Below, in pieces: positions 1 through 64,000 of a DNA stretch of 64,000 bases. Both the position numbers and the translations under genes were made by a program. The DNA comes from Saprospiraceae bacterium (GTDB taxonomy: Bacteria; Bacteroidota; Bacteroidia; Chitinophagales; Saprospiraceae), in the NCBI GenBank assembly GCA_013001595.1, contig JABDMH010000046.1, positions 1 through 64,000 on the forward strand, read 5' to 3'. The number at the start of each line of letters is the position of its first letter. Within the stretch, counting starts at the first letter, position 1. The notes below the pieces were generated by a model. That model was not told the DNA's origin. It did no database searches and saw only the letters and a program-made list of their open reading frames with translations.

Positions 1-1461
1 GCGCAACTGCGTCCTTTCGCTTGCATCATTAATTAGTGGCGAGACGGTTGTTAAGTGGCGTACTGGCACTCCATGTGCTATTGCTGGCAAAGTGGCAAAA
101 GCAGCTTTACGAACTTCAGGGTTGTCAGCAGTTAGGTTCTCTTTGATTTGATCCCAGAAGCTGGCCAGTCCACGCTCACCTATGAGTTTAAACAAATTGA
201 CCTTGGCCGCACCTCCACTTTGGCCCAGTGTTTCCTCCAGAAAATTAAGGTTGCTGCTGTCAATCCACTGCGAAGCTTCATGTCTAGCAGCCATCATCAA
301 TGAAGGCTTACTACTATCGAGCAAGATCTTTCGCAATGTTGGCAAACCGGCCTTTCCAGCCAACGTCGAATAAGTGCTCAAAGCAACCCTTGCCAGGGAC
401 GGGTCAGTGGATCCGATTAGGTCTTGCGCTAGAGGAATCGCGGCGGTATATTGATGTTTGTGCGCGGCACGCAATAAATTCATTTGCGCACTGGCATCCA
501 GTCTATCGAAGAGTTTAAACAGTTCTGGCAGGTACTTAGCAGGAGCATTTACCATGGCTGATGTTAGGACAGACTGCATCTGGGGATCTCCTTTCTTGCA
601 TGTCTTAAGAAGTTCATCAAGCTGGTCTTCTGAACCATGTTCAACGATCAATTGGTAGGCAGCGGTCTGATTAGCACTACTGGGGTTTGCACTAAGTACC
701 TGATGTACCGTTTCTATCGCTGATGACGTATTTCCACTTGCCGCTTGTGCCTGGGCGAGGATCATGAGCAGATTGTTCCCTTCTGCAGGATCTTCTGACC
801 CATAGTCCACGATTAGAGGTTTAGCTTTCTCACTGCCAGATCTAGCCATTCCCAACAGCGCTTCGGCAGCATATAGAGCATTCTTATCATTAGCCAGGTC
901 AAGGAGTACCTGCTCAACTTCTGGACCTTGGTATTGTGATAAAGTCTTTGCCAACAACTGTTTACAATATCCATTTACTTGATCAACCGCATCAAGGAGG
1001 GTGCCGAGTGATTTTGGCGATTGAATCGCACCAATGGCTTGCAATGCTGGTTCACACAATGTTCGAATTTTGCTGGAAAGGACATCCAAACTGGCATCTG
1101 AAGCGATAAATTGTAATTGTTCTATCAGAAATACTTGAGCTTCTAAAGCTATGTCTTCACCCAAGGCCTGAATCAAGCCGGCTTCCACTTGTGGTCGATA
1201 TTTTTCAGGTCCTTTGGCCAATGCACTCAACGCATATAGGACGTCCGCATCTCTACCGGCACCATTTGGTCTGATTTTCTTGGCCAACGACACGATGGCT
1301 GATGGACCAAGCTCCACGATTTCTCCAGCAAGTCTTTCGAGATCTTGAGTATTATTTGCCGGAAAGGAGGCGAGGAGACTATCCACATCATTTTGAGCCG
1401 ATAAAGTTGTAGCACAACAAAGTATAATCGTTGCCAAACATGAAAAAATCCTTATATACAT
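1..1461 (-). CDS. HEAT-repeat-like secreted protein, C-terminus beyond the left edge (partial)
   Basis: Hand translation from ATG at 1461 gives MYIRIFSCLATIILCCATTLSAQNDVDSLLASFPANNTQDLERLAGEIVELGPSAIVSLAKKIRP...; segments checked across the region, including the last 20 codons to base 1, have no stop. Signal peptide and alpha-helical repeat-like text. Not in the ORF track because it has no in-window stop. Confidence 0.75.
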   Translation of the reverse strand, partial: MYIRIFSCLATIILCCATTLSAQNDVDSLLASFPANNTQDLERLAGEIVELGPSAIVSLAKKIRPNGAGRDADVLYALSALAKGPEKYRPQVEAGLIQALGEDIALEAQVFLIEQLQFIASDASLDVLSSKIRTLCEPALQAIGAIQSPKSLGTLLDAVDQVNGYCKQLLAKTLSQYQGPEVEQVLLDLANDKNALYAAEALLGMARSGSEKAKPLIVDYGSEDPAEGNNLLMILAQAQAASGNTSSAIETVHQVLSANPSSANQTAAYQLIVEHGSEDQLDELLKTCKKGDPQMQSVLTSAMVNAPAKYLPELFKLFDRLDASAQMNLLRAAHKHQYTAAIPLAQDLIGSTDPSLARVALSTYSTLAGKAGLPTLRKILLDSSKPSLMMAARHEASQWIDSSNLNFLEETLGQSGGAAKVNLFKLIGERGLASFWDQIKENLTADNPEVRKAAFATLPAIAHGVPVRHLTTVSPLINDASERTQLR

Positions 1462-1496
1462 GTGATCTCTATTTTCTATACTCTTTTGGTAATAAT

Positions 1497-2756
1497 CTAA
1501 ATTGACCATTCTCCACGCATGGGTTGATGAATCATTCTATTGGCTGCCAGGTCTGTAAACTGCTGGCTTTCAGGGTCAAACTCTAAACTACGACCTAATC
1601 TAAGTGCAATTACTCCTAAGTTGATAAGGGTACAGGATCTGTGTCCATTCATCTCATTTAGGGCAAATTTTTGCCGAGTTTTCACAGCTTCACGGAAAGA
1701 GGTCAACTGTGGGGCTGGATCCGGCAACGCAGCAATTAGTCCCTGAAGATTGGGTATGTCGCTGCCCATACCTTTATACAGTTTTCCCATCGGACCTTCA
1801 ATGAAGGCAGCATCCTTATCGCGATTGGCACCATCTAACACGATTTTACACCCATCTTGATAGGTATACTCTATCCTTCTCCATGAACCTGCGGCATCAG
1901 GGTGCTGCTGTGGAGTATCTACAGCTATATGTGTCGGACTGGTATCATCCTTTTCAAGCAGATATTGAGCTGGATCCATATAGTGTTGACCCATATCACC
2001 TAACCCTCCACCGTCATAATCCCAATAACCCCGAAACTTCGCATGAACTCGATCTTCATTATAGGGCTTAAAAGGTGCAGGACCTAGCCACATATTATAG
2101 TCTAAGCTTTCAGGCACTACTTGGGCATCTAGATCTGTTCGGCCACTCCAATAAAATTTCCAATCGAAGCCGGTCGTGGCACTCAAAGTGATCTTTAAAG
2201 GCCATCCAAAGACGCGGTTCTGTACTAATTTCTTAATGGGTTTTACGGGAACCCCCATGCCATAGAAATTACTATCAAACCTAAACCAAGTATTCAATCT
2301 AAACATGCAGTCATATTGCGCTACAGCTTTTTGTACTGCCATTCCCTCTCCAACCGTTCGGGTCATTGGTTTCTCACACCAGATGTCCTTACCAGATTTC
2401 GCAGCAGCAATGGCCATTAAAGCATGCCAGTGGGGAGGGGTTGCAATGTGAACGACATCAATGTCTTTCCTTTCTAGAAGTTCGCGATAATCAGCATAAG
2501 TATCGACCTTGCGATCAAGCATGGATTGAGCTTTGGCTAAATGTTTTGTATCAACATCACATATAGCTAGCAGCTCTCCCTCGTAGCCTATGTGTCCGCG
2601 GCCCATGCCACCCACACCTATGATTGCCTTGGTAAGTTTATCACTGGGTGCAATATGCTTAGTTCCACCAAGTACATAGCTCGGAACTATGCTGAAGGCA
2701 CTAGCCGCAACACCCAAGTTTTTGAGAAATTTTCTTCGATTATTGATCACAGACAT
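1497..2756 (-). CDS. Gfo/Idh/MocA family oxidoreductase with Tat-like leader
   Basis: MSVINNRRKFLKNLGVAASAFSIVPSYVLGG leader; IIGVGGMGRGHIGY nucleotide-binding region; CEKPMTRTVGEG motif. Confidence 0.9.
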   Translation of the reverse strand: MSVINNRRKFLKNLGVAASAFSIVPSYVLGGTKHIAPSDKLTKAIIGVGGMGRGHIGYEGELLAICDVDTKHLAKAQSMLDRKVDTYADYRELLERKDIDVVHIATPPHWHALMAIAAAKSGKDIWCEKPMTRTVGEGMAVQKAVAQYDCMFRLNTWFRFDSNFYGMGVPVKPIKKLVQNRVFGWPLKITLSATTGFDWKFYWSGRTDLDAQVVPESLDYNMWLGPAPFKPYNEDRVHAKFRGYWDYDGGGLGDMGQHYMDPAQYLLEKDDTSPTHIAVDTPQQHPDAAGSWRRIEYTYQDGCKIVLDGANRDKDAAFIEGPMGKLYKGMGSDIPNLQGLIAALPDPAPQLTSFREAVKTRQKFALNEMNGHRSCTLINLGVIALRLGRSLEFDPESQQFTDLAANRMIHQPMRGEWSI

Positions 2757-2850
2757 GGATACAAATTTAGGAGTCCAAATATAAGGCTTTACAATGGTCT
2801 ATAGATCAACCCTATTCTAAGTGTTGACCGCTATTAAAACTCAAGTCCAT

Positions 2851-2868
2851 TGTCTGGTATACTAGACA
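2851..2868. promoter_or_regulatory. 18-bp near-perfect palindrome, possible operator
   Basis: TGTCTGGTATACTAGACA matches its reverse complement at 16 of 18 positions; lies upstream of the minus-strand oxidoreductase gene. Confidence 0.3.
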
Positions 2869-2963
2869 GGATCAAAAGGTGTCAAGCGTTTACTAACAAA
2901 CAGCTCCTCTATTTTCCTGGCGAACTCACCAACGTGATTTATCCATCAAAAAAATAGCGTATC

Positions 2964-3963
2964 ATGCGCTTTCTCTTCATCTACTTTCTATCTCTTTTTT
3001 GCATGCAGACCACTATCTGTCAGGTGGAATCTGCATTGCGCAATGACTTCTTTGCCATCTACAACAATAGCAGTTTAGACAATGCATATGTCAAGCTATT
3101 TGGCAATGGCAATCGTGGAACATTGCAATTCTTTAATGCTGCCTACAATCTGGTGGGTTGGTTTGACACCAATAATGAAGATAGTGGATACATGGGTGTC
3201 CGATCCAATGCTGGATTCAAGACAGCCACACTCAATAGTATTCAGGGATTTCCAAACAATGCCATCCTCAATATCTATGTAGACAGTGACGAATAAATTT
3301 ATGCCCAGCTCTATGCCGGTACCGCTGGAGCTGGTGGACTACCCACTTTTGGGCCCATTCGCGAAATACATACACAGCCCATCTAGCTGGCAATACAGAC
3401 CATGGCTACATGGGCGTTTACGATAATACCGATGTACTAAAAGCGGGCATCTATGTCGATGCTATGGCCAGGGCAACATCTTTGCAGACGTAAAAGAATT
3501 TTTTCAGTGCCCATCCCTCAGATCCATCGAAGGAATCGTCTATGCATCTCTTGAGGATCCGGAAGCTGGAGCATCCTCAGCGGCACATCAACGCTGAGCC
3601 AAGGCAGTGCCTCGATTGCTTCCCCGCTCACTATCAGGCGATTGCCAACACTAATGCTATGATGTCCAGGTAACGCAACATTCGTCGGATTCCTATGGTT
3701 TGGCCATGGTTACCAAAGGTAATTACCAAGGTAAAGACGGCTTTATCGTGTATGAGTTAAAAGGTAGCATGAGCAATTATTCTTTTGATCAGGAGGTAAA
3801 AACCAGCAGGAAAGGATTTGAAAACTATCAACCAGTTAGGAAAAAGTCTGAAAGCCTACCAGCTTCACAAAAGGGAGCAATCAAACACGCAAATGGGCTC
3901 CCAGTGATGGAGGTAAATGAACGCATCTCAATACCACTTAGCCCGAAGTCTTCCTACTTTTAA
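2964..3963 (+). pseudogene. Decayed secreted surface / tail-fibre-like protein gene
   Basis: Signal-peptide ORF 2964-3296 (repeat-like ...GYMGVRSNAGFKTATL...), then shifted frames reading DHGYMGVYDNTDVLKAGIYVDA, HPSDPSKE-IVYASLEDPEAGA and SDSYGLAMVTKGNYQGKDGFIVYELKGSMSNYSFDQEVKTSRKGFENYQP: one domain series broken by several frameshifts and stops. Confidence 0.7.
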
Positions 3964-3965
3964 CT

Positions 3966-4136
3966 CCATTTCATCCGATTTTGATGGTCATCCATCTTGT
4001 AAAATTTCAAGATATATCTTCACATAGATTCAGGGCTTATTAACTACTTCAGACTAATGCCTACAACCTTAGGTCCGGTTTCATTTGGCTTCAGCGCCTT
4101 TACCACTTGTGTCTCTGTGAATGTAGATCTTTTCAT
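3966..4136 (-). mobile_element. Remnant of an IS3-family OrfA (HTH_Tnp_1-like) transposase
   Basis: Reverse strand from ATG at 4136 reads MKRSTFTETQVVKALKPNETGPKVVGISLK*LISPESMW..., resembling IS3 OrfA N-termini (M-x-K-S-x-F-[TS]-E-x-Q-I-V ... GIS-x-x-T). Interrupted by a stop. Confidence 0.6.
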
Positions 4137-4563
4137 GCTCCCAAATCCATTCGATTTTTATAATTATCGCAAGGGAGCACTTATGGGGAAGCTGAAGATT
4201 TGCTTGGACTAGTGGGAGTACACCCTATGGGATGTCATCCAAATTGGAAAATTAACCTGTCCCAAACTCATAGGGCATGCCTCCATCTGGATTCTGCTGA
4301 TCAACAATTGATGTCAATAAAAGCAGTAAGTATGACGTATCGTCGGAACCGTCAAGAACTTGACGAACAAATATCACCGTCGCCGCTGATCCAAGTCATT
4401 TCTAAATCGCCGCATTAGGACTAAAATTCACATATATTTTAGTAAGGGCGTCAGGAGCTACAAAGTCGTTGACTCATGTGTCTCTTGTAAAACAATTTGG
4501 TGTACATTTTCCAATTTACTTACTACTAGCAAAAACAGTTCACTTTCGAATCCAAACAAGTTC

Positions 4564-6318
4564 ATGAGCATGATAAACTCATATGGTGAAATAGCAAAAG
4601 ACATTAGTCTCTTGAGAAAAAGACCTAACCTAGAAGATTGGGAAGATCAGTATGCAAATTGGTCATGGAACAAAGTGAGGGAAGAACTCCATCGGGACGG
4701 CGGATTTGTTAACCTCGCCTATGAATGCATCGACCGCCATGCAGATGGCGACAATGCTGAGAAAACCGCCATGTTGTGGCAAAGTGCAGGAGGTGACTTA
4801 GAGATCCATAGTTATGCTGATATGAAAGCCCAATCCAACCGCTTTGCAAATGCTCTACGGTCCCTTGATATTACTAAAGGAGAACGGATATTCTTCTTAT
4901 GTGATCGAATTCCTGAACTATACTTTGCCATCTTCGGGACCTTTAAGATCGGTGCTATTGTTGCACCACTATTTTCTGCCTTTGGACCTCAACCTGTCAA
5001 GGAACGTTTCAACAGGGCTTCGGGCTCGGTAATTATCACTACACCCCAACTGCTACCCAAAGTAGATGCAATTCGTCACGAACTCCCTTCTCTCAAGTAT
5101 GTAATTGTGATTGCACACCGGGAAGGGGCCGAGGTTGAAAAGGAGAACCTGGGATATGCTCAATTAGTTAATGGTGCGTCCACCGATTTTGAGATGGAGC
5201 GCACGGGTGAGGAGGACTGGTCTATCATACATTTTACCAGTGGCACCACCGGACTGCCAAAAGGGGCCACCCATGTACACGGTGCAGTGGTTGGACATTA
5301 TGCCACCGGTAAATACGTACTCGACCTTCAAGAGGATGATATCTATTGGTGTACTGCCGATCCCGGTTGGGTAACTGGCACCAGTTATGGCATGTTTGCA
5401 CCTTGGTCTAATGGAGTAACCCAAGTAATCGACGAAGGAGGGTTCTCTGCAAGGCGTTGGTATGAGAATATTGAAAAATTCAAGATTAACATTTGGTACA
5501 CGGCACCAACTGCAATACGCTTACTAATGAAAGCCGGGGTCCAAACAGCCAAAAAATATGACCTCTCATCTTTACGCCACGCGATGTCAGTGGGAGAACC
5601 CCTGAATCCAGAAGCAGTGGTCTGGGGTATCGAGGCTTTCGATCTCCCTTTTCATGACAACTGGTGGCAGTCTGAAACTGGTGCTATTATGATTGCTAAT
5701 TATAGCTCGATGCCGATTCGGCCCGGGTCCATGGGCAGGCCCTTCCCAGGTATCCAAGCCGCCATTATTGACAGCGGCGGAAACGAACTTGTACAACCCA
5801 TGGCGGAAGGTCAACTAGCGATTCGGCCGCCCTGGCCTTCCATGTTTCGCACTTACTGGAATGACCCGGAGCGCTATGATTCCTGCTTTAGACAAGGATG
5901 GTATTTGACTGGTGATAAGGCCAAACGGGATGCAGATGGATATTTTTGGTTTGTAGGCCGTAACGACGATGTGATCAACACCGCAGGCCATTTGGTAAGC
6001 CCATTTGAGGTTGAGAGTGCGCTGATTGAGCATGAAGCAATAGCGGAAGCTGGCGTAATTGGTAAACCAGACGCTATAGCAATGGAGGTGGTCAAGGCAT
6101 TTGTGACACTGCACGAAGGTATTGAGGATACTCCCGAATTACTGCGCTCGTTAAAGCAACATTGCCGACAGCGACTTGGTCCGGGTGTGGCCCCGAGAGA
6201 AATTGATATTGTCGACATCTTACCGAAAACCCGTTCTGGTAAGATCATGCGACGTTTGTTAAAGGCGCGTGAGTTAGGTCTACCTGAGGGTGACACCTCC
6301 ACCTTGGAAGATGACTAA
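4564..6318 (+). CDS. acsA: Acetyl-CoA synthetase-like AMP-forming acyl-CoA ligase
   Basis: IIHFTSGTTGLPKGATHVHGA, WWQSETGAIMI, YLTGDKAKRDADGYFWFVGRNDDVINTAGH, KTRSGKIMRRLLKA. Confidence 0.9.
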   Translation: MSMINSYGEIAKDISLLRKRPNLEDWEDQYANWSWNKVREELHRDGGFVNLAYECIDRHADGDNAEKTAMLWQSAGGDLEIHSYADMKAQSNRFANALRSLDITKGERIFFLCDRIPELYFAIFGTFKIGAIVAPLFSAFGPQPVKERFNRASGSVIITTPQLLPKVDAIRHELPSLKYVIVIAHREGAEVEKENLGYAQLVNGASTDFEMERTGEEDWSIIHFTSGTTGLPKGATHVHGAVVGHYATGKYVLDLQEDDIYWCTADPGWVTGTSYGMFAPWSNGVTQVIDEGGFSARRWYENIEKFKINIWYTAPTAIRLLMKAGVQTAKKYDLSSLRHAMSVGEPLNPEAVVWGIEAFDLPFHDNWWQSETGAIMIANYSSMPIRPGSMGRPFPGIQAAIIDSGGNELVQPMAEGQLAIRPPWPSMFRTYWNDPERYDSCFRQGWYLTGDKAKRDADGYFWFVGRNDDVINTAGHLVSPFEVESALIEHEAIAEAGVIGKPDAIAMEVVKAFVTLHEGIEDTPELLRSLKQHCRQRLGPGVAPREIDIVDILPKTRSGKIMRRLLKARELGLPEGDTSTLEDD

Positions 6319-6357
6319 TCGATATTGTCGCAGATTGATTCATTAAAAATAAATTTC

Positions 6358-7500
6358 ATGACAGAAATTAAAGGCGAAATCCAAATTCATCGCGGTCTAA
6401 ATAATGTGTATTTCGATCGCAGTGAGGCTTGTTTTATTGATGGACGTATTGGAAAACTCCTCTATAGAGGATATTCGATCCATGATCTGGCAAAATACTC
6501 GACTTTTGAAGAGACTTCGTACTTGCTGCTTTTCGGAGATCTCCCCACCAAAGAAGCACTGGTAACCTTTATCAATGATTTAAAGATGGCGCGTACGCTG
6601 CCCCCACCGGTGATCAAAATTATCCGGGGCATCCATCATGCCCATCCCATGGAGGTGTTACGCACTGCTGTATCGGCACTTGCTGCATTCGACCCCGATG
6701 TCGCAGATAATACCCGGGAAGCAACCCAGAGAAAAAGTATCCGGCTGATTGCGCAAGTGCCTTCTATTATTGCTGCCCATCACCGAATCCGCAACGACCT
6801 GGATCCAGTAGCGCCAGATACATCTCTAAACCACGCTGCAAACTTCCTCTTAATGCTTCATGGCGAATCCCCTAGCGCGGATGCCGCTTCTCTGGTAGAC
6901 ACGGACTTCATACTTCACGCAGAACATGGCTCTAACGCCTCGTCCTTTACGGCTAGGGTTGTAGCTGGCACACAAGCAAATCTACATGCAGCACTCACTG
7001 CGGCAATCGGCGCTTTGTCTGGATCTTCCCACGGCGGTGCAGCAGAAAATGTTATGCGAATGGCACAAGAAATCGGTGAACCCGAACGTGCTGAAGAGTA
7101 CGTAAAAATGTTACGCAGCCAACGAAAGGCAATCATGGGTTTTGGTCACCGCGTTTACCGGACTGAGGATCCACGTGCTCGCCATATTCGAGCCGGTGTC
7201 AAAAGATTATCCGAGCAAATGGGACAACCACATTGGTATAATGTACTCGAAGCTGTGTCGGAAGCAATGAAGCCGTATGCCCGCCATGGAATCAACGTCA
7301 ACGTCGATTTCTATGCCGGTGTCATCTACTATCTGCTAGGGATTCCAGAAGATGTTTTTGTACCCATCTTCGCTATAGGACGAATTCCCGGTTGGGCGGC
7401 ACAGGTACTAGAACAGTATGAAAATAATATTCTGATACGCCCTCGTACCCAGTACAGTGGCAAGAAGGATCTGACTTACGTGCCAATTGATCAAAGATAA
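6358..7500 (+). CDS. Citrate synthase / 2-methylcitrate synthase family
   Basis: RGLNNVYFDRSEACFIDGRIGKLLYRGYSIHDLA; GSSHGGAAENV; GFGHRVYRTEDPRARHI. ATG at 6358 preferred over the TTG at 6325 in the track. Confidence 0.92.
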   Translation: MTEIKGEIQIHRGLNNVYFDRSEACFIDGRIGKLLYRGYSIHDLAKYSTFEETSYLLLFGDLPTKEALVTFINDLKMARTLPPPVIKIIRGIHHAHPMEVLRTAVSALAAFDPDVADNTREATQRKSIRLIAQVPSIIAAHHRIRNDLDPVAPDTSLNHAANFLLMLHGESPSADAASLVDTDFILHAEHGSNASSFTARVVAGTQANLHAALTAAIGALSGSSHGGAAENVMRMAQEIGEPERAEEYVKMLRSQRKAIMGFGHRVYRTEDPRARHIRAGVKRLSEQMGQPHWYNVLEAVSEAMKPYARHGINVNVDFYAGVIYYLLGIPEDVFVPIFAIGRIPGWAAQVLEQYENNILIRPRTQYSGKKDLTYVPIDQR

Positions 7501-7548
7501 TTTGAGTTATACTGCAGATCATAAAAAGATCCCTCTAAATTAAGACTT

Positions 7549-7740
7549 GGTTTACCTGTATTCCTTGATTTGTTCGGCTGTGATAGGCCGATAGACATTT
7601 CCATAGAACCGACCCAATAGTTGTAAAGAATCTACATAGGTTCGAACAGCAGGCTGATTATCTGGCTATTGATCTCTGTGGTTTAGGTCGAACTAGATGC
7701 CATCAGTGCTTTCTATCTTGAACCAGACTCATTTCTGTCA
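7549..7740 (-). pseudogene. C-terminal remnant of an unidentified protein gene
   Basis: Reverse strand reads HRDQ*PDNQPAVRTYVDSLQLLGRFYGNVYRPITAEQIKEYR* followed by stop; upstream protein-like segments are in other frames with stops. Confidence 0.45.
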
Positions 7741-7977
7741 GTGTGGTAAAGCCAGAAGGGAATGGCACAACATGTGGTGACCGTAAACGTAATTCAGCAT
7801 AGAGAGTCCATAAATCACCTGAGAGACCTGAATCCAATCTTCATGAAAGTAAACTCTCCGGGCAACAAATCATAGGGGCATGGTATCTCTATCATATCAA
7901 CGAATGACTCAATCTTGCTTATATTAATGCTGCAAGAACAAGGCAGTAGATAATTACAGTTCTTGCTATAGATTACA

Positions 7978-10317
7978 ATGGTCAAGATAAAAGAGTCTCA
8001 ATTGATACCGCACCTATCTTCATTCCTCTGTATTCTTGTGCTTCTGGTGGCGCAATCCATTTATGCTCAAATAGACACTGAGTTTTGGTTTGCTGCCCCC
8101 AGTGTCACAGAAGATCACGGGGACCGACCCATCGTCTTGCGTTTTACCTCCTTTGATGAGGCAGCTCACGTCACCATCAGCCAACCGGCCAATCCATCAT
8201 GGCGACCAATCGAATTTGACATCGGAGCCAATGCCAGTCGAAGTATTGATTTGACGTTCCGCATCAATATGCTGGAAAATTTTCCTGCATTCCGAGTATT
8301 ACGTCACGGGTTGCATATACAATCCGATCAGCCGATCACCGCTTACTATGAAGTCAATCATGAGTTCAATCCAGATATATTTTCCTTAAAAGGCAACAAC
8401 GCCTTGGGTACCGACTTCTTAATTCCAGCTCAGAATTATTGGGGAAACTTTGAATATTACGACCCGCAACCCTTTTCTTCCTTTGACCTGGTAGCTACTC
8501 AAGATGGCACCGAAGTGACCATCATCACAACAGTTGATGTTCCAGGGCATTCCGCTGGAAATACTTGGACGGTAAGACTAGACCGTGGGGAGTCCTACTC
8601 AGTGACCGCCGCAGGTTTTGGTGCCGCTGATCAATTAACCGGATCTAGGGTGACTGCCAATCACCCGATCGCGATCACGCTCAAAGATGACAGCAACCAT
8701 TACGATCCGTGTCACGATCTCGGTGGCGACCAACTGGTACCGATCCGTGTATTGGGAACAGAATATATCGTCGTGAAAGGATTTTTACAAGGTGGAGATC
8801 GTGTATTCGTGATGGCTACGAAAGATGCTACCCAGCTTCAAATTGGTGATCAAGAGAATGCAGCGACCCTGAACACTGGCGAAATGCATGGTTTTCTGCT
8901 CAACGATGCTTCGACCTATATTCGCGCTAGTGCCCCTGTTTATGTGGTGCACGCCACCGGATTTGGCTGCGAGATTGGCCTCGCCATTCTTCCCAAAATT
9001 ACATGTACTGGTTCTCAGACGGTTAGTTTTACCAGGTCTACAGATGAAAACTTTGGCATAATCCTCATTACCGAAGTAGATTTTCAGAATGACTTCACCT
9101 TCAATAACCTGCAAGCTGCGGCAGAGATCGATCAATTTAGTCCAGTGCCAGGTACAAACGGCAGATATGTGGCCACACAAGTGAACTTGACAGACCGAGA
9201 TCAGACCAATTATAGCATTTCCAATCGCAGTGGCAGCTTTCACCTGGGCATCATCAATGGTGGCGATTTTAGTGGTACTCGCTATGCCTATTTCTCAGAT
9301 TTTAGGTCACTCAACCTTTTGGCAGATGCTTCCAGAATTTGCCTGGGTGGTGAAGTGCGTCTGGCTGTGAGTGGTAGTGACAACTATGAATGGTTTGGTC
9401 ATCGAGATGTACTAGGTAGCCTTGAAGATACTGTGTCCACAGCACCTGATGAGACTACGACTTATGGCGTAATTGGCTTTGACAATAACAATGGTTGCAG
9501 AGACACCGCATATTTGGATGTGGAAGTATACAAGTGGCCACAGCCCGACGTTGAAATCTCTCCAGCCTGCATAGGAACCCGTACATCCATACAATACCAC
9601 AGTGATGAAAGTCTGGAATCACTACAATGGATCTTTGGGCAGGACACATTCCTAACCGATGCTGCAGACTCCCTGATGCTGTCATGGCAAGAGCCAGGAA
9701 GAAAGGAGGTCATTCTCCAGGCCACTAATCCAGCTGGTTGCCTGGTGGACACCGTTTTAAGCATCGAAGTTGGAGGAGTACAACTACAACAGGATTCCGT
9801 GATCAGTATTAAAGCTGGAGAAGTGGGCAGTCTGGATGCAGTGGTACTATCCGGCAATCTTGATCAGGCGCAATTTCGCTGGGAACCAACCGAAGGCCTT
9901 TCATGTAGTGATTGTTTTGATCCGGAGTTCTCTCCTAATGAAGAAACAGTTTATACCTTGTACATAGATGATGTACTAGGATGTACTTCTGCGTACCGCA
10001 CCCACGTATTTGTTGACGCCGCCATCTTTGTGCCTAATGCCTTTAGTCCCGATGGAGACAACCTCAACGACTACTTCGAAATCTTCGCACCTGATGTAGA
10101 CATAGATCAAGTGCAGATTTTTAATCGCTGGGGGCAGATGTACTATCGCTGGAATCGTGGCACAAGCTCAGCTGCCCAACATCAATTCTGGAATGGTGAT
10201 GTTGATGGATCCTCCCACCAGGCTGCAACTGGTGTCTATGTGTATGTGATTTCCGGCTTTCACCAAAGGAGTGGCAATACCGTCCACCGCAGTGGCACCG
10301 TCACTCTGATGAGATAA
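7978..10317 (+). CDS. Secreted IgGFc-binding-domain protein with PKD-like domains and T9SS type-B (gliding motility-associated) C-terminal domain
   Basis: N-terminal IDTEFWFAAPSVTEDHGDRPIVLRF...; C-terminal VFVPNAFSPDGDNLNDYFEIFAPDVDIDQVQIFNRWGQMYYRW...GVYVYVISG. Confidence 0.88.
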   Translation: MVKIKESQLIPHLSSFLCILVLLVAQSIYAQIDTEFWFAAPSVTEDHGDRPIVLRFTSFDEAAHVTISQPANPSWRPIEFDIGANASRSIDLTFRINMLENFPAFRVLRHGLHIQSDQPITAYYEVNHEFNPDIFSLKGNNALGTDFLIPAQNYWGNFEYYDPQPFSSFDLVATQDGTEVTIITTVDVPGHSAGNTWTVRLDRGESYSVTAAGFGAADQLTGSRVTANHPIAITLKDDSNHYDPCHDLGGDQLVPIRVLGTEYIVVKGFLQGGDRVFVMATKDATQLQIGDQENAATLNTGEMHGFLLNDASTYIRASAPVYVVHATGFGCEIGLAILPKITCTGSQTVSFTRSTDENFGIILITEVDFQNDFTFNNLQAAAEIDQFSPVPGTNGRYVATQVNLTDRDQTNYSISNRSGSFHLGIINGGDFSGTRYAYFSDFRSLNLLADASRICLGGEVRLAVSGSDNYEWFGHRDVLGSLEDTVSTAPDETTTYGVIGFDNNNGCRDTAYLDVEVYKWPQPDVEISPACIGTRTSIQYHSDESLESLQWIFGQDTFLTDAADSLMLSWQEPGRKEVILQATNPAGCLVDTVLSIEVGGVQLQQDSVISIKAGEVGSLDAVVLSGNLDQAQFRWEPTEGLSCSDCFDPEFSPNEETVYTLYIDDVLGCTSAYRTHVFVDAAIFVPNAFSPDGDNLNDYFEIFAPDVDIDQVQIFNRWGQMYYRWNRGTSSAAQHQFWNGDVDGSSHQAATGVYVYVISGFHQRSGNTVHRSGTVTLMR

Positions 10318-10382
10318 ATCCTTCGTTCATCTCGCTTACAAGGATTACTCCTAGGAGGTTTCAAGAGCTGTAACATTTCCAG

Positions 10383-11159
10383 CTACATGTAAAGATCCTC
10401 GTTCGATGTTTGGTGCAGTTCTGTCAGGAAGTGGGCTAGTTTTTGTGCACAATCGGCCAAATATTTTTTGCCCTTTTCAGCAGTAGCCAGTTTTGGATCG
10501 CCCACACCCGTATCTGCAGTCACTTTGGTCCACTGCCTTTGCGTAACAGCCCAACCTTCTCTAAATCCAGATAAAGGAATTTTTTTGGCATATCCATCAC
10601 CAGCTTCAGATAGAGGTCTGACCAAATCAGGTCTAATGTGCAGCATCACACTGGTCTCCATTTCACCTGCATGGTCCCCAGCATTGTCAAAGTATTTATT
10701 CCAATCAACCAGGCGGAACCAGTCTACCCAACAAATAAAGATTTCGGGATAAAGGAAAGATAACTCCCGTATCATGTTTTTAAAGTTATTGCCTCCATGG
10801 CCATTAAGGATCACCAATTTCTCAATGTTGTGACGTTTTAGCACATCGACCAAATCCTTAAGGATAGCCAGTTGTGTGGAGGGTAAAATATTCATACAGA
10901 ATTTAATATCCAGCTGACCTGTATTGACGCCAAAAGGTACACATGGAAGAACCAATGACTTTGTACCAAGCGATAGGGCCTGCATTGACGCCTGCTTAGC
11001 CACATATTCCACTTGATAATTATCAGTAGCATAAGGCAAGTGATAATTATGTGCTTCCGTAGCACCCCAAGGCAGTACTGCTAATTTATAATCGGTCTCA
11101 TTAACCGTTTTATAATTGGCATCGGCTAAAATGCTAACCTCGTTTAGATTGCAATTCAT
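10383..11159 (-). CDS. Creatininase family amidohydrolase
   Basis: AVLPWGATEAHNYHLPYATDNYQVEYVA; VILNGHGGNNFKNMIREL; DHAGEMETSVML. Confidence 0.88.
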   Translation of the reverse strand: MNCNLNEVSILADANYKTVNETDYKLAVLPWGATEAHNYHLPYATDNYQVEYVAKQASMQALSLGTKSLVLPCVPFGVNTGQLDIKFCMNILPSTQLAILKDLVDVLKRHNIEKLVILNGHGGNNFKNMIRELSFLYPEIFICWVDWFRLVDWNKYFDNAGDHAGEMETSVMLHIRPDLVRPLSEAGDGYAKKIPLSGFREGWAVTQRQWTKVTADTGVGDPKLATAEKGKKYLADCAQKLAHFLTELHQTSNEDLYM

Positions 11160-14112
11160 GTATTTGCTTTCTTATGAAAAAAAAGATCACCAGCACAGAC
11201 CCGATAATTAGCGACCACCATAGCCTGCTCTGCCAATGATTTGACATAAAGATGGGTTCTTCTGATCCAATAAGTATGAAAGTAGCCCAAAAGAATGGAT
11301 GCATCAAGTTGCCCGTCGACTTTTCTAAATAGCTCATCTTGGCCCGTTGCAATGCCTGATCCTTGGGCAGATCCTCCGCTAGGTTGGTATAGAAGTATTG
11401 CATAATGTCGGTTGCTGCCTTATCTTGAACATCCCATAACGAGGTGACAATACTTTTGGCGCCAGCATAAGAAAAACCCCGTGCCAAACTTGCTAGCCCT
11501 TCACCAGTTTGCACCGGCCCGACATTGGTCTCGCAAGCACTGAGGGTCACCAGTTGTATAGGCAGCTGTAGATTGTACAACTCATGTAGGAAGAGTCGGT
11601 CACCTCCATGAAATGCTAGGAAAGAGAGGTCTGAATTCTGATCGTCCACCTTGGCATGAGTAGCAAAGTGCAGAATACCAAATCGGTCCATATCTTGTAG
11701 TACCGCAGACTTCGTGGCAGACGCACCTGTAAGAAGCTTTCCCGGGAATATGGAAGATACCTGGGTGGCTTCGATTTCATTAAATAGCAGTGGGCCAAAT
11801 TGCCTAGCCTCGGTGCCGGCCTCAACCGCAAAGGATGGTGCCACCGCCATCATGTCAGACCTCAGTGCAATTTGGCCTTGCATAGTATGGTATAAAGTTG
11901 CCGAATAATTGTACGAAATGGCCTTGGTTTTTTCTACAAATAGATACGATCGCATGTCCATCAGGTCCTCCGGCCTTTCTGGCAACAGTGCTCCAAAAGG
12001 CAAGAGATTCAGCACACCATCAGGTACGATTTTCAATCTACGGCTCACTTGCTGTTCAACGGGTTTTAAAAGTAACTCATACAAGCCGTAGGCCTGGTCG
12101 ACGTATTGTTTCAAATGGTCGACATTTGCTTGATCCGTGATTGGCATTTGTGGGTTGAACGCACCCAAAGCCTCCAAAAAATGTTGAACTCGACTTTCCA
12201 GATCAACAGGCCTAGGTATGTATTGTACAGTACTGCCTTTTTTACTGATAAGAAAAAGGTAGATGTGCTCCCTCCCCACGAAGTACTCCAACATTGTTTC
12301 GTCCGACGCACATGAACTTGAAAGTTCTTCCAAATCGACAAAATTGAAGTTATACTTCGCCTGATGATATCTGGGGTATTTCTCCTCCAAAGATGATTTG
12401 AAATGTTCATAGGCCAGCTCCAAATCCGTTTTTTTCAACATCAATTCTTCTCGCAGTGATCCAGTACTTTGCATCACCAGCTGCCTTACCCGTGCAAGAC
12501 TATCCTGTAATGCAGCTTCCCTTGCCAGCACTTCCTGATCTATCGCACTATGTTGCAATGCAGAAGCTTCCAGTAGTGATTCCAGCAATGTCAACGATTT
12601 ACTTTTTTCATTCTTTAAGAACGCCTTGCCATAGTATGCAGGATCTCCTGTTAATTCTGCCAGGGTGATGTAGGCTTTGATCGCCCCTTCGTATATGGGT
12701 AGGTTTTGTCTTGAGAACAACATCTTAGACTTCTGAAAAGAAACTTCGGTCCGATTTTTAGTGGCAAAATGGTCCGCTAAATCATATAGTCCAATTGCTT
12801 CCATCAGGTCGCTTGTATCTGATGAAGACGCATAATGATCCATCCAAGCACTGGCCTTTAGCAAGCAAAGATGCTTCAGTGTTTGATAATTGGCAAGGTG
12901 ATCTCGGCCTGGGTTATCATGAATGTTCTCTTCATCAAGTCCTTCGATGGTGGCACACATTGCTTGATGGAAATGGTGCAGGGTCTCACTTACTCGACCT
13001 CTGGCCTGAGCATTGCGACCCAGGTCTAAGTAATAGAACCTCACCCTGGAATTATCAGGAAAATATCTAAGGTGCAGATCAACGGCCTTCTGATAGAAAG
13101 GAAAGGCTCTATCATGAGCTCCTCTTCTGGAGTAGACTTTTGCAAGCGTATTATAGCTTGCCACATGAAAGCGACCATTGGGTGCCGCCAATTTTTCAAA
13201 AATCTCGATGGTCTGTTTCGCATACTGTTCTGCAACATCGACCTGACCATCATCTAAGAATTGAAGTGCCGCATTATTCAATACAATGCCATATTCATTG
13301 CTAGTTCTACCGTACAATGCTTCCCGAATTCTCAGCGCTCGTTGAAAGCTGAAGCTGGCCGCTTCTTCATTGCCCAATGCTTTTTCGATGATTGCCAGAT
13401 TGTTATATCCGGTGGCCAACTCGGGATGCATTTCCCCAAAACGGGTACCAATTACTTGTACACCAGATTGGACCAGTTGCTTAGCTTTTTGCAAGTCTCC
13501 TATACGACGCAGCGCTTGTGCCCACTGCAGATATATCTCACCTTCAATCAGCACCAGCTCCCGACCTGAAGCCAACGGAATTGCTTTTTCAAAATAATGG
13601 ATGGCTGAATCGTGGGTTTCATTTTGATAATGATAGATACCTGTCCTTAAATAGATCATCGCAGCGATCTGGGCTGCCTGTTCGGCAAAGGGCTCGACCA
13701 AGTTGGCGGCATTGTGCAGACTTTGTCGCTCTTCGACATCGTCTGGAAAGGAAGATCCTTTTAGTAACCATAGATGAGCCAAGAGGGTCACATGCTCACG
13801 ATCAGAAAAGCCATGCTCACCATTGTCGTATCGATCTAGCAGGTCATCAATCTCTTTGGCAACATCAACAGAATCAATTAGACAATGCAATCGCCAGATA
13901 TTGCATTGCACATGACGAAATGGGTGCTCCTCAGTAAATAATTGGGCTGCCTTCTCAAATGATTGAGCTGCTGGCGTATATAATCCACTCGAGAAAGCAT
14001 GCATTCCTTCCGACCAGAGTTGGTGGGCTTCCAGCGTGTCTTGAGCTGAAAGATACGATCGAATACCAACCTGAATGACTATAGCCAATAACAAGTTTAA
14101 TTTGGGAGACAT
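11134..14112 (-). CDS. TPR and CHAT-domain protein, signal peptide and C-terminal TM segment
   Basis: TPR text through the N-terminal half; CHAT motifs ILHFATHAKVDD and VTLSACETNVGPVQTGEGLASLARGFSYAGAKSIVTSLWDVQD; C-terminal SLIIGSVLVIFFFIRKQ. Confidence 0.92.
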   Translation of the reverse strand: MSPKLNLLLAIVIQVGIRSYLSAQDTLEAHQLWSEGMHAFSSGLYTPAAQSFEKAAQLFTEEHPFRHVQCNIWRLHCLIDSVDVAKEIDDLLDRYDNGEHGFSDREHVTLLAHLWLLKGSSFPDDVEERQSLHNAANLVEPFAEQAAQIAAMIYLRTGIYHYQNETHDSAIHYFEKAIPLASGRELVLIEGEIYLQWAQALRRIGDLQKAKQLVQSGVQVIGTRFGEMHPELATGYNNLAIIEKALGNEEAASFSFQRALRIREALYGRTSNEYGIVLNNAALQFLDDGQVDVAEQYAKQTIEIFEKLAAPNGRFHVASYNTLAKVYSRRGAHDRAFPFYQKAVDLHLRYFPDNSRVRFYYLDLGRNAQARGRVSETLHHFHQAMCATIEGLDEENIHDNPGRDHLANYQTLKHLCLLKASAWMDHYASSSDTSDLMEAIGLYDLADHFATKNRTEVSFQKSKMLFSRQNLPIYEGAIKAYITLAELTGDPAYYGKAFLKNEKSKSLTLLESLLEASALQHSAIDQEVLAREAALQDSLARVRQLVMQSTGSLREELMLKKTDLELAYEHFKSSLEEKYPRYHQAKYNFNFVDLEELSSSCASDETMLEYFVGREHIYLFLISKKGSTVQYIPRPVDLESRVQHFLEALGAFNPQMPITDQANVDHLKQYVDQAYGLYELLLKPVEQQVSRRLKIVPDGVLNLLPFGALLPERPEDLMDMRSYLFVEKTKAISYNYSATLYHTMQGQIALRSDMMAVAPSFAVEAGTEARQFGPLLFNEIEATQVSSIFPGKLLTGASATKSAVLQDMDRFGILHFATHAKVDDQNSDLSFLAFHGGDRLFLHELYNLQLPIQLVTLSACETNVGPVQTGEGLASLARGFSYAGAKSIVTSLWDVQDKAATDIMQYFYTNLAEDLPKDQALQRAKMSYLEKSTGNLMHPFFWATFILIGSEEPIFMSNHWQSRLWWSLIIGSVLVIFFFIRKQIHELQSKRG

Positions 14113-14209
14113 TTCAAATTACCGATTAGTCTATAGCACTTTTGTGCTGCAGTGAAGTTATCAGTAGTTGGCGTTAAATGCCTAAACTTGTGATCCAAGA
14201 ACTTCATTC

Positions 14210-15799
14210 ATGAATGTTGTGATCCGAGACTGGCCTAAAGAACGCATTTATTTTGTGCTCATCATACTGTTCAGCATTCCAGTATTCCTGTTAAATCTCG
14301 GTTCACCTGCATTCATCGAGGATGAAAGCATCAGGGGATTGGTAGCCCTAGAGATGGAGCTATCCGGAAATTTTATCGCTCCGACTCTAAATGGAGAATA
14401 TTATTTTAAAAAACCACCCCTTTGGAATTGGATTTTAATCGGCTTCTTTAACCTCACGGGTGACACCAATGAATTCTCAGCCAGACTGGCGACACTGCTC
14501 TTCCTATATCTATTTGGTCTCTCCATTTACATCACCTTTAAAAGACATCTGCCTGAAAAGCAGGCAATCCTCAATGCCTTACTTTTTCTGACTTGTGGTC
14601 GAATTTTGTTTTGGGATTCGCTACTGGCATTGATTGATCTTTGCTTTTCCTGGGTCATTTTCATGCTATTCATTTGGATCTATGAACAACATAGACGAAG
14701 TCGCTATCTCAGTCTCTATCTTGGTGCATATGCCATCGCCACCATTGCCTTTATGCTCAAGGCGCTTCCCGCACTAGTATTTTTGGGATTCACGCTCCTG
14801 GCTGTACAAATCAACGCGGGCACATGGAAGAAGCTATTTTCCTGGCAGCATTTCGCAGGCATTGGTTTGTTTGTGTCGGCCCTATCAGGCTACTTACTGC
14901 TGTATAATCAGTATTTTCCAATAGAAAATTTACTTTCTGTTTTTGTGGATGAGTCCACTCAGCGCACAGCCATCGAATATGGTTTTCTCAATTCATTGAT
15001 GCAGGTCTTCACTTTTCCTGTAGAAATGATTTATCACTTTCTTCCTTGGTCACTCATTTGCCTGCTGTTCTTTAGTAAACATGCTTTCAAACGGATCAAA
15101 CAGCAGGCATTTGTCAGTTTCTTGGCCTTGACTTTCGCAGCTAACATCTGGATATACTGGACATCGCCGGAGGTGTTTCCTCGCTATCTCTTTATGCTGA
15201 CTCCACTATATTTTGGAGTAGGTATCTATCTTTATCAAGATGGCTTAAGCAAATTCTTCAAGAGGTGCTTTGACATTTCTATGTTGCTGCTGGGGTGTAT
15301 CGTATGTTTTGGTTCAGCCATTGTACTTTTTGTAGAGCCTACGAAGTCCATGGCTGGGCTTTGGTGGAAATGGGGGGTACCATTTTCCATTATGCTTTGC
15401 TTTCTTTTCATCATGTTCAAGCAACCAAATTATCGCATCCTAGCCTTTGTGGCTTTCCTAGTTGCAGCCCGCCTGGGTTTCGACCTAATCGTGCTGCCTT
15501 CACGAGGTGTACACAGTGAGCTGGTACAGACTAGAGCGGATGCGGTACGTATAGGTGAAAAATGGCACGATGAACAGTTGTATCTTTACCGCTACGACAG
15601 CATGAAGTACGAAGCTAGTTTTTACCTTACTGCCACCAGAAAGCAGATCCTGCATCACACGCCTGAGTTGATTCCTGGTGCTTATCATTTGGTGAATCCC
15701 CTAAGGTACCCCATACTAATAAGTCAACACCAGAAAATCGACTCTCTCAAGATCAGTCGACCAGAAGACAAAGCCTACCTCATCCATATTCCCCAGTAA
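14210..15799 (+). CDS. ArnT/PMT-like (GT39-type) membrane glycosyltransferase
   Basis: Multi-TM; N-terminal NLGSPAFIEDESIRGLVALEMELSGNFIAPTLNGEYYFKKPPLWNWI. Confidence 0.82.
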   Translation: MNVVIRDWPKERIYFVLIILFSIPVFLLNLGSPAFIEDESIRGLVALEMELSGNFIAPTLNGEYYFKKPPLWNWILIGFFNLTGDTNEFSARLATLLFLYLFGLSIYITFKRHLPEKQAILNALLFLTCGRILFWDSLLALIDLCFSWVIFMLFIWIYEQHRRSRYLSLYLGAYAIATIAFMLKALPALVFLGFTLLAVQINAGTWKKLFSWQHFAGIGLFVSALSGYLLLYNQYFPIENLLSVFVDESTQRTAIEYGFLNSLMQVFTFPVEMIYHFLPWSLICLLFFSKHAFKRIKQQAFVSFLALTFAANIWIYWTSPEVFPRYLFMLTPLYFGVGIYLYQDGLSKFFKRCFDISMLLLGCIVCFGSAIVLFVEPTKSMAGLWWKWGVPFSIMLCFLFIMFKQPNYRILAFVAFLVAARLGFDLIVLPSRGVHSELVQTRADAVRIGEKWHDEQLYLYRYDSMKYEASFYLTATRKQILHHTPELIPGAYHLVNPLRYPILISQHQKIDSLKISRPEDKAYLIHIPQ

Positions 15800-16764
15800 T
15801 GATAGAAAAGGATGCCATTGAGATATCAATAGTAGTGTGTGTCTACAATGAAGAGGACAACATTAAACCTTTGATTGATCAGATTCATACTGCCCTAACT
15901 GGTGTCTCCTATGAGATCATATATGTGGATGATGGTTCCACTGACCGTACCTTAGAGGAACTTCAGGATTGTCTTGATGACCACCTGAAGGTGTTGGCCT
16001 TACGTAGAAATTATGGGCAAAGTCTAGCGCTCATGGCGGGCATCGACTCTGCCAAAGGACGCTACATCGTGACTATGGATGGCGATCTTCAAAACGATCC
16101 CTCAGATATTCCAGCCATGATGCAAACCAGCAAAACCCATAATTGGGATCTGGTAGCCGGTATCCGCAGTAATCGGCAAGACAATATGTTGTTCCGCAAG
16201 ATTCCGAGCAAGATTGCAAACTTCATCATCCGCCGTAGTTCTGGTGTGGAGATCGAGGACTATGGCTGCACACTTAAACTCTTTAAAAAAGAAATTGCCA
16301 AAGACCTGGGACTATATGGAGAACTGCACCGATTTATTCCAGTCTTAGCAAACCTGGAAGGTGCTACCATCACTCAAATGGAAGTTAAGCATCATGAAAG
16401 AACACACGGCGTATCCAAGTATGGGATGGGTAGAACCATCAAGGTGATGAGCGACCTCGTCCTTATGATCTTCTTTAAGAAATACCTGCAAAAGCCGATG
16501 CACCTCTTCGGTAATTGGGGTGTGGTGATTTTCATGCTTGGGGTAATGATAAACATATACATGATCTGGCTTAAAATTCAGGGTCAAGACATTTGGGGCA
16601 AACCCCTCATGTTGGTGGGCATACTTTTCATCATGACTGGTATCCAACTGATCACCTTTGGGATTTTTGTAGAACTCCAAATGCGTACTTACTATGAGAG
16701 CCAGAATAAACGACCTTACCGGGTGAGACAAATCTACCAGGTGAGTTCAGAAACCATTGGCTAA
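15799..16764 (+). CDS. Glycosyltransferase family 2 (ArnC/DPM1/GtrB-like)
   Basis: SIVVCVYNEEDNIKPL, YVDDGSTDRTLEEL, GRYIVTMDGDLQNDPSDIP; C-terminal TM helices; start overlaps upstream stop (TAATGA). Confidence 0.92.
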   Translation: MIEKDAIEISIVVCVYNEEDNIKPLIDQIHTALTGVSYEIIYVDDGSTDRTLEELQDCLDDHLKVLALRRNYGQSLALMAGIDSAKGRYIVTMDGDLQNDPSDIPAMMQTSKTHNWDLVAGIRSNRQDNMLFRKIPSKIANFIIRRSSGVEIEDYGCTLKLFKKEIAKDLGLYGELHRFIPVLANLEGATITQMEVKHHERTHGVSKYGMGRTIKVMSDLVLMIFFKKYLQKPMHLFGNWGVVIFMLGVMINIYMIWLKIQGQDIWGKPLMLVGILFIMTGIQLITFGIFVELQMRTYYESQNKRPYRVRQIYQVSSETIG

Positions 16765-16834
16765 TTCTGATCTGAATAAATCAACGTTTCAGCCTCAACC
16801 ATCGTTTATTACTTTTGCGAAAAATGTGCATCAC

Positions 16835-19800
16835 ATGAATTTAACGACGAACTTGCTGACGCTTTTTCTTTGTCTTGGCTACCTGACAAGTTCAGCTCAA
16901 CTGATAGAAAATTTTAATCAGTATAGTTGGCAGCAGAAGGACAGCATCATCGAGACACTATATCATGGTGGGGCCAAGAATGTGGTGAATGTCATTATCG
17001 ATCAAGCCTACGAGGCTGAAAGGACAAAGGTTTCCCAGGATCTCGAGGCCTTGGCTGCATTAACCGTCTGGAAAGGCATCAAGGAACTATCAGAAAGTAA
17101 CCTGGTAGAAGCACAAAACACATTGCAAACAGCGGTAGAAATATATGAGCAAAAACCAGCCATAGATCGACTGCGATACCAAGATGCGCTGATCAACCTT
17201 TCGGATATCTATCGAGAACGAGGTGATGCCCTACTTGCTTTTCGATCTTTTGCAAAAGCATTAGACTTGCTGGATGTAGATACCATGGTCCAAGCCAGCA
17301 TGATGCACTCTAGCTATCAACATGCCAGTGACCTGGCGTTGCAGGCCGGTGAATATAACGAAGCTGAGTCCTATGGTAAGAAAGCGCTAAGCCTCAGTCA
17401 AACTGAATTCACCAATCGATCCAATGAGTACTTTCAGTCCTTGACGCGACTCGGTCTGATCTACCGGGCCCAAGGACAATTGAGGCGTGCCTCAAACCTC
17501 ATTTTACAGGCCTACGACATGGCAAAAACACACCTGCCAGATGATGATCCCAACAAAGTATATTATGCCAACTTGGCGATTGAAGACCTAGAGCGAAATG
17601 GAAGATCTACTGCTGCAGAAGAAGTATATAAGGAGCAGCTGGCATTCTATGATAAGTACAGCCAATATCAAGATGATATTTCCTATCCCGTTCTTCTGAA
17701 TCAACTTGGAGATTTCTATTCCACCAGGGGAGATCTAGATCTGGCTTATGACTACTACAACCGAGCAAATATCCTCTTTGAACTCCGTACAGATAATACC
17801 GATCCCAGGTATATTCAGTCACAGGCCAATGTGGCTCGGATACTCCAACAGCAGGGCAAATATGTGGAAGCAGAATTATACTATTTGGCAGCATTGCGCT
17901 ATGCTGGCGATGCTTTTGACGAAAACAGTTGGACCGAAGGATACATCAGAGACAATCTAGCGACCATGTATGCCGCGATGGACAAGCCCAAAGAAGCCCT
18001 CGAGCAACGGAGACTTGCCAATAAAATCATTGAAGTGAACCTTGGACCCAATCATCCAGAATACGCAGTATCTACCCTGAATATTGGGGAAGCTTATCTT
18101 GCACTAGGCCAGGATTCACTGGCGAGCGATTTTCTGACAACGGCCTATGTGAAGTTGGATCAGCTATACGGTCCCCGACACGCCAGGGTATTTACAGCCG
18201 CCCATAGTTTGGCAGACTACTATGCTGAAAGAGATGTAAAACTCGCCCTAGATTACTATGGAAGGGCTGCTGATTTTGTCGACTACCATTTTCTCAATGT
18301 TCTTCCCTTGTTACCGACGGCAGAGCGACTGTCGAGCTTAGAACGCTACAAGAAATTTATTGACAAATACTTCTCTTTCGGCTATCAACACCATAGCGAA
18401 AATCCTACCGTTGGGTCAAAAATGTATAACACGGCACTGGCCTACCAACATGCTAGAGAAGCACTAGACATCCCAACCACTCTAGCACTAACTAAAGAAC
18501 CCACTGCTGATTTGAGAAAGTCCTACAATCAGTGGAAAGCGCTCCGGTCGCAAATCATTATTGCGACGGAAAAGACCGTGGCTGAACGGACTGAAATGAA
18601 CGTAGACTTGAATGAACTCTTTACTGATATTCAAGCAATCGAGAAAACAATGTTTCCGGCTTATCTCAACAATCATGTTGGCCGTGAATCAGATGGCTTC
18701 ATCAGCTCCCTCAAAGCTAGGTTGCAAAGTGGTGAGGTGTTGGTCAATTTCTTTCCCATGCATTGGTTCAATATGCAATCCCAACAATTCAATGATCAGG
18801 AGGCATACTTGACCTTCGTCCTGGGCCCAACTAGTACCAAGATCGATCTGATAGAGATTGGCTTAACTCAAAATGTACTTGATGTCGAGCAATCACGTGG
18901 TCAGTCAGCATATTCCCAGCAAATCTGGTCGCCTCTTGAAGATGTACTCTCCAGTCATCAGCGTCTTTTGATCGTTCCTGCAAAACGAATGAATTTGGTT
19001 GCTTTTGGAGCGCTCGCGACCAAAGATGGAAGTTTAGTATGGGATGAGTTTAAAATCGATCGCCTCAGTAGCCCTTTTGCCCTATTCAATAGATCCGCAA
19101 ACACAAGTATTCAAGACAAGGTGGCATTGGTGACCAACGTAGACCTGCGTGGAAATCCCACCTTAGCTGACGGTACATCACCCTCAAAAGTTCAAGTGCC
19201 GGCAAGAGTGATCGCACCAGAAAGAGTGCGCAAGAACATGCCCCTCAAAATGACTACAGTCAACGCTGACCAGGTGATAGCCATAGCTACTAAAACCTTA
19301 GGTAAGAAGAAGGAACTTACCATCTTACAAAATGATCAAGCCAGTAAAAGCAATGTCAATGCTCTGGCTACTGCAAACACGTCTATGATACATCTAATCA
19401 CATCAGGTTTACTGATGAGTGAAGACGATGTTTCCATAGATACCACCACAAACTTAGCTACGCTCACAAGCCCCTGGTTAAAATCCGCACTTACCCTGAC
19501 AGGAGCTAATCAAACCTGGGAAAGCGACAGTATGATTACCGACATAATAGACGATGGCATCCTTACCTCTTTGGAGTTAGCTACGCTAGACCTGGACAAG
19601 GTTGATCTAACCATTCTCGATGGTTTGAACCTGCAACAAGCTCAAAATGCCGATGGTGCAGCTTTGCTGAGGCTCGTACGAACACTCCAGATGGCTGGAA
19701 GTAAACATGTGCTAGTATCACTCTGGCCAGCTAGGGATCGCGACAGTTATTTCCAGCTATTTTATAAAAATCTATCCAAAGGAAAAACCGTCAAAGATGC

Positions 19801-19873
19801 GTTCTACCTGACGCAAAAAAAGATGCGCAAGAAATTTGATGTGGCTTCTTGGGCGGGATATGTCTTATTCTAG
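16835..19873 (+). CDS. TPR and degenerate CHAT-domain protein (predicted inactive)
   Basis: Signal peptide MNLTTNLLTLFLCLGYLTSSAQ (start moved from 16757 to 16835); TPR text; CHAT fold text but catalytic His and Cys positions read MIHLITSGLL and LTILDGLNLQQA. Confidence 0.85.
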   Translation: MNLTTNLLTLFLCLGYLTSSAQLIENFNQYSWQQKDSIIETLYHGGAKNVVNVIIDQAYEAERTKVSQDLEALAALTVWKGIKELSESNLVEAQNTLQTAVEIYEQKPAIDRLRYQDALINLSDIYRERGDALLAFRSFAKALDLLDVDTMVQASMMHSSYQHASDLALQAGEYNEAESYGKKALSLSQTEFTNRSNEYFQSLTRLGLIYRAQGQLRRASNLILQAYDMAKTHLPDDDPNKVYYANLAIEDLERNGRSTAAEEVYKEQLAFYDKYSQYQDDISYPVLLNQLGDFYSTRGDLDLAYDYYNRANILFELRTDNTDPRYIQSQANVARILQQQGKYVEAELYYLAALRYAGDAFDENSWTEGYIRDNLATMYAAMDKPKEALEQRRLANKIIEVNLGPNHPEYAVSTLNIGEAYLALGQDSLASDFLTTAYVKLDQLYGPRHARVFTAAHSLADYYAERDVKLALDYYGRAADFVDYHFLNVLPLLPTAERLSSLERYKKFIDKYFSFGYQHHSENPTVGSKMYNTALAYQHAREALDIPTTLALTKEPTADLRKSYNQWKALRSQIIIATEKTVAERTEMNVDLNELFTDIQAIEKTMFPAYLNNHVGRESDGFISSLKARLQSGEVLVNFFPMHWFNMQSQQFNDQEAYLTFVLGPTSTKIDLIEIGLTQNVLDVEQSRGQSAYSQQIWSPLEDVLSSHQRLLIVPAKRMNLVAFGALATKDGSLVWDEFKIDRLSSPFALFNRSANTSIQDKVALVTNVDLRGNPTLADGTSPSKVQVPARVIAPERVRKNMPLKMTTVNADQVIAIATKTLGKKKELTILQNDQASKSNVNALATANTSMIHLITSGLLMSEDDVSIDTTTNLATLTSPWLKSALTLTGANQTWESDSMITDIIDDGILTSLELATLDLDKVDLTILDGLNLQQAQNADGAALLRLVRTLQMAGSKHVLVSLWPARDRDSYFQLFYKNLSKGKTVKDAFYLTQKKMRKKFDVASWAGYVLF

Positions 19874-19890
19874 GCTTAGTGTACTAACTG

Positions 19891-21939
19891 TTAGAAATAC
19901 TTTTTCCAGAATTTCTGGGTCAGGTTAACCAGGTGTGATCGTTTAGGACCAACCCAGCCATGACGCTCTCCAGGATATATCATCATCTCAAAAGATTTGC
20001 CCAGGTCTTGCATCACACTTACGAACTGCAATGTATTTTGCAAGTGTACATTATCGTCTACAGATCCATGCACGATCAGCAAACTGCCTTTGTACAAATG
20101 GCTATGGGTGATCGCTGAGCCTGCCTTATAGCCATTGGGATTATCCCTGGGCTCATCCATATACCGTTCTGTATAAACATTATCATAAAGTGTCCAATCT
20201 GTCACTGGGTACAAAGAAACTCCATGGGTGAAATAGTCGGAACCTAAGGTCAGCGCTAAACTTGTTAAATATCCGCCATAGCTTCCTCCAGTGATCCCAA
20301 TCTTCTTTGGATCTACAAAAGGTTTTGCACGAAGCCACTCCACCACTTTCGTCAGATCCTTGATCTCCCATTGTCCAAGAGATCTATACAGATAATCGAG
20401 ACCTCTCCTCCCAAAGATTCCACTGCCTCGATGATCTACCTTCACTTGTATGATCTCATTGTTGGTGTAAAAGCCATGCGATAGGTCTCGGTATTGGTGG
20501 GTAACTTCTTGCCGATCCGGCCCCCCGTACAAGGTAAACACAACCGGATATTGTTTAGATAAACTAAAGCCCTTAGGAAAAACCAAATAACCTGGGAGAT
20601 TAAAGCCATCATCGGTCGATATAGTAAAAGGTTCAATGGAAAGACTTTGAGTTTCTTCATCTTGATCAAGTTCGTATACCACCGATCCTGATGACATGTC
20701 CAAGATCTGTTCCTTTGCCGCTTGATCAACCAGTGTATACCGATCCAAGAGATAGGCGTTGTCTGCTGATCGAATGGCCTGGTGCCAGCCAGGTCTTTTG
20801 GTTAAGACTTGAACTTTTCCAGTAGTCAACTGCATCCGGTAATAGTGTCGATCTCTGGGATCTTCACCATGGGCGTAGAAAAAGACTTCGCCACTTATTG
20901 GATTCACATTATCAATGGTCAAAATATTATAAGACAGCCTGGTAATGGCGTTGAGCATGCCTGTGTTGATATCCACCTGATAGATGTTGTTCCATCCCTC
21001 ATGGTCACTGAGGAACAGAAAGGTATGGTCATTGATGAAGTGTACTTCTTCGATAAATTCTACCCAGGTAGGTCTGCATATGTGATTAAGGACCGTCCTG
21101 ATCCCTGTGTTGGGATCGGCTTTGATAAAACAAAGGGTATCCTGGTCACGATTTAATTCTTGGTAGATCAGGTGCCTGCCATCTGGTGTCCAATTTGGCC
21201 ATGCCGTGTACTGGTCTTTTTCTGAATCTTCCTGCATCCATGTCATTTGTCCACTGGTCAAGTCTACCACCCCCATACGCACGCGTGGATTCTCGTCCCC
21301 AGCTTTCGGATACCGCATCACTTCCAGATCACCCCGAACCCCTTTGGCATGATAGATAGGAAAGGAAGGAACTGGAGTATCATCAAACTGTAAGAATGCG
21401 ATCGCAGTACCAAGGGGGTTCCACCAAAATGCCTTATAATTTGATGGTCTTCCCAAAATCTCCTCGTAATAGACCCACGAAGACCATCCATTGTAGAGGG
21501 TACTACTAGCATCGGTGGTTAATCGTGTTTCATTGCCTGAAGAAAGATTGACTACATGGAGGTCCCGATTCTTAGTATATGCAAGCTTCGACTGGTCGGG
21601 TGATAAGGTAAAATTAAGTTCGGGGGCTGGGTCATTTGTTAGTTGTATTTCATCTCCATTTGGCGAGATTAGGTAAAGGTCTTGGTCAAAGGCATGAACC
21701 ATTTTTCCATTGTCAAGGGTCACAGATCCCACATTATTCCGCTTCAGGTCTGCCTCGTTTGCTCGATAGATGCTTTCCTTACCACTGGGTAGACAGATCT
21801 TGACGGCCTGCTCACCTTCTGCGGTGGTCCGCTGGACAACAAAGCATTCTTTATCCAGCCAATTGACGAATTGTTCTTGAGCCAATAGCAAATTTGAAGG
21901 TAGAAGTAGGCCTACCATCAGTAACCAAATCAATTTCAT
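19891..21939 (-). CDS. S9 family prolyl oligopeptidase, DPP4-like
   Basis: Signal peptide; WSSWVYYEEILGRPSNYKAFWWNP; catalytic GITGGSYGGYLTSLAL; C-terminal GERHGW. Confidence 0.92.
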   Translation of the reverse strand: MKLIWLLMVGLLLPSNLLLAQEQFVNWLDKECFVVQRTTAEGEQAVKICLPSGKESIYRANEADLKRNNVGSVTLDNGKMVHAFDQDLYLISPNGDEIQLTNDPAPELNFTLSPDQSKLAYTKNRDLHVVNLSSGNETRLTTDASSTLYNGWSSWVYYEEILGRPSNYKAFWWNPLGTAIAFLQFDDTPVPSFPIYHAKGVRGDLEVMRYPKAGDENPRVRMGVVDLTSGQMTWMQEDSEKDQYTAWPNWTPDGRHLIYQELNRDQDTLCFIKADPNTGIRTVLNHICRPTWVEFIEEVHFINDHTFLFLSDHEGWNNIYQVDINTGMLNAITRLSYNILTIDNVNPISGEVFFYAHGEDPRDRHYYRMQLTTGKVQVLTKRPGWHQAIRSADNAYLLDRYTLVDQAAKEQILDMSSGSVVYELDQDEETQSLSIEPFTISTDDGFNLPGYLVFPKGFSLSKQYPVVFTLYGGPDRQEVTHQYRDLSHGFYTNNEIIQVKVDHRGSGIFGRRGLDYLYRSLGQWEIKDLTKVVEWLRAKPFVDPKKIGITGGSYGGYLTSLALTLGSDYFTHGVSLYPVTDWTLYDNVYTERYMDEPRDNPNGYKAGSAITHSHLYKGSLLIVHGSVDDNVHLQNTLQFVSVMQDLGKSFEMMIYPGERHGWVGPKRSHLVNLTQKFWKKYF

Positions 21940-22116
21940 CTTAGGTTATTTAGCAGATTCAATTTTTATCGGACGGGCAATATACGTAAGGCAATTAAAA
22001 CCACGACTTCCTATAATTGGTTCCAGCTCCATGGTGTTGATCCGAAAGGATAATGGCCAGATAATTTGAGTATTTTTAAGATATATCGAGCAGATCCGCT
22101 CACAATTTTGGTCTTC

Positions 22117-23934
22117 ATGATTCAATCGGGCAAACTATTTGATATTCTTTCCTACCAGGCAGAACATTACCCTCAAGACCTTGCACTTAGCGATCTTTTC
22201 GAAGGCAACCTCCGATCATACAGCATTGAGGAATTAGAAAAGCTTTCCAATCAAATAGCCCACGGGCTGCAGAAATTAGGGTTAAAACCTGGCGACAAGA
22301 TTGCCATCGTTGTATATCGCAATAGGGTTGAGTTTACTCTACTCGACCTGGCCATTCAAAAATGTGGCATGATCAGTGTGCCGCTTTACGCATCGATCAG
22401 CCCTAAAGAATACACCTATATCTTAGCCGAATCCGAGTGCAAATGCGTATTCTTTGGCGGCGGAGATTTGGCCGAGAAGATTAAAGAAGCGCAAACAGCT
22501 CTTCCCGACCTTGAGTTTCTATTTGCTTTGGATGCAGATGGAGAGGGAATTTTTTGGGAAAGCATCTGGAAGAATGCGTTGCAGGAACCTCTTGATGTCA
22601 GTGCAATTGATCCATCTGAGGTATTCACGATTATCTACACTTCAGGTACTACTGGTCATCCAAAGGGCGTGATGCTTAGCCATACAAATGTCCTCGAAAA
22701 CATCTATGCTGTTGTTGAGATCGTACCCTTGTCGGTGGGCGCTCAGATCATGAGCTTTTTACCACTGTGTCACATATTTGAACGGACCGCATCTTTTGCA
22801 TATCTGCTGCAGGGCGTTCAGGTTACTTACACGGGTATAGATAATTTGGGTGGGGAAGAGGGTGACCTTCAGCGGGTACAACCGCAATTCCTGACCTGTG
22901 TTCCCCGGCTTCTGGAGAAAATATATGAGCGTATTTATCAAAAAGGACTGATGTTGACAGGTTTGAAGAAAAAACTCTTCTTTTGGGCTTTGTCACTCAC
23001 CGATGAATACAGGTATGACGTGCAATTTAGGGGAGTTACCCGCTTGAAATGGTACATAGCTGATAAATTAATTTTCAGCAAATGGCGTGCGGCATTTGGG
23101 GGGCGAGTGGAAGGTATATTAACAGCTTCGGCACCCTGTCCGATCAAAATAGCTCGCGTATTTTCTGCTGCCGGCATCCCCATTCGGGAAGCCTATGGTC
23201 TGACAGAATCATCTCCTGGCCTCTCAATTAATGGCCTTGCACCAGGTATGGCCATGTTGGGTACCGTCGGACCTCCATTGAGTAATGTGGAGATCAGCAT
23301 CGACAAGAGTGATGGCTCCTACGCTGCAGACGAAGGAGAGATTTTAGCCGCCGGTCCGAATATCATGCTCGGATACTATAAGAAGCCGAGCGAAACAGAT
23401 GCAGTGATCAAGGAAATCAATGGCAAACGTTGGCTGCTGACAGGAGACATTGGCAAAATGGTTACATCTCCCACAGGCAGGAAATTCTTAAAAATTACAG
23501 ATCGTAAAAAAGAGCTACTTAAGACCTCTGCAGGTAAGTATGTTGCTCCAGCACCCATCGAGAGCAAGATGAAAGAGCATATTCTTGTGGAGCAAGCCAT
23601 GGTCGTTGGCGATGGTCAAAAATATGCATCGGCCATTATTACTCCTGCACCGGAAGCCTTGGCGAGGTTTTGCGCAGGGGCGGGATTGAAACATATGGCT
23701 CACGACGAGCGTATCCAACATAAAACTGTACTGAACAAGTTTGATGAAATCATAAGTTCAGTCAATCAACATTTCGCCAGACACGAACAAATCAAGCGTT
23801 ACCAACTGGTGGTAGATAGTTGGACCATGACCAAAGCTGATGGAACACCGGGAGAGCTCACACCGACCTTAAAGTTGAAGCGGCGGGTGTTACTTGCCAA
23901 GTACGCCCCAGTTATTGATGAACTCTATCACTAG
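22117..23934 (+). CDS. Long-chain acyl-CoA synthetase (AMP-binding)
   Basis: FTIIYTSGTTGHPKGVMLSHTNVLENI; REAYGLTESSPGLSIN; WLLTGDIGKM; FLKITDRKKELLKTSAGKYVAPAPIE. ATG 22117 preferred. Confidence 0.92.
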   Translation: MIQSGKLFDILSYQAEHYPQDLALSDLFEGNLRSYSIEELEKLSNQIAHGLQKLGLKPGDKIAIVVYRNRVEFTLLDLAIQKCGMISVPLYASISPKEYTYILAESECKCVFFGGGDLAEKIKEAQTALPDLEFLFALDADGEGIFWESIWKNALQEPLDVSAIDPSEVFTIIYTSGTTGHPKGVMLSHTNVLENIYAVVEIVPLSVGAQIMSFLPLCHIFERTASFAYLLQGVQVTYTGIDNLGGEEGDLQRVQPQFLTCVPRLLEKIYERIYQKGLMLTGLKKKLFFWALSLTDEYRYDVQFRGVTRLKWYIADKLIFSKWRAAFGGRVEGILTASAPCPIKIARVFSAAGIPIREAYGLTESSPGLSINGLAPGMAMLGTVGPPLSNVEISIDKSDGSYAADEGEILAAGPNIMLGYYKKPSETDAVIKEINGKRWLLTGDIGKMVTSPTGRKFLKITDRKKELLKTSAGKYVAPAPIESKMKEHILVEQAMVVGDGQKYASAIITPAPEALARFCAGAGLKHMAHDERIQHKTVLNKFDEIISSVNQHFARHEQIKRYQLVVDSWTMTKADGTPGELTPTLKLKRRVLLAKYAPVIDELYH

Positions 23935-24377
23935 GGCCATTCGCTCAAATGTCTGGAGTTCACCGAGTTCTTGATCGTGATGCATCTGTAACATTTGTAG
24001 TGTCAAAAACAAACCTCTTCTTGGCACGAACACTGCCAACCCTTCATGTTAGAACCTGAAGCATCTAAACCAGCCTCACCACGACCCGGATACAGATGCA
24101 AAGCAAATACTAGGAGCCATGCTGGGACCGACTTCTACCTTATCGGCTACCTCAAGCTTGACCATCAAGACCTTGCGACCTTGGACATTTCTATAGAAGG
24201 TACATACAATTAGCCTAGAATTCGATTTCATCAATGTCAGCTTGCCGTTCAAAAAGACATTTACAAGTGGTGGCATTTGATAAGAACTCTCCACATAAAA
24301 GGACATCGAGGCTCCTAGATATACTTATTAGTGAACCTCTTAGAGTTTCAATATCCTTCATTTATAAACATTGTCGC

Positions 24378-24803
24378 ATGAAATTGAGCATTTTCCAAAC
24401 CAGCAACTTAAGCCTTCTGAAAAGTCTAGTACTAGTAGGTGGTGCCATCTGTCTTTTCTCACTAGATTTGACTGCCCAAAGAGCACATATTGGAGTCCAT
24501 CAACCAAGAAATATAAGTTGTATATGGCAGGCTTCATATGTTAATTTGGATAAGATTTGCTACAGAAATGATCATACGGTCACGATTAAACCGAGATCGA
24601 AGAAAGCGATCAAGTCTATAGAATTATTTCTAGGAAATAAATCCTTAGGGAAGGACAGTAGTTTTCCCTTCTCCTGGACGATCAATCCCAAATCCAATAA
24701 ACTATATCCGGGGATGCACAGGGCAAAAGCCAAGATAGTAGACATCTGTGGCGCTGAGCATTGGGTATACAAAGCCTTTAGGATTGTCAAATGTCCCTCT
24801 TGA
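24378..24803 (+). CDS. Small secreted protein with Ig-like domain (hypothetical)
   Basis: Likely start M at 24378 with hydrophobic leader; PRSKKAIKSIELFLGNKSLGKDSSFPFSWTINPKSNKLYPGMHRAKAKIVD resembles bacterial Ig-like text. Confidence 0.6.
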   Translation: MKLSIFQTSNLSLLKSLVLVGGAICLFSLDLTAQRAHIGVHQPRNISCIWQASYVNLDKICYRNDHTVTIKPRSKKAIKSIELFLGNKSLGKDSSFPFSWTINPKSNKLYPGMHRAKAKIVDICGAEHWVYKAFRIVKCPS

Positions 24804-24823
24804 TTTGGAGGTCAAGATGATGA

Positions 24824-25495
24824 TCAGTCAAGTTTTGCGGAAGGCCGTTTCAATTGACGCAAAAGCCTAAAACTACGATCGATGTCTTTCTCCCCTACAA
24901 CGACGGTAAATTCGTTAGTCGTACTGATCACTTCCACCACGTTAATGTCCTGACAGGCTAGCTGTTTGAATATGAAATAATAGATTCCAGACAGTTCAGT
25001 ATTTTCCTTGGGCAAAAGGGTCGTCAAGGTAGCAAGCGCAGTCCGCTTTGAAATCATCTTTTCTTCACCCAGTACATTGGCAATGGTTTGATCAAGATTG
25101 TTGCTGGCAACAATGGTGCTCTCATGCAATCCCATTGAAAAGGAATAAAAACTTGAGGAATCATGTGCAACCCTGTCCATGATTATCTTTTGTTGTTGCA
25201 GCAATGAGCTGGTGTTCTGAAATGTATAATCACTGATGTCAGATCTTACAGTGAATGGACCTATACGCTCGAAGAACTGCTTGATGCCCGACTGCACCCG
25301 ATAATAATAACTGGGAGATAGTCGCTTCAGGGCCATAATGATGGCGCCGGATTTAACATCCCGATCTGTAATCTGCTGTATGTCATTGTGCATGTGTCTT
25401 GCCAATCCAGCATAATTGATAATGCCATCTGTTAAGGCTTCTTCGATGAAAGGATGTGCACCCAAATAGGCCTGCACAGCTGCAGTAACTGTCAT
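24824..25495 (-). CDS. Hypothetical protein with possible ACT-like C-terminal region, divergent from aspartate kinase
   Basis: MTVTAAVQAYLGAHPFIEEALTDGIINYAGLARHMHNDIQQI...; LSGIYYFIFKQLACQDINVVEVISTTNEFTVVVGEKDIDRSFRLLRQL resembles ACT betaalphabeta pattern. Confidence 0.7.
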   Translation of the reverse strand: MTVTAAVQAYLGAHPFIEEALTDGIINYAGLARHMHNDIQQITDRDVKSGAIIMALKRLSPSYYYRVQSGIKQFFERIGPFTVRSDISDYTFQNTSSLLQQQKIIMDRVAHDSSSFYSFSMGLHESTIVASNNLDQTIANVLGEEKMISKRTALATLTTLLPKENTELSGIYYFIFKQLACQDINVVEVISTTNEFTVVVGEKDIDRSFRLLRQLKRPSAKLD

Positions 25496-25602
25496 TATTG
25501 TTAAATAATTCACACAAAATTAAAAATCTGTGCTATAATGCAGCATCCAAGGTTTTTTCTGCCGTTTGACATTACCTTTGCCAGCCCTAAACAAGCTTGA
25601 GC

Positions 25603-26922
25603 ATGAAAGTTTTAAAATTTGGCGGTACATCGGTTGGTTCACCAGATCGTATGCGCGAGGTGGCTGAAATCATCACCAGAGATGAAGATCAGAAAATAGT
25701 GGTGTTATCCGCCATTTCAGGAACCACCAATGCATTGGAAAACTATGCCCGAGATTTGCTCAAGGGCGATAAAGACGAGGCGCAAGCAGGTTTGAAAAAA
25801 CTACAAGAAGATTATCGTGAATTTCTCGATACCTTATATAAGGAGCAAGAAATCCTTGAGAAAGCTCAGCAGTACATAGATGAACGATTTGATTTCTTGA
25901 GTGCACTGTCCAACCAGGTGGTGACTGAGACCGAAGAAAAGCTGGTTTTGGCTCAAGGGGAGCTTATGTCCACTCATTTATTCAGCTGGTTACTTGAAGA
26001 AGATGGCATTTCGGCAAAATTGTTACCTGCCCTCAATTATATGCGAATTGATAAGATGTATGAGCCTGATGATTATTATATCGCATCAATGGTGCAAAAA
26101 GAATTGGCACTTACCGGCGACTATCCCATTTATATCACGCAAGGATACATATGTCGCGATGCATTTGGTAAAGTTGACAACCTCAAGCGGGGTGGTAGTG
26201 ATTATACAGCTACCTTATTAGGGCAAGCTGTTAAGGCTGAAGAAATTCAGATATGGACAGATATCGATGGCATGCATAACAACGATCCAAGGGTAGTAGA
26301 CAATACTTACCCCATCAAGAAGCTTTCCTATGGAGAGGCAGCAGAACTGGCTTATTTTGGTGCAAAAATTCTCCATCCTTCATGTGTGCTGCCTGCTCAA
26401 AAAGGTGGAGTCCCGATTATGTTAAAAAATACCATGGATCCCGATGCAAGGGGTACCATCATTTCGTCCAATGACTCGAATACAGACATCACTGCAGTCG
26501 CTGCCAAGGATGGCATAACTGCCATTAAGATTAAGTCAGGCAGAATGCTCATGGCCTATGGATTTCTCAAAAAAGTGTTCGAGGTATTTGAGCACTACGA
26601 AACACCCATTGATATGATCACGACTTCAGAAGTGGCTGTTTCCTTGACCATCGATGACTGCAGTCATCTCGACAATATTTTACACGACTTGCGAGAATTT
26701 GGGGAGGTTGAGGTAGATGAGGACCAAACCATCATCTGCATTGTAGGGCACTTTGGGAGCGATCAATCGGGATATGCTACCCGCATATTTTCATCGCTAG
26801 CAAACATTCCCGTGCGCATGATTTCGTACGGTGGTAGTCGGTTCAATGTCTCCATTCTGGTCAAGAGCCCATACAAGAAGGAGGCCCTGCAACTGCTCAA
26901 TCAGGGTCTATTTGACTTATAA
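25603..26922 (+). CDS. Aspartate kinase
   Basis: MKVLKFGGTSVGSPDRMREV; VDNLKRGGSDYTATLLGQAV; IWTDIDGMHNNDPRVV; C-terminal ACT domains. Confidence 0.95.
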   Translation: MKVLKFGGTSVGSPDRMREVAEIITRDEDQKIVVLSAISGTTNALENYARDLLKGDKDEAQAGLKKLQEDYREFLDTLYKEQEILEKAQQYIDERFDFLSALSNQVVTETEEKLVLAQGELMSTHLFSWLLEEDGISAKLLPALNYMRIDKMYEPDDYYIASMVQKELALTGDYPIYITQGYICRDAFGKVDNLKRGGSDYTATLLGQAVKAEEIQIWTDIDGMHNNDPRVVDNTYPIKKLSYGEAAELAYFGAKILHPSCVLPAQKGGVPIMLKNTMDPDARGTIISSNDSNTDITAVAAKDGITAIKIKSGRMLMAYGFLKKVFEVFEHYETPIDMITTSEVAVSLTIDDCSHLDNILHDLREFGEVEVDEDQTIICIVGHFGSDQSGYATRIFSSLANIPVRMISYGGSRFNVSILVKSPYKKEALQLLNQGLFDL

Positions 26923-27092
26923 GGCAGTCGTCATACCTTATTAAAAGGTAGTCTAGACAGGTGACATTCAAGCAATCGTTCATTTCCTTAGACCTTAGTC
27001 ACAACGCTTTTCCCAGTTTCAGCATACCATTTGTCGAACAATCCTGCTGATTCGCCGTCTTTCCGTGCATCAAAGTCAAAATCTGCTTATTT

Positions 27093-27112
27093 TTGACTAA
27101 ACGTTCGGTCAA
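27093..27112. promoter_or_regulatory. Putative TetR-family operator
   Basis: TTGACTAAACGTTCGGTCAA is 16/20 palindromic; ends 6 bp before the TetR-family ATG at 27119. Confidence 0.55.
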
Positions 27113-27118
27113 TAGATC

Positions 27119-27727
27119 ATGTCGCCAAGAACGAAAGAGCAAATCGCCCAAATTCGCAGGGAAAGCAGGCAGCAAATATTGGATGCCGCCCTATTGCTTT
27201 TTGCACAAAATGGCTTTCATAATACATCCATCAGTACCATTGCCAAAGAAGCCAATATTTCCAAGGGCCTCGTCTACAATTACTTTGAAAGCAAGGACGA
27301 CCTGCTGAGACAAATCGTAGAGACAGCCATGCAGATTGGTGATGACTTCGCCGGGCACCTTGAGCTGGATGACCAGGATCCTGTACAAAGTGTACACCAG
27401 ACGATCGATGACTTATTCTCCATGCTTGAACAAAATCCTACGTACTGGAAGCTGATCATATCTCTATCCTTAAAAGAAGATATCATGCTTCGCTTTAAGG
27501 ATCAGCTGAAGCAACAAGCTCAAAAAAATCTGGCCTATCTAACCAATTATTTTAGGCAATTGCAGATTCCTGAACCCACCAATCATGCAATGTTATATGC
27601 TGCTGCGCTGGATGGCATCTTCTTGCACTACATCTACGCACAAGATCTCTACCCACTTTCAGACATGAAAGACTTTCTTAAGCGGAGCATTGCCAGTTTA
27701 TTACGGCAGAAAATCGATGACAGATGA
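27119..27727 (+). CDS. TetR/AcrR family transcriptional regulator
   Basis: ILDAALLLFAQNGFHNTSISTIAKEANISKGLVYNYFESKDDLLRQIV HTH. Confidence 0.95.
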   Translation: MSPRTKEQIAQIRRESRQQILDAALLLFAQNGFHNTSISTIAKEANISKGLVYNYFESKDDLLRQIVETAMQIGDDFAGHLELDDQDPVQSVHQTIDDLFSMLEQNPTYWKLIISLSLKEDIMLRFKDQLKQQAQKNLAYLTNYFRQLQIPEPTNHAMLYAAALDGIFLHYIYAQDLYPLSDMKDFLKRSIASLLRQKIDDR

Positions 27728-28470
27728 CTAGAATATGTTGGATACTCTACCTTCTACTCGGCACTCTTACTGTGGGTGCACAGGATGCTACCGAAATTAT
27801 TACAATTGCCGATCAGCGAGCTCGTGGTATCAAATCCAGTCAGGGAGAAATGAAAATGACCATAGTCAGACCCAATTGGTCAAGGGAGATAAGTATCAAA
27901 TCATGGAGCAAGGGAACAGAGTACAGCCTCATGTTGATCACTGATCCTCCCCGCGATAAGGGGACCGCTTTTCTCAAACGTCAAAAGGAAATTTGGAACT
28001 GGCAACCATCGATCGATCGAGCCATCAAACTACCTCCGTCAATGATGATGCAATCCTGGATGGGATCAGATTTTAAAAATGACGACTTGGTACGAGAGTC
28101 TTCTGTAGTCGTGGATTACACACATATGTTATTGGGTGAAGAAGTAATTAATGGCAGGGAAGCTTACAAGATTGAACTCATACCTAAGGAAGATGCACCA
28201 GTAGTCTGGGGTAAAGTTATCTCCTGGGTGGGTAAGAAGCACTATCTCCAGTTAAAGAGTGAATTTTATGATGAAGACGGATATCTGGTTAACATTATGC
28301 TGGGGAAAGATATCAAAGAGCTGGGAGGACGCCTTCTTCCATCCAGGCTGGAGATGATACCCGCTGATGAAGAAGGTAAGAAAACGGTGATTGAGCAGAA
28401 AAGTATCGCTTTTGATGTGCCCATCGACAACCAATTCTTTTCACTGCAGAACATGAAGCGTGTTCGCTAA
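27724..28470 (+). CDS. LolA-fold outer membrane lipoprotein-sorting protein
   Basis: ATEIITIADQRARGIKSSQGEMKMTIVRPNWSREISIKSWSKG; DPPRDKGTAFLKRQKEIWNWQPSIDRAIKLPPSMMMQSWMGSDFKNDDLV; ATGA overlap with upstream stop. Confidence 0.88.
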   Translation: MTRICWILYLLLGTLTVGAQDATEIITIADQRARGIKSSQGEMKMTIVRPNWSREISIKSWSKGTEYSLMLITDPPRDKGTAFLKRQKEIWNWQPSIDRAIKLPPSMMMQSWMGSDFKNDDLVRESSVVVDYTHMLLGEEVINGREAYKIELIPKEDAPVVWGKVISWVGKKHYLQLKSEFYDEDGYLVNIMLGKDIKELGGRLLPSRLEMIPADEEGKKTVIEQKSIAFDVPIDNQFFSLQNMKRVR

Positions 28471-28482
28471 AGCAGCTAGCAA

Positions 28483-29703
28483 ATGAGACAGATCCTAAAA
28501 CTGGCAACACGGAATATTTGGCGAAATAGGCGCCGGACCCTAATCACTGCTGCCTCCATTCTCTTTGCGGTGCTTTTTGCTGTAGCCATTTCGTCTATCT
28601 CTAAAGGTACTTGGGATCATATGATCGATAGTGTAGTTCACTATCACTTCGGTTACATACAGATCCATAAAAAAGGCTATTGGGATGATAAAACAATAGA
28701 CAATGTCTTTGACCCAACTTCGGTAGCCGCACTCGTGAATGATCAAGCCTTGGCCAGTCAATTGGTGCCACGCATCGAAAGTTTCGCCTTATCCTCGTTC
28801 GAACAAGCCACTAAAGGAGCCCTGATCATTGGAATTGATCCTGAAAAGGAAGCACATTTAACACGGCCAGACACCCGAATTACAGAGGGTGACTATCTAG
28901 AGCCCAAAGATGATGGTGTCCTGGTCGCCGAAGGATTGGCCACGTATCTAAGCGCATCTGTGGGAGATACATTGGTACTGATTAGTCAAGGCTACCATGG
29001 CATCAATGCTGCCGGAAAATTTCCCATTCGCGGATTGGTACATTTCGGATCTCCAGATCTTAATAAGCAACTCATTTACCTGGGACTAGAACAGGCCAAA
29101 TGGTTTTATGGTACGGAAGGACAGATCACGACCATTGTTGTGGATGTAGAAGATGCCGATGAGTTGCCAGCCGTGATCTCTACACTCAGGGCATCATTAG
29201 ATACTTCTCTTTACGAAGTGATGGATTATAAAGAGATGATGCCAGACCTAATGCAAGCCCGAGAAGTAGATACTGCCAGCAGTGACATCATACTGTTGGT
29301 ACTATACTTCATCATCGGTTTCGGCATTTTTGGAACCATTCTGATGATGTTAAAGGAGCGTGAATATGAGTTTGGAATACTCAAGGCAATCGGTATGGGG
29401 ACCGTCAAACTCAATATTATGCTATGGCTGGAGATTATATTCTTAGGCATTATCGGGTGTCTGGCTGGCATCTTGGTATCACTGCCAATCGTCTTCTATT
29501 TCCACCAAAATCCCATTGAGTTGTCTGGCGCGATGGCAGAAGCATATGAAAAATTTGGCGTCCAGGCCCTACTCCCCGCTTCCACCGACATCAGCATATT
29601 TCTCAAGCAAGCATTGGTCGTATTTCTCATGATAACCGTTCTGTCGATTTATCCCATGTTCAAGCTCGCCAAACTCAAACCCGTCGAAGCAATGCGTGAT
29701 TAA
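28483..29703 (+). CDS. ABC transporter permease (FtsX/MacB-type)
   Basis: N-terminal LATRNIWRNRRRTLITAASILFAVLFAVAI; C-terminal SIYPMFKLAKLKPVEAMRD. Confidence 0.92.
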   Translation: MRQILKLATRNIWRNRRRTLITAASILFAVLFAVAISSISKGTWDHMIDSVVHYHFGYIQIHKKGYWDDKTIDNVFDPTSVAALVNDQALASQLVPRIESFALSSFEQATKGALIIGIDPEKEAHLTRPDTRITEGDYLEPKDDGVLVAEGLATYLSASVGDTLVLISQGYHGINAAGKFPIRGLVHFGSPDLNKQLIYLGLEQAKWFYGTEGQITTIVVDVEDADELPAVISTLRASLDTSLYEVMDYKEMMPDLMQAREVDTASSDIILLVLYFIIGFGIFGTILMMLKEREYEFGILKAIGMGTVKLNIMLWLEIIFLGIIGCLAGILVSLPIVFYFHQNPIELSGAMAEAYEKFGVQALLPASTDISIFLKQALVVFLMITVLSIYPMFKLAKLKPVEAMRD

Positions 29704-29713
29704 TCTCTAGACT

Positions 29714-30931
29714 ATGATTGCAAAAATAGCTTGGTTAAATATTTGGAGAAGTCGCACTCGGAGTTTGGTTGTGATCAGCTCGATTATTATTGGAATTTGG
29801 TCGCTAGTTTTCCTCCTGGCTTTCATGAATGGCCAGGTAAATAATTACATATCGAGCATCATAGAGAATGAGACCTCGCATATCCAAATCCACACTCCGC
29901 AATTCAAAGAAGATTTTGAAGTGGATCAGCTGATTCCAAATGCAGATCAACTAGTAGCAGAACTTGGCAAGTCAGCAGACATCCATGCGGCAACAGGACG
30001 GATTTTACTCAACGGAATGTTATCCTCATCTGCTGCAGCACGGGGGGTTATGGTTAAAGGCATCGACCTCCGCCTAGAGCAGCCAGTCTCCCATCTTCAA
30101 GAAAAGATTATTTCGGGTCAGCCGATCGGCTCTGGTAGAAAGAACGAGATCATGCTGAGCCAGCGCATGGCTGAAAAACTCAAGGTCAAACTACGCTCCA
30201 AGGTGGTTCTGACTTTTCAGAATATTTCATCCGACATCACAACTGCTGCCTTCCGTGTGGTTGGAATCTATAAAACAACCAGTAAGCGCAACGACGAGCT
30301 CTATGCATTTGCCGACATCGCGGATCTTCAGCGCCTGGCAGAGATGCCGCAGGGAAGTGCCCATCAGATTGCGCTATTAGTTAACGATTTTGATGCGACA
30401 GATACATTGGCCGCCGAGATATCCAATCAACATCAACTCCTAAAGGTAGAGACGTACAAAGAGATATCACCCGATCTAGAGCTATTTAACTCACAGATCA
30501 AACTCAACATGATCATTATGACAACTATCTTCATGTTGGCCCTGATCTTCGGCATCATCAATACCATGCTCATGGCCGTACTTGAACGCATGAAAGAACT
30601 CGGCATGTTGATGGCAGTCGGTATGAATAAGCTCCGGGTATTCTTTATGGTGGTTCTGGAGACGCTCCTTATTGCACTGATCGGCGCACCTATCGGAATG
30701 CTGCTGGGTTACCTGACCACCCAATATCTGAATGAAACTGGCATCGATCTCTCGACCTGGAGTGAAGCGCTCGAAGAGTTTGGAATGGCCAACATCATTC
30801 GTCCTTTTGTGACAGCCGACACATTTTTCATCATCAGTATAGCGGTAGTGATCACCGCCGTGCTGGCATCTATCTATCCTGCCTTTAAAGCCATCCGCTT
30901 AAAACCAGTGCAAGCCTTACGTAAAATCTAG
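29714..30931 (+). CDS. ABC transporter permease (FtsX/MacB-type)
   Basis: IAWLNIWRSRTRSLVVISSIIIGIWSLVFL; ERMKELGMLMAVGMNKLRVFFMV; SIYPAFKAIRLKPVQALRKI. Confidence 0.92.
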   Translation: MIAKIAWLNIWRSRTRSLVVISSIIIGIWSLVFLLAFMNGQVNNYISSIIENETSHIQIHTPQFKEDFEVDQLIPNADQLVAELGKSADIHAATGRILLNGMLSSSAAARGVMVKGIDLRLEQPVSHLQEKIISGQPIGSGRKNEIMLSQRMAEKLKVKLRSKVVLTFQNISSDITTAAFRVVGIYKTTSKRNDELYAFADIADLQRLAEMPQGSAHQIALLVNDFDATDTLAAEISNQHQLLKVETYKEISPDLELFNSQIKLNMIIMTTIFMLALIFGIINTMLMAVLERMKELGMLMAVGMNKLRVFFMVVLETLLIALIGAPIGMLLGYLTTQYLNETGIDLSTWSEALEEFGMANIIRPFVTADTFFIISIAVVITAVLASIYPAFKAIRLKPVQALRKI

Positions 30932-30936
30932 TCGCC

Positions 30937-31632
30937 ATGGAAAGAAAAAAAGTCATTATAGTCAAAGATGTGTACAAGACCTACCACGAGACCAAAGTGC
31001 CCGTAAAAGCTTTGCGCGGGGTGTCAATCGATATTCATCAGGGTGAATTTACCGCCATAGTGGGCCCTTCGGGTTCTGGTAAAACGACTTTACTGAACCT
31101 GATCGGAGGGCTAGATCGGCCTACGAAAGGAAGCATCGTAGTAGGTGACACCGATATCGCCACCCTTAGTGATAATCAGCTGATCGATTTTCGAAAAGAG
31201 CACATTGGTTTTGTTTTTCAATCCTACAACCTGATTCCGGTCCTGACGGCTAAAGAAAATGTGGAGTTTGTAATGTTACTGCAAAAGCAACCAAAAGCAA
31301 AGAGAGATGCGCGCACGGCAGAACTAATGGCAGCTGTTGGTTTGGCAGACCGAATGGATAACCGGCCATCCGAGCTCTCAGGGGGCCAGCAGCAACGGGT
31401 CGCTGTGGCAAGAGCCCTTGCACCAAAACCAACATTTATACTGGCTGATGAGCCTACCGCCAATCTTGACTCAAAAAGCACAGCTGACCTATTGGATATG
31501 ATGGCCAAGCTGAATGCAGATGAACACATCACCTTTGTGTTTTCTACACATGATCAGCGAGTCATAGATCGTGCCAGGAGAATCATCACCATAGAAGACG
31601 GTAAAGTACTGAAGGACGAATGGGTACAGTAA
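30937..31632 (+). CDS. ABC transporter ATP-binding protein (LolD/MacB-like)
   Basis: [59 protein letters not shown]. Confidence 0.95.
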
Positions 31633-32780
31633 AATCCATCTTGAGTTTCTGCCTATGCTGCCTCCTGCTGACAGCAAAGGCCCAGGAAGAAAAACCTCCT
31701 AACTGGACCCTAAATGGATACGTCAAACAATTGCAAACTGCTTTGAAATTTGATGGTTTGGATGCGTATCTACTGGACAATCTCTTTCACAATAGACTTA
31801 ACTTTCGCTGGTATCCCACCGACCAACTCAATGTGCGTGTCGAAATGCGAAATCGCCTTTTCTACGGAGACCTAGTAAAGGCAAATCCAGCCTACGCCAC
31901 ACAGGTAGAGCTGGCCAATAATGACTTTTTCGATCTATCATTCCATACCATCAATAAGAACGGCTGGCTACTCAACTCCACCATAGATCGTGCCTACGTG
32001 CAGTATGTGAAAGGAAGTTTTGAAGCATCTCTTGGCCGGCAGCGCATTAATTGGGGCATCAATACGGTATGGAATCCAAACGATGTATTCAATGCCTTTG
32101 CATTTACAGATTTCGACTACGAAGAAAGACCGGGCTCTGATGCATTGCGTGTAAAATACTATACCGGTGTAGCCTCCAGTGTAGAACTAGCCGTCAAAGC
32201 CTCCAAGACTTGGTCTGATCGAGTGGTAGCGGCCCTCTACAAATGGAATATTGCACGCTATGACTTTCAGGCTCTTCTGGGAGTGGCCAATCAAGAACTC
32301 GTATTCGGGGGTGGATGGGCAGGACATCTAAAGACAGCAGGTTTCAAGGGTGAATGGTCCTACTTTATTCCCTTTAACTCAGATCTTTCCAATAGTTTTG
32401 CCCTGACCCTAGGAATCGACTACACCTTCAGCAACAGTCTATACTTGAACCTAGGTTATCTGTTTAACGACAACGGAAAGACCGGTGGTTCACTAGCCGA
32501 GCTGTTCAACTTTGAACTATCTGCCAAAAACTTATATCCATTCCGTCATGCTACTTTCTTGAGCGTGGGATACCCCATCACACCACTGCTTAACGCCGCA
32601 ATGACATGGATCTATAGTCCGGTTTCTAGCCAGCCACTGTTCCTTAATCCAACATTCACCTATTCAGTGGGCCAAAATTGGGATCTGGACCTAGTTGGTC
32701 AGTTGGCTTTTAGTGATGTGCAGGGGAAGTATAAGACCGCGGTCATTGCAGGCTTCTTGCGTCTGAAGCTGTCTTTCTAA
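31620..32780 (+). CDS. Outer-membrane beta-barrel protein of the ABC operon
   Basis: Signal peptide; alternating aromatic strands; FEASLGRQRINWGINTVWNPNDVFNAF; start overlaps ATPase stop by 13 bp. Confidence 0.75.
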   Translation: MGTVKSILSFCLCCLLLTAKAQEEKPPNWTLNGYVKQLQTALKFDGLDAYLLDNLFHNRLNFRWYPTDQLNVRVEMRNRLFYGDLVKANPAYATQVELANNDFFDLSFHTINKNGWLLNSTIDRAYVQYVKGSFEASLGRQRINWGINTVWNPNDVFNAFAFTDFDYEERPGSDALRVKYYTGVASSVELAVKASKTWSDRVVAALYKWNIARYDFQALLGVANQELVFGGGWAGHLKTAGFKGEWSYFIPFNSDLSNSFALTLGIDYTFSNSLYLNLGYLFNDNGKTGGSLAELFNFELSAKNLYPFRHATFLSVGYPITPLLNAAMTWIYSPVSSQPLFLNPTFTYSVGQNWDLDLVGQLAFSDVQGKYKTAVIAGFLRLKLSF

Positions 32781-32791
32781 ATCAATTGTTT

Positions 32792-33076
32792 CTAGACATC
32801 ATAGGACAGTTCCACCTCCTCTGTTGTGGGATGAGACTGGCATGTTAGGATATACCCTTCTGCTACTTCATCTTCGTCCAATCCATAGTTTACCTCCATA
32901 TCCACCTTGCCTTTAGTCAATTTGGCCATACATGTAGTGCATACACCACTGGTACAAGAAAAGGGAGGATCATATCCCTCATCTATAAGGGTTTGCAAAA
33001 TGGTCTGGTCCTTAATTTCAATTTCTACCTGTTCTCCATCCAGTTTTATGGAGGCCTTTGAAGACGTTTCAGACAT
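32792..33076 (-). CDS. 2Fe-2S ferredoxin
   Basis: DPPFSCTSGVCTTCMAKLTKGKVDMEVNYGLDEDEVAEGYILTCQSHPTTEEVELSYD; internal ATG at 33076 preferred. Confidence 0.9.
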   Translation of the reverse strand: MSETSSKASIKLDGEQVEIEIKDQTILQTLIDEGYDPPFSCTSGVCTTCMAKLTKGKVDMEVNYGLDEDEVAEGYILTCQSHPTTEEVELSYDV

Positions 33077-33244
33077 GTTTATTTCGACTATTTGTTTTGA
33101 AGCAGCAAATATAAGGATTGACTCTTTACCTACTACTTTAATAAACAAGAACCACTGGCTGATTAATAGGTTGAAAAATTGTCTAAAAAAAACGATCGTC
33201 TTGGAGAAGCTGGGGTGTCCAGTATCTTCCATCAGGATCTTGAC

Positions 33245-33724
33245 CTAAGAAATAATCGTAGCTGTAAGCGAACGACTGCCCGCATGATTGCGAAATTCGC
33301 ACAAGTAGATGCCTTGCCAGGTGCCAAGGTCCAACCTGCCATTCCGGATGGGCATACTGATCGAACTACCTACCAAGGCTGCCTTAATATGTGCAGGCAT
33401 GTCATCCGGTCCTTCATAATCGTGCTGGATAAAGGGCAGGTTCTCAGGAACGAGCATGTTGAAGATGCTTTCAAAATCTACTCGCACCGTGGGGTCCGCA
33501 TTTTCATTCAAACATAAACCAGCTGAAGTATGCCTGATGAATAAGTGCATGACACCATCTATAGGCCAGTTTTCCACAGCGTGATTCACCTCTTGAGTGA
33601 TGAGGTGAAAACCTCGCGATTTAGGTGTCAATCGAATGAGTTGGTGGGTGACCATAAGGAGTGCAATATTGTCGTTTGATTGAGCCACAAAGGTAACGAT
33701 TAGGTAGGATGATTTATCGCCCAT
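33245..33724 (-). CDS. YjbQ family protein (UPF0047)
   Basis: GVMHLFIRHTSAGLCLNENADPTVRVDFESIFN; GRLDLGTWQGIYLCEFRNHAGSRSLTATI. Confidence 0.9.
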   Translation of the reverse strand: MGDKSSYLIVTFVAQSNDNIALLMVTHQLIRLTPKSRGFHLITQEVNHAVENWPIDGVMHLFIRHTSAGLCLNENADPTVRVDFESIFNMLVPENLPFIQHDYEGPDDMPAHIKAALVGSSISMPIRNGRLDLGTWQGIYLCEFRNHAGSRSLTATIIS

Positions 33725-33948
33725 TGCACCTAGCTACTTCTGACTCCCATTTTATGAGCCGCAAAATATGCTTCACAAAATGTAATAGAAAAATCGATAC
33801 TAGAATCTTAGTAAGATTGACTTATGAATTATGGTAAGCTTGTACTGCTACTGATTTTCACTGTGGGCACTCAATCAGTAAGAAATTATGGGTTGCAAGG
33901 TAGTTCTTGAATACTTTCTTAAGATCCTAAAAAAATACTCACTACCCT

Positions 33949-34782
33949 TTACGGAGTGCTAATATCTGGGCATTTTATGTTGCCAAAATAGCGTACGATG
34001 CCGATCTGCAAGAAATGGTAAGCATCCTTATTATTCGAGTCTCCACGTTGACGGCCTTCCATGCCAAATAGATTACCCTCAACATCTGGCACTGATGGGT
34101 CAGATGCCAACACTGCAATGTCACCACGAACACCACGCAATTCTCCCTTGTTGGGATAGGTGGTACTGACATCATCCAGATAGTCGGTGAATAATTTTCT
34201 AAAACTCAATTCGACATTCAGACTCCATTCATCAGTCAGATCAAACTTTAAGCCCGCGCCAAAATTAATGCCTCTTTGAAACGTGGAATATTCTTCACCA
34301 ATGAATTGTCCCTCCGTACCCAAGTCCCTCAAAGGAGGTGTCTTTTCATCGTTGTAAATGGCGTATGGATTGTAGGTGAAAATGGAAAATCCTGCAAAGA
34401 GATAAGGCGTATAGAAATGATCTCGGCTACCATGAAAGTAGGGGAAGAAATTAAATTCCAACTGACCACTCAGATCACCTATGTGTGAACGAAAGTTGAT
34501 GTTGCGGCGCTGTTCAAAAGCATTATCCGACCAAGCATCGTCTGCTCTGACAAAGCCATAATTGCCAGATACCTTAAAACAAATGCGATGATTAAAGTTA
34601 TAGCGTGCAATCAAACCTGCCGCTTGTCCCGGATGGGTGATGTCAAACTGGGTATTTAGGTCGCCAGTATAAAATGCACCACCGATCCAAGCGCCCAATT
34701 CATATCCTTGTTGTCCGTAAACTCCCACAGATAGTATGGATGCCAAAACGCTAGAGAGAAAAATATTTCGAAAATTCTTCAT
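33949..34782 (-). CDS. DUF6089-like outer-membrane protein
   Basis: YELGAWIGGAFYTGDLNTQFDITHPGQAAGLIARYNFNHRICFKVSGNYGFVRADDAWS; QLEFNFFPYF. Confidence 0.82.
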   Translation of the reverse strand: MKNFRNIFLSSVLASILSVGVYGQQGYELGAWIGGAFYTGDLNTQFDITHPGQAAGLIARYNFNHRICFKVSGNYGFVRADDAWSDNAFEQRRNINFRSHIGDLSGQLEFNFFPYFHGSRDHFYTPYLFAGFSIFTYNPYAIYNDEKTPPLRDLGTEGQFIGEEYSTFQRGINFGAGLKFDLTDEWSLNVELSFRKLFTDYLDDVSTTYPNKGELRGVRGDIAVLASDPSVPDVEGNLFGMEGRQRGDSNNKDAYHFLQIGIVRYFGNIKCPDISTP

Positions 34783-34920
34783 GTGTGCGTTGCCAAAAGC
34801 TACTATTCAACGGCAAATGATAGCTCCTATTGTTTCAAAAGTCGTTTGATAAGTTGCCAATGGTACAGAAGATCACAAACCAAGCCAAATATTTTGGCAA
34901 AGTGAGTGGATGCTCAAAAG

Positions 34921-35982
34921 TCAATCCTTATTGGCAAGTTGTCCGCAAGCCGCATCAATATCCTTTCCGCGGCTACGTCGTACTGTGACGGCCACACCAA
35001 GTTTAGATAATGTGGTGGCAAATCGATCCAAGCGGTCCTCATTAGATTTGGCGAATTGCACACCCTCGACCCGATTGTATTCGATGATATTTACCATCAC
35101 TGGCAGTCCACCACAAAATTCTGCCAGTGTCTTAGCATCCGCTTCACCATCATTAAAGTTTTGAAAGGCTATGTATTCAAGGGTGATTTTATTTCTGGTC
35201 TTCAGATAAAATTCTAGCAATGCACTCTTTAATGAAGACAGGTTGTTCTGCTCGTTGATGGGCATAATTTCATTTCGCTTCTGGTCATCTGCAGCATGCA
35301 GCGATAGAGCCAGATTAAAGCGTACTTTATCTTCCGCCAATTTGTAAATCATTTTAGCTATGCCTGCCGTACTAACGGTAATGCGGCGCGGCGACATGCC
35401 CAACCCTTCCGGTGAGGTAATCTTGGCGATGGATTCCATAACTGGTCTATAGGCCAGCAGTGGCTCGCCCATGCCCATATAGACAATATTCGTTATGGGG
35501 CGGCCATAATTCTCCTGGCTTTGTTGGTTCACTTGAAATACCTGATCGTAGATCTCGGCAGCGGTTAGATTTCGAACTCGATCCATTTGGCCAGTAGCGC
35601 AAAATTTGCACGATAAGGAGCATCCCACTTGCGAACTCACACATACCGTGTAGCGCTTCTCTGAAGGCATTGGAATAAGAACAGACTCGATCAGTTGATC
35701 ATCGAATAATCTAAAGCGAAATTTAATGGTTCCATCGCTACTCTTCTGCATCTTATCGACTCTGATAGATCGCAACTCAAAGTGTTTTACCAATTCTCCT
35801 CTGAAAGACTTGGGAAGATTACTCATATCGTCAAAATCCTTTGCCCCTTTCTGCCAGAGCCACTGCCACACTTGAGCTGCTCGATAGCGGGGCTGCCGGC
35901 ATTCTTGCACTACAAAAGTTTCCAGATCTTCCTTCGATAGGGTCCGAATGTCATTCTGTACCGTCACTTTATCCATGCGCAC
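34921..35982 (-). CDS. rlmN: 23S rRNA (adenine(2503)-C(2))-methyltransferase RlmN
   Basis: CVSSQVGCSLSCKFCATGQMDRVRNLTAAEIYDQV radical-SAM motif; ITNIVYMGMGEPL; ITVSTAGI. Start may be M at 35976. Confidence 0.95.
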   Translation of the reverse strand: MRMDKVTVQNDIRTLSKEDLETFVVQECRQPRYRAAQVWQWLWQKGAKDFDDMSNLPKSFRGELVKHFELRSIRVDKMQKSSDGTIKFRFRLFDDQLIESVLIPMPSEKRYTVCVSSQVGCSLSCKFCATGQMDRVRNLTAAEIYDQVFQVNQQSQENYGRPITNIVYMGMGEPLLAYRPVMESIAKITSPEGLGMSPRRITVSTAGIAKMIYKLAEDKVRFNLALSLHAADDQKRNEIMPINEQNNLSSLKSALLEFYLKTRNKITLEYIAFQNFNDGEADAKTLAEFCGGLPVMVNIIEYNRVEGVQFAKSNEDRLDRFATTLSKLGVAVTVRRSRGKDIDAACGQLANKD

Positions 35983-36101
35983 AAAGATAGCCTTTCTGCC
36001 AGGTGCACTAAGGCTTGGCCACTGCGAAGCGAGTTTTCCATGCTTCTACCCACTAGCTTTACCTTATCTTCGTTAGATAAGTTGGAGCGCACCAAAAATC
36101 T

Positions 36102-37265
36102 ATGAACATATACCAGAAAAGAAGTGCTTGGAAGATAGCCATGATGGTGGCAGGACTTCTGATCATGGTGGTGGTAGTCATCTATACTACTTATCTTGCT
36201 GAGCAACTCGAGCAAGGTGTGCGCAACAGTGTTAATCTCCTGGCCAAAGCTCAGGAGGACGTCGCCAAAGATCCGGGTAATATGGACCGCGACTTGACGA
36301 TGTCCCTCGAGATTATCCAAGCGAACAATACCATTCCCATTATCGTACTCAACGATAATAACGACCTGGATTGGCGGAATTTTCCCGAAGGGTCTACGGA
36401 AGAAGACATCCGCAAGGATCTAGAAAAGTTGAAAAATTCAGGCATGGAGCCCGTAGTGTACACCGGTATCGGTTTCGAGCAGCTGATCTACTTCAAATCT
36501 CCCCGGTCTCTACAGATGCTCACCTATTTTCCCATTGTGATGTTGCTGCTTCTCGCCGTCTTTATGACATTCGGGTATTTCATGTTGAGCACCAGTCGCA
36601 AAGCTGAGCAAAATCAGGTCTGGGTAGGTATGGCTAAGGAGACTGCTCACCAGCTGGGTACGCCCATCAGTGCCATTGTGGCTTGGATCGAACACTTGCG
36701 TGCGATGGCTGTAGGTAAAACTGACACCCTAGAAGTCCTGGATGAACTAACCGATGATGTGGGTCGGTTGGAGCTCATTGCCGACCGATTTTCTAAGATC
36801 GGCTCCGCACCTAAATTGGAGCAGATTGACATTTACGATGAGTTGCTTGACGCAATGAATTATATGCAGCGCAGGGCTTCCCGCAGGGTGCAATTTGAAT
36901 TTCCTGAAAGCAATGGCACCCCATTGTATGTGAATATAAACTCTCATCTTTTCAATTGGGTGATCGAAAACTTGATCCGCAATGCACTCGATGCCATGGA
37001 TGGTGAGGGCCTCATCAAAGCGGAAGTTGAAGATCAAAATGGATATGTCGTCATCGATATTTCAGATACGGGCAAAGGTATTGCCTCTTCAAAACAGAAA
37101 ATGGTCTTTCAACCAGGTTTCACCACAAAAAAGAGGGGTTGGGGGCTGGGATTGTCCTTGGCAAAACGAATCATTGAGAACTATCACCAAGGCAAGATCT
37201 TTATCAAGAAATCTGAACCTAATGTGGGCACAACTTTTACCATCAAGTTGCCCAAAAAAGTCTAA
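36102..37265 (+). CDS. Sensor histidine kinase
   Basis: Two TM segments; MAKETAHQLGTPISAIVAWIEHL H-box; NLIRNALDAMDGEG N-box; GWGLGLSLAKRIIENYHQGKI G-box. Confidence 0.9.
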   Translation: MNIYQKRSAWKIAMMVAGLLIMVVVVIYTTYLAEQLEQGVRNSVNLLAKAQEDVAKDPGNMDRDLTMSLEIIQANNTIPIIVLNDNNDLDWRNFPEGSTEEDIRKDLEKLKNSGMEPVVYTGIGFEQLIYFKSPRSLQMLTYFPIVMLLLLAVFMTFGYFMLSTSRKAEQNQVWVGMAKETAHQLGTPISAIVAWIEHLRAMAVGKTDTLEVLDELTDDVGRLELIADRFSKIGSAPKLEQIDIYDELLDAMNYMQRRASRRVQFEFPESNGTPLYVNINSHLFNWVIENLIRNALDAMDGEGLIKAEVEDQNGYVVIDISDTGKGIASSKQKMVFQPGFTTKKRGWGLGLSLAKRIIENYHQGKIFIKKSEPNVGTTFTIKLPKKV

Positions 37266-37277
37266 GTCAGGGTTAGG

Positions 37278-38138
37278 TTAGAAACTAAACCCTAACGAAA
37301 ACTGATAACTTACTTGCTTATCTGTAGCATCTCCTTTGGCTGGAACAGTACCATCGAAAGTATCGTAGACAATCTCAGTGGAGGCTCGCTTCACATCAAG
37401 CATACCAAAGTTTGCTCTACCCCCAATGTATAAGCCTTCATTGAAATAGAACAGCGCACCTACATTGAGCCCGAAGTCCAAAAAATGGAAGAGGCTACCA
37501 TCCTTCTCATCATATTCGTAGTAGGCTCCGATCTCCTTGGGAAGAGAGAGCTGTGATGCGCCAATGCGCACTATTTCTTCGTTATCAAAGTTCGCCTCGC
37601 CAGCCTCGTCCCGATAATATTGATGATCTAGATTGAGGGTAAACTCATCAAACAGGGGCTCGCTGCCAGTAAACCTCAATTGACCTACTCCCGTAGAGCC
37701 TGCCAATAGGCCAATATTAATGCCCCCCTGCAGTTCCAAGGGACCAAACTTGCCATAAAGCAGAAAGGGGAAATCTAAGTAATCATTGGAAATGCTCACA
37801 TTCATTATTCGCGTTCCTTTAGCCAAAATGTTGGTTGATTGATCTTGCAAATGGAAAAAAGACGGGCCATCGTAGAAAAAGTCCCCACCTTTCTGCGAAT
37901 ACATGAACTCCCCCTTTACGCCAAAGAGATCGGTAATGGAATAGGATAAAATAATGCCCAGGTGGAAGCCCGATGTACTTTCATAGCGCCCATTTTCGAA
38001 AGCACCCTGGATCTTGGAGGAATTGAGACCTGCCTTAAAACCGTAACTCAGCCGGCTTTGAGCCCAAGTTGATGACGGAATCAAAAAACAAGTAGAGACG
38101 ATCAGGAATGACAGAACTCGGAGTGCTCGCATGACCAT
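37278..38138 (-). CDS. PorT-like outer-membrane beta-barrel protein
   Basis: Signal peptide; SYGFKAGLNSSKIQGAF...GFHLGIILSYSITDLFGVKGEFMYSQKGG; terminal aromatic FSLGFSF. Confidence 0.82.
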   Translation of the reverse strand: MVMRALRVLSFLIVSTCFLIPSSTWAQSRLSYGFKAGLNSSKIQGAFENGRYESTSGFHLGIILSYSITDLFGVKGEFMYSQKGGDFFYDGPSFFHLQDQSTNILAKGTRIMNVSISNDYLDFPFLLYGKFGPLELQGGINIGLLAGSTGVGQLRFTGSEPLFDEFTLNLDHQYYRDEAGEANFDNEEIVRIGASQLSLPKEIGAYYEYDEKDGSLFHFLDFGLNVGALFYFNEGLYIGGRANFGMLDVKRASTEIVYDTFDGTVPAKGDATDKQVSYQFSLGFSF

Positions 38139-38210
38139 GTTCTTTCAATTTTATCGGGCAATATTCACTAAACGACAGAATCATAAATTTGTGGCGCGAA
38201 AATAACATAC

Positions 38211-38906
38211 ATGAGTCGCAGGAACAAATTAGAGAAATTTGCGGAGTTACTTACTTTTCCCAACGTTTATCAAAACTACCACTACAAAAATCCTCGTCTG
38301 CAAGGTACTCATGGGCAGGAAGTCGACCTTAAGGGTCGGTGGTGTTCCGAACATTTCAAGAATGATGCACCGCTGGTGGTAGAGTTGGCATGTGGCGGAG
38401 GAGAGTACACCCTGGCTCTTGCGGAACAGTACCCCATGAAAAATTTCGTTGGTGTAGACATCAAAGGCAATCGCATTTGGAAAGGGGCACGAAAAGCCCT
38501 CGAAGCCGACCTGCGAAATGTTGCTTTCCTGCGCACACGCATCGAACAACTCATGCATTTTTTTGCCCCTGATGAAATTGATGAAATATGGATCACTTTT
38601 CCCGACCCTTTCCTGCGAAAAAGTAAAGCCAACAGAAGACTGACCTCGCCACATTTTCTAGACACTTATTGGACATTGCTAAAAAAAGATGGCGAAGTAC
38701 ATCTAAAGACCGACTCTCCCGAATTGTTTGCATTTACTTTGGACTCCTTACAAGAACACCGCTCTTGTGAAGTCATTTGCGCCGATCATGACATCTATAG
38801 TAAAACACTTACCCAACCTGAATTGGCCATACAGACTTTCTATGAGAAAATGCACCTGGCCGAAGGAAAGACCATTAAACACATACAATTCCGCTTCCGC
38901 TCCTAG
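38211..38906 (+). CDS. trmB: tRNA (guanosine(46)-N7)-methyltransferase TrmB
   Basis: VVELACGGGEYTLALAEQYPMKNFVGVDIKGNRIWKGA; IWITFPDPFLRKSKANRRLTSPHFLDTY. Confidence 0.95.
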   Translation: MSRRNKLEKFAELLTFPNVYQNYHYKNPRLQGTHGQEVDLKGRWCSEHFKNDAPLVVELACGGGEYTLALAEQYPMKNFVGVDIKGNRIWKGARKALEADLRNVAFLRTRIEQLMHFFAPDEIDEIWITFPDPFLRKSKANRRLTSPHFLDTYWTLLKKDGEVHLKTDSPELFAFTLDSLQEHRSCEVICADHDIYSKTLTQPELAIQTFYEKMHLAEGKTIKHIQFRFRS

Positions 38907-38915
38907 GAGACACTG

Positions 38916-39950
38916 TCAGAAATGTCGCCAGCCTTGTGCTTTGATGTCGTGGATATTGCCGCCTTTGGTATGGAGCTTAATGCCTTGATCTCTGTCCGTA
39001 AGTTCTCCCATGATGTAAATATCTGGCAACAGCCGAACTTCGGGTAGGTCTTTGGGATCGATTGTAAAAAGCAACTCATAATCCTCACCGCCACTGAGGG
39101 CACAAGTGATTGGATCAAGCTGAAATTTCAGCGCCATTTGCTGGGCTTCAGGATGAATAGGCACCCCACTTTCTTCGACAAATGCACCAACATTTGATTG
39201 CTTGCAAATGTGCATCAGGTCAGATGCCAATCCATCTGACACGTCAATCATAGCCGTAGGGACCACCTTAGATTTTGCCAGGTACTTGACCATATCATTG
39301 CGTGCCTCTGGTTTGAGTTGCCGGCCAATGATGTATTGTTGGTCTTCAAGATCAGGCTGGGTGTCGGGCTCGGAAAGATACACTTGCTTTTCTCGCTCTA
39401 AGATCTGTAATCCCAGATATGCAGCGCCCAGATTGCCCGTTACGCAGATAATGTCACCGACCTTCGCTCCAGATCGATAAGTGATTTTTGCAGGTGCAAC
39501 TTGTCCCACAGCCGTCACAGAAATCACCAACCCCTGTTGGGATGAAGCGGTATCGCCCCCAACTAGGTCAACCTTATAGTAATCGCAAGCTGCTTTTATT
39601 CCTGCATAGAGTTCTTCCACTGCCTCCAATGAAAAACGACTGGATAGGCCAATGCTCACCGTCACTTGACCTGGTGTCGCATTCATGGCATAAATGTCGG
39701 AGAGATTTACGACCACAGCCTTATATCCGAGGTGCTTCAATGGCGTGTACATCAGATCAAAATGAATGCCTTCGAGCAGAAGATCGGTGGAAACAACCGT
39801 GTAAAGGCCTCCCCCTTTTATAACCGCGGCATCATCTCCTACACCTTTGACGGTGCCAGGTTGATAGCTTTCAAATTGGGCAGTAAGTTTGTCAATGAGA
39901 CCGAATTCACCGAGCTCTCCGATTTCTGTTCTCTTTTCTTTTTCTTCCAT
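38916..39950 (-). CDS. thiL: Thiamine-phosphate kinase ThiL
   Basis: GVGDDAAVIKGGGLYTVVSTDLLLEGIHFDLMYTPLKHLGYKAVVVNLSDIYAMNATPGQ; VDLVGGDTASS; AMIDVSDGLASDL. ATG 39950 preferred over 40031. Confidence 0.94.
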   Translation of the reverse strand: MEEKEKRTEIGELGEFGLIDKLTAQFESYQPGTVKGVGDDAAVIKGGGLYTVVSTDLLLEGIHFDLMYTPLKHLGYKAVVVNLSDIYAMNATPGQVTVSIGLSSRFSLEAVEELYAGIKAACDYYKVDLVGGDTASSQQGLVISVTAVGQVAPAKITYRSGAKVGDIICVTGNLGAAYLGLQILEREKQVYLSEPDTQPDLEDQQYIIGRQLKPEARNDMVKYLAKSKVVPTAMIDVSDGLASDLMHICKQSNVGAFVEESGVPIHPEAQQMALKFQLDPITCALSGGEDYELLFTIDPKDLPEVRLLPDIYIMGELTDRDQGIKLHTKGGNIHDIKAQGWRHF

Positions 39951-40046
39951 AGATCTTGTCCCTATGTAAAAGGAATGGGGCAAAGATGGATACTTTTTCC
40001 TTCTGTCATTCACAATCGATGTATGAATCACTAAATTTAGACCATA

Positions 40047-40829
40047 ATGGAGAAGAAATTTTCACTGGAAGGAAAACGCGCGATCGTAACCGGGGCAGGG
40101 AGCGGCATCGGTGAAGCGATCGGCGTAAATTTTGCCCAAGCTGGTGCTTTTGTTTATCTGCTTGATATAAACGACAGCACAGGTGTAGCTGATCGCATCA
40201 GGCAATCTGGAGGAGCAGCTACATTTTGTGCCTGCGACGTTTCCATTCAGCAAGAGGTCGATGCCACCATGGCAACAATTAGATCCGACGGTCCCATAGA
40301 TATCCTGGTAAATAATGCTGGCATTGCACACATAGGTAGTGCTTCGGAAACGGATCCCAAAGCCTTTGATCAGGTCTTGCAGGTCAACGTTTATGGAGTG
40401 TACCATTGTTTGCACGCCGTCCTTCCCTACATGCAAAAAGATGGTGGTGGTGTGATCCTGAATATTGCCTCTACCCTATCATCGGTAGCCATACCACGTA
40501 GGTTTGCTTATGGAGCAAGCAAGGGAGCAGTATTGACCATGACTTATTCAGTGGCATTGGATTATATTGAAGACCACATTCGTTGCAACGCCATATCACC
40601 CGGTCGCGTTCACACTGCCTTTGTTGATGGATACATTGCTAAGAATTATCCAGGGAGGGAACAGGAGATGCTGCATAAACTGTCTAGCGACCATCCCATC
40701 GGACGCATGGCCCAACCATCGGAAATCGCCGACCTGGCACTTTTTCTCTGCTCAGATGAATCAGCATTCATTACCGGTAGCAACCACCCCATAGATGGTG
40801 GATTTACAAAACTGGTTAAGCCAGGCTAG
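40047..40829 (+). CDS. SDR family oxidoreductase
   Basis: AIVTGAGSGIGEAIGVNFAQAGA; DILVNNAGIAHIG; YGASKGAVLTMTYSVALDY; ITGSNHPIDGGFT. Confidence 0.93.
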   Translation: MEKKFSLEGKRAIVTGAGSGIGEAIGVNFAQAGAFVYLLDINDSTGVADRIRQSGGAATFCACDVSIQQEVDATMATIRSDGPIDILVNNAGIAHIGSASETDPKAFDQVLQVNVYGVYHCLHAVLPYMQKDGGGVILNIASTLSSVAIPRRFAYGASKGAVLTMTYSVALDYIEDHIRCNAISPGRVHTAFVDGYIAKNYPGREQEMLHKLSSDHPIGRMAQPSEIADLALFLCSDESAFITGSNHPIDGGFTKLVKPG

Positions 40830-41019
40830 TCTGTTCTCGACCTATCAATCATGACCTACTGCAAAAGCAGTGACCTCAGGTTCCTATGAGAAGTATTACC
40901 TCCTGATCGGAAGATGTGACCAGATTCAGTGATGCTTTAAGTTCGACATCTGGATTTCGGATTCGACTTGGCCGAACCTTCTAGAAGTAATACCTTCACA
41001 TCCCTAAACAAACACAAAG

Positions 41020-41874
41020 ATGAAGCTAATAAGATTTGGTGATCAGGGTAATGAACAGCCCGGAGTTCTTAAAGATGGAAAGCGCCTCGATACCTCAGAA
41101 TTTGGTGAAGATTTTGATCAGCACTTCTATGGCACCGACGGACCGGCTCGTCTGGCTCAGTGGCTAGAAGCTCATGAGTCAGCATGTCCCATTGTCTCCG
41201 ATGAGGCCAGACTGGGTGCGCCGATCGCCTCACCCAGTAAGATCATTTGTATAGGCCTAAACTACGCTGCACATGCACGCGAGAGTGGGCTTGATATTCC
41301 AACAACCCCAATCATCTTTGCCAAGGCGACCTCCGCTATTTGTGGACCTTACGATGATGTGATCATACCAAAAAACAGCACCAAAACGGATTGGGAAGTG
41401 GAATTGGCCATCGTCATAGGAAAAAAAGCATCGTATGTCAGTGAGGAAAACGCCTTGGATCATGTGGCCGGATATGTACTGCACAACGATGTCAGTGAGC
41501 GTGCATTCCAACTCGAACATGGTGGCCAGTGGGTAAAAGGAAAAAGCTGCGACACCTTTGCGCCCTTAGGCCCTTGGGTGGCCACCAAAGATGAGATCAA
41601 AGATCCCAATGATTTGAGACTTTGGTTAAAGATCAATGGTGAAATGCTGCAAGACAGTACGACCGCTGACTTTGTATTTAATACACAGCACCTCGTATCT
41701 TATCTGAGTCAATACATGTCCTTATTGCCAGGTGACATCATATCTACGGGCACGCCATCTGGGGTTGGTCTGGGATTTGATCCGCCGCGATACTTGAAGC
41801 CCGGCGACGTTATGGAATTGGGCATAGATGGATTGGGAGTCTCCAAACAGACTGCTGTAGCTTATAAAGGGTAG
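41020..41874 (+). CDS. Fumarylacetoacetate hydrolase family protein
   Basis: SKIICIGLNYAAHARESGLDIPTTPIIFAKATSAICGPYDDVIIP; WEVELAIVIGKKA; IISTGTPSGVGLGFDPPRYLKPGDVMELGI. Confidence 0.93.
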   Translation: MKLIRFGDQGNEQPGVLKDGKRLDTSEFGEDFDQHFYGTDGPARLAQWLEAHESACPIVSDEARLGAPIASPSKIICIGLNYAAHARESGLDIPTTPIIFAKATSAICGPYDDVIIPKNSTKTDWEVELAIVIGKKASYVSEENALDHVAGYVLHNDVSERAFQLEHGGQWVKGKSCDTFAPLGPWVATKDEIKDPNDLRLWLKINGEMLQDSTTADFVFNTQHLVSYLSQYMSLLPGDIISTGTPSGVGLGFDPPRYLKPGDVMELGIDGLGVSKQTAVAYKG

Positions 41875-42053
41875 AAAAAGGAAAAAGGGTAGAAGAGGGT
41901 GAAAGGGGTCAAAAGTTGCAACGGCGGATATATTCCGCAGATTGACCAACACGCCAATAAGCCATTTCATCAACATCCCAATACGACAATACGCAATACC
42001 CTAAACAAAGTGGCAATCGACTTAGTTAGAGTTCTTGGGAGTAAGCACCATTC

Positions 42054-43091
42054 ATGCCACTGATCGAATTTAAGAAGGAAGGACTGTATGTACCTGCCGC
42101 CGACGTCTACATTGACCCCTGGAGGCGTGTACGTAAGGCTTTGATCACCCACGGCCACTCAGATCATGCTCGTTGGGGTCACCAGCAATACATCTGTTCC
42201 CATCATAGCAAACCGATCATCAAACATCGGCTCGGAGACATCAATGTGCATGGTGTAGCTTATGGTGAGGAGCTGTCCGTCAATGGGGTGAAATTCACCT
42301 TCTTTCCGGCCGGACACATTGTTGGATCCGCTCAAATCAGGGTCGAGCATCAAGGTGAGGTATGGGTGGTCTCTGGAGACTACAAGACTGAAGATGATGG
42401 CATCAGCGGTACTTTTTCCCCGATCAAATGTCATACGTTCATTACCGAATGTACCTTTGGCTTACCCATCTACACCTGGGTTCCCCAGCAACAAGTCTTT
42501 GATAAAATCAACCACTGGTGGTCTACAAATCAAGCGAATGGAGTGACCAGCATATTGATGGGGTATAGCCTGGGAAAAGCACAAAGGCTGCTGGCAGGAA
42601 TTGATGCCAGTATTGGGCCGATCTACACACATGGAGCAGTGGAGCAGATGAATGCCGTCATAAAGACGGCAGGTATTCCTTTGCCACCTACCAAGTACCT
42701 CAACAAAGAAGTGACCGAGAAAGAATTGGCCGGCAGCCTAGTCATCACCCCACAGGGAGCCACGAGATCAACCTGGATGAAAAGATTCGGACAAGTTTCA
42801 CTCGCCAATGCTTCGGGATGGATGCAATTGCGAGGAGCCCGACGCAGGGGTGGGGCAGACCGCGGTTTCGTATTGTCTGATCATGCCGATTGGCAAGGAC
42901 TCAATGATGCCATAACTGCGACTGGTGCAGAGACCGTCTATGCCACTCATGGATATACGAATGTTTTTAAGCAGTGGCTTGACAGCAGGGGTTTGGATGC
43001 AAGGGTGGTCCAGACAAAATTTGAAGGGGAGTTATCAGAAGAGAATTCGGTAGAATCGAGCCAATCAGATAAATTGCCAAGTGACGAATGA
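42054..43091 (+). CDS. Ligase-associated DNA damage response exonuclease (metallo-beta-lactamase fold)
   Basis: ITHGHSDHARWGHQQYICSHHSKPIIKHR; FFPAGHIVGSAQIRVEHQGEVWVVSGDYK; FVLSDHADWQGL. Confidence 0.9.
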   Translation: MPLIEFKKEGLYVPAADVYIDPWRRVRKALITHGHSDHARWGHQQYICSHHSKPIIKHRLGDINVHGVAYGEELSVNGVKFTFFPAGHIVGSAQIRVEHQGEVWVVSGDYKTEDDGISGTFSPIKCHTFITECTFGLPIYTWVPQQQVFDKINHWWSTNQANGVTSILMGYSLGKAQRLLAGIDASIGPIYTHGAVEQMNAVIKTAGIPLPPTKYLNKEVTEKELAGSLVITPQGATRSTWMKRFGQVSLANASGWMQLRGARRRGGADRGFVLSDHADWQGLNDAITATGAETVYATHGYTNVFKQWLDSRGLDARVVQTKFEGELSEENSVESSQSDKLPSDE

Positions 43092-44677
43092 AACATTTTG
43101 CCGATCTATTTGAAGCCTTAGACCAGACCACAAAAACCACCGCTAAAGTTGGCGCTTTGGCTGGCTACTTTGCCCGTGCCACAACCGAAGATCGCCTCTG
43201 GACCATGGCCCTGCTTTCCCACAAGAGACCTCGGCGAACTGTCACCACCACCCTACTGCGCACCTGGGCTGCAGAAGAAGCCAATCTGCCCTTGTGGCTC
43301 TTTGAAGAATCTTACCACATTGTCGGTGATCTGGCTGAAGCCATCGCTCTTGTCTTACCCAAACCTGAGGGACAATCTACAAAATCACTAAGTGAATGGA
43401 TAAACATCATTCGGTCTTTAAAAGACGAAACCGATGAAGTCAAAAGAGAAACCATCACCAAGGCTTGGTCCGTACTTAATCACCAAGAGCGATTTGTATT
43501 CAACAAATTGATCACCGGAGGCTTCCGGATCGGCGTCTCTCAAAAACTGATGACCAGGGCACTCGCCCAGGCCACTGGTTTGGATGAGAACATCATAGCC
43601 CAACGACTCATGGGCAATTGGACACCGGATGAAACCACCTTTGAGCGACTGCTATTTGAAGAAAAGCCAGAAGACAAATTATCTCGTCCTTATCCCTTCT
43701 ATCTGGCCTATGCACTGGATCTGGATCCAACATCTCTTGGTCCCGTGGCTGACTGGCAAGTAGAAAGAAAGTGGGATGGCATCAGGGGACAGGTGATCAT
43801 TCGTGAAAGTCACCTATTTGTATGGTCGCGCGGTGAAGAACTAGTCACAGATAGATTTCCAGAATTTGAGATGCTGGCCGAAAGTTTTCCTAAGGGAGTC
43901 GTCATTGACGGTGAGATCTTGCCATGGAAAGAGGGAAACCCCCTCCCCTTCCAGCTTCTACAAACTAGAATAGGCAGAAAAAAACTGTCCAAAAAAGCAC
44001 TTGAGACGGCTCCGGTGATCCTCATGGCCTACGACTTGCTGGAGTATGATGGCGACGATTACCGGTCTCATCCCCTGGAAACAAGAAGGGAAAAACTGGT
44101 TGCTGTGGTTAATGAAGTAAACTGCGATGCACTTAAATTATCACCGCTGGTAAAGACGGAGGACTGGCTAGCACTAAATGAGGAGCGTAAGAAATCAAGA
44201 GCACACCATTGTGAAGGATTTATGCTCAAACGAAAAGACAGCATCTACAAGCAAGGTCGAAAGAAAGGAGATTGGTGGAAATGGAAAATTGATCCACTTA
44301 CCATTGATGCGGTCATGCTGTATGCCCAACAAGGTCATGGACGGAGAGCCAACCTCTTCACCGACTACACTTTTGCCGTTTGGGACGGGGATAACCTAGT
44401 CCCATTTGCAAAGGCCTATTCGGGGCTAACGGATGGAGAATTTAAAGAAATCACGCGCTTCGTGCGCCAACATACACTTGATCGCTATGGTCCAGTGAGG
44501 GCGGTAAAGCCTCAATTGGTTTTTGAACTGGCCTTTGAAGGAATTCAACGAAGTACGCGTCATAAGTCTGGAGTAGCACTAAGGTTTCCGCGAATGTTGC
44601 GTTGGCGAAAGGACAAGAAAGCCAGCGAGGCCAACTCCTTGGTTGATCTTAAAGGTATGCTGGATCTCTATGGTTAG
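43088..44677 (+). CDS. ATP-dependent DNA ligase (ligase-associated repair system type)
   Basis: WQVERKWDGIRGQVIIR (K-x-DG motif); VIDGEILPW; HCEGFMLKRKDSIYKQGRKKGDWWKWK; ATGA overlap with exonuclease stop. Confidence 0.93.
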   Translation: MKHFADLFEALDQTTKTTAKVGALAGYFARATTEDRLWTMALLSHKRPRRTVTTTLLRTWAAEEANLPLWLFEESYHIVGDLAEAIALVLPKPEGQSTKSLSEWINIIRSLKDETDEVKRETITKAWSVLNHQERFVFNKLITGGFRIGVSQKLMTRALAQATGLDENIIAQRLMGNWTPDETTFERLLFEEKPEDKLSRPYPFYLAYALDLDPTSLGPVADWQVERKWDGIRGQVIIRESHLFVWSRGEELVTDRFPEFEMLAESFPKGVVIDGEILPWKEGNPLPFQLLQTRIGRKKLSKKALETAPVILMAYDLLEYDGDDYRSHPLETRREKLVAVVNEVNCDALKLSPLVKTEDWLALNEERKKSRAHHCEGFMLKRKDSIYKQGRKKGDWWKWKIDPLTIDAVMLYAQQGHGRRANLFTDYTFAVWDGDNLVPFAKAYSGLTDGEFKEITRFVRQHTLDRYGPVRAVKPQLVFELAFEGIQRSTRHKSGVALRFPRMLRWRKDKKASEANSLVDLKGMLDLYG

Positions 44678-45140
44678 CGAGCTAGAGTTGACTGAAAAAC
44701 ACCGCATGGAGTCTGTACGCAAATCCCACGCACTGCTATTACTGCCCGCTTCTGCAACTACCTTGCAGTGTATGATCAAAAACTGCAACTTTGCAGTCAT
44801 GGATCCCAAGTTCACAGATGCTGTTATCATTGCCTTCAATTATGGGATAGAGTCCATTGCTCCTATGCATCAACTCGGTGACCGTATGGCTTACAAAGTT
44901 GATCATACAGGCAAAGGATATTATGATGGCCACGAACTTGCGGATGACGATTCACACGGAACTTACTACCTCTATGGTATAAATGCTGAAGAAGTGTACA
45001 AGCTGATTGAACCTGTACTCTTTACCGTCGACTGGATGGAAGGCGCCCATGTGACTTTGAGGTTCGGCAAAGAACGCGGAGAACAGGCCAAAAAGATCGA
45101 GTTCATTTTAGAGCGCACTACACCCACTGCCTCTCAGTAA
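44670..45140 (+). CDS. Hypothetical 157-aa protein, translationally coupled to the DNA ligase
   Basis: ATG at 44670 overlaps the ligase stop (ATGGTTAG); ORF open to 45140; no recognised domain. Confidence 0.75.
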   Translation: MVSELELTEKHRMESVRKSHALLLLPASATTLQCMIKNCNFAVMDPKFTDAVIIAFNYGIESIAPMHQLGDRMAYKVDHTGKGYYDGHELADDDSHGTYYLYGINAEEVYKLIEPVLFTVDWMEGAHVTLRFGKERGEQAKKIEFILERTTPTASQ

Positions 45141-45146
45141 TCCATC

Positions 45147-46187
45147 TTAGACCGCCTTAGCAACTTCCTGCCACCGCTTATAGAACTCAAACTGCCAATC
45201 ATCAGCATGTATAGCCGAACGCCATTTGTGCTTACCCTTTTTGATATGCCGTAGCATAATGATTTGGCGTGGTGACAGCACAGATTCAGGTTTTTTCCCC
45301 AATCCCACCAGCGCATTGGCCTTCATTGCCTGCATAGGTGTCATCGGTATGAATTGATAGATGGTCTTTGACAGATAGTATTTTGGTTCGGCATCTATGC
45401 GAAAAGATTTGCTTTCTTTGACTTTGCCCGCACCGAGTTTTCTCGTGGCTTTCTTTCTCTGTGCATCATTATAGGTGTAGACAACATCACCACATCCCAC
45501 TTCACTGCCATGAGTCACAATATCCTCCAAACCTACCAAGGAGGGATTGAAATATACATTGACAACCTCACGACGATCCATAAAACCAGGCTCCGTGGCC
45601 ACCACACCCTCTATTTTTCCCAGTTCTTTCTCCCCCGTCCAGAAACAGTACATACTGAGGGTCGCTTTTTCCAAAGATCCTTCCTGTGCCAGGAGTTCTT
45701 CCTCCAATAGTCGCAGATATGTCGGCACGGTGCTGTTAAGTTTTTCTAAGCCTTGAATCATATAGGCGACCAGGCCACTGGGAGAATAGTTGGCACTCAA
45801 CCTAGGAAGCAAATCTTTCTTGTCGGCCCCCACCATACGTACCACTGGATTGTTCCAACTCGGTTCCTTATAATAATCCAAAACGGCTTTATCCTTACCT
45901 CCTTTATTATTATGAATTGCCAGAGGAACGAAATAAGTCTCAATGGCTTCTACAATGAGTGGATGACTTAGCACTACATTCCCATAGCGCTGGCAAGTCA
46001 TGCAACCTGGCACTTCCTGAAAAAGGATCAATACGGGCTTGTTACCTGCTTCAGCGAGTGTAAGTGCATCATCCATATTTCTCTGCCATTGCACCTTACC
46101 CAGTTCTTTAGGATTATTGGTGCCGAAAATGTGAGACACAAAAAGTAGGCTAAGCAATGCTGGCAATAATAGGATTGTGCTTTTCAT
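45147..46187 (-). CDS. VPGUxxT-family-like thioredoxin-fold protein (Cys form) with MsrA-like region
   Basis: Signal peptide; ILFQEVPGCMTCQRYGNVVLSHPLIVEAIETYFVPL; later MYCFWTGEKELGKIEGVVATEPGFMDRREVVNVYFNPSLVGLEDIV and PKYYLSKTIYQFIPMTPMQAMKANALVGLGKKPESVLSPRQ. Confidence 0.75.
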   Translation of the reverse strand: MKSTILLLPALLSLLFVSHIFGTNNPKELGKVQWQRNMDDALTLAEAGNKPVLILFQEVPGCMTCQRYGNVVLSHPLIVEAIETYFVPLAIHNNKGGKDKAVLDYYKEPSWNNPVVRMVGADKKDLLPRLSANYSPSGLVAYMIQGLEKLNSTVPTYLRLLEEELLAQEGSLEKATLSMYCFWTGEKELGKIEGVVATEPGFMDRREVVNVYFNPSLVGLEDIVTHGSEVGCGDVVYTYNDAQRKKATRKLGAGKVKESKSFRIDAEPKYYLSKTIYQFIPMTPMQAMKANALVGLGKKPESVLSPRQIIMLRHIKKGKHKWRSAIHADDWQFEFYKRWQEVAKAV

Positions 46188-46260
46188 AATGGACTGAGTA
46201 ATTTCAGATGTACAAACCGCGGTTAATAAACTTAATCATTTTTGTAGGACATGGGAACGG

Positions 46261-46895
46261 GAACCACATAGGCCCAATGGGGACACATATGTAGTCAGAC
46301 CAGCAAAGAAAGGTAGTATTCAGGACATTAAAACATTGGTACAGGTGAGGTACATGACAGACTAGAAAATTATGTGGCCTATGTACCTATTGTGGTTCAA
46401 AAAACTAACGTCCAATTGTTGAAAGGGAACCACTTAGGCACAATAGGGACACATCGGTGGTTAGAACTGCAAAGAAAGGTACAATTCAGGACAGCAATAC
46501 ACTGGGTACAGGTGGGGTACATGACAGGCTAGAAAACTATGTGCCTATGCATCTATGGTGGTTCAAAAAAAAAGGTCCAATGTTAGAAGGGAACCACACT
46601 GGCACAATAGGGACACATCGGTGTTGAGACCAGCAAAGAAAGGTAGTATTCAGGACATTAAGGCAGTGGTACAGGTGGGCTACATGACAGACTAGAAAAA
46701 TATGTGGCCTATGTACCTATTGTAGTTCAAAAAACTAACGTCCAATTGCCGGAAGGGAACCGCATAGGCAGAATAGGGACTCACAGATGGTTGGATCAGC
46801 AAAGAAGGGTGGTATTCAGGACAGTAAGACACTGGTGCAGGTAGGTATAACTGACAGACAAGAAAACTATGTGACCTATGTACCTATTGTGGTTC
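46261..46895. repeat. Array of four ~138-bp units with terminal inverted repeats and 26-28 bp A-rich linkers
   Basis: Units 46261-46398, 46427-46564, 46591-46728, 46757-46895. Each starts GAACCRC(W/C)... and ends ...TGTRGTTC or TGGTGGTTC; shared core GCAAAGAARGGT...ATTCAGGACA...GGT...GACAGRC.AGAAAA.TATGTG. Confidence 0.9.
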
Positions 46896-47013
46896 AAAAA
46901 AAGATAGTATCTAGTCAGTCAGGCAGCGATTTTGTGCCGCATCCAAGCTTAGATGACACTCCGAAACAATTGAGGCCCTACTACCATTAATATGTGGTCT
47001 TCCAAAGCAAGAG

Positions 47014-49458
47014 ATGAAAGACAGTAGCGCATTACATCCTATATATACCTGGTTTAGAGAGTGTGGGCAAGAGCCATTCGCCTTTCAGGAGTCCGCATGG
47101 TCTGCATACCTAGCTGGCCATTCAGGTATGGTCAATGCTCCTACCGGAAGCGGGAAAACTTTTTCTCTTATGGTTCCGATTGTCTTACAGGGCTTGCAGA
47201 GGGAGCAGACCGAACATCTACAAGCACTTTGGATCACGCCCATACGGGCCCTAGCCAAAGAAATAAAGAAGGCAGGAGAAGAAGTGATCAAAGGACTGGG
47301 CAGTCCCTGGAAAATTGGTATTCGTACAGGTGATACACAGACTGCCGATCGGAAAAAACAATGGGAAAATGCACCGCAAATTTTAATCACTACTCCGGAA
47401 AGCGTACATCTATTAATGGCCACTCGTGGCTATGAAAATTTCTTCAAAAAGGTACAAGTAGTTGTTGCCGATGAATGGCACGAGTTAGTAGGATCTAAAC
47501 GCGGGGTACTGATGGAGCTTGCGCTAAGTAGGCTAAAATCAATTAGCCCCGAGCTCAGGATCTGGGGCATTTCTGCCACCATCGGTAATATGGAGGAAGC
47601 ACAAGCTGTACTTTTTGGCAATTGGCACAGTGAACGCCCGACTAAAATTACGGTAGTCCATTCCGAAATCAAGAAAGTCATATCCATCGAGACCATTTTT
47701 CCTGACGAGATCGAGACTTACCCTTGGACCGGGCATTTAGGCGTGAAACTAGTCGCAAAAGTGATCCCCATCATCCTCCAGAGTGGGTCGACACTAATTT
47801 TTACCAATACCAGAAGTCAATGCGAACTTTGGTACCAAAAGTTACTGGAAGAGATGCCCGATCTTTCGGGCCAAATAGCGATGCATCATGGATCCATGAG
47901 TCGCGAGCTGAGGGACTGGGTCGAAGATGCCTTGCACCTAGAGAAAATCAAAGCCGTGGTTTGTACCTCCAGCCTCGATCTAGGTGTGGACTTCAGGCCA
48001 GTCGAAACGATCGTACAGGTAGGTAGTCCCAAAGGTGTAGCTAGGTTTGTACAACGAGCAGGTCGGAGTGGTCATCAACCGGGGGCCACGAGCAAGATTT
48101 ATTTTCTTCCCACACACTCCCTCGAAATTGTCGAAGGTGCAGCACTCAAGGAGGCCATCAGGCGAGACATTGTCGAAGAGCGCATACCATTCTTGCGCAG
48201 TTTCGATGTATTGATGCAGTACTTAGTGACTCTAGCTGTCTCAGAGGGATTCGATTCTGATCAGATCTATGAAGAAGTCAAATCCACTTTTTGCTTTAAC
48301 AGCATGTCGCCTGAGGAATGGATACTCGTCTTGCAATTCACCGTTTCAGGAGGAAGTCTAGAGGCTTACGATGAGTTTCGCAAATTAGGCCGAGACAAGC
48401 AGGGACTTTATCGCGTCACGCAGAAACGTGTGGCCATGCGCCATCGACTATCTATTGGGACCATCGTTGGAGATAACGCATTGATTGTCAAATATCTTAG
48501 TGGGCGCAAGTTGGGCAACATTGAGGAGAGCTTCATCACAAAGTTGAATCCTGGTGACCATTTCTGGTTTGCCGGCAAGAGTTTGGCCTTGGTGCGCATC
48601 AAGGAGAATATCGCCTATGTGCGACGAACGAAGGCAAAGGATGGTAAGACCCCATCGTGGCAAGGGGGTAGGATGCCGTTGTCGTCTCAACTATCAGACA
48701 TGATCCGCTACAAACTGGATACCTATGCCCATGGAAGTGAAACCGATGAGGACATCTTAGCATTGAAACCACTCTTTGATATTCAACAGTCTCGTTCAAA
48801 GATCCCACGTCAAGACCAGTTGCTGATTGAGTACTTCCATGATCGAGAAGGATATCATTTGGTTTTATATCCCTTTGAAGGTCGTTATGTACATGAGGGT
48901 ATGGCAGCATTGATCGCCTACCGCCTCTCGCACATCAAACCCTTGACCGTAAGCATAGCCATGAACGATTATGGTTTTGAATTGCTTTCAGATAGGCAGA
49001 TTCCCATCGAAGAAGCATTGTCACACAATGACTTGTTTAATACCAACCAATTACAGAAGGACATTTGGGCCAGTGTAAATACTGCTGAAATGGCACGCAA
49101 GAGATTTCGCGACATCGCGGCCATTGCCGGGCTAGTATTCAAAGGCTTTCCCGGGAAATACAAAAAGGAGCGCCATCTGCAATCATCTACCGGGCTTTTG
49201 TTCGAGGTATTTAAAGACTACGATCCACAAAATCTGTTGTTCCTGCAGGCCTATGACGAAATCCTAACTTTCCAATTGGAAGAAGCACGTTTACGATCTG
49301 CATTAAATCGCATTTCTAGCCAGGAAATCCTCCTCGAAAAACCAACAGTGGCCACACCCTTTTCATTTCCGATTATTGTCGACCGGCTCAGAGAGCGAAT
49401 GAGTACCGAAAAAATCTTGGCCAGGATCAAACGGATGAAACTGAAATTAGATTCTTGA
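47014..49458 (+). CDS. Ligase-associated DNA damage response DEXH-box helicase (Lhr-like)
   Basis: MVNAPTGSGKTFSLMVPIVL; VVVADEWHELVGSKRGVLMELALSRLK; GISATIGN; VVCTSSLDLGVDFRPVETIVQVGSPKGVARFVQRAGRSGHQPG. Confidence 0.94.
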   Translation: MKDSSALHPIYTWFRECGQEPFAFQESAWSAYLAGHSGMVNAPTGSGKTFSLMVPIVLQGLQREQTEHLQALWITPIRALAKEIKKAGEEVIKGLGSPWKIGIRTGDTQTADRKKQWENAPQILITTPESVHLLMATRGYENFFKKVQVVVADEWHELVGSKRGVLMELALSRLKSISPELRIWGISATIGNMEEAQAVLFGNWHSERPTKITVVHSEIKKVISIETIFPDEIETYPWTGHLGVKLVAKVIPIILQSGSTLIFTNTRSQCELWYQKLLEEMPDLSGQIAMHHGSMSRELRDWVEDALHLEKIKAVVCTSSLDLGVDFRPVETIVQVGSPKGVARFVQRAGRSGHQPGATSKIYFLPTHSLEIVEGAALKEAIRRDIVEERIPFLRSFDVLMQYLVTLAVSEGFDSDQIYEEVKSTFCFNSMSPEEWILVLQFTVSGGSLEAYDEFRKLGRDKQGLYRVTQKRVAMRHRLSIGTIVGDNALIVKYLSGRKLGNIEESFITKLNPGDHFWFAGKSLALVRIKENIAYVRRTKAKDGKTPSWQGGRMPLSSQLSDMIRYKLDTYAHGSETDEDILALKPLFDIQQSRSKIPRQDQLLIEYFHDREGYHLVLYPFEGRYVHEGMAALIAYRLSHIKPLTVSIAMNDYGFELLSDRQIPIEEALSHNDLFNTNQLQKDIWASVNTAEMARKRFRDIAAIAGLVFKGFPGKYKKERHLQSSTGLLFEVFKDYDPQNLLFLQAYDEILTFQLEEARLRSALNRISSQEILLEKPTVATPFSFPIIVDRLRERMSTEKILARIKRMKLKLDS

Positions 49459-49611
49459 TAGTCGAATCGGTCCACAACATACAGAGTTGGGATAACGTAT
49501 AAAAAGCCTTAAGATACCACCCCCTCACATACATAATTAGCTCCTGGCCATTGCTGTCTATTCATACTTTGTATTTGCTGCATTACTTTTCTGGAGGGCT
49601 CTGCAAAGACA

Positions 49612-50990
49612 GATGATGCAGCATCCAATATTTTACTCATTCTTTCCGATGATCATAGTTATCCATATTTAAGTTGTTATGGACACCTCGACGTGAATAC
49701 GCCTAACATAGGATGGACTTGCACGACGAGGTGTACGTTTTTATCAAGCCTATGCAGCTGCACCTCAGTGTGTTCCTTCGTGTGCTTTCATCCTCATGGG
49801 CCGCAACGTGATTGACATTCGGATGAGTCGCTTTTCTGCACCTTTATCGCGAGATATTCCGGCCCTGCCAGATTTACTTGGCAAGGTGGGATATTACACT
49901 GGCATCTGCGGCCGGCATTATCACTTAGACGGGTCGGGTCGGCGAGCTGCAGCTACCGACAGTGCCTTTGCCAAATATGACCTAGTCACCTTTTCCAGAC
50001 CGTGCCGACTATTTAGAAATTGGGAAGGATGAAGCGGTATTGGGGCAATTTCAAACATTTTTGGATCAAACGCCCCCAGGGCAACCATTTTTCATGTGGA
50101 TGAACTACAGCGATCCGCATCTGCCCTTTACGGCTCAGGAATATACACCAGATCCCACTCAGCTGACCATTCCAGAGGCCATGCCGGATACCGAAGAAGT
50201 GCGCAAAGATTTGGCTCAACACATTGGAGAAGTTAATCGATTGGATGCATACATCGGACAAGTATTGTTGGAATTGGACGAGCGAGGCCTGACAGAAAAT
50301 ACGATCATCCTTTTTATGGGTGACAATGGAGCTGACCTTCTTCGGGGCAAAGGCACACTCTATGATTTGGGCATCCATGTGCCACTAGTGGTAGCTGGAC
50401 CAGGAGTAGTAAAGGGAGCGATTTCAGATGCCCAGATTTCGGGTACCGATTTAGCTCCCACGATTTTAGAAATGGCCTCGACAGAAATTCCGGATGCCAT
50501 GACAGGACAGAGTTTTGCCGCATCGTTGAGGGGAGAGGCTTAACTAGGTCATGTATATATTTTTTCCACTCGTGTATCACATGGATCGGGTATCCCCATA
50601 AATACCGTCTATTTTGATTTGACCCGAACCGTATTCGATCGTGACTATAAATTAATCCACAACATCTTATGGCCGCTCCCTTATGAGCCAGTGGATTTTA
50701 ATAACCGCAGCATGGAGCGAGATCTGGAACAGCGCTACCAAAATCGGGAACTTCCTAAGCGTTTTGAAGATCAACTGTTTTCTCACCCCAGGCCGATGTT
50801 CGAATTGTATGACCGCAAGGCTGACCCTGCCGAACTGCATAATTTGGCCGGCCAATCATCATATGAAGCCATAGAGTATAACCTGAAGGGAGAGTTGCAC
50901 GAATGGATGATCCGGTATCAGGATTACGCCAACTTACTCATTCCACATAAAGAGATGGTCCCTCCGGCTGGTGAACTGAAAGCACGCTAG
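49612..50990 (+). pseudogene. Decayed sulfatase (alkaline phosphatase superfamily)
   Basis: Three frames joined: DDAASNILLILSDDHSYPYLSCYGHLDVNTPNI / GLARRGVRFYQAYAAAPQCVPSCAFILMGRN...GKVGYYTGICGRHYH / LEIGKDEAVLGQFQTFLDQTPPGQPFFMWMNYSDPHLPF...TIILFMGDNGADLLRGKGTLYDLGIHVPLV; in-frame stop at 50541-50543, then DYKLIHNILWPLPYEPVD...ELYDRKADPAELHNLAG. Confidence 0.85.
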
Positions 50991-51163
50991 GTGAACAAAA
51001 GAGTGGTATAGCGATTTGCATCCACACATTCCACTAGCTTCAAAAGTAACATTTGATAGAATTTGTGAGTACAAGGGTAGAATACGAGCAATATTTCTCC
51101 TCTTGTTCAAAACTCCCACTCACTACTTGACAGGTCACCTAATTAGTTTGATGTTTGCTGAGG

Positions 51164-51823
51164 ATGAACTGGCAACACCCTCTGATTCTTTTGTTTGCGC
51201 TTGCACCATTTGCATCGATGGGTCAGCAATTGGCCTGGGTGAGATCAAAAGGCAGGACTAATGAGTCTTATCAAGTACTAAAATCAAATCCCGCAATAAG
51301 ATATGGCATCTATCAGCAACGTAACCGAAAAGGAGAAATACTAATCGAAGGCTTTTTCAAGAACAACCAAAAGGACAGTATCTGGACCCTCTATGATCAG
51401 AGAGGAAGAGTGACCGAAGTACATAGATTTCGTGAGGGAAGTAAGATAGGCATCTGGCAGCAGCACATCGAGCGGGGAGACGTGATTCTCAGGTATGACT
51501 ATGATCACGAAGTAGCGCTATCGCCCATGATTGAAGTAAAAGCCACGTATCCGCCCAAGGCAAAAAAACGGGCCATTGAAGGAGTCGTCAAAGTACATGT
51601 CACGATGCGGGCCAATTGTCAAATCGCAGGCATCCAATTGATTAGAAAATTGGGTTATGGATGTGATGAGCGAGCCATTAGATGTGTACGCAGGTTGGCA
51701 AACCTAACCAAAAGATACAACCCAGTGCCTGTCAATCCTCAGAAGGCATTATCGATATTGCATTTCGTATGGAGGATCAACCTGGCAACCTACGGCAATA
51801 AATACTTATTTTCGCTCATATGA
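51164..51823 (+). CDS. TonB C-terminal domain (energy transducer-like) protein
   Basis: Signal peptide; GIYQQRNRKGEILIEGFFKNNQKDSIWTLYDQRGRV antitoxin/MORN-like text; YPPKAKKRAIEGVVKVHVTMRANCQIAGIQLIRKLGYGCDERAIRCVRRL TonB-like. Confidence 0.78.
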   Translation: MNWQHPLILLFALAPFASMGQQLAWVRSKGRTNESYQVLKSNPAIRYGIYQQRNRKGEILIEGFFKNNQKDSIWTLYDQRGRVTEVHRFREGSKIGIWQQHIERGDVILRYDYDHEVALSPMIEVKATYPPKAKKRAIEGVVKVHVTMRANCQIAGIQLIRKLGYGCDERAIRCVRRLANLTKRYNPVPVNPQKALSILHFVWRINLATYGNKYLFSLI

Positions 51824-51837
51824 TCTCGAAAGGCCCG

Positions 51838-52494
51838 ATGACTTCCCTGGACACCCTGCACCTTGAGGTGGCTGGCCATGATTTCATACTGCATCCGCAT
51901 AAGGTACTTTTCTGGCCCGAAATATCAACGCTGATTGTCACAGATTTGCATCTGGGCAAGATCCAACATTTTCGCGAAGCGGGAATTTACCTTCCTAAGC
52001 CTGCTGCCATGGACAACTATGAACGACTGAGCTCTCTGCTGGTTGAGTTTGCGCCTCAAAACCTCCTCATGTTGGGTGATTTGTTTCACAGTGTGTACAA
52101 TGCAGATTGGCAGCTGTTTTGTGAGCTTCGGCACACCTTTTCACACATCGACTTTCAGTTGGTCAAAGGCAATCACGATATCATGGACACATCGATCTTT
52201 GCAAAAAACGATATGGTCGTTTATGACAATACACATACCATAGACTGCTTCCAGTTTACGCACTATCCTTGTGACCCCGATCCTGGCTACTACAACTTGG
52301 CTGGTCATTTGCATCCAGGGGTACACCTCATTGGAGAAAGTCGCCTCAGCTTAAAGTTGCCGTGTTTCTATTTTGGCCGTGACCGCGGCCTTCTACCAGC
52401 TTTCGGTTCGTTCACGGGCATCTCCATCATCAAACCTGTAGCAGGTGATCAGGTTGTGGTGATATCTGAAGAACAGTTGGCACAAGTGCAATAG
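51838..52494 (+). CDS. pdeM: Ligase-associated DNA damage response endonuclease PdeM (metallophosphoesterase)
   Basis: LIVTDLHLGKIQHFREAGIYLP; LMLGDLFHS; VKGNHDIMD; HYPCDPDPGYYNLAGHLHPGVHL. M at 51838 preferred. Confidence 0.9.
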   Translation: MTSLDTLHLEVAGHDFILHPHKVLFWPEISTLIVTDLHLGKIQHFREAGIYLPKPAAMDNYERLSSLLVEFAPQNLLMLGDLFHSVYNADWQLFCELRHTFSHIDFQLVKGNHDIMDTSIFAKNDMVVYDNTHTIDCFQFTHYPCDPDPGYYNLAGHLHPGVHLIGESRLSLKLPCFYFGRDRGLLPAFGSFTGISIIKPVAGDQVVVISEEQLAQVQ

Positions 52495-52533
52495 AATATT
52501 ATGACCCACCAAAAAAGTCTATTTTAGCCGACC

Positions 52534-53139
52534 ATGTCAGGAAAGAAGATCGAGCCGCACCATGATGAGCTCTTTGAGCGAGAACTGTTGCCCAACATAG
52601 ACGCACTGACCACCTTCGCCTATCACTTGACCTACAATGAAGAGGACGCCAAAGATCTGGTACAAGAGACCTTCCTAAAAGCCTATCGTGCCATACATTC
52701 TTATGTTGAGGGAACGAATGCTAAGGCGTGGTTGTTTAAGATCTTGAAAAATGCTTACATCAACCAATATCGGAAGAAAAGCAGACGTCCGACAAAGGTT
52801 GATTTTGAGGAATTTATTGGCTATCAGGACAAAGACGAGAGCGACATAGCTGAATACCAGGATCTCCGCACGGAGATATTCGAGAACCTCCTGGGAGATG
52901 AAGTGACCGTCGCCATCAATGCCTTACCGATAGATTTCAGGACAGTTATTTTGCTTTGCGACGTAGAAGGATTTACGTACGAAGAAATCGCCAAAATCAT
53001 TGATATTCCCATTGGCACTGTAAGATCTAGGTTGCACCGTGCCAGGAACATGTTGAAGGAAAAGCTACGCAAGTATGCTGTATCTCAAGGGTTCCATGAT
53101 AAGCGCAAGAAAAATCGCCTTGATCGTGAAAGCGAATGA
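52534..53139 (+). CDS. ECF-type RNA polymerase sigma factor
   Basis: YNEEDAKDLVQETFLKAYRAI region 2; FTYEEIAKIIDIPIGTVRSRLHRARNMLKEKL region 4. Confidence 0.95.
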   Translation: MSGKKIEPHHDELFERELLPNIDALTTFAYHLTYNEEDAKDLVQETFLKAYRAIHSYVEGTNAKAWLFKILKNAYINQYRKKSRRPTKVDFEEFIGYQDKDESDIAEYQDLRTEIFENLLGDEVTVAINALPIDFRTVILLCDVEGFTYEEIAKIIDIPIGTVRSRLHRARNMLKEKLRKYAVSQGFHDKRKKNRLDRESE

Positions 53140-53215
53140 TTTGAATGTTTATCTTACGATATGTGATCAACACCCTCTAAAGACTTGATTTTTAAATCTA
53201 TTAAAAACCTGTGTA

Positions 53216-53455
53216 ATGCGTATTCTGAACGATTACGAAGACTTTAGAAAAAAAGTAGATATGATGCTTGACAAAGCACTGACTAAAGAAGCTGAAGAGC
53301 AAGTGCTGAAAAGTGTCGAAAACAACCCCGAATACGAGCAACTGCTGAAAAACGAACGCGATTTTAGGGCGTTCGTCCGCGGTCAGGTTGTAAGACCCAA
53401 AGTCACACCTGAATTTATCCAAAGCATCAAAGATAAGGTGCGTATCCATCATTAG
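53216..53455 (+). CDS. Small protein downstream of ECF sigma factor, possible anti-sigma-like
   Basis: 79 aa, directly downstream and co-oriented; no zinc-finger motif or TM seen. Confidence 0.6.
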   Translation: MRILNDYEDFRKKVDMMLDKALTKEAEEQVLKSVENNPEYEQLLKNERDFRAFVRGQVVRPKVTPEFIQSIKDKVRIHH

Positions 53456-53599
53456 GTACCTAGATTTTTCCCCTTCCTTGGACAAAGATCCGATGAATCT
53501 AACCGTCTTGCATCAAGATAGGCAGCACTAACCTAACCCATTTTCCAGCTTTCTCAATAACGCAACCATACTTCTCCCCCACCACTCTAATTGACAATT

Positions 53600-54667
53600 A
53601 TGCTAGATAAGCTCAAAGAAATCGAATCTCACTTTAAAAGGTTGGAAGAGCAAATGACAGATCCAGAGATCTTGTCAGATATGGATCGCTACACCAAAAT
53701 CAATAAGGAATATAAAGACCTGCAGGAAATCATTCATCGCTATCAGGATTATAAATATGTACTGGAGAGCATGGATTCTGCGCAAGAGATGCTCAAAGAA
53801 CCCGATGAGGAGATGCAGCAGATGGCCCGTGCTGAATTAGAAGAGAATCAACGCAAGAAAACAGAACTGGAGGAAGACCTCAAGTACCTCTTGATTCCTA
53901 AGGATCCGGAAGACGCCAAAGATGTCATTTTCGAGATTAGGTCAGGCACAGGAGGTGATGAGGCTGCCATTTTCGCAGGTGACCTATATCGTATGTACAG
54001 CAAGTACTTTGAAAAACAAGGCTGGAAAGTAGAGATCATCACCATCAACGAAGGAACCGTCGGTGGATATAGTAAAATTGTATTTGAAATTTCTGGCCAA
54101 CAAGTATATGGCAAGCTCAAATTTGAGTCGGGCGCCCATCGGGTACAACGAGTTCCTCAAACCGAAACGCAGGGACGGGTACACACCTCCGCAGCGACGG
54201 TCGTAGTGATGCCAAAATTAGAAATGGAAGATGTCGATATTAAGAAATCGGATCTAAAAGTAGATACCTTCCGATCGAGTGGTGCCGGTGGACAGCATGT
54301 GAACAAGACAGAATCCGGTGTTAGGTTTACCCACCTACCTACTGGTGTGGTGTCGGAGAGTACCGATGGCCGATCACAAATTAAAAACCGAGAAATAGCG
54401 CTGCAGCGACTGTACATTAAAATATTTGAAGCGAAAAAGGCCGCACATCATAACGAACAAGCTGAAAAGCGCAGGTCACTCGTGGGTAGTGGCGATCGCT
54501 CAGACAAAATCCGTACTTACAATTATCCGCAAAATAGAGTCACCGATCATCGGATCAATTTGACCCTCTACAGCCTCGATAAAATCATCGAAGGAGATCT
54601 GGATGAAATCCTCGAAGCCTTGCAAGTCGCAGAAAATGCCGAAAAGCTGAAAGGAGAAATGGTGTAG
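53600..54667 (+). CDS. prfA: Peptide chain release factor 1
   Basis: IRSGTGGDEAAIFAGDLYRMY; GAGGQHVNKTESGVRFTHLPTGV; YNYPQNRVTDHRINLTLY. Confidence 0.95.
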   Translation: MLDKLKEIESHFKRLEEQMTDPEILSDMDRYTKINKEYKDLQEIIHRYQDYKYVLESMDSAQEMLKEPDEEMQQMARAELEENQRKKTELEEDLKYLLIPKDPEDAKDVIFEIRSGTGGDEAAIFAGDLYRMYSKYFEKQGWKVEIITINEGTVGGYSKIVFEISGQQVYGKLKFESGAHRVQRVPQTETQGRVHTSAATVVVMPKLEMEDVDIKKSDLKVDTFRSSGAGGQHVNKTESGVRFTHLPTGVVSESTDGRSQIKNREIALQRLYIKIFEAKKAAHHNEQAEKRRSLVGSGDRSDKIRTYNYPQNRVTDHRINLTLYSLDKIIEGDLDEILEALQVAENAEKLKGEMV

Positions 54668-55072
54668 ATGCCACGCTTGGTATTATCTAGTAATTACAAC
54701 ATCGATCGTCAATAAAATAAAACTTTGATTCTAGTCAAAGAGATGGGTTGCACATTGCCCCACATTTACCCCTCATAATCTGCTTCCCTAATTATTCGAA
54801 ATGAGTCGTCTTATTCTATGTAAGGAAAACACAGACGATTTTTTTACTCCACATCTAATTTCCTGTTTGGTGCACTTGCATCGCCTGCTACGGTATCAAA
54901 TTGCAAAAGAGATATAATTGATGGATGGGGATGGTAATCTAGAATTACTCACTTGTGAAGAGAACGATCGCACGAATAGTGGAGAGTTGAGTGTCATTTA
55001 GCATAAAAAACCAATCCGACAAATTTCCTTCTTAAATCCGTGCCGCAATAGGCCAATTAAATCGCAGTGGTT

Positions 55073-56290
55073 TTATTTAGTAGGTAATTCCCAGTATCGA
55101 TTCAATGCATCGGCTACTTGTGAACGAGCTATATCCCCATCGATCATTCCATTGTGCCGCCAGATAATTTGACCACCCGGTGCTACCAAAATCGTGTGTG
55201 GTATCGGCCCTGGCCATTCCGGATCCAGTACAGTGCCTAAGGCATCTTGATTACTTCCAGTATATAGATAGTGATTGGTCCTTCGGTTATCCTCATGGAT
55301 ACGCTTCAGTGCCCGCTCTGTCGGTCCGGCGCCATAGTTCCTTAGAAACTCTAGCGCCTTGGCTTCATGTTTGGCTTCATCCAGACTTATGGTAACAAAA
55401 TCAAATCCCCGCATATCAAATTGCCGGGAGATGGAAACCAATTCGGGAAATTCATCTACGCAGGGAACACACCAGGTAGCCCAGATATTAAAGAGACGAT
55501 AATTTTCCGTTTGATTAGCTCTTAAGACTCGCACTCCGTCTACATCGATTTGCTCGATGAAAACGGGAAGTTTTTTCCAGGATTCCATGATGACGACATT
55601 CTTCGCTCGTTTTTCTCGCCATTTTGTGGAGCAGCCGTGAGGTTTAGTACGAGGTGCCGAGACTTCCTTGCCGGCCAGCATTTCCTCCAGCGCATTTCGG
55701 GCGTCGGGCGAGGTAACAGTATGCTCGGGCGCATACCGCGAATCATCAAATCTACCTGCATATCTCAATCGGCGTTCCCGGTCAAATAGAAAAACATGTG
55801 GTGTTGCCAGACAACCATAAGCCCTTGCAACTTCTTGTGTTTCCCCATCGTAAATGTAGGGGAATTCCCAACCATTCATTTCAGCATAGGGCTTCATATC
55901 CTCAAACGAGTCATCGAATTCTCCAAATCCCAGTTCGTCTATCCGTAAACCATCGGGGTGATTGGGGTTTATGGCCACAACTCCAAAATTCTGATCACTA
56001 TAATCTGAAATCAATTTCTGTATACGCTTTTCAATGGAATGTGAAGTAGGACAATGATTTGAAGTGAAGAGTACCATCAACACGTCAAATTTTTCAAATT
56101 CTGCCAGTGTATAATTCCGACCATCAATTCCTGGCAGATCAAAGTCAGGAGCAGGTGCACCCAGTTCAAGCGTCTGGAATCCAGGAGGATTTCCATTTTC
56201 GTCCAGTTCAGACTCTTTTTGAGCCTGGCCTGGCATGGTCAATGATGCAACTATAAGTAAGAGGTATGTAATCCTAATTATGCTTTTCAT
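55073..56290 (-). CDS. Secreted two-domain redoxin/TlpA-like thioredoxin fusion
   Basis: N-terminal LGAPAPDFDLPGIDGRNYTLAEF...FTSNHCPTSHSIEKRIQKL; C-terminal FNIWATWCVPCVDEFPELVSIS. M at 56290 precedes the signal peptide. Confidence 0.87.
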   Translation of the reverse strand: MKSIIRITYLLLIVASLTMPGQAQKESELDENGNPPGFQTLELGAPAPDFDLPGIDGRNYTLAEFEKFDVLMVLFTSNHCPTSHSIEKRIQKLISDYSDQNFGVVAINPNHPDGLRIDELGFGEFDDSFEDMKPYAEMNGWEFPYIYDGETQEVARAYGCLATPHVFLFDRERRLRYAGRFDDSRYAPEHTVTSPDARNALEEMLAGKEVSAPRTKPHGCSTKWREKRAKNVVIMESWKKLPVFIEQIDVDGVRVLRANQTENYRLFNIWATWCVPCVDEFPELVSISRQFDMRGFDFVTISLDEAKHEAKALEFLRNYGAGPTERALKRIHEDNRRTNHYLYTGSNQDALGTVLDPEWPGPIPHTILVAPGGQIIWRHNGMIDGDIARSQVADALNRYWELPTK

Positions 56291-57003
56291 AGTATTGATT
56301 AATTTGCATAATCCAATATTCAATGGATCAAAATTCAAGTCAAATTGCACTGCTCGGTCTCCCGGCAAAATGTTTTAGGTGAGCAGTGCAAAATTGTCCC
56401 CAGACTTTCATCATGAATATAATCAATTTCAGATGATCGCGTACATGATACTATTTATCTATGTTAGCACCTTAATATCCTGATGTAGAAGTTCTAAATC
56501 CTTAACGAGATGGAGAAACGAATCTGAACTTAACAGATTGAAGTTCAACATTAAATTGCAGCACTTCAGCATGAGTTCATAAGGATCTGACAATAGCATT
56601 TGCATCACTACGATCTTGGACAGAAGAAGCCGACAGACCATGAGATATCGATGCAGCGATTGTCCAATTCTTACACCGGAAGGGCCTCGAGCACGATAGA
56701 CTAAATGGCACTTCGACAACTCAAGAATCTCATCAGACCCATGGTCGCAACAGAAATAAATCTAGGGATCTTCACTTACATCCTGATGAGGTTATTAAGG
56801 AAAAAAGAAAGTGGCTTGAAAATCGGCTGAAAAATAATGCCATCGCTATCTTCGTCTGGACATTCTTTGTAGAACATCACAAGACAAACCTTAGATCCGT
56901 TGGAACACCTTTTATCAGTTGCTTATAGGAGCTCACAGGGCTTTAAAGTTCGGCTATGTCGATGCTATTGCAAAGATGTCCGTTAGCTTTCAATGAAGAA
57001 AAG

Positions 57004-57561
57004 ATGAGAGAAGACAAATACATTTTCAAATCGGAGAGACTGGCATTTCGCAATTGGGTAATTGAGGATTTGGAAGAATTTGCAAAACTAAATGCAGATG
57101 AAGAAGTAATGCAACACTTTCTTAAAACACTATCAAAAAAGTAAGTTGAAAAATTCATTGATAGGCTCAAAAAACATTTTGCTAAAAATGGATTCACATA
57201 CTACGCAACAGAAATATTAGAAACGAAAGAATTTATTGGAATGATCGGACTTGCATTTCAAGAACACAAAACAAACTTTACTCCCGCAATAGATATTGGG
57301 TGGAGATTAAAAAGAAGTGCTTGGGGGAAAGGATATGCAACCGAAGGCGCAAAGAGGTGTCTTGACTATGCATTTAGTGAATTAGGTATAAACAAAATAA
57401 TATCTGTCTGCACGATAAAGAACAATAAATCCAAGAATGTGATGAAGAAAATCGGGATGACTAAAATATGTGAATTCAATCATCCAGAAATGATGAATCA
57501 TTCTGAATACGAAACGCATTCTTGCTACGAAAGAACCAAGGAGGAATACGAAAGCAAATAA
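57004..57561 (+). pseudogene. GNAT N-acetyltransferase interrupted by one in-frame TAA
   Basis: MREDKYIFKSERLAFRNWVIEDLEEFAKLNADEEVMQHFLKTLSKK * VEKFIDRLKKHFAKNGFTYYATEILETKEFIGMIGLAFQ...IGWRLKRSAWGKGYATEGAKRCLDYAFSELGINKIISVC...; stop at 57142-57144, same frame resumes. Confidence 0.8.
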
Positions 57562-57740
57562 CACGACTGCAAGCTGCTTGCTGATTTTGGATTTAACAGA
57601 AAATATACTGCCGACTTTTCAAGGAGTCTGAGATGGTTTACTAATGGCCCTTGGTCGGCACAGGTGCTAACATATGTCGTTGGAATGTCCGAGACCCTTT
57701 CGAAGTAAGATTATTATCCACGACAAGAAATTAGCTCCCA

Positions 57741-59099
57741 TCACGGACCGCATCCATCTGTCTCAATCTCAAAACTCGCACCGAGCACTACCTCGAGCGT
57801 GGACATGACATCTACACCCAGTCCAGCGTCAAAAATCACATCTTCATTCGCGGGAATGAGCAGGTCTCCTGTATATTGGATAGAGTCCTGCACCTGATAT
57901 AGTCCAGAACGGACGATGCACCGATCTGGCATACAATCCTTCTCAATCGAACGAATACAACCACCATACCTTAAGATCACTCGACCCACACTGATTACAC
58001 CATAGTCCACCACCCAGCCATCCATCTCGGGTGAAGGTAAGATGAGCTGGTCAAAGGTTCCACTCAATGTGCCATAGTACGACAACACCTCGAAGTGATC
58101 GCTGCTATCCGGACTAAATGCAGGATTGAGTTGTACCTCCAGTACACCATTTAAATGGACATCACTCACGACGAGTAGATCATGACCATCATTGTTTCCC
58201 GCACCGGCAGTACCCGAAAGTTCCACCTGATACCTTGAACCATCTTCCATGTACAGATTACCTGCAATATGCATAGTGTCTATGACTATACCTGGAGTAA
58301 TCACCCCATCATTGATGAAGTCCAAAAGTTGAAATGTACCGTGACCATGTAGCATCCCGCTAGAGCTGGAGGTGTCTTGATCGTTGCTCACCGATACCAG
58401 ACCATTATTCGTAAATGAGTCATAATTCGTAAAGCCCATCTCACAACTGTCGATCAGGATCTGGCCAGCATTTCGTATTTCACCACTATTGAAGAGTGCT
58501 GGTGATTCATCCACTTTCTTAATGACTAGCTCAGCGGTATCATGCACAAGTAATAATGCATCGTCGCTATTTAGATACCCATTGCCCGAACTGTCAATAG
58601 TGATAATCCCGTAGTCATACATCGATCCTGTGGAAAGTACGGCCTGTTGAACAGTATTGGAGATGTTTAGCGTGCCATAGTTTTCCAGTGTTCCATACAA
58701 ATAGACCGCATTAAGCTTTGCATTTTCTACGTAGAGAAAGCCATCGTTTGTCAAGGTTGAACCAGCACCGATGGTCACAATGGCATTGGAGATGCCCATC
58801 ATTTCGCCATCAACAAAAAAAAGGGCATTGTCTTGCAGGTGCAACATGGCCCCATTATCCACCTGGAGAAAACTGGCTTCTGCAATAAATCCATCGATCA
58901 CTGCTGTGTTAGCATTAGCCATCTCAATAATGGCTGAGTCGCCGAATGTAGGCACCTGATCTACATCCCAATTCAATGGATCATGCCAACTCACATTGTC
59001 TCCATCACCATCAGAATTGCCGTCCCACATGACCTTTTGGGCCATCATCAACTGACATATGCTCATTATAATAATCCAAAGGGCCCATTTGACATGCAT
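57741..59099 (-). CDS. Secreted beta-helix-like surface protein with 3-coathanger-stack-like C-terminus
   Basis: Signal peptide; MWDGNSDGDGDNVSWHDPLNWDVDQVPTFGDSAII; repeated short beta-strand turns; C-terminal LLIPANEDVIFDAGLGVDVMSTLEVVLGASFEIETDGCGP. Confidence 0.65.
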   Translation of the reverse strand: MHVKWALWIIIMSICQLMMAQKVMWDGNSDGDGDNVSWHDPLNWDVDQVPTFGDSAIIEMANANTAVIDGFIAEASFLQVDNGAMLHLQDNALFFVDGEMMGISNAIVTIGAGSTLTNDGFLYVENAKLNAVYLYGTLENYGTLNISNTVQQAVLSTGSMYDYGIITIDSSGNGYLNSDDALLLVHDTAELVIKKVDESPALFNSGEIRNAGQILIDSCEMGFTNYDSFTNNGLVSVSNDQDTSSSSGMLHGHGTFQLLDFINDGVITPGIVIDTMHIAGNLYMEDGSRYQVELSGTAGAGNNDGHDLLVVSDVHLNGVLEVQLNPAFSPDSSDHFEVLSYYGTLSGTFDQLILPSPEMDGWVVDYGVISVGRVILRYGGCIRSIEKDCMPDRCIVRSGLYQVQDSIQYTGDLLIPANEDVIFDAGLGVDVMSTLEVVLGASFEIETDGCGP

Positions 59100-59259
59100 G
59101 CTTGCTCGTTTTTGTCAAAGGCTTGGACTAGGCGTAGAGCTAAAGGTTTAAATACAACCTGAGCAATAAATAGCTTGACTACCTATATACTCACTGATCA
59201 AAGAAGTTGCCGAATCAGATCCAAGCAAATAATTCGATGAAAGCTGACAATGGCTCTAC

Positions 59260-60549
59260 TCACCTTGCCAATTTGTACGGCTTCTTGTACTTCTTAGAAA
59301 GCAATGCATTCGCAGGCTTATTGTCAGCAAACTTTTCTTTGACCGGATCCCAACGCAAAGGTTTTCTAATTAGATACGCAATATTGGCCAGATTGCACAG
59401 GCTCGAAGATCGATGGCCCGTTTCAACATCACAGATTGGTTTTGACCTCTTCTTGATGGCATCTAACCAATCCAGGTAATGATTATCGCTGTGATAGACA
59501 TGCTTTTCCTGGTCCCCAATTTCGACAGTTGCGATGTTGGCTGGTTTACTATCCAAAAAGCTTCTACTTACATCAAGGGTGCCTTTACTGCCGATAAATC
59601 GTACGGCCCATCCCCTATCGAAATCTTCATGAACCATCTCAATGCCACTATCATAAATCATCTTTAATCCGCGTTTGGCCATAGGGTCACTGGGTGGGAT
59701 GAACAGTACCGGACCACTATGATCCATATCCAGACCCCACTGAGCAATGTCAAACATGTGTGCTCCCCAATCACTGAGAATACCGCCCCCGAACTCGCCA
59801 AACTGTCTCCACATGGCCCAAACATTTTCAGCAACAGGTGGGGCGATCATTGGATGGTAGCCACCTGCATAGGTTGATGGACCGATCCATGCTTGCCAAT
59901 CGAGATAACTGGGCGTTGGTTGCGACTCAAGATCGCAGATGATAGCTGGATCACCTACATTAACTAATACCTTGGTGATATCCCCTACATACCCATTTCT
60001 AACCAACTCCACTGCATGTCTAAAGCCCTCCCGTGATCGTTGCATGCTACCAGTTTGTAAAACTCGGCCGTACTTTTCGGCTGCTTTTACCATACGCCTT
60101 CCTTCATCTACAGTATGGGCTAGGGGTTTTTCACAAAAAACATCCTTACCAGCTTTCATAGCATCAATGGACATCTTTGCGTGCCAATGATCCGGTGTCG
60201 CAATAACCACTGCATCAATATTATCTGAATCGAGCAATGCATGATAATCATGGGTAGTGTCGCAATTGACTTCTTGGCTCGCATTTTCCCGAGTCACCTT
60301 CGCTACGGTCTGATGAAAAAGATCCAGTTTTTGTTTATCAATATCACATCCAGCCAATATTCTTGCCTGCGCTTCATTGCTAAAACGACCTGCAAGTCCG
60401 CGTGCTTGTTTACCAGTGCCGATGAATGCCAATGTGATTTGATCACTCGGTGCTACATATCCATTTCCGCCCAACACGTGTCGGGGAACGATTGCAATGC
60501 TTCCGAGCGCGGCTAGCCCATTTTTCAGAAATCTTCTTCGTGCAGTCAT
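59260..60549 (-). CDS. Gfo/Idh/MocA family oxidoreductase with Tat-like leader
   Basis: MTARRRFLKNGLAALGSIAIVPRHVLGG; VVIATPDHWHAKMSIDAMKAGKDVFCEKPLAHTVDEG. Confidence 0.93.
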   Translation of the reverse strand: MTARRRFLKNGLAALGSIAIVPRHVLGGNGYVAPSDQITLAFIGTGKQARGLAGRFSNEAQARILAGCDIDKQKLDLFHQTVAKVTRENASQEVNCDTTHDYHALLDSDNIDAVVIATPDHWHAKMSIDAMKAGKDVFCEKPLAHTVDEGRRMVKAAEKYGRVLQTGSMQRSREGFRHAVELVRNGYVGDITKVLVNVGDPAIICDLESQPTPSYLDWQAWIGPSTYAGGYHPMIAPPVAENVWAMWRQFGEFGGGILSDWGAHMFDIAQWGLDMDHSGPVLFIPPSDPMAKRGLKMIYDSGIEMVHEDFDRGWAVRFIGSKGTLDVSRSFLDSKPANIATVEIGDQEKHVYHSDNHYLDWLDAIKKRSKPICDVETGHRSSSLCNLANIAYLIRKPLRWDPVKEKFADNKPANALLSKKYKKPYKLAR

Positions 60550-60649
60550 CTGGCTTAGTTTGTTTTTTAATCTTTATAAAGAATACTTAACAACATAGCT
60601 TGTTGTAAGCGAAAATTTACAAATTTCTATCCTAAATTATCATTTTACC

Positions 60650-62785
60650 ATGCATGCTTTCTCCTTTGTCTGGGTTTCATTGATCTATATCGGCTTATTA
60701 GCTGGTTGTTCGCCTTCAGACCAGCAACCTACAGACTTTGACTGGGCTCATTATCAAGGGAGCCCAAGTTCCAACCAGTATAGTCCTTTGACTCAGGTCA
60801 ATGTAGCCAATGTAAAGGATCTGGAAGTAGCTTGGACATACCATAGCGGGGGCGCTGACAGCACGGGACGCAGTCAGATCCAATGCAACCCGCTTGTCAT
60901 CGATGGAATACTGTATGGCACCTCACCTGTCCTAGATCTATTTGCCTTAGACGCAGCAACAGGTGCTCCATTATGGACTTTCACCCCGGGCGGCCATGAT
61001 GACGATCGTTCAGGAATGGGAGTGAACCGTGGCTTGGCCTTTTGGACGGATGGCGAATCGCAGCACATTTATTATGCAGCGGGATCTTTTATCTATGGAG
61101 TTGATGCCAAAACAGGAGAACAGCTCACGGCATTTGGTGAAAAAGGTACTGTGGACCTGCATACAGGTCTCGGTGCTCATGCACAGGATCTTTATGTTGG
61201 CTCCAACAGCCCAGGTATCATTTTTAAAGATCTGCTTATTGTCGGAACGCGAGTTTCCGAATCGATGGGTGCTGCACCAGGCTACGTGCGAGCTTTTGAT
61301 GTTCATGACGGGAGCCTCAAATGGACCTTTCGGACCATTCCAGGGTCGGGTGACTTCGGTGCTGATACTTGGCCTGAAGGAGCCTGGCAAGAAATGGGTG
61401 GTGCCAATGCCTGGAGTGGTATGAGCATCGATCATGAGCGGGGTATTCTATTTGTGCCAACAGGTTCAGCAGCATATGATTTTTTCGGTGGTGATCGGCA
61501 CGGCGAGAATCTCTTTGCCAACTGCCTCCTGGCTTTGGATGCCTCGTCGGGAAAACGCATTTGGCACTTTCAAACGATCCATCACGACCTCTGGGATCGA
61601 GATCTGCCAGCTCCTCCCAATCTGGTCACGCTCAATGTGAACGGAAAGAAGATCGATGCCGTAGCCCAGATATCAAAGGCGGGCTACGTTTTTATGTTCG
61701 ATCGAGAGACCGGAGAGTCAATCTTCCCCATTGAAGAAAGGCCCGTTCCTAAATCGACACTATCCGGTGAATCCGCATGGCCTACACAGCCCGTACCCAC
61801 AAAGCCTCCCAGGTTTTCACGAGGCCGTTTTGCGGAAGAAGATCTTACAGAGCGCACATTGGAAGCACATGCCTATGTCAGAGCCATTTGGCAAAGTCTG
61901 CGCAAAGGTGAGGAATTCATCCCACCGAGTGAGGAAGGAACCATTATATTCCCAGGATTTGATGGCGGCGGAGAATGGGGTGGAGCTTCTGTAAATCCTG
62001 AGGGGATAATGTATGTTAATGCCAGTGAACAACCATGGATCATCAAAATGATCAAACATACCGATCAACGTGATGGCTACTTGGCTACCGTTGGAAAAAA
62101 TATCTATGGGACACACTGTCAACTTTGCCATGGAGAAGACGGCAAGGGAGCAAGCATCTATACCGTTCCTTCGTTAGAGAATATCAAAACAAGAAAGTCA
62201 GCAGAAGAAATTACCCAGATCATTCGCAATGGCGGTGGTCTGATGCCTTCCTTCTCCAATCTCCATGATGATGCCATCGATGCCATCATCGCTTTCCTCT
62301 TCAATTCCAAGGAAAGAATCGATGATGAAAAAGCCAATCGACTCGGTAAGGCAGGATGGAAATACCCTTATTTTATGAGTGGCTATGTACGCTTTGCCGA
62401 CCATGAGGGATATCCGGCCATCAATCCCCCCTGGGGCACCCTCTCTGCAATCGATCTCAAACAAGGTGATATCAAATGGCAGGTTCCTTTAGGTTCGTAC
62501 CCCGAGCTAACAGATAAAACAACAGGCAGTCAGAGTTACGGTGGACCTGTGGCCACAGCTGGAGGCATCCTTTTTATGGCAGGCACGTTGGACGAAAAAA
62601 TTCGCGGTTTTGATCAAAGGGACGGCTCGCTACTCTGGGAAGCCTCACTACCAGCAGCTGGCTACGCTACCCCAGCCACCTATGCAGTTAATGGACGGCA
62701 ATACCTGGTCATTGCTTGTGGGGGTGGAAAATTGGGTACCAAATCTGGTGATGCGTACATAGCTTACGCCCTGCCTCAGCAATGA
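60650..62785 (+). CDS. PQQ-dependent dehydrogenase-like lipoprotein with internal cytochrome c domain
   Basis: Lipobox-like LLAGC; FDWAHYQGSPSSNQYSPLTQVNVANVKDLEVAWTYHSG; heme motif CQLCH between propeller segments; C-terminal QYLVIACGGGKLGTKSGDAYIAYALP. Confidence 0.93.
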   Translation: MHAFSFVWVSLIYIGLLAGCSPSDQQPTDFDWAHYQGSPSSNQYSPLTQVNVANVKDLEVAWTYHSGGADSTGRSQIQCNPLVIDGILYGTSPVLDLFALDAATGAPLWTFTPGGHDDDRSGMGVNRGLAFWTDGESQHIYYAAGSFIYGVDAKTGEQLTAFGEKGTVDLHTGLGAHAQDLYVGSNSPGIIFKDLLIVGTRVSESMGAAPGYVRAFDVHDGSLKWTFRTIPGSGDFGADTWPEGAWQEMGGANAWSGMSIDHERGILFVPTGSAAYDFFGGDRHGENLFANCLLALDASSGKRIWHFQTIHHDLWDRDLPAPPNLVTLNVNGKKIDAVAQISKAGYVFMFDRETGESIFPIEERPVPKSTLSGESAWPTQPVPTKPPRFSRGRFAEEDLTERTLEAHAYVRAIWQSLRKGEEFIPPSEEGTIIFPGFDGGGEWGGASVNPEGIMYVNASEQPWIIKMIKHTDQRDGYLATVGKNIYGTHCQLCHGEDGKGASIYTVPSLENIKTRKSAEEITQIIRNGGGLMPSFSNLHDDAIDAIIAFLFNSKERIDDEKANRLGKAGWKYPYFMSGYVRFADHEGYPAINPPWGTLSAIDLKQGDIKWQVPLGSYPELTDKTTGSQSYGGPVATAGGILFMAGTLDEKIRGFDQRDGSLLWEASLPAAGYATPATYAVNGRQYLVIACGGGKLGTKSGDAYIAYALPQQ

Positions 62786-63495
62786 CTCTTGCAGGTGTAG
62801 ACGGATGTCCTGCAGGATGGATTATGGTGAAAGCTATAGAAGAGATCTATACATATGGACTCTACAGACACTTTGCCCATCTCACCAGAGACAATCCCGA
62901 TATAGATCGGCTATTGATAGATATGCCAGTGGGACTGAGTGAGAAAGGATGTATCAGAACCTTGGATCAAGAACTAAGAAGACACCTCAAAGGAAGAACA
63001 TCTACCGTCTTTAATACTCCTTGTCGTGCTGCAGTCTATGCAGAAAATCAAGAGCAGGCAAAAAAAGAGAATTTACAGCTTGAAGGGAAAAGTTTATCGA
63101 TACAATCCCTTTCGCTGTGTCCTAAAATCAAGGAAATCGATGAATACCTCAGAACTAATAATGATCCAATTGACATCTGGGAAAGTCACCCCGAACTTTG
63201 CTTTACGCACCTCAGCTCAGACCACAAGACCATATCCGTATCTAAACATGACCAGGCCGGTAGGCAATTGCGACTGGACTTGCTTGCAAGCCATGATCAG
63301 TCCATAACCACAGCATATGAGACCATCTTACGAAATACCCGTCGAAAACACGTCAAGTCTGACGACATATTGGATGCACTCTGTCTTTGTCTAGTCAATA
63401 CACTAGCTGCGAGGGCCGGTTTTTCCTTTCTTCAATCTCCTCCGCTATGTGACCCCCAGGGCATCGATATGAAAATCGCCTTCTTCCGAGCATGA
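62782..63495 (+). CDS. DUF429 domain protein
   Basis: MTLAGVDGCPAGWIMV; LLIDMPVGLSEKGCIRTLDQELRRHL; STVFNTPCRAAVYA; DDILDALCLCL. Confidence 0.85.
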   Translation: MTLAGVDGCPAGWIMVKAIEEIYTYGLYRHFAHLTRDNPDIDRLLIDMPVGLSEKGCIRTLDQELRRHLKGRTSTVFNTPCRAAVYAENQEQAKKENLQLEGKSLSIQSLSLCPKIKEIDEYLRTNNDPIDIWESHPELCFTHLSSDHKTISVSKHDQAGRQLRLDLLASHDQSITTAYETILRNTRRKHVKSDDILDALCLCLVNTLAARAGFSFLQSPPLCDPQGIDMKIAFFRA

Positions 63496-63802
63496 TCTCC
63501 ACTAGCAGAATTTGGACCCGACCATAGTAATATGGATGGCACACATGATTACCTGTCTTTTGTCAATAAAATTCGCGCGGATTATCCAGAGACCCTGGCA
63601 CGATTGGCCTGACCATCTGGTAAGCTGGATCACCAATCAGCATTACAATGTGCACTCAATTTACCTTGTATCGTGACTAGGGACGAGATGGGCCAGAAAT
63701 CATGTTTGATTCTTGTTGAGTAAATTTTTGCATGAAGTTTGCTTATCTAGTCATAGAGATTGCAGTCCGGTACTTTACCGTTGTGAGCGCAATCCAGAAG
63801 GT

Positions 63803-64000
63803 GCCATTTTTGATTTGGTCACCTTTTCTGAGTGGATTCACCAGTGAATGTACTCCGGAAAGTGCCAACTTCATAAAATGAGTCTATTTTGGTTAAGATT
63901 TGCACTTTTTCGAGGTTGGGTGATGCCTGAGTATCAGCCGATTGAGAAAAATGGAAAGATTGCCAAAAGAGCCATTTTTGATTTGGTCACCTTTCTGAGT
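63803..64000. repeat. Direct repeat pair (~30 bp) at the right edge
   Basis: gccatttttgatttggtcacctttt(c)tgagt at 63803-63833 and gccatttttgatttggtcacctttctgagt at 63971-64000, 168 bp apart; both can encode AIFDLVTF. Confidence 0.7.

Follow-up and report, generated by a model that had tools for sequence, protein, structure and literature searches.

The DNA analysed here (the window) is a stretch of 64,000 nucleotides from a Saprospiraceae bacterium, and one of its genes raises the question of what a protease-like protein does once its catalytic residues are gone. Starting at the ATG at 16835, the open frame comprises 1,012 codons and a stop; the original prediction of a 1,013-aa frame is correct if the stop is counted. 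The product is probably an exported TPR–CHAT protein, export being read from the apparent signal peptide at its N-terminus (Table 1). Residues 1–20 of this region have pLDDT values of about 32–35 in the AF2 model, and the orthologues and active paralogues have similar hydrophobic N-termini. Pfam places four TPR_12 stretches on the N-terminal side of the CHAT domain, and the TPR part matches kinesin-light-chain TPR structures in the PDB. For the CHAT domain PF12770 scores 87.1 bits in the protein scan (residues 695–1011; cut-off 24) and 90.7 bits in the whole-genome search, so that the likeness to CHAT is far above chance. CHAT and TPR are the only families that Pfam reports for the protein, Peptidase_C14 (p20) not being among them. 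The model for the TPR protein of the FxSxx-COOH system (NF040586) gives 72.3 bits, below its cut-off of 300, and the similarity is confined to the TPR.

Table 1. Features of the pseudo-CHAT gene and its neighbours, in window coordinates
Feature	Position	Strand	Basis or remark
TPR–pseudo-CHAT protein, 1,012 aa	16835..19873	+	open frame; TPR_12 and CHAT matches; dyad absent
Apparent signal peptide (MNLTTNLLTLFLCLGYLTSSAQ), residues 1–22	16835..16900	+	read by eye from sequence
TPR superhelix, about residues 24–545	16904..18469	+	Pfam TPR_12, AF2, PDB matches
CHAT domain without catalytic dyad, residues 695–1012	18917..19870	+	PF12770; Foldseek
Lys823–825, near-invariant in the dead clade, clade-specific	19301..19309	+	column comparison
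Ser857 codon, catalytic His position	19403..19405	+	alignment
Leu931 codon, catalytic Cys position	19625..19627	+	alignment
K996-x2-K999-K1000-x-D1002, basic C-terminal motif, clade-specific	19820..19840	+	column comparison
ArnT-like GT39 (PMT_2) glycosyltransferase, first of conserved gene set	14210..15799	+	Pfam; conserved order
ArnC-like GT2 polyprenyl-phosphate glycosyltransferase	15799..16764	+	Pfam; 70 bases upstream of pseudo-CHAT gene
TPR–CHAT paralogue with both His and Cys intact, C-terminal membrane segment	11134..14112	-	Pfam; alignment

The catalytic positions were located by aligning 31 CHAT domains, namely those of the window protein, the intact CHAT protein encoded at 11134–14112 (- strand) and 29 others. 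The motif HFATHAK is replaced by HLITSGL, placing Ser857 at the position of the catalytic His, while LDGLN replaces LSACE and places Leu931 at that of the catalytic Cys. Both residues are thus gone, as the original prediction had it, and most of the residues flanking each of them are lost as well. Across the group of orthologues described below (the dead clade), alignment columns 419–420, 517–519, 522–525 and 537–544 are mostly lost. The sole Cys of the whole protein is Cys13, located within the apparent signal peptide. The mature protein is Cys-free, as is that of the G002 orthologue, so that a dyad at shifted positions is impossible.

The fold around the lost dyad had been predicted to be kept, and the PF12770 score and the structural comparisons agree with this. 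The full AF2 model has a mean pLDDT of 75.2, with values mostly of 80–95 in the TPR superhelix and mostly of 25–85 in the CHAT part, which reaches 56 when modelled alone. A Foldseek search of the PDB with the CHAT part is headed by three TPR-CHAT chains of Craspase (E = 5.8e-6 to 1.1e-4), with gingipains at ranks 13–22. The TM-scores are only ~0.25, and the match therefore backs the fold and not its details. With the full-length model TPR proteins dominate, and human separase appears at rank 16. Taken as predictions, the models support retention of a caspase/separase-like fold in the dead CHAT domain.

Loss of the dyad is not peculiar to this genome. Including the window gene there are nine orthologues, from three related Saprospiraceae genera. 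The Cys is retained in none of them, being replaced by L in the window's own genome (G000), I in G001, A in G002, V in G003, L in G004, I in G005, Y in G117, L in G067 and H in G167. The His is retained in one (G117), and is replaced by S in G000, P in G001 to G005, and F in both G067 and G167. A purely local loss is thereby ruled out, as is a frameshift or assembly error, since orthologues from independent assemblies agree. The G001 protein has a Cys that the profile, by opening a gap of three residues, assigned to the Cys column; it sits three residues before the catalytic position, where the multiple alignment has Ile, and with Pro at the His position it was rejected as catalytic. Both dyad residues are intact in 93 of the 102 distinct CHAT domains that could be read at both positions, and the nine exceptions are precisely these orthologues; the domains were collected for their similarity to the window protein and to CHAT rather than at random. 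Short or divergent CHAT matches within the genus have His and Cys wherever the region is present.

The six genomes of the genus each carry exactly one high-scoring copy (at least 580 bits per piece; the next CHAT scores 196 bits), that of G004 being split over two contig ends and that of G005 partial. Searching 248 genomes of the family with a genus profile added three orthologues. G117 (genus g112) scores 736 bits, and for G167 and G067 (genus g62) the TPR half gives 374 and 366 bits and the CHAT part 120–136; the best-scoring active paralogue reaches 288 bits. An enlarged profile found no tenth member in 398 family genomes; the nine members score at least 880 bits (526 for the C-terminal piece of G004 alone), which is high by construction as they sit in the profile, and the best other match has 345. 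Among 299 genomes sampled from the order no orthologue was found. Orthologous loci were found on four MAG contigs (two Saprospiraceae and two Bacteroidia) using the orthologue alignment A2 as query; the same search with the window protein as sole query gave no match.

In a CHAT tree of the nine dead members and 30 active TPR–CHATs the orthologues form one group with support of 96/97, and of 89/94 after removal of the motif columns. The GT2 genes of eight genomes bearing an orthologue likewise form one group (100/99). Most simply, the Cys disappeared once, ahead of the divergence of the clade, although independent losses are conceivable. The two trees conflict on whether G117 or g62 branches first, so that either one or two losses of the His are implied; its replacement by P or S in some members and by F in others would be consistent with two. 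Given the long branches, the precise branching order is uncertain. G117, with His kept and Cys lost, is possibly a half-way member.

An estimate of dN/dS had been proposed as a check on selection. In strict form this fails as dS is saturated in nearly all comparisons, and for this reason only pN and pS are compared. For the closest pair, G003 and G005, pN is 0.29 and pS 0.84 (saturated) in the CHAT part, and 0.22 and 0.75 in the TPR part. That pN lies far below pS in the CHAT part indicates purifying selection there. In all nine genomes the gene is free of internal stops, with ~1,000 open codons in the full-length members. Identity to the window protein for most members is 34–56% in the TPR part and 26–39% in the CHAT part; the active neighbour shows the reverse pattern between G000 and G002, with 51% in CHAT and 43% in TPR. 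Judged from these sequence comparisons, constraint in the dead clade is real, and bears less strongly on the CHAT part than on the TPR part. Given its lower conservation the CHAT part could be a passive appendage.

Which residues are constrained can be seen by comparing columns between nine dead and 24 active CHAT domains. Of the columns conserved among active paralogues, the dead clade keeps the structural positions W698, G908, L910–S912, E914, L920, L925, G955 and W1006, and has mostly lost the position directly following the His, the S-A-C motif and, beyond that motif, the loop E-G-x-x-G-L-Q-R. Lysines are near-invariant in the dead clade at 823–825, 978, 982, 996 and 999, where the active paralogues vary or have Glu. 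The net charge of the last 45 residues is +4 to +9 in all nine dead members, compared with mostly -4 to +2 in active ones; the clade-specific lysines and the charge were both found by post hoc comparison. On the evidence of the conserved loss in nine members, the open frames and the low pN of the CHAT part, the gene encodes what was originally proposed, a selected pseudoprotease, rather than being a gene in decay.

The pseudo-CHAT gene lies downstream of a glycosyltransferase pair. The best NCBIfam match of the GT2 product is ArnC, with 204.9 bits, below the cut-off of 529. The order GT39–GT2–pseudo-CHAT occurs in seven of the nine orthologue genomes and in three genera, G117 and G067 having the pair upstream of the gene and G167 lacking it there; within the genus the order GT39–GT2–pseudo-CHAT–DPPIV is common to the loci as far as the contigs reach. 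No terminator-like site was found between GT2 and the pseudo-CHAT gene. The promoter search gave a TAnnTTTG match 18 bases before the start, but this motif is no commoner than chance predicts, with 43 matches found and 43.5 expected. The GT2 is present in 73 of 248 family genomes (at E 1e-120), and in all 24 loci read outside the clade no pseudo-CHAT gene follows it. As the GT2 often occurs without the pseudo-CHAT gene, the glycosylation pair is independent of it.

The intact TPR–CHAT gene at 11134–14112 overlaps the start of a creatininase-family gene (10383–11159, - strand), and G002 has the same order (TPR–CHAT at L042:12555–15428, creatininase-family at 11781–12551). An IgGFc-binding/CHU_C (type IX secretion) gene at 7978–10317 (+ strand) is found near the GT39–GT2–pseudo-CHAT block also in G001, G002, G003 and G004. 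There are 9–13 CHAT matches per genome in the genus. In other Saprospiraceae genera TPR–CHAT genes occur in head-to-tail arrays (L046, G021:C46; L180, G142:C45). Elsewhere in the window's genome a CHAT fragment with an in-frame TAG (L145, G000:C12:13184–13939) is a possible remnant of an active-type gene, and L142 and L143 (G000:C61) have N-terminal CHAT-like domains that keep the His and Cys motifs and are unlike the exported TPR–CHAT type.

Comparison with known systems sets the protein apart. The active Saprospiraceae TPR–CHATs (PF12770; e.g. that at 11134–14112) resemble it in their apparent signal peptide, TPR array, C-terminal CHAT domain and length of ~1,000 aa, but keep the His, the Cys and the flanking motif, while the window protein lacks these and has the clade-specific lysines. 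Csx29, the TPR-CHAT of Craspase (type III-E CRISPR), shares the TPR plus CHAT architecture and provides the three best structural matches; it carries the dyad H585/C627, and its activation proceeds through gRAMP (PMC9729208). The window protein differs in the missing dyad and the apparent signal peptide. A Pfam scan of ten neighbouring proteins in the window detected none that is a Cas protein, and the NCBIfam Csx29 model does not match the window protein. Membership of a defence system was also considered and rejected, padloc yielding merely a weak TPR match. Pseudo-orthocaspases of cyanobacteria and Alphaproteobacteria have a long-conserved caspase fold in which both catalytic residues are replaced, mostly by Tyr/Ser, with the pocket apparently unchanged (PMC6426788). 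These belong to the p20 family, in contrast to the CHAT protein here, whose replacements vary and whose flanking residues are lost too. Inactive caspase domains are also kept in bacteria in the VMAP/vWA-MoxR conflict systems (PMC7159879), where they are effectors of NTP-dependent systems that none of the scanned window neighbours resembles. As cited in PMC6426788, c-FLIP and TbMC4 are dead caspase-family proteins with a non-catalytic role; they differ in being eukaryotic, from other families and with known partners. Dead caspase-fold proteins are thus already known. In the literature searched, no dead extracytoplasmic TPR–CHAT group was found to be described, and nothing was found there on CHAT-domain pseudoproteases or on CHAT in Saprospiraceae.

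With the cutting site lost and both the fold and the protein-binding repeats kept, binding rather than cutting is the most likely function. The best reading, which we regard as reasonably probable, is a non-cutting periplasmic protein, a TPR scaffold or adaptor in which the CHAT fold has been recycled. The Cys was, most simply, lost once in the ancestor of the clade, and the His is missing from all but one member; the catalytic surroundings are dismantled, with purifying selection keeping the fold core and TPR array. Following export to the periplasm the TPR superhelix would bind a partner protein or peptide. A second surface for binding or assembly may be offered by the dead CHAT domain, whose C-terminal face is basic. 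The roles of regulator, scaffold or decoy originally suggested stay suggestions, and an active-site decoy is the least likely of the three because the residues around the catalytic positions are lost.

A rather unlikely alternative, though the strongest of the others, is that the protein regulates one of the active TPR–CHAT proteases of its own cell, for instance by forming hetero-oligomers with them or holding their substrates. Each genome of the genus has several CHAT matches, and since the active paralogues have similar apparent signal peptides they may share a compartment with the dead protein. An intact CHAT gene lies ~2.7 kb upstream, its G002 orthologue is also near the dead gene, and dead caspase-fold proteins that act in this way, as c-FLIP does on caspase-8, are cited in PMC6426788. 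However, no intact CHAT gene was present where the surroundings of the dead gene were read in G001, G003, G004 and G117, no active group was seen to co-occur solely with the dead clade, and loss of the residues after the His and of the loop after the Cys, conserved in active paralogues, makes it less likely that the groove would hold the same substrates. As active CHAT genes are close only in the window and in G002, and the glycosylation pair is independent of the pseudo-CHAT gene, a TPR scaffold or adaptor is favoured.

The role of an accessory to the upstream ArnC/ArnT-like polyprenyl-phosphate glycosylation pair, for instance by bringing in or docking the acceptor, be it protein or glycan, in the periplasm, appears improbable. 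The gene order conserved in seven genomes, the short same-strand spacing after GT2 with no terminator-like site found, and the basic C-terminal stretch are all consistent with it, yet the GT2 loci read outside the clade lack the gene, that of G167 does not adjoin GT2, and the shared position may be plain descent. Marginally more doubtful is the specific history in which an ancestral Saprospiraceae TPR–CHAT protease lost first its Cys and then its His to become a non-catalytic periplasmic partner of this pair with a new basic docking face; if true, a caspase-fold protein would have been recruited to envelope glycosylation. That the protein is still an enzyme using other residues is very improbable: G117 keeps the His and other polar residues are still in the domain, but the mature protein is Cys-free here and in G002, and the variety at the nucleophile (L/I/V/A/Y/H) and His (S/P/F, with H in one) positions includes no conserved replacement. 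A decaying gene on its way to loss is the least credible, for the faster divergence of the CHAT part than the TPR part is outweighed by the lack of internal stops in nine genomes, a pN far below pS, clade-specific invariant residues and retention in all six genomes of the genus examined.

Dead proteases are well known in animals, and to our knowledge few in bacteria have been traced from an active ancestor to a conserved non-enzyme. The related genomes studied here, in which the gene position is mostly fixed, allow the dead clade to be set beside its active paralogues and a possible half-way member, so that the sequence of the losses and the selective forces behind them can be put to the test. 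The comparison also gives an entry point to the role of the many exported TPR–CHAT proteins of the Saprospiraceae.
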